From assembly GCF_001650635.1 (NCBI RefSeq), contig NZ_LWQU01000075.1, positions 1 through 59,583 on the forward strand: a stretch of DNA of 59,583 nucleotides, in the 5' to 3' direction. The notes below the pieces were generated by a model. That model worked only from the letters and a program-made list of their open reading frames with translations. It ran no database searches and was not told the DNA's origin. Below, in pieces: positions 1 to 59,583 of the stretch; positions within the stretch are counted from its first letter, which is position 1; the number at the start of each line of letters is the position of its first letter. Source of the DNA: Magnetospirillum moscoviense. Its GTDB lineage: Bacteria; Pseudomonadota; Alphaproteobacteria; Rhodospirillales; Magnetospirillaceae. Both the position numbers and the translations under genes were made by a program.

Positions 1-87
1 CAAGTCATGAAAAACGCTATTCTGATGCCGCACGGTGTTGCTCCAATTCGTGTCCAGGAGACGCGCCAAACGTCTGAACACGAGTAG
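1..87 (+). CDS. 3' end of an unidentified open frame, cut by the window edge
   Basis: Frame 1 is open from the first base to a TAG at 85-87 and encodes 28 residues, with internal methionines at codons 3 and 9. I do not recognise the peptide. Base composition is clearly lower in GC than in the following 59 kb, which fits a foreign or mobile gene end, but nothing identifies it as a transposase. It may also be chance: 28 open codons is weak evidence for a gene. The sequence upstream of the window would settle this. Confidence 0.25.
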   Translation, partial: QVMKNAILMPHGVAPIRVQETRQTSEHE

Positions 88-131
88 AATCAACGCCGTG
101 CACTCAGTCCACTAAATTAAACCGGACAGCA

Positions 132-153
132 GTGGGTCAAGCCCGGCCATGAC
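132..153. repeat. Short palindromic intergenic repeat (REP-like unit)
   Basis: The stretch gtgggtcaagcccggcca followed by tgac belongs to the same family as the units at 30015-30047 and 30092-30125: a hairpin with a GTCAAG or CTTGAC core flanked by GTCA(T) and (T)GAC ends. Units of this look are scattered between genes in many alphaproteobacterial genomes. It lies downstream of the GlcG-like gene and could stabilise or end that transcript. Confidence 0.5.
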
Positions 154-198
154 AAAGTGGACAAGGTGAGACGATTGCCGAGTTTTTCCTCGAGCCTG

Positions 199-603
199 TT
201 AAGCCGGATCGGGCGCCAGGACGGCGATGCCGGCGGCGGCGATCTCGCAATCCTGGTCCTCGTGGGCGCCGGATATTCCCAACGCGCCGATCAGCTCGCC
301 CGCCACGAAGACCGGGACGCCGCCGCCGATGGGGATGAAGCCGGCGCGGCCGTTCAGCCCTTCCAGCACATGGGGCCGGTCGCCGATGCGCCCCTTCCAC
401 GCCGCCGTGGGGATGCCGAACCCGGCCGCCGTCTTGGCCTTGTCGGTCGAGATCACCACCCCGTGGAAGGGGGCGCCGTCCATGCGCAAAAGCGCCTTGG
501 GATGGCCGCCGGCATCGACCGCGACGGCGGTGATCTTCAGCCCCATCGCCTTGGCCCGGACGATTGCCGCCGTTACGGCGGCCAAAGCCTGTTCTTCGGT
601 CAT
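199..603 (-). CDS. GlcG/HbpS-family (DUF336) protein
   Basis: This 134-residue soluble protein matches the small GlcG/HbpS family in length and pattern. It has an N-terminal alpha-helical half, then a glycine-rich stretch around residues 90-112 (IPIGGGVPVFV, GELIGALGISG) and an acidic turn before a C-terminal helix. Family members bind haem or cobalamin, or accompany catabolic operons without a proven reaction. It has no signal peptide, so a cytoplasmic location is likely. It is the last gene of a leftward operon that starts with the double-HTH LysR regulator, 18 bases after the second CHR half-transporter. Its role beside aromatic catabolism genes is unknown; the family assignment is fairly safe and the function is not. 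Confidence 0.8.
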   Translation of the reverse strand: MTEEQALAAVTAAIVRAKAMGLKITAVAVDAGGHPKALLRMDGAPFHGVVISTDKAKTAAGFGIPTAAWKGRIGDRPHVLEGLNGRAGFIPIGGGVPVFVAGELIGALGISGAHEDQDCEIAAAGIAVLAPDPA

Positions 604-621
604 GTCATCTTCTCCTGTCGG

Positions 622-1158
622 TCAAACCCAGCCCATCGCCCCCGCGCCGGCGCCGGCGGCGATCAGCCATAGCGGATTAAGCCTGGTCTTCACCATCACC
701 CCCAGGGCGGCGGCGAACAGCAGGCCTTGCGCCCAATTGTGGACGGTCATGGTGGTGAGCGACCAGGCGGTGGCGCCGACCATGCCGATGGATAAGGGCA
801 TGATGGCGCGGCGGATGGTCGCCCCCCAGCCGCCCCAGCGGACCTTGGCGCCGAAATGCAGCGACGCCATGGCCAGGATCGAGGGCGGCACGATCAGCGC
901 GGTGGTGGCGGCGACGGCGCCGGTCAGGCCGGCCGCCTGCATGCCGACCAAGGTGGCGAACAACAGATTGGGGCCGGGCGCGATCTGGGCCAGGGTGAAG
1001 CATTCGACGAAGACCTGGGGCGTCATCCACGGATGGGTCTCGGTGACGAAGCGCAGCATTTCCGGGATCAGCGCCAGCACGCCGCCGCCGATGGCCATCA
1101 TCGACAGCAGGGCGAAATGCAGGAACAAGGTCACCGAGATTTCCAGATCGCTGTTCAT
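622..1158 (-). CDS. chrA: CHR-family transporter, C-terminal-type half
   Basis: This 178-residue membrane protein of the short-chain CHR family (chromate/sulfate-type transporters) has about five to six hydrophobic segments. The family signature, a proline-glycine-proline loop (IAPGPN), lies near residue 58. Short-chain CHR proteins occur as adjacent pairs that together make one transporter, and the upstream gene is the partner. The ATG at 1158 is chosen because it overlaps the stop of the upstream half by four bases (ATGA), which suggests translational coupling. Chromate efflux is the textbook role. Given the neighbours, another anion such as an organic acid cannot be excluded. Confidence 0.85.
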   Translation of the reverse strand: MNSDLEISVTLFLHFALLSMMAIGGGVLALIPEMLRFVTETHPWMTPQVFVECFTLAQIAPGPNLLFATLVGMQAAGLTGAVAATTALIVPPSILAMASLHFGAKVRWGGWGATIRRAIMPLSIGMVGATAWSLTTMTVHNWAQGLLFAAALGVMVKTRLNPLWLIAAGAGAGAMGWV

Positions 1159-1703
1159 GGCCGCTTCCCCCAATGGCCGATGGCGATGGCGGCCGTGGCC
1201 AGCACCACCATCACCGCCGGCAACGGCCAGTGCATCACGCCGACGCCGGCGAACATCGCCAAGGCGAACAACACCGGCACCGGGGCCAGCGGCAGCGAGC
1301 GGATCATCGCCAGCGCCATCGCCGCCACCATGGCGGCGGCCACCACCGACATGCCGCGAATGACGTCCTGGACCAGCGGCATGGTGCCGATTCGGGCGTA
1401 CACCACGCCCAGCGCCAGAACGACCGCCGACGGCAGCAGGACCATGCCGGTGACCGCGGCCACCGCGCCGGGGACGCCACGGCGGCGCTGGCCGATGATG
1501 ATGGCCAGGTTGCAGATGGTCGGGCCGGGCAGCATCTGGGCGAAGGCGAAGATTTCGGCGAATTCCTCGGGCGTCAGCAATTTCTTCTGCTCGACCAGCG
1601 CGCGCCGCGCCCACGGCATGACGCCGCCGAAGCCGATCAAGGCCAGCCGCGAGAACAAGACGAACAATCCCCAGACGGTGGGGTTCTCGCGGGGCTTATC
1701 CAT
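1155..1703 (-). CDS. chrA: CHR-family transporter, N-terminal-type half
   Basis: This is the first half of the split CHR transporter: 182 residues from the ATG at 1703. It shows the family pattern of an initial hydrophobic helix with a phenylalanine-glycine-glycine turn (FGGVMPW, about residue 24) and a PGP loop (MLPGPT, about residue 60). Hydrophobic segments fill the rest. The open frame extends upstream, but the added residues are proline/serine-rich and lie inside the LysR gene, so the ATG eight bases before the LysR stop is the better start. It is co-transcribed with the LysR gene upstream and the second half downstream. Substrate specificity is not visible in the sequence. Confidence 0.85.
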   Translation of the reverse strand: MDKPRENPTVWGLFVLFSRLALIGFGGVMPWARRALVEQKKLLTPEEFAEIFAFAQMLPGPTICNLAIIIGQRRRGVPGAVAAVTGMVLLPSAVVLALGVVYARIGTMPLVQDVIRGMSVVAAAMVAAMALAMIRSLPLAPVPVLFALAMFAGVGVMHWPLPAVMVVLATAAIAIGHWGKRP

Positions 1704-2958
1704 GGGCGGGGCGTCCGAAGGCGGGCAGGCCGACGGCATGCAGGCGGATGCCGTCCAGGATGGCCTGGGCGATGGGCGGCAGCAGCGCGCCATCCCGGAG
1801 CGTCAGGCCGATCTGGCGGGTGGTCTGGCCCAGCGGCACCTGCAGCTCGACCAGCACGCCCGATTCGATTTCCACCTGCAATTGGCGCGGCGACATCGCC
1901 GTCAGCATGTCGCTGCTGCCCAGCAATTGCCGCACGATGGCCAGGTCGCCGGTCTCGACCGAGGCCTCGGGCGGGGTCAGGCCCAACTCAGCGAAGGAAT
2001 CGTCGATCAGCCGGCGGCCGGGGGCGTCGGGGCGCGGCAGGATCCATTGCTCGTTCAGCAGGCTTTCCAGCGCGATCATCGGCCGGTCGGCCAATGGATG
2101 ACCGGCGCGGGCGACGATGCCGATGCGGTCCTCGAACAGCGATTCGGTCAACAGGCCGCGGCACAGCGCCTCGGACCGCAGCGCGCCGAAGATCAGGTCG
2201 ATGTCGCCGGTGCGCAGGCCCGACACCAGCACCTCATAGGGGGCCTCGACCATCTTGACCCGAATCTTGGGGAAGCGCTTCAAGGTGTGGGCGATGGCGG
2301 TGGGCAGGATGTAGGTGCGCCCCAGCGGCAGGGCGCCGATGATCACCGTGCCGGCCTGGGTGCCGGCCAGGCCCGAGATGTCGGCCTCCATGTGGCGCAA
2401 CTCGGCGAAGATGCGCTTGGCCGCCGCCACCAGCTTGTCGGCCTTGTCGCTGGCCACCATTCCCTGCGGCATGCGGTGGAACAAAGGCTGGCCGATGGCG
2501 CCCTCGATCCGAGACAGCGCCATGCTGGCGCCTGCCTGCGACATCCCCAGCTTGTCGGCCGCCGCCGACAGGTGGCGCAGTTCGGCCAGTTGTTCCAGCA
2601 TCTGCAGTTTGCGGCCGCTGAACATCAGGTTGGCCAGCACGTTGCGCGAAATCGCCCCCAGGGCGCGCGAGCGGCACAGTTCCTCGACGGTCTGCTCGGC
2701 CTGGTCGTTGATGCGGGCCGCCCGGCGCAGCACCGCCTCGCCATAGGCCGACAGCAGCATGCCGCGCGGCTTTCGTTCGAACAGCACCACGCCCAGGGCG
2801 CGTTCCAGTTCGCGGATCGAGCGGGTGATCGCCGACGAGGCCTTGAAGATGTCGTCCGACGATTTGGTGATGCTGCCGGTGGTCGCCACCGACAGGAAGG
2901 CGCGCAGATGCGTCAGCGTCAGTTCCGGCGTGATGGCGTCGGCATGGGCAATGTTCAT
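1696..2958 (-). CDS. LysR-type regulator with two tandem HTH domains
   Basis: This 420-residue protein is about 110-120 residues longer than an ordinary LysR regulator. A first winged HTH spans about residues 14-72 (LTHLRAFLSVATTGSIT, then SAITRSIRELERALG). A second occupies about 116-172 (LQMLEQLAELRHLSAAA, then ASMALSRIEGAIGQPLF). The periplasmic-binding-like effector domain follows from about 200. The start at 2958 is preferred over upstream in-frame ATGs because it precedes the first HTH closely. The gene is divergent from the TRAP/gallate operon, the classic LysR layout, so it probably controls that operon. It also heads the CHR/GlcG operon. The inducer is unknown; gallate, protocatechuate or a pathway intermediate is inferred only from position. 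Confidence 0.9.
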   Translation of the reverse strand: MNIAHADAITPELTLTHLRAFLSVATTGSITKSSDDIFKASSAITRSIRELERALGVVLFERKPRGMLLSAYGEAVLRRAARINDQAEQTVEELCRSRALGAISRNVLANLMFSGRKLQMLEQLAELRHLSAAADKLGMSQAGASMALSRIEGAIGQPLFHRMPQGMVASDKADKLVAAAKRIFAELRHMEADISGLAGTQAGTVIIGALPLGRTYILPTAIAHTLKRFPKIRVKMVEAPYEVLVSGLRTGDIDLIFGALRSEALCRGLLTESLFEDRIGIVARAGHPLADRPMIALESLLNEQWILPRPDAPGRRLIDDSFAELGLTPPEASVETGDLAIVRQLLGSSDMLTAMSPRQLQVEIESGVLVELQVPLGQTTRQIGLTLRDGALLPPIAQAILDGIRLHAVGLPAFGRPAHG

Positions 2959-3192
2959 CGAACCGAAGGCTCCAACATGACGTGCGCCCGACGAAGGCCT
3001 GTCGCACAACCTTATCTTAGGCCAACAGACGGTCCCTGTAGAAGGGACCATCACAAAAATAGAATGCAGTTTCACGAATGGGCAATGTCTTATCGGCCGA
3101 CCGGGCGCGTATAGTCACAGTCACAATAAGCGAGCTGTCGTGGGCTGATTCATGGCCGGCGGCTGACCGAAAAGGCAGGAGGAGGACAGTCC
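2959..3192. promoter_or_regulatory. Divergent control region between the LysR operon and the TRAP/gallate operon
   Basis: This 234-base region separates two divergent operons. It contains a hairpin-like dyad, GGTCCCT at 3031-3037 and AGGGACC at 3043-3049. A direct repeat of GTCAC lies at 3114-3118 and 3120-3124. A purine-rich ribosome binding site (aggaggagg) lies just before the dctP start. GTCAC/GTGAC elements also occur upstream of ligU, so a shared regulator is possible. Promoter hexamers are not clear enough to place. Confidence 0.55.
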
Positions 3193-4224
3193 ATGTTCAG
3201 GAAGATGTTGGGGGCCGCGATGGCGGTCGCCGTGATGGGTGGCGCTTCAGGTGCCGATGCCCAGGAAGTGACCTTGAAGGTGCACCACTTTCTTGGGCCG
3301 CAGGCGCCGCAACACGCCGCCGTCCTGGCGCCCTGGTGCGACAAGCTGGCCAAGGAATCGAACGACAAGCTGAAGTGCCAGATCTTTCCGGCCATGCAAT
3401 TGGGCGGCACGCCGCCTCAGCTTTACGATCAGGCCCGCGACGGCATCGCCGACGTCATCCTGGTCCTGGCCGGCTATGCCGCCAACCGCTTCCCGCGCAT
3501 GGAAGTGTTCGAGCTGCCCTTCATGATGACCAACGCCGAGGCCACCAGCCGCGCCGCCTGGGATTACCAAGAGACCCTGGCCAAGGACGAGTTCGCCGAG
3601 ACCAAGCTGCTGGCGACCTTCGTGCACGGTCCGGGCAACATCTACACCACCAAGAAGAAGATCGAGAAGCTGGACGACTTCAAGGGTCTGAAGCTGCGCG
3701 CGCCGACGCGCCAGACCAACAAGCTTTTGGCGATGATGGGGGCTTCGCCGGTCGGCATGCCGGTGCCGGCGGTGCCCGAGGCCATCTCCAAGGGCGTCAT
3801 CGACGGCGCGGTCATTCCCTACGAGGTTGCCCCCGCCATCAAGATGAACGAGCTGGTCAAGCACACCGCCGAGACCGACCGGTCCTACAACGCGCTTTAT
3901 ACCGCGGTGTTCCTGGTGGCGATGAACAAGGCCAAGTACGATTCGCTGCCGGCCGACCTGAAGAAGGTGCTGGACGCCAATTCGGGCGGCGAGGTGTCGG
4001 GCATGTTCGGCAAGGCCATGCTGGCCGCCGACGCGCCGGCCAAGGAAAAGATGCTGGCCTCGGGCGTCGAGATCAACGTGATCCCTGCCGCCGAGCTCGA
4101 CAAGTGGAAGAAGGCGTCGGACGCCCTGGATGATGCCTGGGTCAAGGACATGGATGCCAAGGGCTTCGACGGCAAGAAGCTGCTGCAATCGGCCCAGGAC
4201 CTGACCAAGAAGTATACCAAGTAG
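3193..4224 (+). CDS. dctP: TRAP transporter solute-binding protein (DctP family), probable aromatic-acid uptake
   Basis: This 343-residue protein has a Sec-type signal peptide of about 23 residues (MFRKMLG start, cleavage after GADA). The mature part has the DctP fold and includes the conserved loop KGLKLRAPTRQTNKLLAMMGA at about residues 174-194, which holds the arginine that binds the substrate carboxylate. It is periplasmic and delivers substrate to the DctQM membrane unit encoded next. The strong AGGAGG-type site fixes the start. Its operon continues into gallate dioxygenase, ligJ and ligK, so protocatechuate, gallate, 4-hydroxybenzoate or a related acid is the likely cargo. That is inference from context; the sequence alone does not give the ligand. 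Confidence 0.9.
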   Translation: MFRKMLGAAMAVAVMGGASGADAQEVTLKVHHFLGPQAPQHAAVLAPWCDKLAKESNDKLKCQIFPAMQLGGTPPQLYDQARDGIADVILVLAGYAANRFPRMEVFELPFMMTNAEATSRAAWDYQETLAKDEFAETKLLATFVHGPGNIYTTKKKIEKLDDFKGLKLRAPTRQTNKLLAMMGASPVGMPVPAVPEAISKGVIDGAVIPYEVAPAIKMNELVKHTAETDRSYNALYTAVFLVAMNKAKYDSLPADLKKVLDANSGGEVSGMFGKAMLAADAPAKEKMLASGVEINVIPAAELDKWKKASDALDDAWVKDMDAKGFDGKKLLQSAQDLTKKYTK

Positions 4225-4234
4225 ACGCTGACCC

Positions 4235-4259
4235 GGGGGCGGTCCTTGGGGTCGCCCCC
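4235..4259 (+). terminator. Intercistronic hairpin after dctP
   Basis: GGGGGCG at 4235-4241 pairs with CGCCCCC at 4253-4259 around an 11-base loop, and only a short mixed sequence follows. Hairpins here are common in TRAP operons. They either stabilise the upstream message or partly terminate it, so that the binding protein is made in excess over the membrane subunits. The lack of a good T-run argues against full termination. Confidence 0.55.
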
Positions 4260-4282
4260 TTCCCAATCATCAGGAGGGTGTC

Positions 4283-4804
4283 ATGGCTGACGCCATTTAC
4301 ACCGAGACGGACACGCAATACGGTCCGATCGGAAGGGTGCTCGACGCCCTGTCCAAGGCCTTCGCCATCGCGGCGGGAATCGTGTTGACGGTGCTGGCGA
4401 TCTTGTCGTTGGTCAGCATCATCGGGCGCTCGGCCTTCGCCATGCCGGTGATGGGCGATTACGAACTGGTGCAGATCATGTCGGCGGTGGCCGTGGCCAT
4501 GTCGCTGCCCTTCTGCCAGATGGTGCGCGGTCATGTGATCGTCGATTTCTTCACCCATAATTGCCCGCCCAAAATCAACCGCTTCATGGACCTGATCGCC
4601 AACCTGCTGCTGTGCCTGGGGGCGTTCCTGTTCGCTTGGCGCAACGCGGTCGGCCTGATGGAGCTCAGGAAGTCGGGCGACGCCTCTATGCTGCTCGATA
4701 TCCCCACTTGGGTCGGCTACGTCCCCTTCATCCTGTCCTTCGCCCTGCTGGGCTGCACCGCGCTGTATTCGGCCTGGGAAGATTTCACCGGAGAGCGCAA
4801 ATGA
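4283..4804 (+). CDS. dctQ: TRAP transporter small permease (DctQ)
   Basis: This 173-residue membrane protein has four predicted transmembrane helices (about residues 25-50, 60-80, 95-118 and 140-160), the standard DctQ architecture. It pairs with the large permease DctM to form the sodium-driven TRAP membrane unit. A good AGGAGG lies a few bases before the ATG. The stop overlaps the dctM start (ATGA at 4801-4804), indicating translational coupling. DctQ sequences are poorly conserved, so the assignment rests on size, helix pattern and position between dctP and dctM. Confidence 0.88.
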   Translation: MADAIYTETDTQYGPIGRVLDALSKAFAIAAGIVLTVLAILSLVSIIGRSAFAMPVMGDYELVQIMSAVAVAMSLPFCQMVRGHVIVDFFTHNCPPKINRFMDLIANLLLCLGAFLFAWRNAVGLMELRKSGDASMLLDIPTWVGYVPFILSFALLGCTALYSAWEDFTGERK

Positions 4805-6117
4805 GCGGTATCGAGTACGGCCTGATCATCGGCGGCCTGATGATCCTGCTGCTGGCGCTACGCGTCCATATCGGTGGCGCGATGCTGATCGCCGGTAGCA
4901 TCGGCTATTACTGGTTCAGCGGCGCCGATCCGGTCTTGAGTTACTTCAAGCACGCGGCCTATGCCCGCTTTTCGGTCTACGATCTGTCGGTGGTGCCCCT
5001 CTTCCTGCTGATGGGCCAGTTCGCCACCCATGGTGGCCTGTCCAAGGCGCTGTTCAAGGCCGGCAACGCCATGATCGGCCATTGGCGCGGCGGCATGGCC
5101 ATGGCCGGCGTCTCGGCCTGCGCCGGCTTCGGCGCCATCTGCGGCTCGTCGCTGGCCACCGCCGCCACCATGGCCCAGGTGGCCCTGCCGGAGCTGCGCA
5201 GCCACGGCTATTCGCCGCGCCTGGCCGGCGCCGCCCTGGCCGCCGGCGGCACGCTGGGCATCCTGATCCCGCCGTCGGTGCCGCTGGTGATCTATGCCAT
5301 CCTGACGGAACAAAGCATCGGCAAGCTGTTCATGGCCGCCTTCGTGCCCGGCATCATCGCGGCGCTGGGCTATATGGCGGTGATCTCGATCATCGCGCGC
5401 CTGTCGCCGGGCGACGCCCCGGCCGGCGACCGTTTCAGCTGGGGCCAGCGTCTGCAGGCCATCATCGACACCTGGCCGGTCATCTTGATCTTCGCCGTGG
5501 TGATCATCGGCATCTATGGCGGCTGGTTCACCCCCACCGAGGCGGCCTCGGTCGGCACCGTCGCCACCGCCTTCGTCGCCTGGAACTCGGGTGGCCTGAA
5601 GGGCAGGGGCTTCCTGGAATGCGTCTACGGCGCCGCCAAGGCCACCGGCATGATTTTCCTGATCCTGCTGGGCGCCGACGTGCTGAACGTGTTCCTGGCG
5701 CTGACCCAGATGCCGGCCGAACTGGCCCGGTGGGTGGTCGGGTTGAACCTGCCGCCCCTGATGATCATCTTCACCATCATCGCCATCTACCTGTTCCTGG
5801 GCTGCATCATGGACAGCCTGTCGATGCTGATGCTGACCATTCCGATCTTCTTCCCGATCATCGTCGGCACCGATTTCTGGGGCATGGAGCTGGAACCCAA
5901 GGCGATCTGGTTCGGTATCGTTGCCCTGATGACGGTGGAAATCGGTCTGATCACGCCGCCGGTCGGGATGAACGTCTACATCATCAGCTCGATGGCCAAG
6001 GACATTCCCATGAAGGAGGTGTTCAAGGGCATCGTGCCGTTCCTGTGCTCGGACTTGGCGCGCATCGTTTTGCTGGTGTTCTTCCCCGGAATCACGCTGA
6101 TCGCGCTTAACTTCTAG
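4801..6117 (+). CDS. dctM: TRAP transporter large permease (DctM)
   Basis: This 438-residue integral membrane protein has about twelve hydrophobic segments typical of DctM. Glycine/serine-rich re-entrant regions are visible near residues 95-150 (GFGAICGSSLATAATM, then AAGGTLGILIPPSVPLVIYA), and a second such pair lies in the C-terminal half (GCIMDSLSMLMLTIPIFFP, LITPPVGMN). These are hallmark motifs of the ion transporter superfamily fold. The start at 4801 is used rather than the long upstream extension because it gives the normal DctM N-terminus and overlaps the dctQ stop. It completes the transporter made with DctP and DctQ and lies 11 bases before the gallate dioxygenase gene. Confidence 0.93.
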   Translation: MSGIEYGLIIGGLMILLLALRVHIGGAMLIAGSIGYYWFSGADPVLSYFKHAAYARFSVYDLSVVPLFLLMGQFATHGGLSKALFKAGNAMIGHWRGGMAMAGVSACAGFGAICGSSLATAATMAQVALPELRSHGYSPRLAGAALAAGGTLGILIPPSVPLVIYAILTEQSIGKLFMAAFVPGIIAALGYMAVISIIARLSPGDAPAGDRFSWGQRLQAIIDTWPVILIFAVVIIGIYGGWFTPTEAASVGTVATAFVAWNSGGLKGRGFLECVYGAAKATGMIFLILLGADVLNVFLALTQMPAELARWVVGLNLPPLMIIFTIIAIYLFLGCIMDSLSMLMLTIPIFFPIIVGTDFWGMELEPKAIWFGIVALMTVEIGLITPPVGMNVYIISSMAKDIPMKEVFKGIVPFLCSDLARIVLLVFFPGITLIALNF

Positions 6118-6128
6118 GAGAGCGTTTC

Positions 6129-7424
6129 ATGGCCCGCATCATCGGCGGCATCGCCTGTTCCCATACGCCGACCATCGGTTTCGCCGTCGATGGCGACAAG
6201 CGCAACGACCCGGTGTGGAAGCCGATCTTCGACGGCTTCGAGCCGGCCCGCCAATGGCTGGCCGACACCAAGCCCGACGTGTTGTTCATGATCTTCAACG
6301 ATCATGTCACCTCGTTCTTCTTCGACCATTATTCGGCCTTCACGCTGGGCATCGACAGCCAGTACGGCGTCGCCGACGAAGGCGGGGGCGCGCGTGACCT
6401 GCCGCCGGTGCCGGCCCATGCGGCGCTGGCCCAGCATATCGGCGCCTCGCTGATGGCCGACGAGTTCGACATGTCGTTCTTCCAGGACAAGAAGCTGGAC
6501 CATGGCAGCCTGTCGCCGCTGTCGATATTGTGCGACCATCCCGACGGTTCCTGGCCCATCCCGATCGTGCCGCTGGCGGTCGGCGTGCTGCAATTTCCGG
6601 TGCCGTCGGCCAAACGCTGCTGGAAGCTGGGCAAGGCTTTGCGCCGCGCGGTGGAAAGCTACCCCGAGGATCTGAAGGTCGCGGTGATCGCCACCGGCGG
6701 CCTGTCGCATCAGGTCCATGGCGCCCGGGCCGGCTTCACCAACCAGGAATGGGACCACCAGTTCCTTGACTTGTTCGAGAAGGACCCCGAGGCCCTGACC
6801 CGGCTGACCATCGCCGATCTGGCCGAACTGGGCGGCGTCGAAGGCGCCGAGGTGATCATGTGGCTGATCATGCGCGGCGCGCTGTCGGCCGGCATCAAGA
6901 AGCTGCACCAATCCTATACACTGCCATCGATGACCGGCATCGCCGTCGCGGTTTATGAGAACCAGGACCAGATGCTGCCCAAGGACAAGGAAGCCGAACA
7001 GCGCGCCCATATCGGGCACCAACTGGCCGGGGCCGAGCAGATCGCCGGCATCCATCCCTTCACCCTGGCGACCAGCGTCAGGGCTTACCGCCTCAACAAG
7101 TTCCTGCACCGCATGATCGAGCCCGATCATCGCCAGCGTTTCCTGGCCGACCCCGAAGGCGCCTTCGCCGAATGGGGCCTGACCGAGGAAGAGAGTGACA
7201 TGGTGCGCCGCCGCGACTGGGACGCGTTGATCCGTTACGGCGTGATTTTCTTCATGCTGGAAAAGCTGGGCGCGGTGGTCGGTGTTTCGAACCTGCACAT
7301 CTATGCCGCCATGCGCGGCGAAACGCTGGAGCAGTTCCTGGCCACCCGCAACCAGCCGACCGCCCTTTACTCGGTCGCCGGCAAGGAGGGCATGAAGGAC
7401 CTGAAGTGGGACAAGGCCAGTTAA
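6129..7424 (+). CDS. desB: Gallate dioxygenase (DesB/GalA type)
   Basis: This 431-residue extradiol ring-cleavage enzyme of the LigB (type II) superfamily converts gallate to 4-oxalomesaconate using Fe(II) and O2. The N-terminal catalytic part (about 1-280) contains the iron ligand histidines at residue 12 (CSHTPTIG) and residue 59 (FNDHVTSFF), the catalytic histidine in GGLSHQ, and a conserved EGAEVIMWLIMRGAL segment. A LigA-like domain is fused at the C-terminus (about 310-420: LHRMIEPDHRQRF, YGVIFFMLEKLG). This fusion separates gallate dioxygenases from the two-subunit LigAB enzyme encoded at 10.4-11.6 kb. The product feeds directly into LigJ, encoded next. 3-O-methylgallate activity is possible but less likely, given overall resemblance to DesB. 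Confidence 0.92.
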   Translation: MARIIGGIACSHTPTIGFAVDGDKRNDPVWKPIFDGFEPARQWLADTKPDVLFMIFNDHVTSFFFDHYSAFTLGIDSQYGVADEGGGARDLPPVPAHAALAQHIGASLMADEFDMSFFQDKKLDHGSLSPLSILCDHPDGSWPIPIVPLAVGVLQFPVPSAKRCWKLGKALRRAVESYPEDLKVAVIATGGLSHQVHGARAGFTNQEWDHQFLDLFEKDPEALTRLTIADLAELGGVEGAEVIMWLIMRGALSAGIKKLHQSYTLPSMTGIAVAVYENQDQMLPKDKEAEQRAHIGHQLAGAEQIAGIHPFTLATSVRAYRLNKFLHRMIEPDHRQRFLADPEGAFAEWGLTEEESDMVRRRDWDALIRYGVIFFMLEKLGAVVGVSNLHIYAAMRGETLEQFLATRNQPTALYSVAGKEGMKDLKWDKAS

Positions 7425-7446
7425 GAACAATAACAGGACGACCATC

Positions 7447-8475
7447 ATGATCATCGATATCCACGGGCACTACACCACGGCACCCAAGGCGCTGGAGGAC
7501 TGGCGCAACCGCCAGGTCGCCGGCCTGAAGGACCCAAGCCAGGCACCGAAAGTGTCCGAGCTGACCATCAGCGACGACGAATTGCGCGAAAGCATCGAGA
7601 CCAACCAGTTGGCCAAGATGAAGGAACGCGGGTCGGACCTGACGGTGTTCTCGCCCCGGGCCAGCTTCATGGCCCACCATATCGGTGATTTCGCCACCAG
7701 CTCGACCTGGGCCGCCATCTGCAACGAGCTGTGCGCCCGCGTCGCCCAACTGTTTCCCGACAATTTCATCGGGGCGGCGATGCTGCCGCAATCGCCGGGA
7801 ATCGATCCCAAGACCTGCATCCCCGAGATCGAGACGTGCGTCAAGGATTACGGCTTCGTCGCCATCAACCTCAATCCCGACCCGTCGGGCGGGCACTGGA
7901 CCTCGCCGCCCTTGTCCGATCGCCATTGGTACCCGATCTACGAGGCGATGGTCGAATACGAGCTGCCGGCCATGGTCCACGTCTCGACCTCGTGCAATGC
8001 CTGCTTCCACACCACCGGGGCGCATTACCTGAACGCCGACACCACCGCCTTCATGCAGTGCCTGACATCGGACCTGTTCAAGGACTTCCCGACCTTGAAG
8101 TTCATCATCCCCCATGGCGGCGGCGCGGTGCCCTATCATTGGGGCCGCTTCCGGGGCCTGGCGCAGGAGCTGAAGAAGCCGCACCTGCGCGAACACTTGC
8201 TCAACAACATCTTCTTCGACACCTGCGTCTACCATCAGCCGGGCATCGACTTGCTGACCAAGGTCATCCCGGTCGACAACATCTTGTTCGCGTCCGAGAT
8301 GATCGGGGCGGTGCGGGGCATCGACCCCGAGACCGGGCATTATTACGACGACACCAAGCGCTATATCGAGGCGACGCTGAACCTGTCGGCCGAGGACCGC
8401 TATAAGGTCTATGAAGGCAATGCGCGCCGCGTTTATCCCCGCCTGGACCGGGCGTTGAAGGCGAAAGGGCTTTGA
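7447..8475 (+). CDS. ligJ: 4-oxalomesaconate hydratase (LigJ)
   Basis: This 342-residue enzyme of the amidohydrolase superfamily has almost exactly the length of LigJ. Metal-binding histidines are visible in the N-terminal DIHGHYTT motif (residues 6 and 8), with further conserved segments [31 protein letters not shown] and [11 protein letters not shown]. It hydrates the isomerised oxalomesaconate to 4-carboxy-4-hydroxy-2-oxoadipate in the cytoplasm. It lies 22 bases after the gallate dioxygenase gene and is followed directly by ligK, so the lower pathway is co-expressed with gallate cleavage. It must also serve the protocatechuate branch encoded on the other strand. Confidence 0.93.
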
Positions 8476-8477
8476 GC

Positions 8478-9161
8478 ATGAACAATCTGGGAATCGTCAA
8501 GCGCAATATCGACCGCGCCGATCGGGCGGCAGTCGAGCATTTGTCCCAATTCGGCGTCGCCACCATCCACGAGGCCATGGGCCGGGTCGGCCTGATGAAG
8601 CCTTATATGCGTCCGATCTATCCGGGCGCCCGGCTGTGCGGCACGGCGGTCACGGTTTTGCTGCATCCCGGCGACAATTGGATGATGCATGTGGCAGCCG
8701 AGCAGATTCAGCCCGGCGATGTGGTGGTGGCGGCGATTTCCGCCGAATGCACCGACGGCTTCTTCGGCGATTTGCTGGCCACCTCGTTCCGGGCGCGTGG
8801 CGCGGTGGGTCTGGTGATCGATGCCGGCGTGCGCGACGTGCGCGACCTGACCGAGATGGGTTTTCCGGTCTTTTCCAAATGCATCAGCGCCAAGGGCACC
8901 ATCAAGGCGACCTTGGGCAGCGTCAACATCCCGGTCATCTGCGCCGGGGCATTGGTCAATCCCGGCGACGTGGTGGCGGCCGACGATGACGGCGTGGTGG
9001 TGGTCCCGGCCGCCATCGCTGCACAGGCGGCCGACGCGGCCGCCGCGCGCGAGGCCAACGAAGCCTCGAAGCGCCAGCGCCTGGCCGCCGGCGAACTGGG
9101 GCTGGACATGTATGACATGCGGCCGGCGCTCGCCAAGGCGGGGCTGAAATATATCGATTGA
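8478..9161 (+). CDS. ligK: 4-carboxy-4-hydroxy-2-oxoadipate aldolase (LigK)
   Basis: This 227-residue protein of the RraA-like class II aldolase family cleaves 4-carboxy-4-hydroxy-2-oxoadipate to pyruvate and oxaloacetate, the last step of the 4,5-cleavage route. The active-site segment [14 protein letters not shown] carries the Arg-Asp pair known to bind the 2-oxo acid and the metal. Further conserved parts are [11 protein letters not shown] and DDDGVVVVP. The ATG at 8478, three bases after the ligJ stop, is preferred. A TTG at 8472 is also in frame but would overlap ligJ. It ends three bases from the pobA stop on the other strand. Confidence 0.92.
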
Positions 9162-9164
9162 GCC

Positions 9165-10367
<1,203 letters not shown>

Positions 10368-10380
10368 TTAGGAATGGCGC

Positions 10381-11220
10381 CTAGATGCTTTCCATCGCCA
10401 GCGTGCCGGCGGCGGTGTTCGAGATGGGGATATGGTAGTTGCTGTGAACAATTTTCACCTTGTCGCCCAGGACGCCGCGGCAGGTAACCCAGTTCAGCAG
10501 CTCGACGCCTTGCGTGCCGGTCAGCTCGACGATGTCGGGAATGGAATACTGGCTGACCCAGTCGGGCTCGCTGACCAGCTTGTCCATGAATTCCAGGTCG
10601 AACTTCTTGTTGATGAAGCCGGCCCGTTCGCCGTCCAGCTGATGCGACAGGCCGCCGGTGCCCAGCACCACCACCCGGGCGTCGGAATCCCACGATTCGA
10701 TGGCCTTCCTGATGGCGCGGCCGAAGGCCAGGCACCGCTTGGCCGACGGCAGCGGGAACTGCACGGTGTTCTGGCAGACCGGAACGGTGCGGATAGAGCC
10801 GGCCTGGCGGTTGGGCAGCAACAGGTCGATGGGAATGGTGAAGGCGTGGTCGACCAGCATTTCCTGACAGGTGGTCAGGTCGAACTCGTCCTCGATCAGG
10901 CTGTCGATCATGTGCCATGACAGGTCCTGATCGCCCATGAACGAGCCGGTGGTGGGAATGCCCCAGCCTTCGTCGGCATGGTGGTATTCGGGCGCGGCAC
11001 CGATCGAGAAGGTCGGCATCTTGTCGAGGAAGAAGTTCAGGCCATGGTCGTTATAGACCACCACCGCGACATCCGGCTTGACCTGGTCCAGCCAGGCATG
11101 GATCGGCGGGAAGCCGTCGAAGAAGGGCTTCCAATAGGGGTCCTGCTGAAGATTCTTGGCGATGGCGCGTCCGATATAGGGGACGTGGGTGGTGCAGATG
11201 CCGCCGACGATCTTGGCCAT
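10381..11220 (-). CDS. ligB: Protocatechuate 4,5-dioxygenase beta subunit (LigB)
   Basis: This is the 279-residue catalytic subunit of the two-component extradiol dioxygenase that opens protocatechuate between C4 and C5 to give 4-carboxy-2-hydroxymuconate semialdehyde. Iron-ligand histidines are visible at residue 12 (TTHVPYIG) and 59 (YNDHGLNFF). The catalytic histidine lies in TGGLSHQLDGERAGF, and the ligand glutamate in TQGVELLNW. The ATG at 11220 immediately follows the ligA stop (one base between), so the two subunits are translationally coupled. The longer upstream frame lies inside ligA and was not used. It ends in a short tail without the C-terminal extension of the Sphingobium enzyme. 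Confidence 0.95.
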   Translation of the reverse strand: MAKIVGGICTTHVPYIGRAIAKNLQQDPYWKPFFDGFPPIHAWLDQVKPDVAVVVYNDHGLNFFLDKMPTFSIGAAPEYHHADEGWGIPTTGSFMGDQDLSWHMIDSLIEDEFDLTTCQEMLVDHAFTIPIDLLLPNRQAGSIRTVPVCQNTVQFPLPSAKRCLAFGRAIRKAIESWDSDARVVVLGTGGLSHQLDGERAGFINKKFDLEFMDKLVSEPDWVSQYSIPDIVELTGTQGVELLNWVTCRGVLGDKVKIVHSNYHIPISNTAAGTLAMESI

Positions 11221-11221
11221 G

Positions 11222-11575
11222 TCAGTTTCTCCCCGCTTCGACCAGCTTGGCCATGAATTCTTCCTTGGTGACACCGGTCTGCTGGGCGCCGACATCTTGC
11301 ATGTCCAGCTTGTAGATGCCGCCCAGCTTGGCGATGAAATAGGCGTTGCCGCCGGCCGCCAGCATGTCCAGCACCTGCAGCGACAAGACGGCCTTCTTCT
11401 GCTCGTCGTTCAGGGCGAACTTGTCGCAATAGGCGGCGGGGTCGGCCAGGAATTCCTGGCGGTTTTCCTCGGAATTGAACGAATAGCACATCTTGTTCAG
11501 GGCATAGCCCTTGCGGGCCATGTCGCCGTCGAAGATGGTCGTGCCGGGGATGACACGTTTGGTCTTGCTAGCCAC
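11222..11575 (-). CDS. ligA: Protocatechuate 4,5-dioxygenase alpha subunit (LigA)
   Basis: This 117-residue all-helical subunit caps the LigB active site. The family core is seen in YALNKMCYSFNSEENRQEFL at about residues 24-43, LQVLDMLAAGGNAYFIAKLG and a C-terminal MQDVGAQQTG. The last of these matches the conserved tail of LigA proteins that reaches over the substrate pocket. The start lies inside the end of the aldo/keto reductase gene (8-base overlap), so expression depends on the upstream operon. LigA and LigB act together as an alpha2beta2 enzyme in the cytoplasm. Confidence 0.95.
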   Translation of the reverse strand: MASKTKRVIPGTTIFDGDMARKGYALNKMCYSFNSEENRQEFLADPAAYCDKFALNDEQKKAVLSLQVLDMLAAGGNAYFIAKLGGIYKLDMQDVGAQQTGVTKEEFMAKLVEAGRN

Positions 11576-12584
11576 GGTGGTTTCCTCCTGTGTGGAATTC
11601 TTCCGTGTCGATTTCGCTCTGGGTGGCGGGGTTGTATCTGGCCCCTGACACGGTGGATGGGTTGATCAATCGGTCGAGCCGGGCGATGACGTCCGGCCCC
11701 AAGGTCACGCTGTCGGCCCCCAGATTTTCTTCCAGGTGGCCGGTTGATTTGGTGCCGAACAGGGCGACGATGTGGTCTGCCTTGGCCAGCACCCAGGTCA
11801 GCGCCAATTGGGCCGGCGTGCAGCCGATTTCCTTGGCGATGGCGAAGAAGCCCGGCAGCAGGCCCAAATTCTGGCGGTAATGGGCCACGTCGAAGCGGGG
11901 CATCTGGCGGCGGATATCCTTGTCTTCCAGCTGGCTGGCCGGATCGGTCAGGGTGCCGGTCAGGAAGCCGCGCGCCAGCGGGCTGAAGGCGACCAGGGCC
12001 GCGCCCAGTTCGCGACAGGTCTCCAGCACGGCGATTTCCGGGTTCCTGGTCCACAGCGAATATTCGCTTTGCACCGCCGCCACCGGATGGACGCTATGGG
12101 CGCGGCGGATGGTGGCGGCCGACACTTCCGACAGGCCGATGGTCCTGATCTTGCCGGCCTTCACCAAATCGGCCAGGGCGCCGGTGCTGTCCTCGATCGG
12201 GACCTGCTTGTCCAGCCGATGCAGGTAATAAAGGTCGATCACCTCGGTGCCCAGGCGGGCCAGGGCCTCGTCGGCCGTGCGCTTGATGGTCTCGGGCCGG
12301 CCGTCGATCACCCGCTTGCCGTCCACCCCGGTCATGCCGCACTTGCTGGCCAGCACGATGCGGTCGCGGTAGGGCTTCAAGATCGGGCCGATCAGCGATT
12401 CGTTGGCCCCGAAGCCATACAGCGCCGCGGTGTCGAAGAAATCGACGCCCCGGTCCAGGGCGGTCAGCAGCACCCGTTCGGCGGTCGCCCGGTCGGGCGG
12501 CGTGCCATAGGCGTGGCTGAGATTCATGCAGCCCAGCGACAGGCCGGCGACGTCGAAGGGGCCGACGGTGCGACGGATGCGCAT
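11568..12584 (-). CDS. Aldo/keto reductase embedded in the lig operon
   Basis: This 338-residue TIM-barrel oxidoreductase has the AKR catalytic tetrad in the expected places: Asp51 and Tyr56 (FFDTAALYG), Lys81 (VLASKCG) and His122 (LYYLHRLD). A C-terminal VALFGTKSTGHLEENLGA segment resembles the NADPH phosphate-binding loop. It lies three bases after ligC and overlaps the ligA start by eight bases, so it is fully part of the operon. The known protocatechuate 4,5 pathway has no step needing an AKR. It might detoxify ring-derived aldehydes, reduce the semialdehyde as a side route, or prepare a related substrate. No specific reaction can be assigned from sequence. Confidence 0.88.
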   Translation of the reverse strand: MRIRRTVGPFDVAGLSLGCMNLSHAYGTPPDRATAERVLLTALDRGVDFFDTAALYGFGANESLIGPILKPYRDRIVLASKCGMTGVDGKRVIDGRPETIKRTADEALARLGTEVIDLYYLHRLDKQVPIEDSTGALADLVKAGKIRTIGLSEVSAATIRRAHSVHPVAAVQSEYSLWTRNPEIAVLETCRELGAALVAFSPLARGFLTGTLTDPASQLEDKDIRRQMPRFDVAHYRQNLGLLPGFFAIAKEIGCTPAQLALTWVLAKADHIVALFGTKSTGHLEENLGADSVTLGPDVIARLDRLINPSTVSGARYNPATQSEIDTEEFHTGGNHRG

Positions 12585-12587
12585 GGC

Positions 12588-13547
12588 CTAGCGCCCGTTC
12601 AGTTGCTGTTCCAGGGCGTGCAGCGTCTGGTAGCAGGGCAGCACCTTGGCGACCGAGGCGTTGGGTTCGCGGCCCTCGCGGATGGCGGCGACGAATTCGC
12701 GGTCCTGCAACTCGATACCGTTCATCGACACGTCGACCTTCGAGACGTCGATGGCCTGTTCCTTGCCGTCCACCAGATCGTCGTAGCGGGCGATATAGGT
12801 GCCGCTGTCGCCGATATAGCGGAAGAAGGTGCCCAGCGGGCCGTCATTGTTGAACGACAAGGACAGGGTGCAGATGGCCCCGGTGCTGGATTTCAACTGG
12901 ATCGACATATCCATGGCGATGCCCAGGGTCGGATGGATCGGGCCTTGGATGGCGTTGGCGGCGACGATGGCGCCGCCGGCCTGATAGGCGAACAGATCGA
13001 CGGTGTGGGCGGCGTGGTGCCACAGCAGATGGTCGGTCCAGCAACGCGGCTGGCCCAGGGCGTTGATGTTGGACCGGCGGAAGAAATAGGTCTGCACATC
13101 CATCTGCTGGATGGTGAACTGGCCGGCCTTGATCTTGTTGTGGACCCATTGGTGGCTGGGATTGAAGCGCCTGGTATGGCCGCACATGGCGACCAGGCCG
13201 CTCTGCTGTTGCAGGGCGACCACCGCTTCGGCATCGGCCAGGGAATCCGCCAGCGGAATCTCGATCATCACATGCTTGCCGGCTTTCAGGCAGGCCATGC
13301 CCTGCGCGGCGTGCAACGGCGTCGGCGTGGTCAGGATCACCGCATCGACATCGGGCTGTGCCAGGCAATCGGCCAGATCATGGGCGACATGGCCGATGCC
13401 GTACTTGGCCGCCACCTCTTCCGGCTTGTCCTCGGGCCGGCTGGCCAGCGACACCACGCGAACGCCGTCGATGGCCTTCAAGGCGTCGAGATGCTTGATG
13501 CCGAAGGCGCCAGCCCCGACCAGGGCGATGTTGACGGGCTTGCTCAT
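12588..13547 (-). CDS. ligC: 4-carboxy-2-hydroxymuconate-6-semialdehyde dehydrogenase (LigC)
   Basis: This 319-residue member of the Gfo/Idh/MocA family oxidises the hemiacetal form of the LigAB product to 2-pyrone-4,6-dicarboxylate with NAD(P)+. The Rossmann motif ALVGAGAFGIKH is at residues 8-19. The family EKP-like motif appears as MIEIPLADS, and CGHTRRFNPSHQWV and WTDHLLWHHAAHTVDLF match the LigC-type active-site region. The start at 13547 is preferred to the GTG-like extension because the methionine stands five residues before the Rossmann strand. It lies five bases after ligI and three before the AKR gene. Length and pattern fit LigC/PmdC closely. Confidence 0.93.
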   Translation of the reverse strand: MSKPVNIALVGAGAFGIKHLDALKAIDGVRVVSLASRPEDKPEEVAAKYGIGHVAHDLADCLAQPDVDAVILTTPTPLHAAQGMACLKAGKHVMIEIPLADSLADAEAVVALQQQSGLVAMCGHTRRFNPSHQWVHNKIKAGQFTIQQMDVQTYFFRRSNINALGQPRCWTDHLLWHHAAHTVDLFAYQAGGAIVAANAIQGPIHPTLGIAMDMSIQLKSSTGAICTLSLSFNNDGPLGTFFRYIGDSGTYIARYDDLVDGKEQAIDVSKVDVSMNGIELQDREFVAAIREGREPNASVAKVLPCYQTLHALEQQLNGR

Positions 13548-13552
13548 CGGGG

Positions 13553-14473
13553 TCAGATCCTTTCTTCGGGCCAATAAAGCCGCATGGGGTTGTCGACCAG
13601 CAGCTTCTTCTGCAATTCGGCCGAGGGCGCGATGTGGGGGATGAAATCGACCAGAAGCCCGTCATCGGGCATGTGGTCCTTCAGGTTGGGATGCGGCCAG
13701 TCGGTGCCCCACAGAACGCGATCCGGGAAGGTCTCGACGATGCGCCGCGCGAAGGGCACCACGTCGCGATAGGCGGCCTGCTGGCCGTCCAGGGCCGGGG
13801 GGCCGGACAGCGACAGGCGCTCGGGGCAGCTGACCTTGCTCCAGACATTGGCATGCTCGCGCATGAATTTGACGAACAGCTCGAATTCGGGGCCGTCCAC
13901 CGGCTTGGCGACGTCGGGCCGGCCCATATGATCGACCACCAATTCGGTCGGCAGGGCGGTGAAGAAATCCCACAGATCGGGTAGGTCGACCGCCTCGAAA
14001 TAGATCACCACGTGCCAGCCCAGGGGCGCGATGCGGGCGGCGATCTCCATCAACTCGTCCTTGGGGGTGAAATCCACCAGACGGCGGACGAAATTGAAGC
14101 GCACGCCGCGCACGCCGGCCTCGTGCATCGCCTTCAGGTCCTGGTCGGTGACGGTGCGCCGTACGGTGGCGATGCCGCGCGCCTTGCCGCCCGAATGGGC
14201 CAGCGCATCGACCATGGCGGAATTGTCGGCGCCGTGACAGGTGGCCTGGACCACGATGTTTCGGGCAAAGCCCAGATGGTCGCGAAGGGCGAACAATTGG
14301 TCCTTCGAGGCGTCGCACGGGGTGTATTTGCGTTCGGGCGCGAAGGGGAAGCGCTCGCCCGGCCCGAAGACGTGGCAATGGGCATCGACCGCGCCGGCCG
14401 GCAGGCGGAACTTGGGGGAAGAGGGGCCGTGATACCAATCCAGCCAGCCCGGGGTCTTTTCGAAATGGCTCAC
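13553..14473 (-). CDS. ligI: 2-pyrone-4,6-dicarboxylate hydrolase (LigI)
   Basis: This 306-residue amidohydrolase-superfamily lactonase opens 2-pyrone-4,6-dicarboxylate to oxalomesaconate. The active-site motifs are VDAHCHVFGP near residue 29 and LWGTDWPHPN near 265, with GVRGVRFNFVRR and VVIYFEAVDL between. The start is taken as the GTG at 14473, which overlaps the stop of the upstream gene by four bases (GTGA). The long open frame further upstream lies inside the neighbouring gene. Members of this family work without a tightly bound metal. The gene sits between the DUF1932 dehydrogenase and ligC. Confidence 0.93.
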   Translation of the reverse strand: MSHFEKTPGWLDWYHGPSSPKFRLPAGAVDAHCHVFGPGERFPFAPERKYTPCDASKDQLFALRDHLGFARNIVVQATCHGADNSAMVDALAHSGGKARGIATVRRTVTDQDLKAMHEAGVRGVRFNFVRRLVDFTPKDELMEIAARIAPLGWHVVIYFEAVDLPDLWDFFTALPTELVVDHMGRPDVAKPVDGPEFELFVKFMREHANVWSKVSCPERLSLSGPPALDGQQAAYRDVVPFARRIVETFPDRVLWGTDWPHPNLKDHMPDDGLLVDFIPHIAPSAELQKKLLVDNPMRLYWPEERI

Positions 14474-15390
14474 TGGGCTTGATCCTTCAGTATGGCGATG
14501 ATGCGATCGGCCTCGGTGCGCCAATCGGCGGATTTGGCGAAGCCGGGCGTGCCGCGTTGCCCGAACAGTCCCCGGTCGGCCAGATCGGCCATCTGCGCCT
14601 GACGCTCGGCGGTGCCGGCGGCCGATAAGGGGGCCAGGCCCATCTCGCGAACGGTGCGGGCGGATTCGCGCATTTCCTCGGCGCGGCGGCGGCCGTGCTG
14701 GATCACCCGTTGGAAGAAATAGCTGCCCAGCTTCTCCCATTCCATGCCGGGGAAGGTCTCGACCAACGAGGCGATCACCTGATCCTCGACGCCATAGGCC
14801 CGGGCGGCGGTGAAGCTTTCGATCACCATGGCCTCCAGGCCCTTGATCATCACCGAGCGGCACATCTTGGTCGCCGAGGCCACCCCCAGTTGGTCCGACG
14901 CCACCTTGGCGGCGAAGCCCAGGGCGTTGAGGCGGGGTTCCAGCGCGGCGGCGTCTGGGCCGCCCAGCAGCAGCGGCACCTGGATGCGGGGCGGCGGCAC
15001 CGAGGTCATCACCGCGCCCTCGACGAAGCGGCCGCCAGCCCCGTTGACCAGTTCGGCCGTCTCGATCTTGGCCTTGGGCGAGGCCGAATTGAAATCCAGG
15101 AACCAGGTGCTGTCTCCGATGCCGGGCACTGCCGACCGGGCCGCCGACACCGATTGCGACGCGGTCACCGCCGAGATGATCAGATCCGACCGGGCGGCCA
15201 GGGCCGCGTGGTCCGGCATCAGTTCCACCCCGAAGCGGGCCCCATGTTCGGCCAGTTCCGCCGCGGCTGGGCCAGCCTGCTTGATGTCGTGGGCGAAGAC
15301 GGCGATCTTTCGCGCCCGCAGATCCTCGGCCAGGATGCGGCCGACCTCGCCATAACCGATCAGGCCGATGGTGCGGATGTCCTTGTCCAT
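14470..15390 (-). CDS. Beta-hydroxyacid-dehydrogenase-like protein with DUF1932 domain
   Basis: This 306-residue protein has an N-terminal NAD(P)-binding Rossmann domain (IGLIGYGEVGRILA at residues 8-21, then LIISAVTASQS) of the 6-phosphogluconate/3-hydroxyisobutyrate dehydrogenase type. Its C-terminal helical DUF1932 domain starts near residue 190 and contains a conserved lysine in ATKMCRSVMIKGLEA. It is the second gene of the operon, one base overlapping the ligU stop and four overlapping ligI, so it is tightly coupled to both. Homologues turn up in aromatic operons, but I know of no proven reaction. It could reduce or oxidise a branched hydroxyacid intermediate. A GTG at 15393 is an alternative start. 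Confidence 0.82.
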   Translation of the reverse strand: MDKDIRTIGLIGYGEVGRILAEDLRARKIAVFAHDIKQAGPAAAELAEHGARFGVELMPDHAALAARSDLIISAVTASQSVSAARSAVPGIGDSTWFLDFNSASPKAKIETAELVNGAGGRFVEGAVMTSVPPPRIQVPLLLGGPDAAALEPRLNALGFAAKVASDQLGVASATKMCRSVMIKGLEAMVIESFTAARAYGVEDQVIASLVETFPGMEWEKLGSYFFQRVIQHGRRRAEEMRESARTVREMGLAPLSAAGTAERQAQMADLADRGLFGQRGTPGFAKSADWRTEADRIIAILKDQAQ

Positions 15391-16478
15391 CACCTTCTCC
15401 CGTCCCAGATCGCGGTGGGCACCATCACCTCGCCCTTCATCAACAGGCGCGCGGTCCGCAAAAGTGCTGCGCGCCGCACCTTTTGCCGATCGACCGGATC
15501 CAGTTCCAGCTCGACACTGAATTCGCCGGTCGGATGCTCGACGGCGACGGTCTTGACCGTGCCCGCCGGCACCACGGCGATGCCGTCGGCGACGCTGCCG
15601 TCCAGCACGCAGGCCGTCGCCACCGTGACGGCGGCCAGCACGCCGATGGCGTCATGGCAGACATGGGGAATGAAACAGCGGGTTGCCACCGCGCCGCCGG
15701 CCGTCGGCGGGGCGATCAGGCACATTTTCGGGTAATTCTTCGGCCCGACATCGCCCAATCCCATCAACAGACCGGCTTTCAGGCGAAGCGCCTCGATCCG
15801 GGTCTTCAATTCGGTGTCGGCATTCATCGTCTCGACGCTTTCGGCACCGGTGCGGCCCATGTCGGCGGCCTTGAACAGCACCATCGGCATGCCGTTATCG
15901 ATGCAGGTGACGTCCAGTCCGTCGATGCTGTCCCTGACCCGGCCGGTTGGCAGCAGGCCGGAACAGACCGAGCCGGCGGTATCGAGGAAATTGATGGCGA
16001 TGGGGGCGGCGGTGCAGGGCACGCCGTCGATGCAGGCGTCACCGTCATAGGCGACGCGGCCGTTCGGGGTGCGCACGGTGATGTCGCACTGCATGTCGGT
16101 GTTGAGCGTCAGGACGCGCAAAGTGGAGGTCTCGCCCTGTGGCGCGACGATGCCGCGCTCTAACGCAAAGGGCACGACGGCGGCCAGCATGTTGCCGCAA
16201 TTGGGGGTGGTATCGACACTATCCTTGTCGGGCTGCAGCTGGGCGAACAGGAAATCCAGATCGACCCCAGGGCGGGTGCTGGGCCGGACGATGCCGACCT
16301 TGCTGGTCAGCGGATGGCCGCCGCCCAATCCGTCGATCTGGCGAGCGTGCGGGCTGCCCATCACCGCCAGCAGCACCTTGTCGCGCAAGGCCACATCCGC
16401 CGGCAGGTCGCTTTCCAGGAAGAAAGGCCCGCGCGAGGTGCCGCCGCGCATGAAGTGACAAGGGATCGGGGTCTGCAT
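15390..16478 (-). CDS. ligU: 4-oxalomesaconate tautomerase/isomerase (LigU/GalD, PrpF family)
   Basis: This 362-residue protein of the PrpF/diaminopimelate-epimerase-like fold isomerises oxalomesaconate to the form that LigJ hydrates. The N-terminal signature IPCHFMRGGTSRGPFF (residues 5-20), the loop GLGGGHPLTSKVGIV and the cysteine-bearing TTPNCGNMLAAV segment are typical of the family. GMPMVLFKAADMG fits the LigU/GalD branch. It is the first gene of the eight-gene leftward operon ending with pobA. The start is supported by a GGGAGAGAT ribosome site on the minus strand and by the family N-terminus. Both the gallate and protocatechuate branches need this step. Confidence 0.92.
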   Translation of the reverse strand: MQTPIPCHFMRGGTSRGPFFLESDLPADVALRDKVLLAVMGSPHARQIDGLGGGHPLTSKVGIVRPSTRPGVDLDFLFAQLQPDKDSVDTTPNCGNMLAAVVPFALERGIVAPQGETSTLRVLTLNTDMQCDITVRTPNGRVAYDGDACIDGVPCTAAPIAINFLDTAGSVCSGLLPTGRVRDSIDGLDVTCIDNGMPMVLFKAADMGRTGAESVETMNADTELKTRIEALRLKAGLLMGLGDVGPKNYPKMCLIAPPTAGGAVATRCFIPHVCHDAIGVLAAVTVATACVLDGSVADGIAVVPAGTVKTVAVEHPTGEFSVELELDPVDRQKVRRAALLRTARLLMKGEVMVPTAIWDGRR

Positions 16479-16585
16479 TCAATCTCTCCCAGTCGTCGTC
16501 GGAATCATGGTGACAAAAACCGTCACCCGGACCAAGGCCCGGGCGTCACTTTTAGCTATAGCAAATTGTTATGGCTGGGGCGTTT
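16479..16585. promoter_or_regulatory. Control region of the ligU-pobA operon
   Basis: This short region between the LysR stop and the ligU start holds two candidate operators. ATAGCAAATTGTTAT at 16558-16572 fits the LysR T-N11-A box with dyad ends ATA and TAT. GGTGAC at 16509-16514 and GTCACC at 16522-16527 form a perfect inverted repeat with seven bases between, followed by another GTCAC near 16545-16549. The regulator is presumably the LysR protein encoded immediately upstream, or the double-HTH LysR at 1.7-3.0 kb, or both. Confidence 0.55.
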
Positions 16586-17473
16586 TCAGCCCATTTCGGT
16601 GCGGACCAAATCGCGCAGCAGCGCCATGGCCCGCCGGCCCAGCGGAGTGATCGGCTTGTGCGCGGAAACCGCCAGGAACAAGGTGCTGGTCACCGCCGGC
16701 TCGACTAGCCGGCGCAGGCTGAAGCTGCCCGAGCGGCGCCACGCCACCAGCGCGGTCTGGGTCAGGACGGCGCTGCCGTAACCGGCGGCCACCAGATCCA
16801 GAATCGACGGGATCGACGACACTTCCATCACCACTTTCAGGCGCACCCCGGCCAGGGCGGCCTGGGTTTCCAGCAGGCGGCGCATAGCGTGCGAGCGTTC
16901 GGGCAGGATCAGCGGGACCGTCCCCAATTCCGACCACAGCAGGGTCGGCGGATAGTCGCCGGCCGGCACCACCAGGCCCAAGGGCTCGTCCATCAGGGGC
17001 GTCACCTCGATGGCCGGGCTGGGCTCGGGATTGTGAACCAGGCCGACATCGACGCGGCCGCCGGCGATCCATTCGGTGACATGGGTCGATAGCCCCTCGA
17101 CGATGGCCGGCCGCGCCTTGGGCAGGGTGCGGCGAAAGGCCTCGACCAGCGGCAGGGTCAGGCGCCGCCCGACGCTGGGCGGCAGGCCGATGACGATGCG
17201 CCCGGCCGGCTCGTCCCTGGCCGATTCCAGGTCCTCGGCGGCGCGCTCGACCGATTGCAGGATGCCGACCGAATGTTCGAACAATCGCCGCCCGGCCTCG
17301 GTCAGGGCGACGCCGCGGCCGTTGCGGGTCAACAGCGCCACCCGCAGGTCGGTTTCCAGCAGGCGGACCTGGCGGGACAGTGCCGGCTGGGCGATATCCA
17401 GCACCATGGCGGCCTTGGAGAAGCTGCCCAGCTCGGCGACGCGGACGAAATATTCGAGCTGGCGCAGGTTCAT
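16586..17473 (-). CDS. LysR-type transcriptional regulator of the ligU operon (predicted)
   Basis: This 295-residue, standard-length LysR protein has a winged HTH at residues 1-60 (LRQLEYFVRVAELGSFSKAA, then QPALSRQVRLLETDL) and an effector domain from about residue 90 (GRIVIGLPPSV). It resembles the Nac/CynR-like branch more than PcaQ/CatR types, but I cannot name an orthologue. It lies 107 bases upstream of ligU on the same strand rather than divergent, so read-through into the operon is possible. A LysR-type T-N11-A box lies in the gap. The inducer is likely a pathway intermediate, by analogy to LigR, and this is inference. Confidence 0.9.
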   Translation of the reverse strand: MNLRQLEYFVRVAELGSFSKAAMVLDIAQPALSRQVRLLETDLRVALLTRNGRGVALTEAGRRLFEHSVGILQSVERAAEDLESARDEPAGRIVIGLPPSVGRRLTLPLVEAFRRTLPKARPAIVEGLSTHVTEWIAGGRVDVGLVHNPEPSPAIEVTPLMDEPLGLVVPAGDYPPTLLWSELGTVPLILPERSHAMRRLLETQAALAGVRLKVVMEVSSIPSILDLVAAGYGSAVLTQTALVAWRRSGSFSLRRLVEPAVTSTLFLAVSAHKPITPLGRRAMALLRDLVRTEMG

Positions 17474-17482
17474 GCCCGGCGC

Positions 17483-18184
17483 TCAGGCGATCTGGCTGCA
17501 GGCCAGCATCGCCTCGCGTTCGGCGAACCACAGATCGGCATAGCCGCAGGTCCGGTACTCGGTGAAATAGGGACCGCCGATGGTGTAGTGCAGCAGCGAG
17601 ATCTGATCGGCCGGCACTTCCGGGTCGTAATCGACCAGATGGCCCCAGCGATGGGGAAGCTCGCCGATCAGACCGTCATCCTCCAGCCACTTGAACTGGT
17701 GCAGTTCCAAGCCGCTGGCCGTGTTGACGTAATCGGGCGTCAGTCGGGTGCAGCGGGCATTGTTGAACAGCATGACGCTGGACCAGTTCTTCTTCTCGTA
17801 CTTGGTCTGCACCGCGCCCAGGAACTTGACGTCCTCGACCGGATGATGCTGGTGCTTGATCACCTGCACGGCGAAGCGATCGTCGGCCAGGGCGAACAGC
17901 TTGGCGATGTCGTCCAGCACCAGCATGTCGCAATCGATGAACAGCGACCAGCCGTGATAGCCCGACAGAGCGGGGGTCAGGAAGCGCGAGAAGGAAAACT
18001 CGGTCGATTGCAGCGGATTGCGCGCCCGGGTCATCAGCCCGCCCAACTGCTTCAACGCCACTGGGGTAATGGATACCGGCCGGCTGGCCCGGGTCAGGAT
18101 CGAATGGGCCAGGACGTTGAAGGCTACCGTTTCGGCCGGGTCGAAGCCGATGAAGACCCGAAGCGGTAGAATCGTCTGATCCAT
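17483..18184 (-). CDS. GT8-like glycosyltransferase (GT-A fold)
   Basis: This 233-residue cytoplasmic protein begins with a nucleotide-sugar transferase strand (LRVFIGFDPAETVAFNVLAHSI). It carries the metal-binding Asp-x-Asp motif in SLFIDCDMLVLDD near residues 81-93, with VMLFNNARC after it, a pattern of family-8-like glycosyltransferases. The acceptor and sugar donor cannot be read from the sequence. Surface polysaccharide work is the usual guess. It stands nine bases from the LysR gene on the same strand and 16 bases from the SPOR gene upstream, so it may be co-transcribed with the latter. The ends show no truncation. Confidence 0.75.
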   Translation of the reverse strand: MDQTILPLRVFIGFDPAETVAFNVLAHSILTRASRPVSITPVALKQLGGLMTRARNPLQSTEFSFSRFLTPALSGYHGWSLFIDCDMLVLDDIAKLFALADDRFAVQVIKHQHHPVEDVKFLGAVQTKYEKKNWSSVMLFNNARCTRLTPDYVNTASGLELHQFKWLEDDGLIGELPHRWGHLVDYDPEVPADQISLLHYTIGGPYFTEYRTCGYADLWFAEREAMLACSQIA

Positions 18185-18200
18185 GGCGGCATCTTCCTGG

Positions 18201-19574
18201 TCAATAATTGGCCGGATCGCAGGATTGGCGATGCAGCTTCAAGGTCTTGCACAATTTGGCGGCGGCGGCCTTGTTGGACACCGGGCCTGCGACCACCCGC
18301 CAGCGGGCCGGCTTGCCGGCGGCGGCGACGTTGCGATAGCCGGCGCTCATCTTGCCCAGTTCTTCGGGGAACTTTGCCTTGATGCGTTCCCACACCGCCT
18401 GGGCGTCCTCTTCCGACTTGGCCGCGGCGAGATTGATGCCCCAATTCTTGCCCGCACCGTTGGTGGCGGCGGTCTGGGCCGGGGCCGGGCGGGCGCCGCT
18501 GGCGGTGCCGGCCACCGAATGGGTGCCGATCACCGTTTCGTAATTGCGCTCGATGGCGGCGCGTTCCTTCTGGGCCTCGTCGGCGGTGATCAGGCCGGCG
18601 GCGCGCAGCCGTTCCAGCCGGCCGACCGCCTGGCCGGCCTCCAGCATGTCGCGCGGCGGCAGGGGCGGGTTGTCCAGCCGCTTGGGCTTGTCGGGCAGCA
18701 GGGCGTCCAGGATCACCGTGCGCTCGGCGGAGTGCTGGGCCGGGGTGATGGCCCGGGTCTCCAGCGTCGCCGTCAGGTCGCGCAGGCGGGTCGCGACCGC
18801 GTCTTCCGACGGAATCGGCCGTTCGAGGCCGGCGGCGCCGGGCTGCAGGGTATAGGGCAGCAGCGCGCCGGCATTGGCGGCGCGGCGGCGGACGAATTCG
18901 TCGGCGGTGATCAGGCCGTCGTCCAGCAGGCGCTTCAGGATGCGGAAGCGGCCGACCACGTTGGTTTCGGCGTCCGACACCCGGATCGGCATGCCGGTCT
19001 GGCCGATCGGGTCCATGCCGCCGGCCGACACCATCGGGCGCGGCGCGCCGGGATACATGGCCTGGGCGCCATCCATCGACGGCAAGGGCGGCCCGCCGAT
19101 GGCCGAGGCGCCGGGCGCGCGGCCGGATTCGGCGGCGCTGCGCGGGATGTGGCGGCCGGTGATCTTGTCGATCAGCGCCATGTTGGCGCGGGCCACGTCG
19201 ATGATCGAACGCGGCATCACCACGCCGCCATCGCCGGGCGCCATGATCGAGCCCGGGGTCTGGGTGGTGATGATCACCTCGTAATATTGGCGGGCCAGGT
19301 CATAGCGCCCCATGCCCTGATAGGCCATGCCGGCCACCACCAGGGCGGTCGCGTCCTTGGGATTGTAGTGCAGCGCCACCATCGCCTGGCGCTCGGCGGT
19401 CACGTAATCGCCCCTGGTCAGCGCGCTCATGGCCCGGTCGGCCGCGCCGGAATTGGCAATTCCGCCCATGGTGTTGTTGGCGCCTTGCGGATCGACGAAC
19501 GGGGCGCAGGCGGCGAACGCCAACACGACGACCGCCATGGCGGTGGACCGACCCAAACCAGAAAGGGTGCTCAT
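18201..19574 (-). CDS. Exported TPR/SPOR-domain protein
   Basis: This 457-residue protein begins with a hydrophobic signal and a possible lipobox cysteine at residue 23 (AFAAC), suggesting a lipoprotein. Residues about 45-110 hold a TPR-like pair (ALTRGDYVTAERQAMVALHY, then AYQGMGRYDLARQYYEV). Two SHOCT-like repeats follow (LLDDGLITADEF, LRAAGLITADEA). The last 80 residues form a SPOR peptidoglycan-binding domain (WGINLAAAKSEEDAQAVWERI to SCDPANY). SPOR domains target septal glycan, so a cell-envelope or division-site role is likely. The start at 19574 is the only one giving the signal peptide; the huge open frame upstream is antisense to the CYTH gene. Confidence 0.82.
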   Translation of the reverse strand: MSTLSGLGRSTAMAVVVLAFAACAPFVDPQGANNTMGGIANSGAADRAMSALTRGDYVTAERQAMVALHYNPKDATALVVAGMAYQGMGRYDLARQYYEVIITTQTPGSIMAPGDGGVVMPRSIIDVARANMALIDKITGRHIPRSAAESGRAPGASAIGGPPLPSMDGAQAMYPGAPRPMVSAGGMDPIGQTGMPIRVSDAETNVVGRFRILKRLLDDGLITADEFVRRRAANAGALLPYTLQPGAAGLERPIPSEDAVATRLRDLTATLETRAITPAQHSAERTVILDALLPDKPKRLDNPPLPPRDMLEAGQAVGRLERLRAAGLITADEAQKERAAIERNYETVIGTHSVAGTASGARPAPAQTAATNGAGKNWGINLAAAKSEEDAQAVWERIKAKFPEELGKMSAGYRNVAAAGKPARWRVVAGPVSNKAAAAKLCKTLKLHRQSCDPANY

Positions 19575-19727
19575 GCGTTGCCCCCGAAACCGCGAACACG
19601 AGACGCGAATGTGGGCGACCTTGCCTGCGATTTTGGGATCGTTCAAGTGCCGCCAGCCGATAATGTCATTGGCAAGAATGACCGGAAGCGGTTCATACTT
19701 CCTTAATGGCATCGGCCGGAGGGGGGC
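19575..19727. promoter_or_regulatory. Divergent intergenic region between the SPOR and CYTH-CHAD genes
   Basis: This is a 153-base gap between divergent genes that must hold both promoters. A GGAGGGGGG ribosome site precedes the ATG at 19728. No clear operator or hexamer pair could be assigned by eye. Confidence 0.4.
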
Positions 19728-21233
19728 ATGAGCAACGGGGAGATCGAGCTCAAGTTGGTCGTCGCAGCCGACGATCTGGCGCGGGTGGCGCGGCTGCGGT
19801 CCAAACTGGGCGCGCCGGCGGGGCCGATGCGGTCGGTCCACCAGGTCACCACCTATTTCGACACGCCCGAGCGCACCCTGGCGGCCGCCGGCATCGGCCT
19901 TCGGGTCCGCAAGGTCGGCGACGCCCGCATTCAGACCGTCAAGGGGGCGGGGGTGGCGGCCGGTGGGCTGTTTCATCGGCCCGAGTGGGAAACCGCCATC
20001 GAGGGCGACCGCCCGCGCCTGGACCTGGCGGCCGAGGCCGGCCTGGCCGCCCTGGCCGAACCGGGCCTGGAAGAGCGCCTGACCGCCTTGTTTCGCACCG
20101 ACATCCGCCGCCGCTTGTGCCAGGTCGGCGGCGCTGACTGGCAAGCCGAGCTGGCCCTGGATCACGGCGCGGTGGTGGCCGGCGAGCACAGCCAGCCGAT
20201 CAATGAGATCGAGCTGGAGCTGATCAAGGGCGGCCCCGGCCATCTGTTCGCCGCCGCCCTGCTGATCGCCGAGCATGTGCCGGTGGGGCTGACCACGCTC
20301 AGCAAATCCGATCGCGGCCATGCCCTGGCGGATGGCCGCGTGCCGGGGCCGGTCAAGGCCAAGGCGATCGTCTTGAAGGGCAAGCAATCGGTCGGCCAGG
20401 CCTTCATGACCATCGCGCGCAGCTGCCTGCACCAATTGCTGGCCAATCGGCCGGCCCTGCTGGAATCCCGCGACCCCGAGGCGATTCACCAGATGCGGGT
20501 GGCGCTGCGCCGTCTGCGCTCGGCCCTCAAGGTATTCCGGCCGGCGCTGCCGGCGGCCTGCCCCGAACCGCTGGTGGCCGAGATGCGCTGGCTGCTGGGC
20601 GTGCTGGGGCCGGCCCGCGACGGTGACGTGTTCTTGTCGGAGATCCTGGGGCCGGTGATCGCCGACCATCCGGCCGAGCGCAGCCTGGCCCAGGTCGAGC
20701 GCCACTGGCGCGAGGCGCGAGACCGCGACTTCCAGGCCGCCTGCGACGCGGTGGCCGATCCGCGCTATACCATGCTGCTGCTGCGCCTGGGCCATTGGAT
20801 CGAGACGTTGGACTGGTCCGGGGCCGAGGCCGAGCGGGTGGTGGCCTTCGCCCGGCGCACGCTGAACAAGCGGTTGAAACGCCTGGCCAAGGCGGCCGGG
20901 CGCTCTTTGCTGGATTTGTCGGCCGAGCAGCGCCATCAGGTTCGCATCCTGGGCAAGCAGCTGCGCTATGGCGGCGATTTCCTGGCCTCGTTGTTCGCTG
21001 TGCCGTCCACCCAGATATTCCTGTCGGCCTTGTCCGAGTTGCAGGATCATCTGGGGCAGTTGAACGACATCGCGGTGGCGGTGCCGCGCCTGTGCGCCGC
21101 CCATCAAAGCGGGCGTGCCGCCTGGGCCGCCGGTCTGGTCGCCGGCTGGCACGAATCGCGCCGACCGATCTTGTTGTCCGAGGCCGAGGCGGCGTGGCGC
21201 CGCCTGCGCAAGCTGGATCCGTTCTGGCGTTAG
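19728..21233 (+). CDS. CYTH and CHAD domain protein (inorganic triphosphatase-like)
   Basis: This 501-residue protein has two domains. The CYTH tunnel-fold domain is at about residues 1-200 and starts with the catalytic EIELKL (ExExK) motif at residues 5-10. The helical CHAD domain is at about 215-490, rich in conserved histidines and arginines (IHQMRVALRRLRSALKVFR). CYTH enzymes hydrolyse triphosphate-containing compounds with Mg2+; the E. coli YgiF relative is a tripolyphosphatase. CHAD domains bind polyphosphate, so a role in polyphosphate or triphosphate handling is likely. It stands alone, divergent from the SPOR gene and convergent with the response regulator. Confidence 0.9.
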   Translation: MSNGEIELKLVVAADDLARVARLRSKLGAPAGPMRSVHQVTTYFDTPERTLAAAGIGLRVRKVGDARIQTVKGAGVAAGGLFHRPEWETAIEGDRPRLDLAAEAGLAALAEPGLEERLTALFRTDIRRRLCQVGGADWQAELALDHGAVVAGEHSQPINEIELELIKGGPGHLFAAALLIAEHVPVGLTTLSKSDRGHALADGRVPGPVKAKAIVLKGKQSVGQAFMTIARSCLHQLLANRPALLESRDPEAIHQMRVALRRLRSALKVFRPALPAACPEPLVAEMRWLLGVLGPARDGDVFLSEILGPVIADHPAERSLAQVERHWREARDRDFQAACDAVADPRYTMLLLRLGHWIETLDWSGAEAERVVAFARRTLNKRLKRLAKAAGRSLLDLSAEQRHQVRILGKQLRYGGDFLASLFAVPSTQIFLSALSELQDHLGQLNDIAVAVPRLCAAHQSGRAAWAAGLVAGWHESRRPILLSEAEAAWRRLRKLDPFWR

Positions 21234-21329
21234 GGGGATCTGTTCAATTGCGCGGCGGGCGCCGCGGGGATTTGTTCAATTGCGCGGCGGGCGCCGCGGG
21301 GATTTGTTCAATTGCGCGGCGGGCGCCGC
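21234..21329. repeat. Three tandem 32-base repeats with internal hairpin
   Basis: Three head-to-tail 32-base units lie at 21234-21265, 21266-21297 and 21298-21329. Copies two and three are identical, and copy one differs by a C for T early in the unit. Each unit contains CGCGGC-GGGC-GCCGCG, a six-base-pair GC hairpin, and GTTCAATTGC. The array begins directly after the CYTH-CHAD stop, and its last unit contains the final codons and stop of the response regulator gene. Tandem duplication of that 3' end is the simplest origin; terminator activity is possible. Confidence 0.85.
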
Positions 21330-21757
21330 ACGGCACAGAACCAATATTCCTCGACCGAATGAATGTCGCGGAACAACTGGTCCATATCGACCGGCTTGGT
21401 GATATAGCCCGAGGCCCCCAGGTCATAGGACGCAACGATGTCGCGCTCGACGTCAGAGGTGGTCAGCACCACCACCGGAATATTGGCGAGAAGCGGGTCC
21501 TCCTTCATCGCCCGCAGCACCTCGCGGCCGTTCATCTGCGGCATGTTCAGATCCAGCAGGACCAGGTCCGGGGTGGGGGCGTCGGTGAAACGCGGCGCTT
21601 CCCGGCGCAGGACCGCCATCGCCTCCTTGCCGTTGATGGCGACCATCGTGTGGCACAGGAACCGCCCCTCGGCCAGAGCCAGCCGGACCAGATCGATGTC
21701 GCCCGGCTCGTCATCGACGATCAGGATGTTGAAACGGGAATCACTGTTGCTTTGCAT
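21308..21757 (-). CDS. Single-domain response regulator (Rcp1-like)
   Basis: This 149-residue receiver domain has no output domain. The acidic pair is in ILIVDDEPGD (residues 15-16), the phosphoacceptor is Asp69 (LLDLNMPQMNG), the switch threonine is in VVLTTSD near 99-100, and Lys121 is in YITKPVD. The long loop before the phosphoacceptor and the overall form are typical of receivers that pair with phytochrome-like or bacteriophytochrome-type kinases. The kinase gene ends four bases upstream, so the pair forms one operon and a phosphotransfer couple. The last residues (RRPPRN) are encoded by the third copy of the 32-base repeat. Confidence 0.9.
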   Translation of the reverse strand: MQSNSDSRFNILIVDDEPGDIDLVRLALAEGRFLCHTMVAINGKEAMAVLRREAPRFTDAPTPDLVLLDLNMPQMNGREVLRAMKEDPLLANIPVVVLTTSDVERDIVASYDLGASGYITKPVDMDQLFRDIHSVEEYWFCAVRRPPRN

Positions 21758-21761
21758 GCGT

Positions 21762-23435
21762 CTACTCCGATCGCACCGGCAGGGCGAAGCGCACGCAGGC
21801 GCCGCCGCTGGCCGAGGATTCTATCCACACGCGCCCCCCGGCCGCCTCGACGATTTTCTTGACCAAGGGAAGCCCGATGCCGGTCCCCGCCTTGCCGTTC
21901 TCGGGATTCAGGCGTTCGAACACCCTGAACACCCGCTCGCGGAACTCCTCGGGGATGCCGGGGCCGCTATCCGATACCGAAAAGATCGCCATGCCGTCAT
22001 CTAGGCGGGCCGAGACCTCGATGAGTGGGGCCTGGTCGGGATGGTGATGGGTGGCGGCGTTCTCGATCAGGGCGCAGAATATATCGACCAGGCGGTTTTG
22101 GTCGATGATGGCGGGCGGCAGGCGCGTGCGGCGAACCTCGGCGCCGGCGGCGGCCAACACCTGATTCATTCGGACCAGACTGGAATCCAGCACCATTTCG
22201 CTATCGGCGGGAGAATGGGCCGGCGGCAGCATGCCGACCGCCAGGTAAAGCTGGACGTCGCGCAACAGCGCACGCAGGCGGGTGGCGCCGTTGACCACAT
22301 GGCCCAAGGCCTTGGACGCCTCGTCGTTTGCCGACAGGCCCAGCATTTTCTGCAGGCGGGCGGCAAAGGCCATCTGCAGACGTACCGGCTCTTGCAGATG
22401 GTGGGCCAGGACCTCGGTGAACTGTTCCATGTCGCGGTTGCGCCGTTCAAGGTCGTTGCGCGCCGCGATCAATTCGCGCTCGCGCTGGCGCAGGTTGGCC
22501 TCGGTGGATTGCTGGCGCAGCGCCAGCATCAGCAGCAGCGCCGACCCGGCCAGCAGCAGCACCGACCCGCCGATGCCGGTGGCCAGGAACAGCGTGTGTT
22601 CGTGGGCATGGATCTCGGCCATGGCCGTTTGCGGGCGGCTGACGATCACCGCCAGCGGGAAGTCGGCCATCTGGCGGAAGGCGCCGATATGGGCCATCCC
22701 GTCCGAGGCGATGGCGCCTTCGACGACGCCTTCGCGCTGGTCCCACAGCTTGGTGAAATAGGGGGTGTCGATGATGGATTGGCCTGGCGTGCGGTCGTCG
22801 CCGGCGGCGCGGGCCCGCTGGATGCCGTCGCGGCCGACCACCACGATGGCGGCGTCGCGGCCCAGATCGATCTGGCGGTAGATGTCGGTGATGTAGTCGG
22901 GCGACAGCGACACCACCATCACCCCGGCGAAGCTGCCGTCCGGCTTGTTCAGCCGCCGCGTCAGCTGGATCGACCACTTGCCCGAGGCGCGGCCCAGCAC
23001 CGGCTTGCTGACGAACAATCGACCATCGTCCTGGCCTTGATGGATGGTGAAATGTTCGCGGTCGCCCAGATAGACCCGGCCGGATATCGGTGCGGTCGAG
23101 ATCATCAAGAAGCCGTCGGATCCGATGATGCCCACCTGGACCGACAATCCCGCCAGGATCGGGCTGCGGGCCACCATCGCCTTCAGGTCGAACCCGGTGG
23201 GGTTGTCCTCGTACTCGGCCTTCATGTGGGTGACCACCTGATCCAGGCCGCGAATGATGCTGTGGGTGTGGGATTCCAGCAGACGGGAATAGTTGGTCAG
23301 CTCAAGCAGGAAGGTGGCGGTGTTGAGCGCCTCTGCCCGGCGGTCCTGGGCCACAATGGTCAGCCACAGAAGCGCCAGCAAAACCATCCCGAACAACGGA
23401 ATGAAAAGGCGCTGTGCGATCCAGGTAAGGGTCAT
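21762..23435 (-). CDS. Membrane sensor histidine kinase with dCache-type sensor
   Basis: This 557-residue kinase has a first transmembrane helix at about residues 9-29 and a periplasmic double-Cache-type sensor from about 35 to 275. A second helix at about 283-307 is followed by a short coiled coil. The dimerisation domain carries the phosphorylated His345 in LAHHLQEPVR, and the ATPase domain includes LIENAATHHH (N box), SDSGPGIP and GTGIGLPLVKKIVEAAGG. The dCache fold usually senses small molecules such as carboxylates or amino acids outside the cell. The ATG at 23435 is used; a GTG one codon upstream is possible. It is co-transcribed with the receiver gene four bases downstream. Confidence 0.9.
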   Translation of the reverse strand: MTLTWIAQRLFIPLFGMVLLALLWLTIVAQDRRAEALNTATFLLELTNYSRLLESHTHSIIRGLDQVVTHMKAEYEDNPTGFDLKAMVARSPILAGLSVQVGIIGSDGFLMISTAPISGRVYLGDREHFTIHQGQDDGRLFVSKPVLGRASGKWSIQLTRRLNKPDGSFAGVMVVSLSPDYITDIYRQIDLGRDAAIVVVGRDGIQRARAAGDDRTPGQSIIDTPYFTKLWDQREGVVEGAIASDGMAHIGAFRQMADFPLAVIVSRPQTAMAEIHAHEHTLFLATGIGGSVLLLAGSALLLMLALRQQSTEANLRQRERELIAARNDLERRNRDMEQFTEVLAHHLQEPVRLQMAFAARLQKMLGLSANDEASKALGHVVNGATRLRALLRDVQLYLAVGMLPPAHSPADSEMVLDSSLVRMNQVLAAAGAEVRRTRLPPAIIDQNRLVDIFCALIENAATHHHPDQAPLIEVSARLDDGMAIFSVSDSGPGIPEEFRERVFRVFERLNPENGKAGTGIGLPLVKKIVEAAGGRVWIESSASGGACVRFALPVRSE

Positions 23436-23797
23436 CACCCAGGTCCGTGCATATTAGAAACGTTTCCCGGAAAGCACTTGCCAGACGGAGAGGCCCGCCG
23501 CCTACTCCGATACGACTATAGCATAGGGGGAAAGGGCGAAAAGCCCGAAAGTCGGCCCTTTCAATTCAACCATTGTCACCCGATATGCGAAGCTATGGCG
23601 GCCGCGGGCGCCGATGCTGCACTGCACCACCCGCTAACTACCCGAAGTGACGGGAAGATCAAGATAACCGAAAACAGGTTAAGCAGCCATACCGCATTGC
23701 AAAACAAGAAAAATTGAATGCGATAGTTCTTGCAAAATAGGTGAGCATCCTTTACCCATCTTGAAAAATCAGCTCGGTTGACCGGTAGGGAGGACAC
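23436..23797. promoter_or_regulatory. 362-base intergenic region upstream of pdhA
   Basis: The region separates the divergent kinase and pdh operons. The half near pdhA is AT-rich. It contains two direct copies of TTGCAAAA at 23697-23704 and 23730-23737, 33 bases apart, and a small dyad CGGT-TG-ACCG at 23775-23784 just before the GGGAGG ribosome site. A weak minus-strand open frame covers part of it and is not considered a gene. The TTGCAAAA pair is the best operator candidate for pdh control. Confidence 0.45.
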
Positions 23798-24799
23798 ATG
23801 GCTACACCCGCGAAACGCAAGGCCAAGGGGGCGGAGCCGAGTGCGGCTCAGCTAAACCGCTGGTACCGCGACATGCTGCTGATTCGCCGCTTCGAGGAAA
23901 AGGCCGGCCAGCTTTACGGTATGGGTCTGATCGGCGGCTTCTGCCATCTCTATATCGGCCAGGAAGCGGTGGTGGTCGGCATGCAATCGGCGGCTGGCGA
24001 CACCGATTCGGTGATCACGTCCTATCGCGATCACGGCCAGATGCTGGTCTGCGGCATGGACCCCAAAGGGGTGATGGCCGAGCTGACCGGGCGGTCGGGC
24101 GGCTATTCGCGCGGCAAGGGCGGCTCGATGCACATGTTCAGCCGCGAGAAGCGCTTCTATGGCGGCCACGGCATCGTCGGCGCCCAGGTGCCGATCGGCA
24201 CCGGCCTGGGCTTCGCCCACAAATATTCCAGCGACAACGGCGTCTGCCACGTCTATCTGGGCGACGGCGCGCTGAACCAGGGCCAGGTCTATGAAAGCTT
24301 CAACATGGCCGCCCTGTGGAAGCTGCCGGTGGTCTATGTCATCGAGAACAACAAGTACGCCATGGGCACCTCGTCCGAGCGCCACGCCGCCGGCACCGAG
24401 CTGTTCAAGCGCGGAAGCGCCTATGGCATTCCTGGCGAGGCGGTCGATGGCATGAGCGTCGAGGCGGTGCACGAAGCCGCGCTTCGCGCCCTGGACCATG
24501 CCCGTTCGGGCGAGGGGCCTTACATCCTGGAAATGAAGACCTACCGCTATCGTGGTCACTCGATGTCCGACCCGGCCAAGTACCGGACCAAGGAGGAGGT
24601 GACCAAGATGCGCGAGCAGCACGACCCCATCGACACGCTGAAGGCCAAGATGTTGGCCGCCGGCATGACCGACGAGGCGACGCTGAAAGAGCTGGACCGC
24701 GAGGTCAAGGCCATCGTCACCGAGGCGGCCGAGTTCGCGCAATCGAGCCCCGAGCCCGATGCGAGCGAACTGTGGACCGACGTGTTGATCGAAGCCTAG
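23798..24799 (+). CDS. pdhA: Pyruvate dehydrogenase E1 component alpha subunit
   Basis: This 333-residue thiamine-diphosphate enzyme subunit is of the alpha2beta2 E1 type. The TPP motif runs from GDGALNQGQVYESFNMA at about residues 155-171 to VIENN. The phosphorylation-loop-like region YRYRGHSMSDPAKYR, conserved even in bacterial enzymes, lies near 250. It decarboxylates pyruvate and, with PdhB, transfers the acetyl group to the lipoyl domains. The N-terminus MATPAKRKAKG is charged and probably flexible. It is the first gene of the six-gene pdh operon, with GGGAGG before the ATG. Length matches alphaproteobacterial PdhA. Confidence 0.96.
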   Translation: MATPAKRKAKGAEPSAAQLNRWYRDMLLIRRFEEKAGQLYGMGLIGGFCHLYIGQEAVVVGMQSAAGDTDSVITSYRDHGQMLVCGMDPKGVMAELTGRSGGYSRGKGGSMHMFSREKRFYGGHGIVGAQVPIGTGLGFAHKYSSDNGVCHVYLGDGALNQGQVYESFNMAALWKLPVVYVIENNKYAMGTSSERHAAGTELFKRGSAYGIPGEAVDGMSVEAVHEAALRALDHARSGEGPYILEMKTYRYRGHSMSDPAKYRTKEEVTKMREQHDPIDTLKAKMLAAGMTDEATLKELDREVKAIVTEAAEFAQSSPEPDASELWTDVLIEA

Positions 24800-24811
24800 G
24801 GGGAAACGACG

Positions 24812-26179
24812 ATGGCTATCGAAATCCTGATGCCGGCGCTGTCGCCGACCATGACCGAGGGCAAGCTGGCCCGATGGTTGAAGAACGAAGGCGACGTGGT
24901 CAAGTCCGGCGACGTCATGGCCGAAATCGAGACCGACAAGGCGACCATGGAAATGGAAGCGGTGGACGAGGGGCGCATCGGCCGCATCCTGGTGCCGGCC
25001 GGCACCGACGGCGTGGCGGTCAACACCCCCATCGCCGTGCTGCTGGAAGAGGGCGAGACCGATGTCGCCGCCGCCATGGACAAGGTAATGGAGAATGCCG
25101 GCCCGTCCTGCGTGCCGGTGCCCCATTCCGGCCCGGTGCCGTCGTGCATGCCGGCCGTGCCGCCCAAGCCGGCCGAGGGCGAGAAGGTCTATGACAAGTT
25201 CACCCGCCAGACCGTGCGCGAAGCCCTGCGCGACGCCATGGCCGAGGAAATGCGCCGCGACGAATCGGTGTTCCTGCTGGGCGAGGAAGTTGCCCAGTAC
25301 CAGGGCGCCTACAAGGTCAGCCAGGGTCTGCTGGACGAATTCGGGGGCAAGCGAGTCATCGATACCCCGATCACCGAAATGGGCTTCGCCGGCCTGGCGG
25401 TCGGTGCCGGCTTCGCCGGCCTGAAGCCGATCGTCGAGTTCATGACCATGAACTTCTCGATGCAGGCCATCGACCACGTCATCAATTCCGCCGCCAAGAC
25501 CCTTTACATGTCCGGCGGCCAGCAGCCCTGTTCCATCGTGTTCCGCGGCCCCAACGGCGCGGCGTCCAGGGTCGGTGCCCAGCACAGCCAGGACTTCGCC
25601 TCGTGGTACGCCCATTGCCCGGGCTTGAAGGTGGTGGCACCGTGGTCGGCCGCCGACGCCAAGGGCCTGTTGAAGGCCGCCATCCGCGATCCCAACCCGG
25701 TGGTGGTGCTGGAAAACGAGATCCTGTACGGCCAGAGCTTCGACGTGCCCGACGACCCGGATTTCATCCTTCCGATCGGCAAGGCCAAGATCGAGCGCAG
25801 CGGCGACCGCGTCACCATCGTCACCTATTCGCGCATGGTCGGCGTCGCCCTGGAAGCCGCCGCCCTGCTGGAAAAGGACGGCATCGAGGCCGAGGTGATC
25901 AACCTGCGCTCGCTGCGCCCCATCGACATCGGCACCATCGTCGCCTCGGTCAAGAAGACCAACCGTATCGTCAGCGTCGAGGAAGGTTGGGCCTATGCCG
26001 GCATCGGTTCGGAAATCGCCGCGCTGATGATGGAGCATTGCTTCGACTGGCTGGACGCGCCGGTGGTGCGGGTGTGCGGCGCCGACGTGCCGATGCCCTA
26101 TGCCGCCAATCTGGAACGGATGTATCTGCCGACCGTGGAAGGCGTCGCCGACGCTGCCCGCAAGGTCTGCTACGCTTAA
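24812..26179 (+). CDS. pdhB: Pyruvate dehydrogenase E1 component beta subunit with lipoyl domain
   Basis: This 455-residue protein has an N-terminal lipoyl domain (residues 1-78; attachment Lys43 in [12 protein letters not shown]), a proline-rich linker near 95-125 ([14 protein letters not shown]) and the E1-beta catalytic part from about 130. The last includes [18 protein letters not shown], the VEFMTMNF region and the transketolase C domain. An extra lipoyl domain on E1 beta is known from several alphaproteobacteria. The lipoyl segment closely resembles that of PdhC downstream, as expected for a domain duplicated inside the operon. It lies 12 bases after pdhA. Confidence 0.96.
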
Positions 26180-26193
26180 GGGGGACAGCGCTC

Positions 26194-27477
26194 ATGCCCA
26201 TCGAAATCCTGATGCCGGCGCTGTCGCCGACCATGACCGAAGGCACCTTGGCCCGCTGGCTGAAGGCGGAAGGCGATGCCGTCAAGTCCGGCGACGTTTT
26301 GGCCGAGATCGAAACCGACAAGGCCACCATGGAGTTCGAGGCGGTCGATGAGGGCGTGCTGGGCAAGATCGTGGTGCCCGCCGGTACCTCGGGCGTTGCC
26401 GTCAACACCCTGATCGGCGTGATCCTGGCCGAAGGCGAAAGTGCCGCCGACATCAAGGCCAAGCCCTCTCCCACCCCAGCCCTCCCTCTCCCGCAAGCGG
26501 GCGATGGAGGGAGCGCCATCCCCTCTCGCCCGCTTGCGGGAGAGGGGCAGGGGGAGAGGGCGGCCCATTCCGGCTCGCGCGTCTTCGCCAGCCCGCTGGC
26601 CAAGCGCATCGCCGCCGATGCCGGCATCGACCTGAAGGCGGTCGCAGGCTCTGGCCCCCATGGCCGCATCGTCAAGGCCGACGTCGAGAAGGCCAAGGCC
26701 GGGGGGGGGGGCAAGCCCGCCCCGACGGCTGCCGCCGCTGCCCCCGCCGCACCCAAGCCGGCGCCTGCGCCGGCCGCAGCCAATCCGTTCGAGCCGGCCT
26801 TCGAGGAAATCCCCAACTCGACCATGCGCAAGGTCATCGCCCGGCGCCTGACCGAGGCCAAGGCGACCATCCCGCATTTCTATCTGTCGATCGATTGCGA
26901 GTTGGACGCCCTGTTGAAGGTCCGGTCCGAACTGAACGGCCGGTCCGATGCCTACAAGCTGTCGGTCAACGATTTCGTCATCCGCGCCGTCGCCCTGGCC
27001 TTGAAGAAGGTGCCCGCCGCCAACGCCAGTTGGGGCGAGGACGCGATCAAGCGCTATACCGATGTCGATGTCTCGGTGGCGGTGGCCACGCCGGCCGGCC
27101 TGATCACTCCGATCATCCGCCATGCCGACCACAAGGGCCTGGCCTCGATTTCGGCCGAGATGAAGGAACTGGCCGGCAAGGCCAAGGACAACAAGCTGAA
27201 GCCCGAAGAATTCCAGGGCGGCGGCTTCACCATCTCGAACCTGGGCATGTATGGGGTCAAGGACTTCGCCGCCATCATCAACCCGCCGCAAGGAGCGATC
27301 CTGGCGGTCGGTGCCGGCGAGCAGCGCCCGGTGGTCAAGGCCGGCGCGTTGGCGATTGCGACGGTGATGACCTGCACGCTGTCGGTGGACCATCGGGTCA
27401 TCGACGGGGCGGTCGGCGCCGAGTTCCTGGCCGCCTTCAAGAAGCTGATCGAGGATCCGCTGTCGATGCTGCTTTAG
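26194..27477 (+). CDS. pdhC: Pyruvate dehydrogenase E2, dihydrolipoamide acetyltransferase
   Basis: This 427-residue E2 forms the core of the complex and moves acetyl groups to CoA. The lipoyl domain is at 1-78 (Lys43), the peripheral-subunit-binding domain at about 131-165 ([16 protein letters not shown], then [12 protein letters not shown]), and the catalytic domain at about 205-427 with the active-site histidine in DHRVIDGA. The first linker, residues about 91-122, is encoded by a palindromic repeat element. The second linker (Ala/Pro-rich) begins with an 11-base G run at 26701-26711. Both features fall in flexible regions and keep the frame. The ATG at 26194 is used; the longer upstream frame belongs to pdhB sequence. 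Confidence 0.96.
26464..26560. repeat. Palindromic repeat element inside the pdhC linker
   Basis: A perfect 19-base inverted repeat, ctctcccgcaagcgggcga at 26486-26504 with its complement at 26526-26544, is flanked by further complementary CCCTCTCCC and GGGAGAGGG ends at the outer limits. This is the look of an intergenic REP/MITE-like element. Here it is read in frame, encoding Pro/Gly-rich residues 91-122 of E2. It lies between the lipoyl and E3-binding domains, where extra length is tolerated. Confidence 0.8.
26701..26711 (+). repeat. Homopolymeric tract of 11 G in pdhC
   Basis: Eleven consecutive G follow GGCC and encode four glycines at about residues 170-173 in the second E2 linker. 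A change of one base would shift the frame and remove the catalytic domain. The tract is a candidate slippage site or a sequencing-error hotspot. Confidence 0.85.
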
Positions 27478-27505
27478 GCCAGAAGGGGGAGGGAGGAGCA
27501 TCGAC

Positions 27506-28111
27506 ATGGACAAGGACGAGGTTGCTCGCATCATGCCGGGCATCCGTCAGGGTTTCGAGACCCTGAAGGAACATATGGCCGGCGGCCGCATGCACGCGGC
27601 CGAGCGGCTGTTGTTCGGCGGTTGCCTGCAATGGGGGGCTGAACTGGCCCGCATCTACGCCGCCGACGACCGGGCGGCCCTGTCGGCGCGCGATCCCTTG
27701 ACCCGGTTCTTCGTCATCCGCCTGCGCGGCATGCCCGAGCCGGCCTCGCTGGCCGATGCCCCGCCGGCCGGGCTGTTCCTGATGGCCTTCACCGCTTTCC
27801 CCTATCTCGACGCCCTGCTGGACGAATCGGCCATCGGCGAGCATCACGGCCTGGACGAGGACGGCAACCGCCTGGTTCGCCGCGTCGTTGCCGGCGAAGA
27901 TGACGGCACCACGCTGCGCGCCAGCCGCCGGGGTCCCGATTGGTGCTTCGACCTGATGCCGGTGTACCAGGCCAAGGCCGCCGCCATGGAGGCTTTCATC
28001 GAGGCCGAGTTCCAGGGCGACTTTTCCGCCTTCCTGTGGCGTTACGTCGCCGACCACGATCTGATGTTCGACATGGACCAGGCCTGGCGGCCCTTGGCGG
28101 TGGAGGCCTGA
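27506..28111 (+). CDS. Unrecognised 201-residue protein in the pdh operon
   Basis: I do not recognise this protein. It is soluble, with no signal peptide or membrane helix, mostly helical by composition, with aromatic-rich patches (LFLMAFTAFPYLDALLDE; PDWCFDLMPVYQAKAAAMEAF) and an acidic C-terminal third. Two single cysteines do not form a metal motif. It has a strong GGGAGGGAGGAG ribosome site, starts 28 bases after pdhC and ends two bases before the next small gene. Coding is supported by GC-rich third positions and operon spacing. Position suggests a pyruvate dehydrogenase accessory, assembly or regulatory role, but this is inference only. Confidence 0.75.
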   Translation: MDKDEVARIMPGIRQGFETLKEHMAGGRMHAAERLLFGGCLQWGAELARIYAADDRAALSARDPLTRFFVIRLRGMPEPASLADAPPAGLFLMAFTAFPYLDALLDESAIGEHHGLDEDGNRLVRRVVAGEDDGTTLRASRRGPDWCFDLMPVYQAKAAAMEAFIEAEFQGDFSAFLWRYVADHDLMFDMDQAWRPLAVEA

Positions 28112-28113
28112 GC

Positions 28114-28584
28114 ATGCGATTTCGTGTCCGCGACCTCGACCGTCCGTTGGCCGCCATGCCGGCCCTGCCCGAAAGCCATCCCTCGGCGGCCGAAAGCCAA
28201 TTGGTCGCCGGCCTGATCGACATGATCGGCGGCAGCGCCCTGTTCGGCGAGCAGATGCTGCTGGCCGAGGAGCAGGAACGCTGCTACCGCGCCATCGCCG
28301 ACCTTCGGCGCCTGATCGGCGAAACCGGCGAGATGCTGCCGGCCGACGCCTTGGGTGCCGACGACCTGCTGGCGATGAAGGCGGCATGCCGCAAATATCT
28401 GGATCTGGCCGAGACCTGGGACAAGAAGTCCGGCCGGCGCTTTTCCATGCCGTCCTATCGCTTCTACCAGATGCTGGGGGCCTTTCGCGAGATGATGGGC
28501 CTGCATCTGTGGCGGTTGGGCGATCTGCACGATCTGGACGTTGACGGCCGCCTGGTCGCCTTCTTCCCTGGTTCCAAGGAATAG
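28114..28584 (+). CDS. Unrecognised 156-residue protein in the pdh operon
   Basis: This second unknown gene lies between pdhC and lpdA. The protein is soluble and helix-rich (AESQLVAGLIDMIGGSALFGEQMLLAEEQERCYRAIADLRRLI near residues 27-69). A basic middle part (WDKKSGRRFSMPSYRFYQML) and a C-terminus with an aromatic-leucine helix follow. No catalytic motif is visible. The ATG at 28114 is two bases after the preceding stop, so the two unknown genes are likely translated together. It ends 18 bases before lpdA. The pair might be subunits of one accessory factor. Function cannot be assigned. Confidence 0.75.
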   Translation: MRFRVRDLDRPLAAMPALPESHPSAAESQLVAGLIDMIGGSALFGEQMLLAEEQERCYRAIADLRRLIGETGEMLPADALGADDLLAMKAACRKYLDLAETWDKKSGRRFSMPSYRFYQMLGAFREMMGLHLWRLGDLHDLDVDGRLVAFFPGSKE

Positions 28585-28602
28585 GTTTTCTCGGAGGCTT
28601 CA

Positions 28603-29997
28603 ATGTCTGACAACAACTTCGACGTGGTGGTGATCGGCGGCGGTCCCGGCGGCTATGTGGCGGCGATCCGCGCCGCCCAGCTGGGGATGAAGACCGGTCT
28701 GGTCGAGCGCGAGCATCTGGGCGGCATCTGTCTCAATTGGGGCTGCATCCCGACCAAGGCCTTGCTGCGCTCGGCCGACATCTTCCGCACCATGAAGCAC
28801 GCCGAATCCTACGGTTTGGCCGCGCCCGGCGCCTCGTTCGACCTGGCCAAGATCGTGGCCCGCTCGCGCGGTGTGTCGAAGCAGCTGAATGCCGGCGTCA
28901 AGGGCCTGCTGAAGAAGAACAAGGTCACGGTGTTCGACGGCCACGGCAAGCTGGCGGGCAAGGGCAAGGTCGCCGTCGAGGGCGCCAATCCGGCCACGCT
29001 TTCGGCCAAGCACATCATCCTGGCCACCGGTGCCCGCGCCCGCGTGCTGCCCGGCCTGGAGCCCGACCAGGATTCGGTGTGGACCTACAAGGAAGCCCTG
29101 GTGCCCCAGACCATGCCCAAGCGGCTGTTGGTCATCGGCTCGGGCGCCATCGGCATCGAGTTCGCCAGCTTCTTCAACGCGCTGGGTTCCGAGGTCACGG
29201 TGGTCGAGATGATGGACCGCGTGCTGCCGGTGGAGGACGAGGAAATCTCCGCCTTCGCCCGCAAATCCTTCGAGAAGCAGGGCATGCGCATCCTGACCGG
29301 CGCCACCGTCAAGGGCGTGAAGAAGGCGGCGGGCACGGTGACGGTGCAGGTCGAAGCCGCCGGCAAGCTTGAAGACATCGTCGTCGACCGGGTGATTTCC
29401 GCCGTCGGCATCGTCGCCAATATCGAGAATATCGGCCTGGAAGGCACCAAGATCAAAGTCGAGAAGGGCCATGTGGTCACCGACCAGTGGTGCGCCACCG
29501 ACGAGCCCGGCGTTTACGCCATCGGCGACCTGACCGCCCCGCCATGGCTGGCGCACAAGGCCAGCCACGAGGCGGTGATCTGCATCGAAAAGATCGCCGG
29601 CCTTCGGGATGTGCATCCGCTGGAAATGATGAAGATTCCCGGCTGCACCTATTGCCATCCCCAGGTGGCCAGCGTCGGCATGACCGAGAAGAAGGCCAAG
29701 GATAAGGGCTATCAAGTCAAGGTCGGCCGCTTCCCGTTCATCGGCAACGGCAAGGCCATCGCCCTGGGCGAGACCGAGGGGATGATCAAGACGGTGTTCG
29801 ACGCGCGTACCGGCGAGCTTTTGGGCGCCCACATGATCGGCGCCGAGGTCACCGAGATGATCCAGGGCTATACCGTGGCCAAGACCCTGGAAACCACCGA
29901 GGCCGAGCTGATGCACACCGTCTTCCCGCATCCGACTCTGTCGGAAATGATGCACGAGGCGGTCCTGGACGCCTACGGCCGGGCGATCCATATCTAG
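28603..29997 (+). CDS. lpdA: Dihydrolipoyl dehydrogenase (E3)
   Basis: This 464-residue flavoprotein disulfide reductase reoxidises dihydrolipoamide using FAD and NAD+. It has the FAD motif VVIGGGPGGYVAAIRAAQ near residues 8-25, the redox-active disulfide in GGICLNWGCIPTKALL near 41-56, the NAD motif LVIGSGAIGIEFASF near 178-192 and the catalytic His-Glu pair in FPHPTLSEMMHEA near 443-455. No lipoyl domain is fused. It closes the pdh operon. A palindromic repeat region follows, but no clean T-run terminator. Confidence 0.95.
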   Translation: MSDNNFDVVVIGGGPGGYVAAIRAAQLGMKTGLVEREHLGGICLNWGCIPTKALLRSADIFRTMKHAESYGLAAPGASFDLAKIVARSRGVSKQLNAGVKGLLKKNKVTVFDGHGKLAGKGKVAVEGANPATLSAKHIILATGARARVLPGLEPDQDSVWTYKEALVPQTMPKRLLVIGSGAIGIEFASFFNALGSEVTVVEMMDRVLPVEDEEISAFARKSFEKQGMRILTGATVKGVKKAAGTVTVQVEAAGKLEDIVVDRVISAVGIVANIENIGLEGTKIKVEKGHVVTDQWCATDEPGVYAIGDLTAPPWLAHKASHEAVICIEKIAGLRDVHPLEMMKIPGCTYCHPQVASVGMTEKKAKDKGYQVKVGRFPFIGNGKAIALGETEGMIKTVFDARTGELLGAHMIGAEVTEMIQGYTVAKTLETTEAELMHTVFPHPTLSEMMHEAVLDAYGRAIHI

Positions 29998-30014
29998 GGG
30001 CAGATGCCCGCATT

Positions 30015-30125
30015 CGTCATGCCCGCGCTTGACGCGGGCATCCACGCGGGGCCGCCTATTTCATTGTTTCAAATGAGTTTTGCACCCCAACGCGTGGACC
30101 CTCGGGTCAAGCCCGAGGGTGACGG
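30015..30125. repeat. Pair of oppositely oriented palindromic REP-like units
   Basis: Unit one (30015-30047) carries the hairpin GCCCGCG-CTTGA-CGCGGGC with CGTCAT before and CATCCACG after. Unit two (30092-30125) carries CCCTCGG-GTCAAG-CCCGAGGG in the reverse orientation with CGTGGA and GTGACG ends. Together they form a composite REP-like element in the lpdA-lipA gap. A third hairpin, AACGGGGC at 30133-30140 with GCCCCGTT at 30146-30153, follows. These could stabilise or terminate the pdh message. Confidence 0.75.
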
Positions 30126-30230
30126 AAAAGGGAACGGGGCCTCGCGCCCCGTTCAATCACACGCCAGACGTTCAACGCCTGGGGCGAGATTTTCTTGACC
30201 GCCACCCCCTTGCGGGACCATATCCAAGCC

Positions 30231-31172
30231 ATGACCGACAAACCCGTTCTTCGCCATCCGGAAAAGGCCAGGAAGCCGGATAACCCTTCGCCCCGAAAGC
30301 CTGAGTGGATTCGCGTCAAGGCGCCGACCTCGGCCGAGGCCGCCGAGGTGCGCCGCCTGATGCGCGACAAGAATCTGCATACGGTGTGCGAAGAAGCGGC
30401 TTGCCCGAATATCGGCGAGTGCTGGAAGCATCGCCACGCCACCTTCATGATCCTGGGCGACACCTGCACCCGGGCCTGCGCGTTTTGCAACGTCAAGACC
30501 GGCAACCCCAAGGGCGCCCTTGATCTGCTGGAGCCCGAGAACCTCGCCGACAGCGTGCGATCCATGGGCTTGAAGCATGTGGTGATCACCTCGGTCGACC
30601 GCGACGATCTGGATGACGGTGGCGCCGGCCAGTTCGTCGCCTGCATCGAACGCATCCGCGCCACCAGCCCGGACTGCACCATCGAGGTGCTGACGCCGGA
30701 TTTCCGCGACAAGAAGGGCGCCATCGATCGCGTCGCCGCCGCCCGGCCCGACGTGTTCAACCACAATCTGGAAACGGTGCCGCGCCTTTATCCCGGCATC
30801 CGCCCGGGGGCGCGCTATTTCGACTCGCTGCGCCTGCTGCAGCGGGTCAAGGAAGTCGAGCCTTCCTGCTTCACCAAGTCCGGCATCATGGTCGGTCTGG
30901 GCGAGACCCGGGCCGAGGTGTTGCAGGTGATGGACGACATGCGCTCGGCCGGCATCGATTTCATTACCATCGGCCAGTATCTGCAGCCGACCCTGAAGCA
31001 TGTCGCCGTCGATCGCTTCGTCACCCCCGACGAGTTCGAGGATTTCAAGAAGGTGGCCCGTTCCAAGGGCTTCTTGATGGTGTCGGCCTCGCCACTGACC
31101 CGCTCGTCGCACCACGCCGATCGCGATTTCGCCGAGTTGAAGGCCGCCCGCGCCGCCTTGATGGCCGGCTAG
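30231..31172 (+). CDS. lipA: Lipoyl synthase (LipA)
   Basis: This 313-residue radical-SAM enzyme inserts two sulfurs into the octanoyl group on lipoyl domains. The auxiliary cluster motif is [12 protein letters not shown] near residues 55-66. The SAM cluster motif [10 protein letters not shown] (CxxxCxxC) is near 81-90, and the C-terminal RSSHHAD loop carries the serine ligand of the auxiliary cluster. It directly serves PdhB and PdhC encoded upstream. The ATG at 30231 is preferred to an in-frame TTG at 30195. The preceding gap holds repeats, so lipA may have its own promoter. Confidence 0.96.
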
Positions 31173-31181
31173 GGGACGAGT

Positions 31182-31637
31182 GTGCCGACCCACGCCGAAA
31201 AGCGCGAGATGCCGCACAGCCCCGAACAATTGTTCGGGCTGGTCGCCGACGTCGAACGTTACCCGGAATTCCTGCCGTGGTGCGTCGGCGCCCGCATCAG
31301 GAAGCGAGACGGCAACGTCTTCTTCGCCGATCTGGTGATCGGCTTCAAGCTGATCCGCGAGCGTTATACCTCGAAGGTTAACTTGGACCCGGTTAATCGC
31401 CGCATCGACGTCACCTATACCGAGGGGCCGTTCCAGCGCCTCAACAATCATTGGATCTTCGAGCCGACCGAGGATGGCGGCACGCGGATCGATTTCTACG
31501 TCGATTTCGAGTTCCGCTCGAAGCTGTTGCAGAAGATGATCGGGGCGCTGTTCAACGAGGCGGTCAAGCTGATGGTGGCGTCGTTCGAAAAGCGCGCCCG
31601 CCAGCTATACGGCCCCGACAGCCGGTGTCGCTCGTGA
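31182..31637 (+). CDS. Coq10/RatA-like START-domain protein
   Basis: This 151-residue SRPBCC/START-fold protein has the conserved MPHSPEQLFGLVADVERYPEFLPWC opening, a YTSKV beta strand and a FEFRSKLLQKMIGALF helix. Coq10 family members bind ubiquinone or polyprenyl lipids and aid respiration; the RatA toxin name comes from E. coli and need not apply. The start is a GTG at 31182, 10 bases after lipA, so the two are co-transcribed. The last residues (SRCRS) are encoded inside a short inserted-looking element that supplies the stop codon. Without it the frame would run about ten codons further. Confidence 0.88.
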   Translation: MPTHAEKREMPHSPEQLFGLVADVERYPEFLPWCVGARIRKRDGNVFFADLVIGFKLIRERYTSKVNLDPVNRRIDVTYTEGPFQRLNNHWIFEPTEDGGTRIDFYVDFEFRSKLLQKMIGALFNEAVKLMVASFEKRARQLYGPDSRCRS

Positions 31638-31691
31638 AAAAGTACACCGAGGCGAAGCCGAGGGACTTTTTCACGAAACCCCGACAGCCGG
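31613..31691. mobile_element. Small hairpin element flanked by 13-base direct repeats
   Basis: CCCCGACAGCCGG occurs at 31613-31625 and again at 31679-31691. Between them lies an 11-base perfect inverted repeat, CGTGAAAAAGT at 31633-31643 and ACTTTTTCACG at 31665-31675, with a short inner GGC/GCC stem. The A-run pairs with the T-run, the form of a bidirectional terminator between the convergent ratA-like and EAL genes. Direct repeats around a palindrome suggest a small inserted element (66 bases including one repeat). It contributes the stop codon of each gene. Confidence 0.6.
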
Positions 31692-34013
31692 CAACCCGCC
31701 GGGCAGGCGGCCCAGCCTTAGGCAGTCGGCGAAGCCTGCCGGATCGACCGGACGGGCGAAATGATAGCCCTGGATCAGGTCGCAGCCGATGGCATTCAGG
31801 CAGGCCAGCTGCGCCGCCGTTTCGACCCCTTCGGCGACCACCGTCAGCTTCAAGGAATGGCTGAGCGCCACGATGGCGGCGACGATCTCGCTTGAGGCCG
31901 GGTTGACGTCGATGTCGTGGACGAACGAGCGGTCGATCTTCAAGGTATCGACCGGGAATTTCTTCAGATAGGACAGCGACGAATAGCCGGTGCCGAAATC
32001 GTCGATGGCCACCGAGAAGCCCGCCCGGTGCAGGGCCTCCAGGGTGGCGATGGCGCGCTCGGCGTGGCTCATCACCGCACTTTCGGTCACTTCCAGTTCC
32101 AACAGGAACGGATCGACGCCGTATTCGCCGACCATGGCCTGGATGCGTTCGGCCAGGTCGGCCTGGTGCAGCTGGTGGGCCGACAGGTTGACGGCGATCT
32201 TGACCGGGGCCAGGCCGTCTTGCTTCCACTGGACCATCTGGCGGCAGACCTGTTGCAAGACCCAGGCCCCGATGGTCAAGATCAGGCCGTTTTCCTCGGC
32301 GATGGGGATGAACTGGGTCGGCGGCACCCGCCCGAACACCGGATGGGTCCAGCGCAGCAACGCCTCGGCCCCGGTGATGGTGCCGCAACTCTTGGCCTTG
32401 GCCTGGTAATGGACCTCGAGCTGGCCGCGCTCGATGGCGCGGCGCAGTTCGGTCTCGATCCCTAGGCGCTCGACCGAGTGGGCGTGCATTTCCGGGGTGT
32501 AGAACTGGTAAAGCCGTTCCGCCCCTTCCTTCGAGCGGTTCATGGCGGTTTCCGCCTTGCGCACCAGATCGTCGGGCTCGTTGCCGTCGGCCGGGGCCAG
32601 GGTGATGCCGAAGGCGGCGGAAACGAATATTTCCTGGCCAGACGCCTCGAAGGCGGTGTCGAACGACGCCCGCAGCCGGCCCAGCACCGGATGGATGTCG
32701 TGGATTGCGTCCAGGTCCGACAGCAGGCAGCAGAAGGTGTCGCCGCGCAGGCGGGCGATGGTGTCCTCGGTGCGAAGTGCTGCGCCCAGCCGGTCGGCGA
32801 CGGCGCGCAGGACCAGGTCGCCGGTCTGGTGACCCAGGGTTTCGTTGATCTGCTTGAAGCGGTCCAACCCGATCATCACCAGGGCGGTCAGGGTGCCGGC
32901 CCGGGGGGCGCGTTCCAGCGCCTGGGTCAGGCGGTCGGTGAACAGGTGGCGGTTGGGCAGGGCGGTGACCGGGTCGATATAGGTCAGGGTGCGGATGGTC
33001 TCTTCCGCCTGCTTGTTGCGCGAGATGTCGGAAAACACCCCGACATAGCGGGTGATCTGGCCGGACTCGTCGGCGATGGCGCGAATCGACAGCCATTCGG
33101 GATAGGCTTCGCCATTCTTGCGGCGGTTCCAGATCTCGCCTTCCCACTCGCCCTGTTCGCGGATGGCGCCCCACATCGCCTTATAGAATTCCGGGCCTTG
33201 CAGGCCCGACTTCAACAGGCGGGCATTGGCGCCCAGGACTTCGTCGCGGTCGTAGCCGGAAATGGTGCAAAAAGCGTGGTTGACCCACAGCATGGTGCCG
33301 CGGCGGTCGGTGACCATCACGCCTTCCTTGGTGCATTCCAGCACTTTCTCGGCCACGTACAGGCGGGTGGCGGCCTTCTTGCGGGCGGTGATGTCGTGGA
33401 ACAGCACGACGAAACCGCGCTCGGCATCTTGTTCCATTTCAGACAGCGACAATTCGGCCGGGAAGGCGGTTCCGTCCTGGCGCCTGGCCACCACCTCAAG
33501 GCGGCCATTGAGGAAGCCCGAGGTGGCGTCCGAATTGTGGGCGCGCAGGCGTTCGCGCAATTGGTCGCCATGCGGGGCGGCCAGCAATCCTTCCAGCGGT
33601 TCGCCGATGGCGTTGGCCGGCGGATAGCCGAACAGGCGCGAGAAAGCGGGGTTGACGTGGCGGATGATGCCGGCCGAATCGGTCAGGGCCAGTCCGTCGC
33701 CCAGGGTCACCATCATGGTGTCCAGGCTGGTGGCGGCCGAACGCTGCAGGCGCCGCGCCCGCGAGGCCGCCAGATTGTCGCCCCGTAGCATCAGGTGCTT
33801 GAGCAGAAGGAACATGAAGGCGGCCGACGCGACCAGCCAGCCGCTGGCCGCCACGGGCACAGGCTCGGCAAACACCGCCATCCCACCCAGGCCGGCAAGC
33901 AGATATAGCGAAGAAATCACGGCCGGCATGCGTGCCGGTTCCGAAATGGCGCTGATCAAACGGGCGCTTCTGCCCGGTGGTGGCGGTGACACGATAGACA
34001 AACCTTCCGGCAT
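31671..34013 (-). CDS. Membrane PAS-PAS-GGDEF-EAL cyclic-di-GMP phosphodiesterase
   Basis: This protein of about 780 residues has one or two N-terminal hydrophobic helices (VISSLYLLAGLGGMAVFA and ASGWLVASAAFMFLLL), two PAS domains (about residues 95-340), a GGDEF domain and a C-terminal EAL domain. The GGDEF signature is degenerate (RGDTF), so cyclase activity is unlikely. The EAL domain keeps its motifs: GAEALLRW, NLSAHQL, DDFGTGYSSL, KIDRSFV and VAEGVET. A cyclic-di-GMP phosphodiesterase controlled by PAS input, and perhaps by GTP binding to the dead GGDEF, is likely. The start is placed at the ATG at 34013; an upstream ATG at 34115 is also in frame. Confidence 0.9.
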   Translation of the reverse strand: MPEGLSIVSPPPPGRSARLISAISEPARMPAVISSLYLLAGLGGMAVFAEPVPVAASGWLVASAAFMFLLLKHLMLRGDNLAASRARRLQRSAATSLDTMMVTLGDGLALTDSAGIIRHVNPAFSRLFGYPPANAIGEPLEGLLAAPHGDQLRERLRAHNSDATSGFLNGRLEVVARRQDGTAFPAELSLSEMEQDAERGFVVLFHDITARKKAATRLYVAEKVLECTKEGVMVTDRRGTMLWVNHAFCTISGYDRDEVLGANARLLKSGLQGPEFYKAMWGAIREQGEWEGEIWNRRKNGEAYPEWLSIRAIADESGQITRYVGVFSDISRNKQAEETIRTLTYIDPVTALPNRHLFTDRLTQALERAPRAGTLTALVMIGLDRFKQINETLGHQTGDLVLRAVADRLGAALRTEDTIARLRGDTFCCLLSDLDAIHDIHPVLGRLRASFDTAFEASGQEIFVSAAFGITLAPADGNEPDDLVRKAETAMNRSKEGAERLYQFYTPEMHAHSVERLGIETELRRAIERGQLEVHYQAKAKSCGTITGAEALLRWTHPVFGRVPPTQFIPIAEENGLILTIGAWVLQQVCRQMVQWKQDGLAPVKIAVNLSAHQLHQADLAERIQAMVGEYGVDPFLLELEVTESAVMSHAERAIATLEALHRAGFSVAIDDFGTGYSSLSYLKKFPVDTLKIDRSFVHDIDVNPASSEIVAAIVALSHSLKLTVVAEGVETAAQLACLNAIGCDLIQGYHFARPVDPAGFADCLRLGRLPGGLPAVGVS

Positions 34014-34229
34014 CGACCATGCTCCCCCGCATGGATTGCCCGACCCGTTTCTAAGATAAGGTGTGCACAGCTCTGTCCACAAGCCTTTAGCTCGGGAATG
34101 ACTTGTTTTTACCAAGGCATGAGGATGAAAGTGGCGTCTAGACTACATCCTTAGGGTCATTCGTCACGTTCTTTCGTGGTGGTATAACAAGATCGTTGGG
34201 TTGTTTGTCTCCTCTCGTCGAAAGGTTCG

Positions 34230-35000
34230 TTGTTGCGGCCGATCTTTTTGTTCACCGATTACGGCGTGACCGGTCCCTATGTCGGCCAGGTGAAGGCGGC
34301 GCTGTTGGCGCAGGGCTTCGCCGGCCCGGTGATCGATCTGATGGCCGACGCGCCCGCCTTCGACCCAAAGGCTTCGGCCTATTTGTTGGCGGCGCTGTTG
34401 CCCCGCATGCCGGCCGACGCGGTCGGCCTTTGCGTCGTCGATCCCGGGGTCGGCGGCGACCGTGCCGCCCTGGTGGTCAAAGCCGACGGCCGGTTGCTGG
34501 TCGGACCCGACAACGGCCTGTTCGAACTGGCGGCTCGGCGCGCTGCCACCCTTGGCATCTGGCGCATCGAATGGCAGCCGGACGAGTTGTCGGCCACCTT
34601 CCATGGCCGCGACCTGTTCGCGCCGGTGGCGGCCGACCTGGCCCAGGGACGGCGCCCGCAAACGCCTTGGTGCAGCCCGACACAACGGATCGACAGGGGG
34701 GACTGGCCGAACGACTGGGCCGTCACCATCTATGTCGATGGGTTCGGCAATGTGATGACCGGACTGCGCGGCGAGGCGGTCGCCGGGGATGATGTCTTGG
34801 TGGTCAACGGCCACCGTCTGACCGCGGCTCGCACTTTTTCCGACCTGCCGCCCGGCCAGCCTTTTTGGTATGTCAATTCGGTCGGTTTGGTGGAATTGGC
34901 CGTCAATGGCGGGCGCGCCGATCAATGTCTGGGGATCGCCGGGCGGGCGGTCGTCGAACGACAGAAAAACCAGGATGCGTCGGACGCCGCTTCGGCTTAG
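34230..35000 (+). CDS. SAM hydroxide adenosyltransferase (DUF62 family)
   Basis: This 256-residue protein of the fluorinase/chlorinase-like fold hydrolyses S-adenosylmethionine to adenosine and methionine in characterised relatives. Family motifs are FLFTDYGVTGPYVGQVK near residues 6-22, VVDPGVGGDRAALVV near 70, GPDNGLF near 92, FHGRDLFAPVAA near 124 and VDGFGNVMTGL near 172. It has no halide-enzyme insertion, so simple SAM hydrolysis is more likely than halogenation. The start is a TTG (34230) with another TTG directly after, so the N-terminus is uncertain by a codon. The next gene follows 32 bases on, possibly in one operon. Confidence 0.88.
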   Translation: MLRPIFLFTDYGVTGPYVGQVKAALLAQGFAGPVIDLMADAPAFDPKASAYLLAALLPRMPADAVGLCVVDPGVGGDRAALVVKADGRLLVGPDNGLFELAARRAATLGIWRIEWQPDELSATFHGRDLFAPVAADLAQGRRPQTPWCSPTQRIDRGDWPNDWAVTIYVDGFGNVMTGLRGEAVAGDDVLVVNGHRLTAARTFSDLPPGQPFWYVNSVGLVELAVNGGRADQCLGIAGRAVVERQKNQDASDAASA

Positions 35001-35032
35001 TCTGTCGCCGTCACAACGGGAGAATTGCCGAG

Positions 35033-35860
35033 ATGGGGTATTCGGTCAGGTTCTGGGGGGTGCGTGGAAGTATTGCCTGCGCTTCGCCTGACCATGTGGT
35101 TTACGGCGGCAACACCAGTTGCGTCGAAATCGATGTCGCCGGCCAGGTGCTGATTCTGGATGCCGGAACTGGCATTCGTTTTCTGGGCCAAAGCCTGATG
35201 AAGCGCAAGGTCCAGTCGGCGACCCTGCTGATGACCCACACCCACTGGGACCATATCAACGGCTTCCCGTTCTTCGTGCCGGCCTATGTGCCGACTTTTT
35301 CCCTGAAGATCATGGCCGGGCATCTGGGCGAGCGTATGGGCGGCATCAAGGGCGTGTTGACCAGCCAGATGCAGAATCCGACCTTCCCGGTACCGATCGA
35401 GACCATGCGCGGCCAATTGTCGTTCGAGGACTTTCCCGCCGGCAGCAGTTTCTCGCCTTACCCCGAGGTGGTGGTGAAGACCACGGCCTTGAAGCATCCC
35501 AACGAGGCGACCGGATACCGCATCGAACATGCCGGCTTCTCCGTCTGCTACATCACCGACACCGAGCATACCCCCGGCAGCCCCGATCCCAACGTCCTGG
35601 CGCTGATCGAAGGCGCCGATCTGGTGATTTACGACTGCACCTATACCGACGACGAATTCCCCGCCAAGGTCGGCTGGGGCCATTCGACCTGGCAGGAAGG
35701 GGTGCGGCTGTGCGATCAGGCCGGGGTCAAGCGGCTGGTTGTGTTCCACCACGATCCCGACCATATCGATCCGGTGATGGCCGAGATCGAGGCCGCCGTC
35801 CAGGCCGCCCGGCCGGGCAGCATCGTCGCCCGCGACGGCATGGAAATCGTGCTGGCCTAG
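35033..35860 (+). CDS. Metallo-beta-lactamase-fold hydrolase
   Basis: This 275-residue MBL-fold protein has the metal-binding motif THTHWDHINGF near residues 70-80, a later histidine region LKHPNEATGYRIEH, an Asp in CYITDTEH and HHDPDHID near the C-terminus. The form resembles the PhnP/RNase Z-like branch that acts on phosphodiesters or cyclic nucleotides. The exact substrate is unknown. The ATG at 35033 is preferred over the longer frame, which overlaps the SAM hydrolase gene, and is preceded by a purine-rich GGGAGAA. It converges with motB, 16 bases away. Confidence 0.85.
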   Translation: MGYSVRFWGVRGSIACASPDHVVYGGNTSCVEIDVAGQVLILDAGTGIRFLGQSLMKRKVQSATLLMTHTHWDHINGFPFFVPAYVPTFSLKIMAGHLGERMGGIKGVLTSQMQNPTFPVPIETMRGQLSFEDFPAGSSFSPYPEVVVKTTALKHPNEATGYRIEHAGFSVCYITDTEHTPGSPDPNVLALIEGADLVIYDCTYTDDEFPAKVGWGHSTWQEGVRLCDQAGVKRLVVFHHDPDHIDPVMAEIEAAVQAARPGSIVARDGMEIVLA

Positions 35861-35876
35861 GGGATTTGGCGCCCTG

Positions 35877-36536
35877 TCAACGCGGATTGACGTGGATTGA
35901 AACGCGACGGTTCAGGGTCTGGTTGATGGGCAAAGCGGTGCCGTCTTCACGGCGATTGGGCACGCGCGGTGCGAACTGGCCGTAAGAGGCGACGATCATC
36001 TGCTCGGGCGGCAGCCCCAGGCTGGCCAATGCCCGCATGGTCACCAGGGCGCGGGCGGCGGCCAGGTCGAAGTTCGACGGAAATTGCGGGGTCTTGACCG
36101 GCGTGTCGTCGGTATGGCCCTGGATTTCGAAACGATAGGCGGCGAAGCGCGGATTGTTCAAGGTCGCCACCAACTCGCGCATCAACGGCATGAATTCGGG
36201 CTTCATTTCCGCCGAACCGGCGGTGAACATCGCGCCCGAATCCAGGTTCAGCACCACGCCGCGATCGTCGGTGCCGACATCGGCGGCCTGGCCGGTGGTG
36301 TCCAGCGCGTTGATCACCTGGGCCAGTTCGTTCTTCAAGGTCTCGATCGGGCGCTCGGAAGGGTGCTTGCCCATCTCCGAGGTCATGCCGGACTGGACCT
36401 TCTCGTACAGGGTCGAATCGACCTTGGACACCGAGGCCATAAGGATGAAGAAGCACAGCAGAAGGGTGACCATGTCGCCATAGGTCTCCATCCAACTACC
36501 GTCGACTTCTTCCTTCTTTTGTTCGAAGCGGCTCAT
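35877..36536 (-). CDS. motB: Flagellar stator protein MotB-like
   Basis: This 219-residue protein has a cytoplasmic start, one transmembrane helix near residues 20-40 and a periplasmic OmpA-like peptidoglycan-binding domain at about 90-217. The essential proton- or ion-binding aspartate is in TYGDMVTLLLCFFILMASV near residue 21. The OmpA-like domain includes FEIQGHTDDTPVK and LNRRVSIHV. With MotA it forms the ion channel that drives flagellar rotation. Its start overlaps the motA stop by four bases. No other motility genes are in the window, so stator genes are unlinked from the flagellar clusters here. Confidence 0.92.
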   Translation of the reverse strand: MSRFEQKKEEVDGSWMETYGDMVTLLLCFFILMASVSKVDSTLYEKVQSGMTSEMGKHPSERPIETLKNELAQVINALDTTGQAADVGTDDRGVVLNLDSGAMFTAGSAEMKPEFMPLMRELVATLNNPRFAAYRFEIQGHTDDTPVKTPQFPSNFDLAAARALVTMRALASLGLPPEQMIVASYGQFAPRVPNRREDGTALPINQTLNRRVSIHVNPR

Positions 36537-37330
36537 TTGCTTTTCTGCTTATCGATGTCGAAATGGATCGACGGGTCGAGGAAGCTGTTCATCGCATCCT
36601 GGATGAAGCGGGGGTTCTTGCGTTCGGCCAACAGGCACAATCCCTCGGTCACCAGATAATTACGGAAACGGATGATTTCCTGACGCTGCTGGATCTTGCT
36701 GGCGGCCGGCAACAACATCATGCGCGGCAGCAGCACGCCGTACAAGGTGGTGATCAGCGCCACCGCCATGCCCGGACCCAGGGCGGCGGGGTCCGAGCCC
36801 ATCTGGCCCAGCATGATGACCAGGCCGATCAGGGTGCCGATCATGCCGTAGGCCGGCGCGGTGCCGGCCATGTTCTTCAAGATATCGGCCGGCACGCACG
36901 AGCGCTGGAAGGTGGTCTCGACCGCGTTGGTCAGGATCGAGCGGACTTCGTCGCCGCTATAGCCGGCGATCACCAGATCGACGCCATAGCCCAGGAACCG
37001 GTCTTGCTGCTTGAGCTTGGCTGTGTCGGCCTCGAGGGCCGCCAAGCCGCCCTTCTGGATCATGTAGCCCCAGCGGATGGCGCGGGCCACCTCGCCTTGC
37101 AGAACGCCGCGCTGGATTTTCGGCGCGAAGAAGATCGACGCCATCAGGCGGAACGCCTGCATCACATACATGGGTTCGTAGGAAATGAAGGTCGAAGCGA
37201 AGGTGCCGCCGACCACCATCACGAAGGACGGAAGATCGACGAAGGCCATGTAATTGTCGGTCGAAATGAAAATCGACCCGAGAAACAGCACGATGCCGGC
37301 TAGAAAACCAATGATTGTCGCCAGCGACAT
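36533..37330 (-). CDS. motA: Flagellar stator protein MotA (PomA-like)
   Basis: This 265-residue four-helix membrane protein has TM1 near residues 4-22, TM2 near 30-50, a large cytoplasmic loop with conserved charges (RAIRWGYMIQKGGLAALE), and the paired helices TM3-TM4 with PAYGMIGTLIGLVIMLG near 158-175. Overall form and length are closer to PomA/MotA of the shorter class than to E. coli MotA. It works with the MotB protein encoded directly downstream. Sodium or proton use cannot be decided from sequence alone. Confidence 0.92.
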   Translation of the reverse strand: MSLATIIGFLAGIVLFLGSIFISTDNYMAFVDLPSFVMVVGGTFASTFISYEPMYVMQAFRLMASIFFAPKIQRGVLQGEVARAIRWGYMIQKGGLAALEADTAKLKQQDRFLGYGVDLVIAGYSGDEVRSILTNAVETTFQRSCVPADILKNMAGTAPAYGMIGTLIGLVIMLGQMGSDPAALGPGMAVALITTLYGVLLPRMMLLPAASKIQQRQEIIRFRNYLVTEGLCLLAERKNPRFIQDAMNSFLDPSIHFDIDKQKSK

Positions 37331-37416
37331 GACGGCTCAACTCCCCTCGATCCGAGTGGTATTGTGCGTTAAAAGACCAAAACGGGCAAGGCCCCAGGGC
37401 GTCGGGCGGCGATCGC

Positions 37417-40137
37417 TCAGGCGGCTTCCGGTGGCTCGGGGGAGGTGACCATCGGGGTGGCGAGGTCGTATTCGACCTCGACGATGTCGCCATCGACGAT
37501 CTTGACCTGCTTGAATCCCAGATGCTCGATGAATTTCAGCATGCGGATATTGTCGCGCAGGACCTGGCCGACGATCTTGCCTGTGCCGCGCGAGCGGCAA
37601 TATTCGATCATCTTGACCAGCAAACGCTTGCCCAGGCCCGACCCCTTCAGGTCCGAGCGTACCACCACGGCGAATTCGGCCGCCTCGTTGTCGGGATCGG
37701 TGATGGTGCGGACCACGCCCAGGGTTTCGTGGCTGCCGTCGCCGTTGGACAATTCGCCGATGAAGGCCATCTCGCGGTCGTAATCGATCTGGGTCAGGCG
37801 GGCCATTTCGGTGTGCGGCAATTCGTGCACCAGGCCGAAGAAGCGGAAGCGGATATCCTCGGGCGTCAGCTTCGACACCAGCACATGGTGGTTGGGCTCG
37901 TCCTCGGGGCGGATCGGGCGCAACGTCACCGGGCGGCCGTCGGTCATGACGAACACCTCTTCCAACTCGGCCGGATAGGGGCGGATGGCCAGGCGTTCCT
38001 CGGCCGGCTTGGCCGGGGCGACCTTGATGGCGGCGTCCAACGCCAGCACGCCCTCGGCGCCGCAGCGCAGCGGGTTGATGTCCAACTCGGCGATTTCGGG
38101 GATGTCGATGATCAGCTGGCTGACCTTGATCAAGGTGCCGTGCAGGGCATCCACATTGGCCGGAGGCCGGCCGCGATAGCCCTTCAGCAGCCGAGACACC
38201 CGGGTCCGCTTGACCAGTTCGGCGGCCAGGTTGAGGTTCAGGGGCGGCAGCGCCACGGCGCGGTCGCCGATCACTTCCACCGCCACGCCGCCTTGGCCGA
38301 ACAGGATCACCGGGCCGAAGATCGGGTCGGTGGCGACGCCGACGATCAGTTCCAGCGTGCCGGGCTTACGCACCACCATGTGCTGGACGGTGAAGCCCTC
38401 GATGCGGGCGTCGGGGAAGGTGGTCTTGACCCGCTCCAGCATGGCGTGGGCGGCCTTTTCCACCTCGAACGGGCCGTCCAGGTTCAAGACCACGCCGCCA
38501 ACGTCGGATTTGTGGACGATGTCGGGCGACAGGATCTTCAAGGCGACATCGCCGCCCAGTTCCTTGGCGATGCGGCTGGCCTCGGCCGGATTGTGGGCGA
38601 TGCGGGTCTCGACGATGGGGATGCCATAGGCGGCCAGCACGCCCTTGGCCTCGGCCTCGGTCAGCATCGAATCGCCCCGGCCCAGCGCCGCGCTGACGAT
38701 GCGTCGGGCCTGGGCGGTGTCGGCGATGAAATCCACCGCCGCCGAGGCCGGCGTTTCCATCAACAATTCCTGGTTGCGGCGATATTGCAGCAGGTGCAGA
38801 TAGCCCTGAACGGCGGCACGCGGGGTCTCGAAGGTCGGCACGCCGGCATCCGAAAACAGCTTGCGGGCCTTGGCGACCATGGCGTTGCCGGCCCAGCAGG
38901 TCATGATGTTGGCGCGCGGCTTGTCCTTGAACACCTTGATCACCGCCTCGGCCACCTCGGCCGGGTCGGAAATGGCGTTGGGGGCATACATCACCAGCAC
39001 CGCGTCGATGCATTTGCAATCCAGCAGCGCCTGCAAGGTCTTGGCATAGCGGGCACCATCGGCGTCGCCGACGATGTCGATCGGGTTGCCGCGCGACCAG
39101 TTGGGCGGCAGGAAGGCTTCCAGCTTCTCCAGCACGTCCAACGGCAGGTCGGCCAGTTCACCGCCGCCATCGGCCAGGTCGTCGGCGGCGATCACGCCGA
39201 TGCCGCCGCCATTGGTCAGGACCGCCAGGCGGCTACCCTTCATCGGCCGCGAACGGGCCAGGGTCTCGACCGCGCCGAAGATTTCCTCGATGTCTTGCAC
39301 CCTCAGCATGCCGGCGCGGCGGATGGCGGCGTCGAACACCAGGTCCGACCCGGCCAGGGCGCCGGTATGCGAGCTGGCGGCCAGGGCGCCGTCGGCCGAG
39401 CGGCCGGCCTTGATCACCAGCAGCGGCTTGTTGCGCGCGGCGGCGCGGGCCGCCGACATGAAATTGCGTCGCTGGTCGATGGTTTCCATGTAAAGAAGGA
39501 TCGCCCGGGTGTGCGGGTCGCTGCCCAGATAATCCAGCACGTCGCCGAACCCGACATCGCAAGAATCGCCCAGATGGATGAAGTGCGAGAAGCCGATGCC
39601 CTTGGCGCAGGCCCAATCCAAAACGGTGGTGCACAGCGCGCCCGATTGCGACACGAAGGCGATCTTGCCGGGCAGGGCGTTTTCCGGGGCGATCGAGGCG
39701 TTCAGCTTGATGCCCGGCACCAGCATGCCCATGCTGTTGGGGCCCAGCAGGCGGATGCCATGGGCCTTGGCCGCCTCCTTGGCGGCTTCCAGCTGGGTGC
39801 GGCCGTCCTCGGTGTGGAAGTGGTGCAGCGCCGGCGTCATGATGCAGGCCGCGCGCGCGCCTTTCTCGCCCAAAGCGTGGATGATGCCGGGAATGGTGGC
39901 GGCCGGGGTGCAGATCAGCGCCAGATCGGGCGCTTGCGGCAGCGAGGCGACATCCGGATAGGCCAGTACGCCGCCGACCGAATTATGGTCGGCGGTCACC
40001 GGCATGATCGGCCCGGCGAAATCGGCCTGCAAAAGGTTGCGCATCACCACCGAGCCCGCCGCCTTCGGCTCCGTCGTCGCGCCGATCACGGTGACCGATT
40101 GCGGACGGAAAAGGGCCTTAAGGTTGCGCACGCTCAT
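37417..40137 (-). CDS. NDP-forming acyl-CoA synthetase/GNAT acetyltransferase fusion (Pat/PatZ-like)
   Basis: This 906-residue fusion has an N-terminal CoA-binding domain (FRPQSVTVIGATTEPKAAGSVV), CoA-ligase domains and an ATP-grasp part (AEAKGVLAAYGIPIVETRIAH, near residue 490). A C-terminal GNAT domain (about 735-890) carries the acetyl-CoA loop VVVRSDLKGSGLGKRLLVKMIEYC. The catalytic histidine loop of active ADP-forming synthetases may be absent, as in PatZ. Such proteins acetylate lysines, including that of acetyl-CoA synthetase, to control acetate use. It is divergent from the MaoC-Pta/AckA operon, which fits a role in acetyl-CoA/acetate control. Confidence 0.9.
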   Translation of the reverse strand: MSVRNLKALFRPQSVTVIGATTEPKAAGSVVMRNLLQADFAGPIMPVTADHNSVGGVLAYPDVASLPQAPDLALICTPAATIPGIIHALGEKGARAACIMTPALHHFHTEDGRTQLEAAKEAAKAHGIRLLGPNSMGMLVPGIKLNASIAPENALPGKIAFVSQSGALCTTVLDWACAKGIGFSHFIHLGDSCDVGFGDVLDYLGSDPHTRAILLYMETIDQRRNFMSAARAAARNKPLLVIKAGRSADGALAASSHTGALAGSDLVFDAAIRRAGMLRVQDIEEIFGAVETLARSRPMKGSRLAVLTNGGGIGVIAADDLADGGGELADLPLDVLEKLEAFLPPNWSRGNPIDIVGDADGARYAKTLQALLDCKCIDAVLVMYAPNAISDPAEVAEAVIKVFKDKPRANIMTCWAGNAMVAKARKLFSDAGVPTFETPRAAVQGYLHLLQYRRNQELLMETPASAAVDFIADTAQARRIVSAALGRGDSMLTEAEAKGVLAAYGIPIVETRIAHNPAEASRIAKELGGDVALKILSPDIVHKSDVGGVVLNLDGPFEVEKAAHAMLERVKTTFPDARIEGFTVQHMVVRKPGTLELIVGVATDPIFGPVILFGQGGVAVEVIGDRAVALPPLNLNLAAELVKRTRVSRLLKGYRGRPPANVDALHGTLIKVSQLIIDIPEIAELDINPLRCGAEGVLALDAAIKVAPAKPAEERLAIRPYPAELEEVFVMTDGRPVTLRPIRPEDEPNHHVLVSKLTPEDIRFRFFGLVHELPHTEMARLTQIDYDREMAFIGELSNGDGSHETLGVVRTITDPDNEAAEFAVVVRSDLKGSGLGKRLLVKMIEYCRSRGTGKIVGQVLRDNIRMLKFIEHLGFKQVKIVDGDIVEVEYDLATPMVTSPEPPEAA

Positions 40138-40345
40138 GACGTCCCCCGTCTGATACCTTCGTCTAAGCCGGCACTCTACGCCTGTATCTTGTGCGTCGCA
40201 ACATAAGTGGTCAGTCCAGCGCCTTGGGGAAAACCCGTATATCCGATGTCAAATCGGTGACGCTTTGTCGCGCTTGGTTGTAACCTTCGGCCGACCGTGA
40301 AATTATGCCGCATCGCAGCACCGTGCGCGGTCGAAGGAGGGCGTG
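40138..40345. promoter_or_regulatory. Divergent region between the Pat-like gene and the MaoC-Pta/AckA operon
   Basis: This 208-base gap holds the promoters of both divergent units. A GGTT-GT-AACC dyad lies near 40275-40284. The ribosome site AAGGAGG at 40334-40340 stands five bases before the ATG at 40346. No further operator is assignable. Confidence 0.4.
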
Positions 40346-41755
40346 ATGATCGAGATGATGGAAAACCGAACCTGGGATGAGATCCGCATCGGCGACCAAG
40401 CCAGTTTGACCCGCACCTGCCGGATGGAGGATGTCGAGCTGTTCGGCGTCGCCACCGGTGACCTCAATCCCACCCATTACAATGCCGAGCAGGCGGAAAG
40501 CCTGGCGCATCATCGCAAGATCCTGGCCCATTCGCTGTGGGGCGGCTCGTTGCTGTCGGCGCTGTTGGGCAACGAATTGCCCGGTCCGGGCACCGTCTAT
40601 AAGGGCCAGGATTTCGAATTCGACCAGCCGGTCGAGGTGGGTGACAGCCTGACCGTCACCATCACCGTCAAGTCCAAGGAAGCGCCGGCCGACGTGGCCT
40701 TCGACTGCGCAGCCGTCAACCAGCGCGGCGAGAAGGTCTTTCACGGCGAGGCCCGCGTGCTGGCGCCGACCACCAAGGTGGTGCAGCCCAAGACGGTGCT
40801 GCAGGAAGTGTCGCTGCACCGCGCCCACCATGTGTTCGAGGATCTGATCGAACGGTGCGGCCCGCTCGAGCCGATCTCGGTGGCGGTGTGCCATCCGTGC
40901 GACCAGGTGTCGCTGGAAGGCCCGGTCGAGGCGTTCAAGCGCGGTCTGATCAATCCGATCCTGGTCGGGCCCGAGGCCAAGATCCGCTCGGTCGCCGCCG
41001 AGTTCGGCCTGGACCTGGACGGTATCCGCATCGTCGATACCCTGCATTCGCACGAATCGGCCGAGCGGTCGGTGGCGATGTGCCGCTCGGGCGAGGCCGA
41101 GGCGCTGATGAAGGGCAGCCTGCACACCGACGAGATGATGCACGAAGTGGCCAGCCGCGAACGCGGCCTGCGCACCAGCCGCCGCATCAGCCACGTCTTC
41201 ATCATGGACGTTCCGACCTATCCGCGCATGCTGCTGATCACCGACGCGGCGATCAACATCTATCCGACCCTGGAAGACAAGCAAGACATCGCCCAGAACT
41301 CCATCGACCTGGCCCATTGCCTGGGCGTGCCGCAGCCGAGGATGGCGATCCTGTCGGCGGTCGAGACGGTGTACCCGAAGATCAACTCGACCATCGAGGC
41401 CGCCGCCCTGTGCAAGATGGCCGACCGTGGCCAGATCACCGGCGCCATCCTGGATGGGCCGCTGGCCTTCGACAACGCCATCTCGGCCGAAGCTGCGCGC
41501 ATCAAGAAGATCAGTTCTCCGGTCGCCGGTTTCGCCGACATCTTGCTGGTGCCCGATCTGGAAGCCGGCAACATGCTGGCCAAGCAATTGTCCTATCTGG
41601 CCGACGCCGACGCCGCCGGCATCGTGGTCGGCGCCCGGGTGCCGATCGTCCTGACCAGCCGCGCCGATTCCGCCAAGGCCCGCCTGGCCAGTTGCGCCGT
41701 CGCCGTGCTGTTCGCCCACGCCCGACGCGGCGGCGGCAAGAATGCGGCGGAATAG
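40346..41755 (+). CDS. Bifunctional MaoC-type enoyl-CoA hydratase/phosphate acetyltransferase
   Basis: This 469-residue fusion has a MaoC-like hotdog domain at about residues 1-140, with the hydratase motif LFGVATGDLNPTHYN near 26-40, and a phosphate acetyl/butyryltransferase domain at about 165-465. The second shows segments such as ISHVFIMDVPTYPRMLLITDAAIN and GFADILLVPDLEAGNML. The Pta part interconverts acyl-CoA and acyl-phosphate; the MaoC part probably hydrates enoyl-CoA (R-specific). The fusion is known from alphaproteobacteria. The ATG at 40346 suits the ribosome site better than the GTG one codon upstream. ackA follows nine bases on. Confidence 0.9.
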   Translation: MIEMMENRTWDEIRIGDQASLTRTCRMEDVELFGVATGDLNPTHYNAEQAESLAHHRKILAHSLWGGSLLSALLGNELPGPGTVYKGQDFEFDQPVEVGDSLTVTITVKSKEAPADVAFDCAAVNQRGEKVFHGEARVLAPTTKVVQPKTVLQEVSLHRAHHVFEDLIERCGPLEPISVAVCHPCDQVSLEGPVEAFKRGLINPILVGPEAKIRSVAAEFGLDLDGIRIVDTLHSHESAERSVAMCRSGEAEALMKGSLHTDEMMHEVASRERGLRTSRRISHVFIMDVPTYPRMLLITDAAINIYPTLEDKQDIAQNSIDLAHCLGVPQPRMAILSAVETVYPKINSTIEAAALCKMADRGQITGAILDGPLAFDNAISAEAARIKKISSPVAGFADILLVPDLEAGNMLAKQLSYLADADAAGIVVGARVPIVLTSRADSAKARLASCAVAVLFAHARRGGGKNAAE

Positions 41756-41764
41756 GGGGACCCG

Positions 41765-42949
41765 ATGAAAGACGCCTATCTGGTCATCAATGCCGGCTCG
41801 TCCTCGATCAAGTTCTCGCTTTATTTCGGCAATGGCGATTCAAAGCCGGTGCTGAAAGCCAAGGGCCAGGTCGAGGGCATCAACGTCGCCCCCCATTTCA
41901 TCGCCCAGGCGGTGGACGGAACGGTGCTGGCCGAACAACGCTGGCCGGCCGACAGCAATCTGGTCCACCAGGATCTGCTGAAGCATCTGATCGACTGGGT
42001 CGAGAACCATCTGGACGGCGCCCGATTGGTCGCCGCCGGCCATCGTGTCGTCCATGGCGGCCCGCGCTGGAGCGCGCCGGCCCGCATCACCGACGAATTG
42101 CTGGACGAGTTGGAAAGCCTGGTGCCGCTGGCGCCGTTGCACCAGCCGCACAATCTGGCGCCGATCCGCGCCTTGGCGGTGGTCCATCCCGGGCTGGTGC
42201 AGGTGGCCTGCTTCGACACCGCCTTCCATCGCACCAATCCCAAGGTGGCCGAAACCTTCGCCCTGCCGCGCGAACTGACCGAGGAGGGGGTGCGCCGCTA
42301 CGGCTTCCACGGCCTGTCCTACGAGTTCATCGCGCGTCGCTTCAAGGAAATCGATCCCGTGCGCGCCGCCGGCAAGGTGGTGGTGTGTCATCTGGGCTCG
42401 GGGGCCTCGATGTGCGCCATCGACAATGGTCGCTCGGTGGCGTCAACCATGGGGTTTACAGCGCTGGACGGCCTGCCCATGGGCACGCGCACCGGCACGC
42501 TGGATGCCGGCGTGGTCCTTTACCTGCTGCAGCAAAAGGGCATGAACGCAGCCGAGATCGAGACCCTGCTGTACAAGAAGTCGGGTCTGTTGGGGGTGTC
42601 GGGCATCTCCAACGACATGCGGGTGCTGCTGGAAAGCAATGATCCCCACGCCGCCGAAGCGGTCGATCTGTTCTGCTACCGTATCCGCCGTGAGCTGGGT
42701 TCGCTGGCCGGGGCCATGGGCGGCCTCGACGCCTTGATCTTCACCGCCGGCATCGGCGAGCATTCCGCCCCGGTGCGGGCCATGGTGTGCGAGGGTGCCG
42801 GCTGGCTGGGCATCGAGCTGGATCCGGCGGCCAACGCGGCCCATGCCGACAAGATCACCACGCCCGCAAGTCGTCTGCCCGTCTACGTCATCCCCACCGA
42901 TGAGGAAATGATGATCGCCAAACATACCCGCGCGGTATTGGCGGGGTGA
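41765..42949 (+). CDS. ackA: Acetate kinase (AckA)
   Basis: This 394-residue kinase of the ASKHA fold makes ATP and acetate from acetyl-phosphate, or the reverse. The opening VINAGSSSIKFSLY, GHRVVHGG near residue 93, FHGLSYEFIARRF near 179, and CHLGSGASMCAIDNGRS near 208 with GIGEHSAPVRA near 328 match the family. It forms a two-gene operon with the MaoC-Pta fusion and probably completes an acyl-phosphate overflow or assimilation route. Propionate or butyrate activity is possible, given the broad acyltransferase partner. Confidence 0.95.
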   Translation: MKDAYLVINAGSSSIKFSLYFGNGDSKPVLKAKGQVEGINVAPHFIAQAVDGTVLAEQRWPADSNLVHQDLLKHLIDWVENHLDGARLVAAGHRVVHGGPRWSAPARITDELLDELESLVPLAPLHQPHNLAPIRALAVVHPGLVQVACFDTAFHRTNPKVAETFALPRELTEEGVRRYGFHGLSYEFIARRFKEIDPVRAAGKVVVCHLGSGASMCAIDNGRSVASTMGFTALDGLPMGTRTGTLDAGVVLYLLQQKGMNAAEIETLLYKKSGLLGVSGISNDMRVLLESNDPHAAEAVDLFCYRIRRELGSLAGAMGGLDALIFTAGIGEHSAPVRAMVCEGAGWLGIELDPAANAAHADKITTPASRLPVYVIPTDEEMMIAKHTRAVLAG

Positions 42950-43028
42950 TGCTTTCATTTTTGTGACTCGACCCCACATTTGCTTTAGGACAAGGTGTGG
43001 GACTACGAAAAAGGCGGAAGGAACGGCG

Positions 43029-43406
43029 ATGCGGAAGCTTAAGATTTCGGTGGGTAAGGTCCACCTCGAGGTCGAATTGCTCGACACACCGACGGCGGAT
43101 GCCATCTATGCTGCCGCTCCGTTCGAATCGCGCGCCGCCACCTGGGACGGCGAGGTCTATTTCACCATTCCGGTCAAGGCCGAGCGCGAGGCCGACGCCC
43201 GCGCCGTCGTCGAACTGGGCGAACTGGCCTATCGCGTCGAGGGCGAGGCGGTGGTGATCGCGTTCGCGCCGACGCCGGCTTCGGTCGGCGACGAAATCCG
43301 CCTGGCGGCACCCGAGAACATCTGGGCCAAGGGTCCAGTGGAACCGCATGCCATGCTGAAGATCGAGCCGGGCGAACTGGTCAAGGTCGAGCCGGTTTCC
43401 GCCTGA
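43029..43406 (+). CDS. Cyclophilin-like-fold protein (DUF3830/TM1367-like)
   Basis: This 125-residue, all-beta protein resembles the cyclophilin-like superfamily. It has the conserved LEVELLDTPTADAIYAAAPFE near residues 11-31, WDGEVYFTIPV near 36, and a C-terminal PENIWAKG loop. Members of this group have no proven catalytic role. The ATG at 43029 is preferred, being next to a GGAAGGAACGG stretch; the earlier frame lacks homology style. It is followed after 18 bases by the saccharopine-dehydrogenase-like gene, suggesting one operon. Confidence 0.75.
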   Translation: MRKLKISVGKVHLEVELLDTPTADAIYAAAPFESRAATWDGEVYFTIPVKAEREADARAVVELGELAYRVEGEAVVIAFAPTPASVGDEIRLAAPENIWAKGPVEPHAMLKIEPGELVKVEPVSA

Positions 43407-43424
43407 CCTGGAACGGAGGCCTCC

Positions 43425-44492
43425 ATGCATAGCGTCGTCGTCCTTGGATCCGGCAAGATCGGGATCACTGTGGCGGCGATGCTGGCCGATAGCGGCGATT
43501 GGCGTGTGACCCTGGCCGATTCCCGGCCTGAGATGATGGCCGGGCAACGCCGTCCCGGCCTTGAACCCATCATTCTGGACGTTACCGACCCGTTCGCGCT
43601 GCGTGCCGCGCTGTCGGGCCATCATGCCGTGGTCTCGACGCTGCCGTACTTCCTGTGCGCCGAGGTGGCCGAGGCCGCGCTGGCCGAGGGCGTCCATTAT
43701 TTCGATCCGACCGAGGACATCGCCACCGCCCACGCCATCCGCAAGCTGGCCCAAGGGGCAGGGACCGTTGCGGTGCCGCAATGCGGCCTGGCCCCCGGCT
43801 TCGTCTCGATCGCGGCGAAAAGCCTGGCCGACGGATTCGACGAGATTCTGGATGTCCGCCTGCGGGTCGGCGCCCTGCCGCAATATCCCGACAATGCCTT
43901 GAAATATAACCTGACCTGGAGCACCGACGGGCTGATCAATGAATATTGCAACCCCTGTCAATCGGTGGTTGACGGCCGGCTGATCGAGGTGCTGCCTTTA
44001 GAGGGGCTGGAACATTTCTCGCTCGACGGCATCGCCTACGAGGCGTTTTCGACCTCGGGCGGGGTGGGGACCCTGTGCGAGACCCTGGCGGGCCGGGTCC
44101 GCAATCTCGATTACAAGACGGTGCGCTATCCCGGCCATCGCGACCTGATCCGCATGCTGGCCCGCGACCTGAAGCTGTCGGAGCGGCGCGAGCTGTTTCG
44201 CGACGTCATCGAGAACGCCATCCCGATCACCCGCCAGGACGTGGTGCTGATCTTCGTCACCGTGGTCGGGCGCAAGAGCGGACGGCTGATGCAGGAAAGC
44301 TGGGTCCGCAAGATCTATGGCGACGATTGCCCGGGCGGGCGTTCGGCCATCCAGAAGACCACCGCCGGGGCCATCTGCGCCATGATCGACCTGCATCAAC
44401 GGGGCCAGATCCCGCAGACCGGTTTCGTGTGCCAGGAACAGGTGTCGTTGTCCGATTTCCTGGCCAACCGCTTCGGCGCCGTCTATGCCTGA
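43425..44492 (+). CDS. Saccharopine-dehydrogenase-family oxidoreductase
   Basis: This 355-residue protein has an N-terminal NAD(P) Rossmann domain (VVVLGSGKIGITVAAML, residues 4-20) and the saccharopine/lysine-dehydrogenase-like catalytic fold, including GLAPGFVSIAAK near 123 and a GGVGTLCETL segment near 211. The closest style is the lysine 6-dehydrogenase/carboxynorspermidine-like group rather than true lysine biosynthesis. The substrate is not known. It has an AACGGAGG ribosome site and lies next to the cyclophilin-like gene. Confidence 0.82.
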   Translation: MHSVVVLGSGKIGITVAAMLADSGDWRVTLADSRPEMMAGQRRPGLEPIILDVTDPFALRAALSGHHAVVSTLPYFLCAEVAEAALAEGVHYFDPTEDIATAHAIRKLAQGAGTVAVPQCGLAPGFVSIAAKSLADGFDEILDVRLRVGALPQYPDNALKYNLTWSTDGLINEYCNPCQSVVDGRLIEVLPLEGLEHFSLDGIAYEAFSTSGGVGTLCETLAGRVRNLDYKTVRYPGHRDLIRMLARDLKLSERRELFRDVIENAIPITRQDVVLIFVTVVGRKSGRLMQESWVRKIYGDDCPGGRSAIQKTTAGAICAMIDLHQRGQIPQTGFVCQEQVSLSDFLANRFGAVYA

Positions 44493-44537
44493 AGGAATGA
44501 GGTTGCGAAGCCCCTCGGCTGTCCTATATTCGTCGCC

Positions 44538-44795
44538 ATGAAACGCATCGCCGCCCTTCTTTCCCTTTGTGTGGTCCTGTCGGCCTGTGCGGTGGTCGAT
44601 TTGGCCGCCCATGGCGTCAAGGAATACGAACGCTCGCGCGGCGAGAACGGCGCGCCGCCCGAGGACGATCTGCAAGCCAGGTCTCAGGCGGCTCAACCCG
44701 TGTCGGCGCAGAGGGTTCCGGTGGTCGAGCCCGCGGCCGAGCCGACCCAGCCGGTTCCGCCGCGTGAATCGGTCAATGTCGAAAGCCTGAAATAA
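44538..44795 (+). CDS. Small predicted lipoprotein
   Basis: This 85-residue protein has a clear lipoprotein signal: a basic start MKR, a hydrophobic stretch and a lipobox LSAC with cysteine at residue 16. The mature part of about 70 residues is short, charged, and Pro/Ala-rich, with no fold I recognise. It would be anchored to the inner or outer membrane. It stands alone between the saccharopine-like gene and the GGDEF gene. Its function is unknown; the lipobox and spacing make it a real gene. Confidence 0.7.
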   Translation: MKRIAALLSLCVVLSACAVVDLAAHGVKEYERSRGENGAPPEDDLQARSQAAQPVSAQRVPVVEPAAEPTQPVPPRESVNVESLK

Positions 44796-44866
44796 CCCGA
44801 TTTCGGCATCGCGTTACCAAGTTCGTCATGTTATGACCCGAGATCGGGCAGCGTGACTGATGGGCA

Positions 44867-46798
44867 ATGGGTAACGCCGAAACCAGACTGACCAGGGATT
44901 TGACCATTCGCTATGTCGCCGTTCTGGCGATCATCGGCGGGCTGGCGATCGCCTCGTTCCTGGGGCTGGTCCGCATCTTGATGGATGCCGAGGCCGGCGG
45001 CGCCGTCATCGGTGTCGCCGCTCAGCAGCGCCCGTTGGTCGAGCGGGTGGTGTTCGCCGTCGCCAATCTGACCCGCCCGTTGGAATCTCAGGCCCGCCTC
45101 GACGAACGCGCGGCCCTGGCCATGGCGCTCGACCGGTTGGAATCGGCGCATTTCGGCCTGGTCGTCGGCATGCCCGAGATCAAGGGGGCGGCGCCGCCAT
45201 CGGCGGCGATCAAGGCGCTGCTGTTCGGTCCCGATGGCCGGTTGGATCACGAGATGAGGGGCTTCGTCGGCCAGGCCCGCGCCGTGCTGGCCAAGGCCGA
45301 CCAGCGCCTGCCCGCCGACGATGCCGACGCCAAGGCTTTGTCGCCGAGCCGGGTCGAGCCCTTGCTGGTCCTGCTGGACCGGCTGGTGACCCGTTACCGC
45401 GAGGAAAACGACCAGCGGCTGCGGCGCTTGTTCGTGTTTCACGGGGCTGCCCTGGCCGCCACCCTGGCCTTGCTGATCCTGTCGGCGGCGATGGTGTTTC
45501 GCCCGATGGTCAGTCGCATCAAGGACGATCTGGCCGAACGGGTCAAGGCGGCCCGTAAGCTCAAGGAATCCGAGGAACGGCTGTGGCGCATCCTCGAGGA
45601 AAGCCCGGTCGGCGTATCGGTGTCACGGCGCAGCGACGGTGCCGTGGTCTTCGCCAATTCCCGCTTCGTCGACATCATCAACACCAGCCGCGAGGAATTG
45701 ATCGGCCACCCGGCCCGCGACCTGTTCCGTAACGAGAGCCAGCGCAAGGCGGTGGTCGAGGCCCTGAAGCGCGACGGTCATATCGACGATGCCGAGGTCC
45801 AGTTCATCCGCCGCGGCGGCGAGACCTTCTGGAGCCTTCTGACGCTCCGCTCGACCTTCTTCGAGGAAGAGCCGGTCAACCTGGCCTGGGTCTACGACAT
45901 TTCCGCCATCAAGGCCGCCCAGGCCAAGGTCCGCCTGACCGCCCAGGTGGTGGAAAGTGCCAGCGAGGCGGTGGTGATCACCAACGCCGCCAACATCATC
46001 GAATACGTCAACCCGGCCTTCACCACCATCACCGGCTACAAATCGGCCGAAGTGATCGGGCGCGATCCCGGCTTCTTGAGTTCCGGCCGCCATGAGGCCG
46101 AGTTCTATCAAGCGATGTGGGATGATCTGCGCGCCACCGGCCGCTGGCGCGGCGAGATTTGGAACCGTCGCAAGTCGGGCGAGTTCTATGCCGAGCAATT
46201 GTCGATCGTCGCCCTGATGAGCGATGACGGCCAGGCGGTCACCCACTATATCGCCATCTTCTCGGACATCACCAACCGTAAGGAAGACGAGGAGCGGATC
46301 TGGCGCCAGGCCAATTACGACGCGCTGACCGGCTTGCCCAACCGGTCGTTGTTCACCGACCGCCTGCAGCAGGCGGTGCGGCAAAGCCAGCGCGACGGCA
46401 GCCGGTTCGCCTTGATGTTCCTGGACCTCGACGGCTTCAAGGCGGTCAACGACACCTTGGGCCACGCCGCCGGCGACGAGTTGCTGCAGCAGGCGGCCAA
46501 GCGGCTGGAAGATTGCGTGCGCGCCTCGGACACGGTATCGCGTCTGGCCGGCGACGAGTTCACGTTCATCATCCCGGGCGTGCACGGCAAGGCCGATGTC
46601 GAGCGGGTCGCCGCCAAGATCCTGGAAGAACTGGCCCGGCCGTTCGAACTCGAGGCGGGAAGGGCGGAGGTGCGGGGCTCGATCGGCATCGCCATCTTCC
46701 CCGACGATGCCGACACCGGGGCCGCCCTGGTCGGGCGCGCCGACGAGGCGATGTATGCGGTCAAGAAGTCTGGCAAGAACGCCTTCCGCTTCGCCTGA
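44867..46798 (+). CDS. Membrane PAS-PAS-GGDEF diguanylate cyclase
   Basis: This 643-residue sensor has transmembrane helices near residues 14-40 and 190-212, an extracytoplasmic helical domain between them (QQRPLVERVVFAVANLTRP style) and two PAS domains (about 235-490). A C-terminal GGDEF domain follows. The active-site motif is AGDEF, which is normally active, and an RxxD inhibitory site (RASD) stands just before it. It therefore probably makes cyclic-di-GMP with product feedback. The second PAS closely resembles the one in the EAL protein at 31.7-34.0 kb (both contain GEIWNRRK). The ATG at 44867 is chosen because the nearby ATG at 44860 leads to an immediate stop. Confidence 0.9.
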   Translation: MGNAETRLTRDLTIRYVAVLAIIGGLAIASFLGLVRILMDAEAGGAVIGVAAQQRPLVERVVFAVANLTRPLESQARLDERAALAMALDRLESAHFGLVVGMPEIKGAAPPSAAIKALLFGPDGRLDHEMRGFVGQARAVLAKADQRLPADDADAKALSPSRVEPLLVLLDRLVTRYREENDQRLRRLFVFHGAALAATLALLILSAAMVFRPMVSRIKDDLAERVKAARKLKESEERLWRILEESPVGVSVSRRSDGAVVFANSRFVDIINTSREELIGHPARDLFRNESQRKAVVEALKRDGHIDDAEVQFIRRGGETFWSLLTLRSTFFEEEPVNLAWVYDISAIKAAQAKVRLTAQVVESASEAVVITNAANIIEYVNPAFTTITGYKSAEVIGRDPGFLSSGRHEAEFYQAMWDDLRATGRWRGEIWNRRKSGEFYAEQLSIVALMSDDGQAVTHYIAIFSDITNRKEDEERIWRQANYDALTGLPNRSLFTDRLQQAVRQSQRDGSRFALMFLDLDGFKAVNDTLGHAAGDELLQQAAKRLEDCVRASDTVSRLAGDEFTFIIPGVHGKADVERVAAKILEELARPFELEAGRAEVRGSIGIAIFPDDADTGAALVGRADEAMYAVKKSGKNAFRFA

Positions 46799-46836
46799 TC
46801 TAGACCGTTTTCAGCCCGAGCGGAAAACGGTCTAGA
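46799..46836. terminator. Perfect 14-base palindrome between convergent genes
   Basis: TCTAGACCGTTTTC at 46799-46812 and GAAAACGGTCTAGA at 46823-46836 form a perfect inverted repeat with a 10-base loop, right at the stop of the GGDEF gene. It has paired A and T runs and can act as a terminator in both directions between this gene and the hemerythrin gene. Its form is also that of REP-like intergenic repeats. Confidence 0.7.
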
Positions 46837-46903
46837 GTCTTATGTTTGGCCCGTGCCGGGCCGCTCAGGCGCCGCTCTGGCTAGTCGCATGTGTGAAAAC
46901 GCT

Positions 46904-47323
46904 CTAACTCAAGCTGCGCAGGAACGGCTTGAACGGGCGGTCGTTGACGCGGACATGGTCCAGCAGCCATTCGCGCATGAATTGGGAAGTCTCGGTCACC
47001 AATTGGTGGGTGGCCGCGTCGTCCTCGTCGGCCTGGTCGAAGCGGTCGCGCAGGGTCTCGGCCTGGACCAGCAGGCGGTCATGGTCGGCCTTGTGCAAGG
47101 CCAGGCCGGGATAGCCATGGCGATCCAGCAGCCGCTCCTCGGCGATGAAGTGGGCCTTGGTGCGCAGGATCAGGCGATCCAGCAGGCCGGCCAGTTCCTC
47201 CAGGGGGGCGCCCCGGTCAACGGCAATCAGGTACTGATTGCAATACTCGACCATCTCGCGATGGTCCTTGTCGATCGTCGGCAGGTCCAGTTGGTATTCT
47301 TCGCACCACTCGATGATCGGCAT
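46904..47323 (-). CDS. Bacteriohemerythrin
   Basis: This 139-residue four-helix protein binds O2 through a non-haem diiron site. Ligand histidines are visible in the opening helix (IDKDHREM), in KAHFIAEERLLDRHGYPGLALHKADHDRLL (spanning most of helices two and three) and in REWLLDHVRVND near the C-terminus. The start at 47323 gives the common N-terminus of the family (MPIIEW); an ATG at 47344 is also in frame. Such proteins store or deliver O2 or sense it in motile microaerophiles. It lies 33 bases from the uracil-DNA glycosylase gene on the same strand. Confidence 0.9.
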   Translation of the reverse strand: MPIIEWCEEYQLDLPTIDKDHREMVEYCNQYLIAVDRGAPLEELAGLLDRLILRTKAHFIAEERLLDRHGYPGLALHKADHDRLLVQAETLRDRFDQADEDDAATHQLVTETSQFMREWLLDHVRVNDRPFKPFLRSLS

Positions 47324-47356
47324 GGCCCGCCCCCGATTCCCCATACCCTATTGGAT

Positions 47357-48004
47357 TTAGGGCTTCCGGGCCGTCCTGTCCAGAAGGGTGGCAAGCGCTT
47401 GATGAAACATCGCCTCGGTCAGGCGCCCGGTATTGGTATTGTAGCGCGAGCAATGATAACTGTCGGTCATGATCAGGCCACCCGGAAGGGTGTGAACCGC
47501 ACCGTGGGCGAACACGAAGGCCGACTTGCGCAAAGATAGCGCGGTCAACACCGCCTGATGGGCATCTCGGCCGATGGCGAACAGGCCGGCCAGGTTGGGC
47601 ATGGCCCGGATTTCGGCGGCCAGGAACGGCAGGCAGGCCTTGAACTCGGCCGGCAGCGGCTTGTTGGCCGGCGGCACGCAGCGCACCGCGTTGGTGATCC
47701 GTGCGTCCTTCAAGGTGAAACCGTCGGCGGGGTCGGCGCCATAGGTGCCGGTGGCCAAGCCGACGGACTTCAGTGACGGATAAAGCAGGTCGCCGGCATA
47801 ATCGCCGGTGAACGGCCGGCCGGTGCGGTTGGCGCCCTTGAGGCCGGGGGCCAGGCCGACGAACAGGAAGCGCGCCGACAAATCGCCGAACGAGCCGACC
47901 GCGCCGTTGTGCCAGGTGGGCTGGGCGGCGCGGTTGGTGTTGCGGTATTCGACCAGACGGGGGCACAGGGCGCAATCGCGCCCTGGACACTCAGGCGGGG
48001 TCAC
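47357..48004 (-). CDS. udgB: Uracil-DNA glycosylase, family 5 (UdgB-like)
   Basis: This 215-residue DNA repair glycosylase has the family motif VGLAPGLKGANRTGRPFTGD near residues 50-69, the cluster cysteines CPGRDCALC near residues 6-14, and a SYHCSRYNTNTGRL motif near 181. UDG family 5 enzymes remove uracil and other deaminated bases and carry an iron-sulfur cluster. It overlaps the end of the NYN gene upstream by 14 bases, suggesting coupled translation. Confidence 0.85.
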   Translation of the reverse strand: MTPPECPGRDCALCPRLVEYRNTNRAAQPTWHNGAVGSFGDLSARFLFVGLAPGLKGANRTGRPFTGDYAGDLLYPSLKSVGLATGTYGADPADGFTLKDARITNAVRCVPPANKPLPAEFKACLPFLAAEIRAMPNLAGLFAIGRDAHQAVLTALSLRKSAFVFAHGAVHTLPGGLIMTDSYHCSRYNTNTGRLTEAMFHQALATLLDRTARKP

Positions 48005-48557
48005 GGGGCATCGCCGGGTCGCGCGGGCCGCCCGAGCGGGCGATCTGGGATTCCAGGTCCAGCAGCTCGATGAAGGTGTCGGCCTGGCGGCGCAATTCGT
48101 CGGCGATCATCGGCGGCTGCGAACGGATGGTCGATACCACCGAGACGCGGACGCCCTTCCTTTGCACCGCCTCGACCAGGCGGCGGAAATCGCCGTCGCC
48201 GGAAAACAGCACCACATGGTCCATGTAGGGCGCCATCTCCATCACGTCGATGGCCAGCTCGATGTCCATGTTGCCCTTGATCTTGCGCCGGCCCAGCGCG
48301 TCGGTGAATTCCTTGGTCGGCTTGGTGACCATGGTGTAGCCGTTGTAATCCAACCAATCGACCAGCGGACGGATCGGTGAATATTCCTGATCCTCGATCA
48401 GGGCGGTGTAATAGAAGGCGCGGATCAGGCGGCCCTTCGAGGCAAACAGCTGCAACAGCCGCTTATAATCGATGTCGAAACCGAGCGCCTTGGCGGCGGC
48501 ATAGAGGTTCGAGCCGTCGATGAACAGGCCGACCCGTTCGGTGTCATAGAAATGCAT
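47991..48557 (-). CDS. NYN-domain (LabA/DUF88-type) PIN-like protein
   Basis: This 188-residue protein has a NYN (PIN-like) domain. The opening VGLFIDGSNLYAAAKALG carries the first acidic residues, KGNMDIELAIDVMEM the second and VLFSGDGDFRRLVEAV the third, an arrangement needed for Mg2+-dependent RNase activity. It is about the length of typical LabA-like proteins, and its last 20 residues are Pro/Arg-rich. It starts the leftward UDG operon and is divergent from rpoZ. The target RNA is not known. Confidence 0.85.
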   Translation of the reverse strand: MHFYDTERVGLFIDGSNLYAAAKALGFDIDYKRLLQLFASKGRLIRAFYYTALIEDQEYSPIRPLVDWLDYNGYTMVTKPTKEFTDALGRRKIKGNMDIELAIDVMEMAPYMDHVVLFSGDGDFRRLVEAVQRKGVRVSVVSTIRSQPPMIADELRRQADTFIELLDLESQIARSGGPRDPAMPRDPA

Positions 48558-48659
48558 GGCAATCTCTACTAAATATAGGATGTGGCGGAACGCGCCGGGA
48601 ATACGCCTAACCTAGGCATCATGGTGGCGGACCGCAAGGACCTTCGAGTCTGGCAGGTC

Positions 48660-48689
48660 TTGCCTTTTGTGGTGCGGCTGCTCTATAAG
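48660..48689 (+). promoter_or_regulatory. Candidate sigma-70-type promoter of rpoZ
   Basis: TTGCCT at 48660-48665 and TATAAG at 48684-48689 are spaced by 18 bases and lie 43 bases before the rpoZ ATG. The region separates the divergent NYN and rpoZ genes. The hexamers are decent matches but were picked by eye. Confidence 0.5.
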
Positions 48690-48732
48690 CTGGACTCTTT
48701 TTCCAGGTCACATCTCAGTTCGAGGAAAATTC

Positions 48733-49128
48733 ATGGCTCGCGTTACCGTCGAAGATTGCGTCGTCAAGGTTCCCAATCGCTTCGAGCTGGTTTTGATCGC
48801 CGCTCAGCGCGCGCGCGACATCTCGTCGGGTGGCCGCATCACCGTCGAACGCGACAACGACAAGAACCCTGTCGTCGCCCTGCGCGAGATCGCCGACGAG
48901 ACCATCGGCCTCGAGCCCTTGCGCAACGCGCTGGTCCAGGGCCTGCAGAAGCACGTCGAGAACGACGAGCCGGAAGAGGACGAGATGGAATCCTTCATGC
49001 CCGAGGGCGACCTGGGCTTCGAGGCGATGGCCTCGGAAGAGGATGCCGACGAGGCCGGCCTGACCGTCACCGACGGCGCCGACTTTGATCCCTCGGCCGG
49101 TGACCTCGCCGACGGGGACGTGGACTAA
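48733..49128 (+). CDS. rpoZ: RNA polymerase omega subunit
   Basis: This 131-residue protein has the conserved omega opening [31 protein letters not shown] and the [18 protein letters not shown] segment near residues 43-60. The remaining tail is acidic, as is common in alphaproteobacteria. It aids assembly of RNA polymerase and takes part in ppGpp binding, which fits its position before the Rsh gene. The ATG at 48733 gives the family N-terminus; an upstream in-frame start is not needed. Confidence 0.95.
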
Positions 49129-49215
49129 CCCCATGCGGGCGGCGACGGCCCAGCCCCATCGCCAAGCGCCGCCCAGCATGCCGCGCCACGGAAGGCCTTG
49201 GCCCGAGGTGGCGCC

Positions 49216-51369
49216 ATGATGCGTCAGTTCGAACTGGTCGAGCGGGTCAAATCCTATGACCCGGCCGCCGACGAGGACGCCATCAATCGCGCCTATGTCT
49301 TTGCCATGAAGATGCACGGCTCGCAGAAGCGGGCCTCGGGCGATCCCTATTTCTCGCATCCCATCGAAGTGGCGGGCATCCTGACCCGCTACCGCCTCGA
49401 TTCCGCCTCGATCATCACCGCGCTGCTGCACGACACCATCGAGGACACGCCGGCGACGCTGGACGATCTGGAAAAGCTGTTCGGGCCGGAAATCGCCCGC
49501 CTGGTCGATGGCGTCACCAAGCTTTCCCGCATCGAGCTGCAGTCCGACCACGCCAAGCAGGCGGAAAACCTGCGCAAACTCGTCATCGCCATGAGCGAGG
49601 ACATCCGCGTCCTTTTGGTCAAGCTGGCCGACCGTGTCCACAACATGCGCACGCTCAGCTATATCGCCAATCCCGACAAGCGTCGCCGCATCGCGCTTGA
49701 GACCATGGAAATCTACGCTCCGCTGGCCGAACGCATCGGCATGCAGGAAATCAAGATGGAGCTGGAGGACCTGGCCTTCGCCGAGTTGCACGGCGATGCG
49801 CGCGGTTCCATCATCGCCCGGCTGAATTTCCTGCGCGAGCAGGGCGGCGACCTGATCGGCCGAATCCTGGAAGAATTGCGCAAGACCTTCGAGGAAGCCG
49901 GCGTCAAGGCCACGGTGTCGGGGCGCGAGAAGACGCCTTATTCGATCTGGCTGAAGATGCAGCGCAAGAATGTCGGCTTCGAGCAATTGTCCGACATCAT
50001 GGCCTTCCGCGTCGTCGTCGATTCGATGGAAGATTGCTACCGGGCACTGGGCGTCATCCATTCGAAATATCCGATGGTACCCAACCGCTTCAAGGACTAC
50101 ATCTCGACGCCCAAGCCCAACGGCTATCGTTCCTTGCATACCGGCGTGTTCGGACCCGAGCGTCACCGCATCGAAGTGCAAATTCGCACGGACGAAATGC
50201 ACGAAGTTTCCGAGTTGGGCGTCGCCGCCCACTGGAAATACAAGGCCGGCGGCGGCCGTATGACCGACGGGCGGCAATATCGCTGGCTGCGCGAGCTTTT
50301 GGACATCCTGGAACACGCTTCGAATCCCGACGAATTCCTCGAGCACACCAAGCTCGAGATGTTCCAGGACCAGGTGTTCTGCTTCACGCCCAAGGGCGAC
50401 CTGATCTCGCTGCCGTCGGGGGCGACGCCGGTCGATTTCGCCTATGCCGTCCATTCCGACGTCGGCGACACCTGTGTGGGCGCCAAGATCAATGGCCGCA
50501 TCATGCCGCTCAGGTCGCGCCTGCATAACGGCGATCAGGTCGAGGTGATCACCTCGAAGGCGCAGACCCCAAACCCGACCTGGGAACGCTTCGTCGTCTC
50601 GGGCAAGGCCCGAGCCCGCATCCGCCGCTTCGTGCGCACCCAGCAGCGCGCCCAGTATCTCGATCTGGGCCGTGCCATCCTGGTACGCGCCTTCCGCCAG
50701 GAAAGCTATGACCTGACCGAGCGGGCCCTGGAAGGGGTGATCAAGATCTTCAAGGCCCCCACCGCCGACGATCTGATGGCCATGGTGGGCGAGGGGACGG
50801 TCACCGCCAAGGATGTGGTGTCCTCGGTCTACCCCGAGCTGAAGAACGCCCAGAAGACCGACAATGTGGTCCATCTGGGCCGCAACAAGGCCAAGCCGGC
50901 CCACGAGCGCGAGAAGCGGGGCAACGCGGTACCGATCCGCGGCCTGATCCCCGGCATGGCGGTGCATTTCGCCGGCTGCTGCCATCCGCTGCCGGGCGAC
51001 CGCATCGTCGGCATCGTCACCACCGGCAAGGGGGTGACGGTTCACACCATCGATTGCGAGAATCTGGAACAATATGCCGAGACGCCGGAACGCTGGCTGG
51101 ATATCTCGTGGGACGAGACCGAGGGCAAGGCCCATATCGGCCGCATCGATCTGGTGGTCAACAACGAGCCCGGCACGCTATCGACGGTGACCACGGTGAT
51201 CGCCAAGAACATGGGCAACATCACCAACCTGAAGATCACCAACCGCACCACCGAATTCTTCGAGATGCTGATCGACATCGAGGTCCGGGACGTCAAGCAC
51301 CTGACCAATGTCATCGCCGCGCTGCGCGCGACGCCCTTGATCAATTCCGTCGATCGCGCCCGCAATTAG
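49216..51369 (+). CDS. rsh: Bifunctional (p)ppGpp synthetase/hydrolase (Rsh, RelA/SpoT)
   Basis: This 717-residue alarmone enzyme starts with the HD hydrolase domain ([11 protein letters not shown], then ALLHDTIED near residues 75-83). The synthetase domain follows with [16 protein letters not shown] near 236 and [16 protein letters not shown] near 320, then the TGS domain ([28 protein letters not shown] near 393) and C-terminal ACT. Motifs for both activities appear intact, the normal state for the single Rsh of alphaproteobacteria. The start is ATG 49216 (ATG 49219 also possible). It controls the stringent response and follows rpoZ. Confidence 0.95.
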
Positions 51370-51385
51370 CCAAGGAAAGAGTCTC

Positions 51386-52132
51386 ATGTCCGCGCTGCCG
51401 CTCCGTCTGGGCGTCAACATCGATCACGTCGCGACCATCCGGAACGCCCGGGGTGGTCTGCATCCCGATCCGGTCCGTGCCGCCCATCTGGCGGCGGCCG
51501 CCGGTGCCGACGGCATCACCGCCCACCTGCGCGAGGATCGCCGCCATATTTCCGACCGCGACATCGAGCGCCTGGCCAACGAGATCCAGCTGCCGCTGAA
51601 TTTCGAGATGGCGGCGACCGAGGAAATGGTCGCCATTGCGCTGCGCCACCGCCCGCATGCCGCCTGCATCGTCCCGGAAAAGCGGGAAGAACGCACCACC
51701 GAGGGCGGGCTGGACGTCGCCGGCCATATCGATTCCTTGCGCCCGCTGGTCGGGCGCCTGGTGGATGCCGGCATCCGCGTCTCGATGTTCATCGAGGCCG
51801 ATCCGCGCCAGCTGGATGCTTCCAAGGCCATCGGAGCCCCGGTGGTCGAACTGCATACCGGTGCCTATTGCGACCATGACGGCGCCACCCGCGACGGCGA
51901 GCTGGCCCGCATCAGAACGGCTGCCGCCCACGTCGCCGCCATCGGGCTGGAATGCCATGCCGGGCACGGCTTGTCGTTCGACACCGTCAAGCCGATTGCT
52001 GCCATCGGCTCGATCGTCGAGTTGAACATCGGCCATTTCCTGGTGGGCGAGGCGATCTTCATCGGCTTCGAGGCCTCGATCCGTCACATGCGCGCCCTGA
52101 TGGATGAAGCCCGCAAGGGGGCCGGCCGATGA
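51386..52132 (+). CDS. pdxJ: Pyridoxine 5'-phosphate synthase (PdxJ)
   Basis: This 248-residue TIM-barrel enzyme condenses 1-deoxyxylulose 5-phosphate with 3-amino-2-oxopropyl phosphate. Motifs are [17 protein letters not shown] near residues 8-24, [16 protein letters not shown] near 40, and [10 protein letters not shown] near the C-terminus with [16 protein letters not shown]. Family length is normal. It lies 16 bases after rsh, and its end overlaps the acpS start by four bases. Confidence 0.96.
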
Positions 52133-52536
52133 TCCTCGGCATCGGCAACGATCTGTGCGACATCCGCCGTATCGAGAAGACCCTGGCTCGCTTCGGCGAG
52201 CGTTTCACAACCCGAGTCTTCACCGAAATCGAGCGGGCCAAGGCTGAACGGCGGTCGCCGGAACAGCGTGCCGCCACCTACGCCAAGCGCTTTGCCGCCA
52301 AGGAAGCCTGCGCCAAGGCGCTGGGCACCGGCTTCGCAAACGGCGTGTTCCTAAAGGATATCGGTGTGGTCAATCTGGCCAGCGGTCAGCCCACCTTCGC
52401 GCTGACCGGCGGCGCCGCCCGCCGGCTGGCGGAAATGGTGCCGGCAGGCCAGACCGCCCAGCTTCTGCTGACCATGACCGACGAGCCGCCCCTGGCCGAG
52501 GCGGTGGTGGTGATCCAGGCCATTCCCGCCGCTTGA
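52129..52536 (+). CDS. acpS: Holo-acyl-carrier-protein synthase (AcpS)
   Basis: This 135-residue phosphopantetheinyl transferase attaches the 4'-phosphopantetheine arm to acyl carrier protein. The metal-binding opening [16 protein letters not shown] (residues 4-19), [10 protein letters not shown] and [17 protein letters not shown] near 47-63 are diagnostic. It starts within the pdxJ stop (ATGA), as in many alphaproteobacteria, and precedes lepB. Confidence 0.95.
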
Positions 52537-52630
52537 CACAAGGCGGCCGGGCTGTTTTGCTCGGCGCCAACCGGGCAGGGCGGTGCCGGGGCATGTTTTC
52601 AATTGAATCAAATCATTATGCGGTGATTTT
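52537..52630. promoter_or_regulatory. acpS-lepB intergenic region
   Basis: This 94-base gap has an AT-rich second half (around 52595-52620), which could hold a promoter for lepB-rnc-era. No hexamer pair is convincing and the ribosome site is poor. Confidence 0.3.
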
Positions 52631-53377
52631 ATGTCAAAGGGTAAAGCTGGCGGGACCTGGGAAACCATCAAGACCGTCTTTTACGCCATGGTGATCGCCG
52701 GCTTCGTGCGCACCGTGGCGTTCGAGCCGTTCAATATCCCGTCGGGTTCGATGATTCCGACCCTGCTGATCGGCGATTATCTGTTCGTGTCGAAATACGC
52801 TTATGGCTATTCCCGCCATTCGGCGCCGTTCTCGATGGGCCCCGCCATGTCCGGCCGTCTGGCCGAGAAGGTGCCCGAACGCGGCGACGTCGTCGTCTTC
52901 AAGAAGCCGCCCGAGCACAAGGTCGATTACATCAAGCGGGTGATCGGGCTGCCGGGCGACCGAGTCCAGGTGATCCGCGGCCTGCTGCACATCAACGGTG
53001 AGCCGGTCAAGCGCGAGCGCGTCGATGATTTCGTCGAGTTCACCCGCGAAGGCAACATCATGCGGGCGCCGCAATATATCGAGACCCTGCCGAACGGCCG
53101 CCAGCACCGCATCATCGAATATGCCGGCGACAACGGCATCGCCGACAACACCCCGGTCTACAATGTGCCGGCCGGCCATTACTTCATGATGGGCGACAAC
53201 CGCGATAATTCCGCCGATTCGCGCTTCCTGGACGAGGTCGGCTACGTGCCGGCGGAAAATCTGGTCGGCCGCGCCGAGGTGATCTTCTTCTCGGGCGATG
53301 GTTCTGCCTCGTGGTGGGAAGTGTGGAAATGGCCGTGGGCCATTCGCTTCGCCCGCCTGTTCGACGGGATAGACTAA
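52631..53377 (+). CDS. lepB: Signal peptidase I (LepB)
   Basis: This 248-residue membrane-anchored serine protease cleaves signal peptides. It has one N-terminal transmembrane helix (about residues 14-30), the catalytic Ser40 in IPSGSMIPTL, the general base Lys102 in YIKRVIGLPGD and the conserved GDNRDNSADSRF near 195-206. It lies upstream of rnc and era in the order typical of bacteria. Secreted proteins in the window, such as the two DctP proteins, would be its substrates. Confidence 0.96.
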   Translation: MSKGKAGGTWETIKTVFYAMVIAGFVRTVAFEPFNIPSGSMIPTLLIGDYLFVSKYAYGYSRHSAPFSMGPAMSGRLAEKVPERGDVVVFKKPPEHKVDYIKRVIGLPGDRVQVIRGLLHINGEPVKRERVDDFVEFTREGNIMRAPQYIETLPNGRQHRIIEYAGDNGIADNTPVYNVPAGHYFMMGDNRDNSADSRFLDEVGYVPAENLVGRAEVIFFSGDGSASWWEVWKWPWAIRFARLFDGID

Positions 53378-53381
53378 GCCG

Positions 53382-54059
53382 ATGAGCCGAATCCTGGCCG
53401 ACCGCCTGGGCTATGCCTTCACTCGGCCGGACCTGCTGAGCCAGGCGCTGACCCATCCGTCGGTGACCCATGGCCGGGCCCCGCGCAAGGCGACCGCCTA
53501 CGAGCGCCTGGAATTCCTGGGCGACCGCGTGTTGGGGCTGGTGGTGGCCGAGATGGTGTTCCATCGTTTCCCGACCGAGGCCGAGGGCGAGCTGGCCCGG
53601 CGCCATGCCGCGCTGGTCCGGCGCGATTCCCTGGCCCGGATCGCCGTTTCCTGGGGTATCCCGGATTATCTGCTGCTGGCGCGCGGCGAGGAAGAAGGCG
53701 GCGGGCGGACCAATCCAGCGGTGCTGGCCGACGCTTGCGAGGCGGTGATCGGCGCGGTGTTCGCCGATGGCGGTCTTGATCCGGCCCGCAAGCTGGTGCT
53801 GGCCGCCTGGGCGCCGCTGATGGAAGAAAGCCCGGCCCCGCCCAAGGATGCCAAGACGGCGCTGCAGGAATGGGCGCAAGGATTGGGCCGGCCGCTGCCG
53901 GCCTACGAAACCCAAGGGGTCGAAGGGCCTCCCCACGAGCCGGTGTTCCTGGTGTCGGTAACCGTCGAGGGCGAGGCGCCGGTCACGGGCCGCGGTCGTT
54001 CGAAGCGGTCGGCGGAACAAGCGGCGGCAACGGCCCTGTTGAAGAAGGTGAAATCATGA
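53382..54059 (+). CDS. rnc: Ribonuclease III
   Basis: This 225-residue enzyme cuts double-stranded RNA. The signature ERLEFLGDRVLGLVVAE is at about residues 39-55 and carries catalytic Glu and Asp. A second acidic site is in LADACEAVIGAVFADGG near 118. The C-terminal double-stranded-RNA-binding domain (about 150-225) ends with KRSAEQAAATALLKKV. It starts four bases after lepB and overlaps era by four bases. Confidence 0.96.
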   Translation: MSRILADRLGYAFTRPDLLSQALTHPSVTHGRAPRKATAYERLEFLGDRVLGLVVAEMVFHRFPTEAEGELARRHAALVRRDSLARIAVSWGIPDYLLLARGEEEGGGRTNPAVLADACEAVIGAVFADGGLDPARKLVLAAWAPLMEESPAPPKDAKTALQEWAQGLGRPLPAYETQGVEGPPHEPVFLVSVTVEGEAPVTGRGRSKRSAEQAAATALLKKVKS

Positions 54060-54967
54060 ACGAGGTGCCGGAAAACGAGCGGCGATGCGGCTATGTCGCG
54101 GTGGTCGGCGCGCCCAACGCCGGCAAATCGACACTGGTCAACGCCCTGGTCGGGACCAAGGTGTCGATCGTGTCGCCCAAGGTGCAGACCACGCGCTTTC
54201 GCGTGCTGGGCATCGTCATGGCTGGAACAGCCCAGGTCATCCTGGTCGATACCCCCGGCATCTTCCAGCCCAAGCGCCGCCTGGACCGCGCCATGGTCGC
54301 CGCCGCCTGGGACGGCGCCCACGATGCCGAACAGATTTGCCTGCTGATCGACGCCTCGAAGGGCTATGACGACGACAGCCGCGCCATCGTCGAGCGCCTG
54401 AAGCAGGTCAACCGCCAGGCCATCCTGATCCTCAACAAAGTCGATGTGGTCAAGAAGGAAAAGCTTTTGAAGCTGGCCCAATCCCTGCACGAGGAAGGCA
54501 TCTTCACCGACATCTTCATGGTCTCGGCCCTGACCGGCAGCGGCCTCGACGCCCTGATGCCGGTGCTGGCCGAGCGCACGCCGATGGGGCCGTGGATGTT
54601 CCCCGAGGACGAGGTGTCGGATCTGCCGCAGCGCCTACTGGCGGCCGAGATCACCCGCGAGAAGGCCTTCCTGCAACTGCACGAGGAACTGCCCTACGCC
54701 CTGACCGTCGAAACCGAATCCTGGGAGGAAAAGGAAGACGGCTCGGCCCGCATCGACCAGGTGATCTATGTCCAGCGCGAAAGCCAGAAGGGCATTGTCG
54801 TCGGCAAGCATGGCCACCAGATCAAGGCCATCGGCGCCGCCGCCCGCACCGAGCTGGAGGCCCTGCTGGAGCGTCGGGTTCACCTGTTCCTGCACGTCAA
54901 GGTGCGCGAGGATTGGCAGGACAAGCGCTCGCATTACAACGAATTCGGCCTGGATTTCGATTCTTAG
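54056..54967 (+). CDS. era: GTPase Era
   Basis: This 303-residue GTPase helps mature 16S rRNA and assemble the 30S subunit. The G1 motif GAPNAGKST is near residue 17, G3 DTPG near 64 and NKVD (G4) near 126, followed by the KH domain near 220-290 (VQRESQKGIVVGKHGHQIKAIG). The ATG at 54056 overlaps the rnc stop, giving coupled translation; the long upstream frame is inside rnc. Confidence 0.96.
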   Translation: MNEVPENERRCGYVAVVGAPNAGKSTLVNALVGTKVSIVSPKVQTTRFRVLGIVMAGTAQVILVDTPGIFQPKRRLDRAMVAAAWDGAHDAEQICLLIDASKGYDDDSRAIVERLKQVNRQAILILNKVDVVKKEKLLKLAQSLHEEGIFTDIFMVSALTGSGLDALMPVLAERTPMGPWMFPEDEVSDLPQRLLAAEITREKAFLQLHEELPYALTVETESWEEKEDGSARIDQVIYVQRESQKGIVVGKHGHQIKAIGAAARTELEALLERRVHLFLHVKVREDWQDKRSHYNEFGLDFDS

Positions 54968-54980
54968 GGCCGGCAGGGAT

Positions 54981-55068
54981 AACCACGGAGGCACGGAGGC
55001 ACGGAGAAAAACAGAAAGAGATTTTGTTTTCTTCTTTTCCTTCTCCGTGTCTCCGTGCCTCCGTGGTT
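54981..55068. repeat. Long inverted repeat between era and the 69-residue gene
   Basis: Two 26-base arms, 54981-55006 and 55043-55068, match with one mismatch. They are built of repeated CACGGAG and CTCCGTG units (aaccacggaggcacgg start). The loop of about 36 bases is A/T-rich. Such arrays of CCTCCGTG/CACGGAGG are a well-known intergenic repeat type across unrelated bacteria. It probably ends the lepB-rnc-era transcript or folds into a large hairpin. Confidence 0.8.
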
Positions 55069-55088
55069 GAACATTTTTACGAAGCATC

Positions 55089-55298
55089 ATGGACGCACGC
55101 TCGCTTGGACTGATTCTGGTGTGGGTCGGCGCCATCTTGCTGGTCGCCGTGCTGCAGCAGCGCCTGCGCCAGGGCGCGCTGGGCGAGGATGCATTCGAGA
55201 ACCCGCCGCCGGTCGCCCGCTGGGCGGTGGCCATCGCCAGCGCCGGCATGGCCTGTGCCGGCCTGGGCATCCTGCTGACCCTGTGGAGCTTTCTTTGA
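55089..55298 (+). CDS. Small two-helix membrane protein
   Basis: This 69-residue protein has two predicted transmembrane helices, about residues 6-22 and 45-66, with a short charged connecting loop (RLRQGALGEDAFE). I do not recognise a family. It begins 20 bases after the inverted repeat, and its stop overlaps the recO start (TGATG), so it is translationally coupled to recO. The link suggests a conserved but uncharacterised neighbour. Confidence 0.7.
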   Translation: MDARSLGLILVWVGAILLVAVLQQRLRQGALGEDAFENPPPVARWAVAIASAGMACAGLGILLTLWSFL

Positions 55299-56026
55299 TG
55301 GATTGGGACGACGACGCCATCGTGCTGTCGGCCCGCCGCCATGGGGAAAATGCCGCTGTCATCCATGTGTTGACGGGGGCGCACGGTCGCCATCCCGGGC
55401 TGGTGCCGGGCGGCATGGGCCGGGCCAATCGTGGCAGCCTGCAGCCGGGTAACCGGGTGCGGGTCGCCTGGCAAGGGCGTCTGGCCGAGCAATTGGGGCG
55501 CTTCCGGGTCGAACTGGTGCGCGCCGACGCCGCCTTGCACTTGGCCGATCCCGACCGCCTGGCGGCCTTGTCGGCGGCCTGCGCCGTGGCCGAGGCGGCC
55601 CTGCCCGAGCGCCAGCCGCTGCCGGCCGCCCACGCCGCCCTGACCGCATTGTTGGATGCGCTGGAAAGTGACGCATGGGCGACGGTGATGGTCCATTGGG
55701 AGCTGGCGCTGCTCCGGGCCTTGGGGTTCGGGCTGGACCTGTCGGCCTGTGCCGTCAGCGGCACCAGCGAGGACCTGGCCTATGTCAGTCCGAAAAGTGG
55801 CCGCGCCGTCAGCCGTGCGGCTGGCCAGGACTGGCAAGACCGGCTGCTGGAGCTACCGGCCTTCCTGGTGGCGGGCGGCATCGGCAGCGCCCCGGACGTC
55901 GCCCTGGGCCTGAAACTGACCGGCTTCTTCCTGGAACGCCACGTCCTGGCGCCGCAGCGCCGGCCAATGCCGGCGGCGCGGTTGCGATTGGTTGACCGCT
56001 TCCTGTCGTCGGGTACTATATATTGA
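55298..56026 (+). CDS. recO: DNA repair protein RecO
   Basis: This 242-residue protein has the N-terminal OB fold ([25 protein letters not shown] and then [16 protein letters not shown]) and a helical C-terminal part ending in [24 protein letters not shown]. RecO anneals single strands and, with RecR, loads RecA. No zinc finger is visible, as is common in alphaproteobacteria. The ATG at 55298 shares bases with the stop of the small membrane gene. Confidence 0.92.
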
Positions 56027-56057
56027 TGCGACGTTTTGCCGCCTTTTGGGGACATTC

Positions 56058-58280
56058 ATGACCGAACCTGCCGCTGCCGGCCTTATCCGCGAAACACCGC
56101 TGACCGAGGCGCTGGGCGAACGTTATCTCGCCTATGCCATGTCGACCATCGTGTCGCGGTCGCTGCCCGACGTGCGCGACGGGCTGAAGCCGGTGCATCG
56201 CCGCCTGCTTTACGCCATGCGCCAGTTGAAGCTGGACCCGCAGGGCGGCTTCAAGAAGTGTGCCCGCGTCGTCGGCGACGTCATCGGTAAGTACCATCCC
56301 CATGGCGACGTCGCCGTCTATGACGCCATGGTCCGCCTGGCCCAGGATTTCGCCGTGCGCTATCCGCTGGTCGAGGGCCAGGGCAATTTCGGCAATATCG
56401 ACGGCGATAACGCGGCGGCCATGCGGTACACCGAGGCCAAGCTGACCGAGGTCGCCGCCGCCCTGATGGCCGGCCTGGACGAGGACGCGGTCGATTTCCG
56501 CCCGACCTATGACGGCTCGGAAGACGAGCCGGTGGTGATGCCGGCGGCCTTCCCCAACCTGCTGGCCAACGGCTCGGCCGGTATCGCGGTGGGCATGGCG
56601 ACCAGCGTGCCGCCGCACAATGTCGGCGAGATCTGCGACGCCCTGAAGCTGTTGATCCGCGAGCCCGATTGTTCGGTCGATGCCCTGGTCGCCCATATGC
56701 CCGGCCCGGATTTCCCCACCGGTGGCGTATTGGTGGAGACCCGCGAGGCGGTGCTGGAAGCCTATCGCACCGGCCGCGGCGCCTTTCGTCTGCGCGCCCG
56801 CTGGGCGGTCGAGAAGCTGTCGCACGGGCTTTACCAGATCGTCATCACCGAGATTCCCTATCAGGTGCAGAAATCCAAGGTGATCGAAAAGATCGCCGAA
56901 CTGCTGACCGAAAAGAAGCTGCCGCTCTTGGCCGACATCAGGGACGAATCGGCCGAGGACGTCCGCATCGTGCTGGAACCGCGCAATCGCACGGTCGAGC
57001 CCGAGCATGTGATGGAACAATTGTTCCGCAACACCGACCTGGAAACCCGGGCCAGCCTGAACATGAACGTGCTGGGCGGCGACGGCGTGCCCCGGGTGAT
57101 GAACCTGAAAGAGGTGTTGCAGGCCTTCCTGGATCACCGCATGGAGGTGCTGGAACGCCGTTCCCGCCACCGGCTGGACAAGATCGCCAAACGGCTCGAG
57201 GTTTTGGAAGGCTATTTGATCGCCTATCTGAACCTGGACGAAGTCATCCGCATCATCCGCGAGGAGGACGAGGCCAAGCCGGCCTTGATGAAGGCCTTCG
57301 GCCTGACCGACGCCCAGGCCGAAGCCATCTTGAACATGCGCCTGCGGTCCTTGCGCAAGCTGGAAGAGATGGAGATCCGCAAGGAGCATGACGCGCTGTC
57401 GGCCGAGCAGGCCGAGTTGCAGACCCTGCTGGCCGACCCGGCCAGGCGGTGGAAGGCGATCGCTGTCCAGATCGCCGAGACCCAGAAGAAGTTCGGCCAG
57501 GCCACCCAGTTGGGCAAGCGCCGCACCGAATTGGGCGACGCGCCCGGCGCGGTGGTGGTGCCGATCGAAGCCTTCGTCGAACGCGAACCGATCACCATTC
57601 TGCTGTCGGAAAAGGGGTGGATTCGCGCCATGAAGGGCCATACGGACCAACTGGACGGCGTGAAGTTCAAGGAAGGCGATCAGTTGCGGTTCTCGCTGAA
57701 GGCGGAAACCACCGACAAGATCCTGTTCTTCGCCACCGACGGGCGCTTCTATACCGTCGGCGGCGACAAGCTGCCGTCGGGTCGCGGCTTTGGCGAACCG
57801 CTGCGGCTGATGATCGACCTGGCCAACGACGCCGAAATCGCCCTGATCTTCGCCCATCGGCCCGGCCGCAAGCGTCTGGTCGCCACCGATGGCGGCCGCG
57901 GCTTCGTCGTCGATGAGGCCGAGGCGTTGGCCCAGACCAAATCGGGCAAAATGGTTCTGAACCTGGGCGACGGCGAGAAGGCCGCCTTCTGCATCCCGGT
58001 CGAGGGCGATGCCGTGGCGGTGATCGGTGACAACCGTAAGCTTCTGGTGTTCATGGCCGAGGAAATCCCGGTGATGACGCGTGGCCGTGGCGTGATGCTG
58101 CAGAAATACCGCGACGGCGGCATGGCCGACATCAAGATCTTCACCCTGGCCGAGGGACTGAGCTGGAAAAGCGGCGAACGCACGCGGACCGAAAGCGATC
58201 TGACGCCGTGGATCGGCAAGCGCGCCTCGGTCGGGCGTCTGCCGCCGACCGGGTTCCCGCGGAACAACAAGTTTATGTGA
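56058..58280 (+). CDS. parC: DNA topoisomerase IV subunit A (ParC)
   Basis: This 740-residue type IIA topoisomerase subunit relinks and unlinks daughter chromosomes with ParE. The breakage-reunion domain has [29 protein letters not shown] near residues 26-54 and the catalytic tyrosine in [10 protein letters not shown] near residue 121. A coiled coil near 415-470 and a C-terminal beta-pinwheel part with degenerate repeats follow. It lacks the GyrA-box arrangement and has the ParC length. The longer upstream frame overlaps recO and was not used. Confidence 0.93.
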
Positions 58281-58284
58281 GGGG

Positions 58285-58300
58285 ACTGGTCAGACCAATT
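58285..58300. promoter_or_regulatory. GntR/PdhR-like operator upstream of the TRAP binding-protein gene
   Basis: The palindrome TGGTCAGACCA at 58287-58297 sits within actggtcagaccaatt. It fits the TGGT-N3-ACCA core used by FadR-subfamily GntR regulators such as PdhR and LldR. It lies about 75 bases before the dctP start. A GntR repressor responding to pyruvate, lactate or another 2-oxo or hydroxy acid is predicted. Confidence 0.55.
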
Positions 58301-58357
58301 CTTTCATGCGACCATCGGCGATCCCATGTTTTGAGTTTAAGCCTTTTCAAATCATAA

Positions 58358-59458
<1,101 letters not shown>

Positions 59459-59471
59459 TCCGCTTCGACGG

Positions 59472-59505
59472 AAAACCCCGCCCTGGCGACAGGGCGGGGT
59501 TTTTT
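59472..59505 (+). terminator. Rho-independent terminator
   Basis: AAAACCCCGCCCT at 59472-59484 pairs with AGGGCGGGGTTTT at 59491-59503 around a six-base loop, and the T-run continues to 59505. This is a strong terminator directly after the TRAP binding-protein gene, so that gene is transcribed alone. Confidence 0.9.
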
Positions 59506-59571
59506 ATAGGCTCTATTCGCAATTCGTATTGATATCGTGTAGAATGGCGGAAACGCGGGAGGTTTTGCGCG

Positions 59572-59583
59572 ATGGATCGGAAG
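59572..59583 (+). CDS. Start of a further gene, cut by the window end
   Basis: An ATG at 59572 with a GGGAGG ribosome site about ten bases before begins a frame that runs to the window edge (only four codons seen: MDRK). A promoter-like A/T-rich stretch precedes it. The product cannot be identified. Confidence 0.4.

Follow-up and report, generated by a model that had tools for sequence, protein, structure and literature searches.

Why should a LysR-type regulator that sits beside gallate genes carry two DNA-binding domains? Few families of bacterial regulators are as abundant as the LysR proteins. In the usual picture, each chain of about 300 residues has one helix-turn-helix (HTH) and a tetramer, supplying four heads, sits on the DNA. 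The exception considered here is encoded by Magnetospirillum moscoviense in a stretch of 59,583 nucleotides (contig NZ_LWQU01000075.1, positions 1 to 59,583), which we call the window. A first-pass annotation of the window had proposed a two-headed chain of a build not known from any characterized regulator of the lig route, and an eight-headed tetramer that could loop DNA.

RESULTS

Two HTH units precede one effector domain

Comparison of the 420-residue chain with Pfam found two HTH_1 stretches (together 104.9 bits against a cut-off of 26.6; best, residues 15 to 74) and one LysR_substrate domain (Table 1), in agreement with the first-pass annotation. When the whole genome was scanned for HTH_1, both units separately exceeded the cut-off of 26.6, and they made up two of the 12 matches, the other 10 lying elsewhere. 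Neither unit has lost its HTH_1 match or its recognition helix. The N-terminal LysR HTH and the C-terminal LysR substrate domain, both above cut-off, mark the protein as a LysR-type transcriptional regulator, and it departs from the usual build in its two HTH_1 units and its 420 residues.

HTH1 and the stretch after it (residues 14 to 96) align with residues 2 to 84 of BenM, a protein of solved structure, and residues 117 to 406 align with residues 15 to 300 of a 324-residue LysR protein (5y2v). The best NCBIfam model, for this protein as for two homologues, was PcaQ (TIGR02424), which covered HTH2 and the effector domain (residues 116 to 407). The PcaQ model holds one HTH, unlike the window protein, and the score of 202.1 bits fell short of the equivalog cut-off of 303.8. 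Because of the BenM and 5y2v alignments and the NCBIfam match over the HTH2 and effector part, the regulator reads as a whole LysR protein with one extra LysR DNA-binding unit in front. A single-sequence structure prediction gave a mean pLDDT of 35.3 and was set aside as evidence. Translation likely starts at the ATG at 2958. A longer frame of 459 amino acids could open at a GTG at 3075, but the ATG is favored because the GTG start would enter the conserved block at 3050 to 3087 described below.

Table 1. Coordinates of the regulator, its candidate operator and the neighboring genes in the window
Feature	Position	Strand	Basis
Two-HTH LysR regulator, GalR type, 420 aa	1696..2958	-	Pfam domains and GalR branch of tree
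HTH1, residues 15-74, Arg kept in recognition helix	2737..2916	-	HTH_1, 59.7 bits
HTH2, residues 116-171, Met at Arg position	2446..2613	-	HTH_1, 53.3 bits
Effector-binding domain, residues 199-404	1747..2364	-	PF03466 LysR_substrate, one copy, 117.5 bits
Likely operator, 38 bp	3050..3087	+	Conserved in four genomes
Operator box 1	3050-3064	+	
Operator box 2	3071-3087	+	
Likely -10 element TATAGT of TRAP/gallate promoter	3110..3115	+	Invariant in four-genome alignment; predicted
Likely target operon: TRAP genes, gallate dioxygenase, amidohydrolase, CHA aldolase	3193..9161	+	
Gallate dioxygenase	6129-7424	+	NF009904, 753 bits
Amidohydrolase of LigJ type	7447-8475	+	
CHA aldolase GalC/LigK	8472-9161	+	
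CHR-family gene behind LysR	1155..1703	-	PF02417, 111.5 bits

The build recurs in distant homologues

An accidental fusion or an assembly artefact in the window genome would also give a chain with two heads, and the gene is present in only 3 of 13 genomes of the genus; beyond that we found no support for such an accident. Full-length relatives, however, occur in 28 of 398 Pseudomonadota genomes when a P. oryzihabitans protein is the query (E ≤ 1e-45), in 29 places that all span residue 8 or earlier through residue 378 or later of the query. They also occur in 16 of 198 genomes (E ≤ 1e-100) of a family presumed to be Pseudomonadaceae from OprF and from proteins 96 to 98% identical to the P. oryzihabitans one. 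Moreover, the distance from HTH to HTH is 89 to 101 residues in 72 of 80 chains. Pfam found two HTH_1 stretches and one effector domain in 8 of 8 chosen distant two-HTH homologues and a single HTH_1 in 2 of 2 single-HTH relatives. An accidental origin of the build is excluded because the two stretches and the one effector domain recur in all eight. The conserved architecture thus refutes an artefact, which we consider vanishingly improbable.

Closer to the window, 8 of 61 kin genomes, its own included, had full-length relatives (E ≤ 1e-40), and across the class 10 of 289 genomes gave matches, some of them less than full length. Of 283 plasmid records that matched, 138 covered at least 80% of the query. 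The whole collection came to 76 distinct LysR proteins with two HTH units, all from Pseudomonadota.

The regulator faces gallate genes

As the first-pass annotation had it, the regulator gene and the TRAP/gallate genes are transcribed divergently; the TRAP genes were assigned by tblastn match to annotated TRAP genes of locus L076. A second block on the minus strand encodes LigB, LigA, an aldo/keto reductase, a GFO/IDH oxidoreductase and 4-oxalomesaconate tautomerase. Gallate genes had been suggested as the likely target, and these surroundings bear the suggestion out. We note that the tautomerase/LigAB block is headed by a LysR gene of its own with a single HTH (16586-17473, minus strand), and that proteins resembling its product adjoin gal clusters in L132 and L133 and occur near other LysR loci in L083 and L085. 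Between the GFO/IDH oxidoreductase and orf14470 lies an open reading frame (13553-14863, minus strand) whose second half resembles 2-pyrone-4,6-dicarboxylate hydrolase by eye.

Behind the LysR gene, CHR (chromate-transporter family) and HbpS-like genes occupy 199-1703 on the minus strand. The CHR gene has a possible start at 1703, which would give an 8-bp overlap with the LysR stop. All three closest relatives (L051-L053) have a CHR gene downstream of LysR, and an HbpS/GlcG-like gene follows it in one of the three. Because CHR is kept behind LysR in these relatives, the CHR protein may export or import a compound of the gallate route instead of chromate.

Similar company is kept elsewhere. Among 60 two-HTH loci selected by LysR similarity, with near-copies kept in, a gene of the OMA route (galA, ligA, ligB, ligJ type, galB, galC/ligK, galD or ligC) lay within 8 kb in 54 and within 600 bp in 43. 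One of eight single-HTH relatives was near such a gene. The six two-HTH genes that lack an OMA-route neighbor at up to 8 kb (L064, which is at a contig end, L068, L073, L154, L161 and L164) either have targets elsewhere or do other jobs. Conversely, a two-HTH LysR gene was present in 9 of 14 loci fetched by a match of the gallate-dioxygenase type, of which two (L049 and L050) score below that family's cut-off, and was absent from L043 to L047. One of these, L045 (G302:C3), has two full gallate-dioxygenase genes about 1.7 kb apart in a fetched stretch that holds no two-HTH LysR gene.

GalR and LigR very probably share the build

Synteny points to GalR of P. putida KT2440, a LysR protein that activates galTAP and galBCD. 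According to the accessible text of PMC9942251, the KT2440 galR gene has galP as a neighbor and is transcribed away from galB, the GalR effector is 4-oxalomesaconate, and the predicted GalR RBS has a T-N11-A core, with a repeated AACGCAT also described; the RBS is given as ATAAANAAANNGNAT in that of PMC12314914. Loci L135, L140 and L141 have the order galT-galA-galP-galR, divergent galBCD, with a two-HTH LysR gene in the galR place. Upstream of galB in 14 Pseudomonadaceae-type loci, the RBS was exact in four, had one mismatch in nine and had two mismatches in one; it was also exact in L037, L038 and L162, presumed to be Enterobacteriaceae, and the AACGCAT repeat is visible in several loci. From synteny and operator, the known KT2440 GalR very probably has the two-HTH build. 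Like GalR, the window regulator stands next to gallate genes, in its case divergent from the operon for gallate dioxygenase and CHA aldolase, and it shares a branch with two-HTH proteins of KT2440-like clusters that have the published RBS. Unlike GalR, it is paired with TRAP and CHR genes rather than galT or galP.

LigR appears to be a second case. In the accessible text of PMC12710314, ligR lies between ligKUI and SARO_RS14280-ligJABC, and LigR leaves a footprint of about 30 bp (-51 to -85) with the motif TT-N-GC-N6-TTAT. The order ligKUI, ligR, oxidoreductase-ligJABC recurs on a plasmid of Sphingobium xenophagum, with a two-HTH LysR protein of 389 aa in the ligR place and the LigR motif exact upstream. 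Of the 35 LigR-branch loci, 17 have the motif upstream at one mismatch or fewer, where 4.0 would be expected, and 18 lack it. Thus, synteny and motif suggest that the known LigR, too, very probably has the two-HTH build. The window protein resembles LigR of Sphingobium SYK-6 and Novosphingobium aromaticivorans in its compact site. It differs in belonging to the other branch, the LigR branch carrying its Arg-bearing head as HTH2, and in gene position, since the window LysR gene faces the TRAP/gallate genes instead of lying between ligKUI and ligJABC. FldY, so annotated in Sphingobium TomTYG72, has two HTH_1 units and an effector domain, as the window protein does, but falls in the LigR branch; it is described as a putative regulator beside fluorene/protocatechuate genes in Sphingobium in the accessible part of PMC8431788. 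PA2206 was considered as a precedent and dropped, as the label "non-classical" in the accessible text concerns PA2206 regulation.

The claim that no characterized regulator of the lig route has this build is therefore not supported, if GalR and LigR group here as synteny and operator indicate. The build itself appears to have gone unremarked so far. We found no remark on it in the openly accessible literature searched (subscription papers and supplements lay outside reach), and the words helix, domain, motif and tetramer each occur 0 times in the main text of PMC12710314 as accessible.

The two-HTH proteins fall into two branches

A tree was built by a quick method from HTH2 and the effector domain of 106 rows; KT2440 GalR is not among them, and the outgroup row L001 is a single distant locus from a contig scan with the regulator protein. 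A single branch (SH-aLRT 87) joined all 76 two-HTH proteins, in a tree with many long branches. They divided into a LigR-like branch of 35 rows (SH-aLRT 91), a GalR-like branch of 40 rows (SH-aLRT 99) and L057 alone. The GalR branch contains the window protein and three close relatives, the regulators of KT2440-like gal clusters (SH-aLRT 99, in the same quick tree) and plasmid proteins of Cupriavidus, Burkholderia, Klebsiella, Pantoea and P. oryzihabitans. Because plasmid proteins are found in this branch and presence in the genus is patchy, the regulator gene was possibly gained horizontally.

A single origin of the two-HTH build is not proven by these sequences. HTH1 is alike between the GalR and LigR sets (0.39), and HTH2 between the sets (0.29) is no closer than it is to single-HTH proteins (0.33 and 0.31). 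A tree of the HTH alone has 57 columns and gives no indication of the source of HTH1. Recent internal duplication was rejected, as HTH1 and HTH2 within a chain are 26 to 30% identical, the same as between chains.

The two heads are equally conserved and differ in the recognition helix

Two different heads had been proposed, and the recognition helices indeed differ. The residue that follows a conserved Ser/Thr in the LysR recognition helix is expected to touch DNA. At this position, the window protein has Arg in HTH1, and its HTH2 lacks the usual Arg; Met takes its place throughout the window's clade. In the GalR set, in which L057 (29% identical) was counted for head comparisons even though it lies outside both branches, HTH1 has Arg in 41 of 41 chains and HTH2 has neither Arg nor Lys in 41 of 41. 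The LigR branch shows the reverse, with Gln in HTH1 in 29 of 35 chains (Arg or Lys in 0 of 35) and Arg in HTH2 in 34 of 35. Exactly one head bears Arg in 75 of 76 chains, and which head that is has been swapped between branches, being HTH1 in the GalR set and HTH2 in the LigR branch.

One head without Arg in 75 of 76 chains is what would be expected if a single head read DNA and the other were a structural or dimerizing relic or a helper. The Arg-less head, however, is well above the HTH_1 cut-off and is a different unit in each branch. Moreover, both heads are equally conserved, with mean pairwise identities of 0.53 for HTH1 and 0.55 for HTH2 in the GalR set (45 chains) and of 0.42 for each in the LigR branch (35 chains). 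Finally, Arg or Lys is present at that position in 19 of 30 single-HTH LysR proteins, and at least 11 of the 30 do without. We consider reading by one head unlikely, and the two heads probably read different sequences.

A compact block upstream of the gallate promoter is the likely operator

The intergenic region of the window was aligned with those of three relatives. One block of 38 bp stands out: 31 of its 38 columns are identical, compared with 12 of 91 in the flank before it and 13 of 105 in the flank after it. Within the block TCAC is repeated at 21 bp. Each of its two boxes occurs once in the window at three mismatches or fewer (0.13 and 0.09 expected), and the whole block occurs once in the genome at that threshold, where a backward-pattern control gave 0. 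The interval 16479-16585 had also been singled out for binding; it holds no operator copy, and neither box finds a match there with fewer than 6 mismatches in 15, which speaks against a site.

Offsets were taken from anchored boxes, as an automatic search for upstream blocks mostly took coding sequence. The best self-match offset was 21 bp in the Pseudomonas-type set (10 loci, z 5.9), the Enterobacteriaceae-type set (7 loci, z 5.8, with 22 bp near at 5.0) and the window-clade set (4 loci, z 5.0), all z-values being inflated by kin rows within sets and by simple shuffles. Neither the Cupriavidus set (2 of 3 anchored) nor the LigR-branch loci (19 of 23 anchored) had 21 bp as the best offset. The Pseudomonas-type and Enterobacteriaceae-type boxes are related, and the window's box differs. 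LysR heads work in pairs, each pair reading a T-N11-A box about 15 bp long. By eye, box 1 retains the T-N11-A core, and 4 of the 11 positions fixed in the KT2440 RBS carry a different base in it. The LigR motif matches once with one mismatch, at 3001-3015 on the plus strand, outside the conserved block and probably by chance.

DISCUSSION

How a two-headed LysR protein might act on the gallate genes can be sketched from these comparisons. In the reading we prefer, in which our confidence falls slightly short of even, the regulator would be a GalR-type activator from a two-headed GalR/LigR subfamily that binds the 38-bp operator as a dimer and is induced by 4-oxalomesaconate. Each chain would place two different functional heads ahead of one effector domain, and a dimer would set four heads on two boxes 21 bp apart, which, at two helical turns, would lie on the same face of the DNA. 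The operator would lie immediately before the promoter that drives the TRAP-galA-amidohydrolase-galC genes. Binding of a product of ring cleavage, with 4-oxalomesaconate the likeliest candidate, would lead to activation of the gallate genes, and the regulator's own LysR-CHR genes would probably be controlled from the same operator. Of this scheme, we infer the dimer state, the effector, the activation and the pairing of heads with boxes. Against the GalR-type model stand the mismatches of box 1 to the KT2440 RBS, the missing 21-bp offset in two sets and the six two-HTH genes with no OMA-route gene nearby.

How many chains occupy the operator is the point at which the alternatives part. A dimer could suffice because two boxes 21 bp apart need four heads and a two-HTH chain has two. 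The dimer reading agrees with a block of 38 bp and with the roughly 30 bp that LigR protects; AccR, a LysR protein of the conventional build, covers about 70 bp, from -110 to -40, in the accessible text of PMC11602165. The regulator might instead be of the GalR type and form a normal tetramer with eight heads, four of them on the operator and the rest steadying it, looping DNA or holding a second site. LysR proteins generally form dimers and tetramers, as the same text has it, and the footprint of SYK-6 LigR is extended by PCA or gallate (PMC12710314, accessible text), which could mean more protein on the DNA. The tetramer is opposed by the single compact block, which has no second copy in the genome at three mismatches or fewer (dissimilar sites would escape such a search), and by the short LigR footprint. 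A short footprint alone does not fix the number of chains. We favor the four-headed dimer over the eight-headed tetramer, to which we give a smaller but substantial chance. Looping by an eight-headed tetramer, as first proposed, finds little room in a site this compact, and the tetramer itself is still compatible with it. Thus, the two heads and the likely gallate target of the first interpretation are supported, and the unprecedented build, the looping and the site at 16479-16585 are not.

Because the group very probably includes GalR and LigR, the role of the regulator is largely known. More speculatively, and with appreciable doubt, GalR and LigR might together make up a class of LysR proteins in which two-headed dimers replace the tetramer, the roles of the two heads with respect to Arg are swapped, unlike boxes lie 21 bp apart, and the build has gone unremarked even though members have long been under study. 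Why LysR proteins require four heads, and how they read their two sites, are questions for which the two-headed subfamily provides a natural test. GalR and LigR are relevant to gallic-acid biosensors and to the use of lignin, and engineering them as one-headed proteins would mislead.
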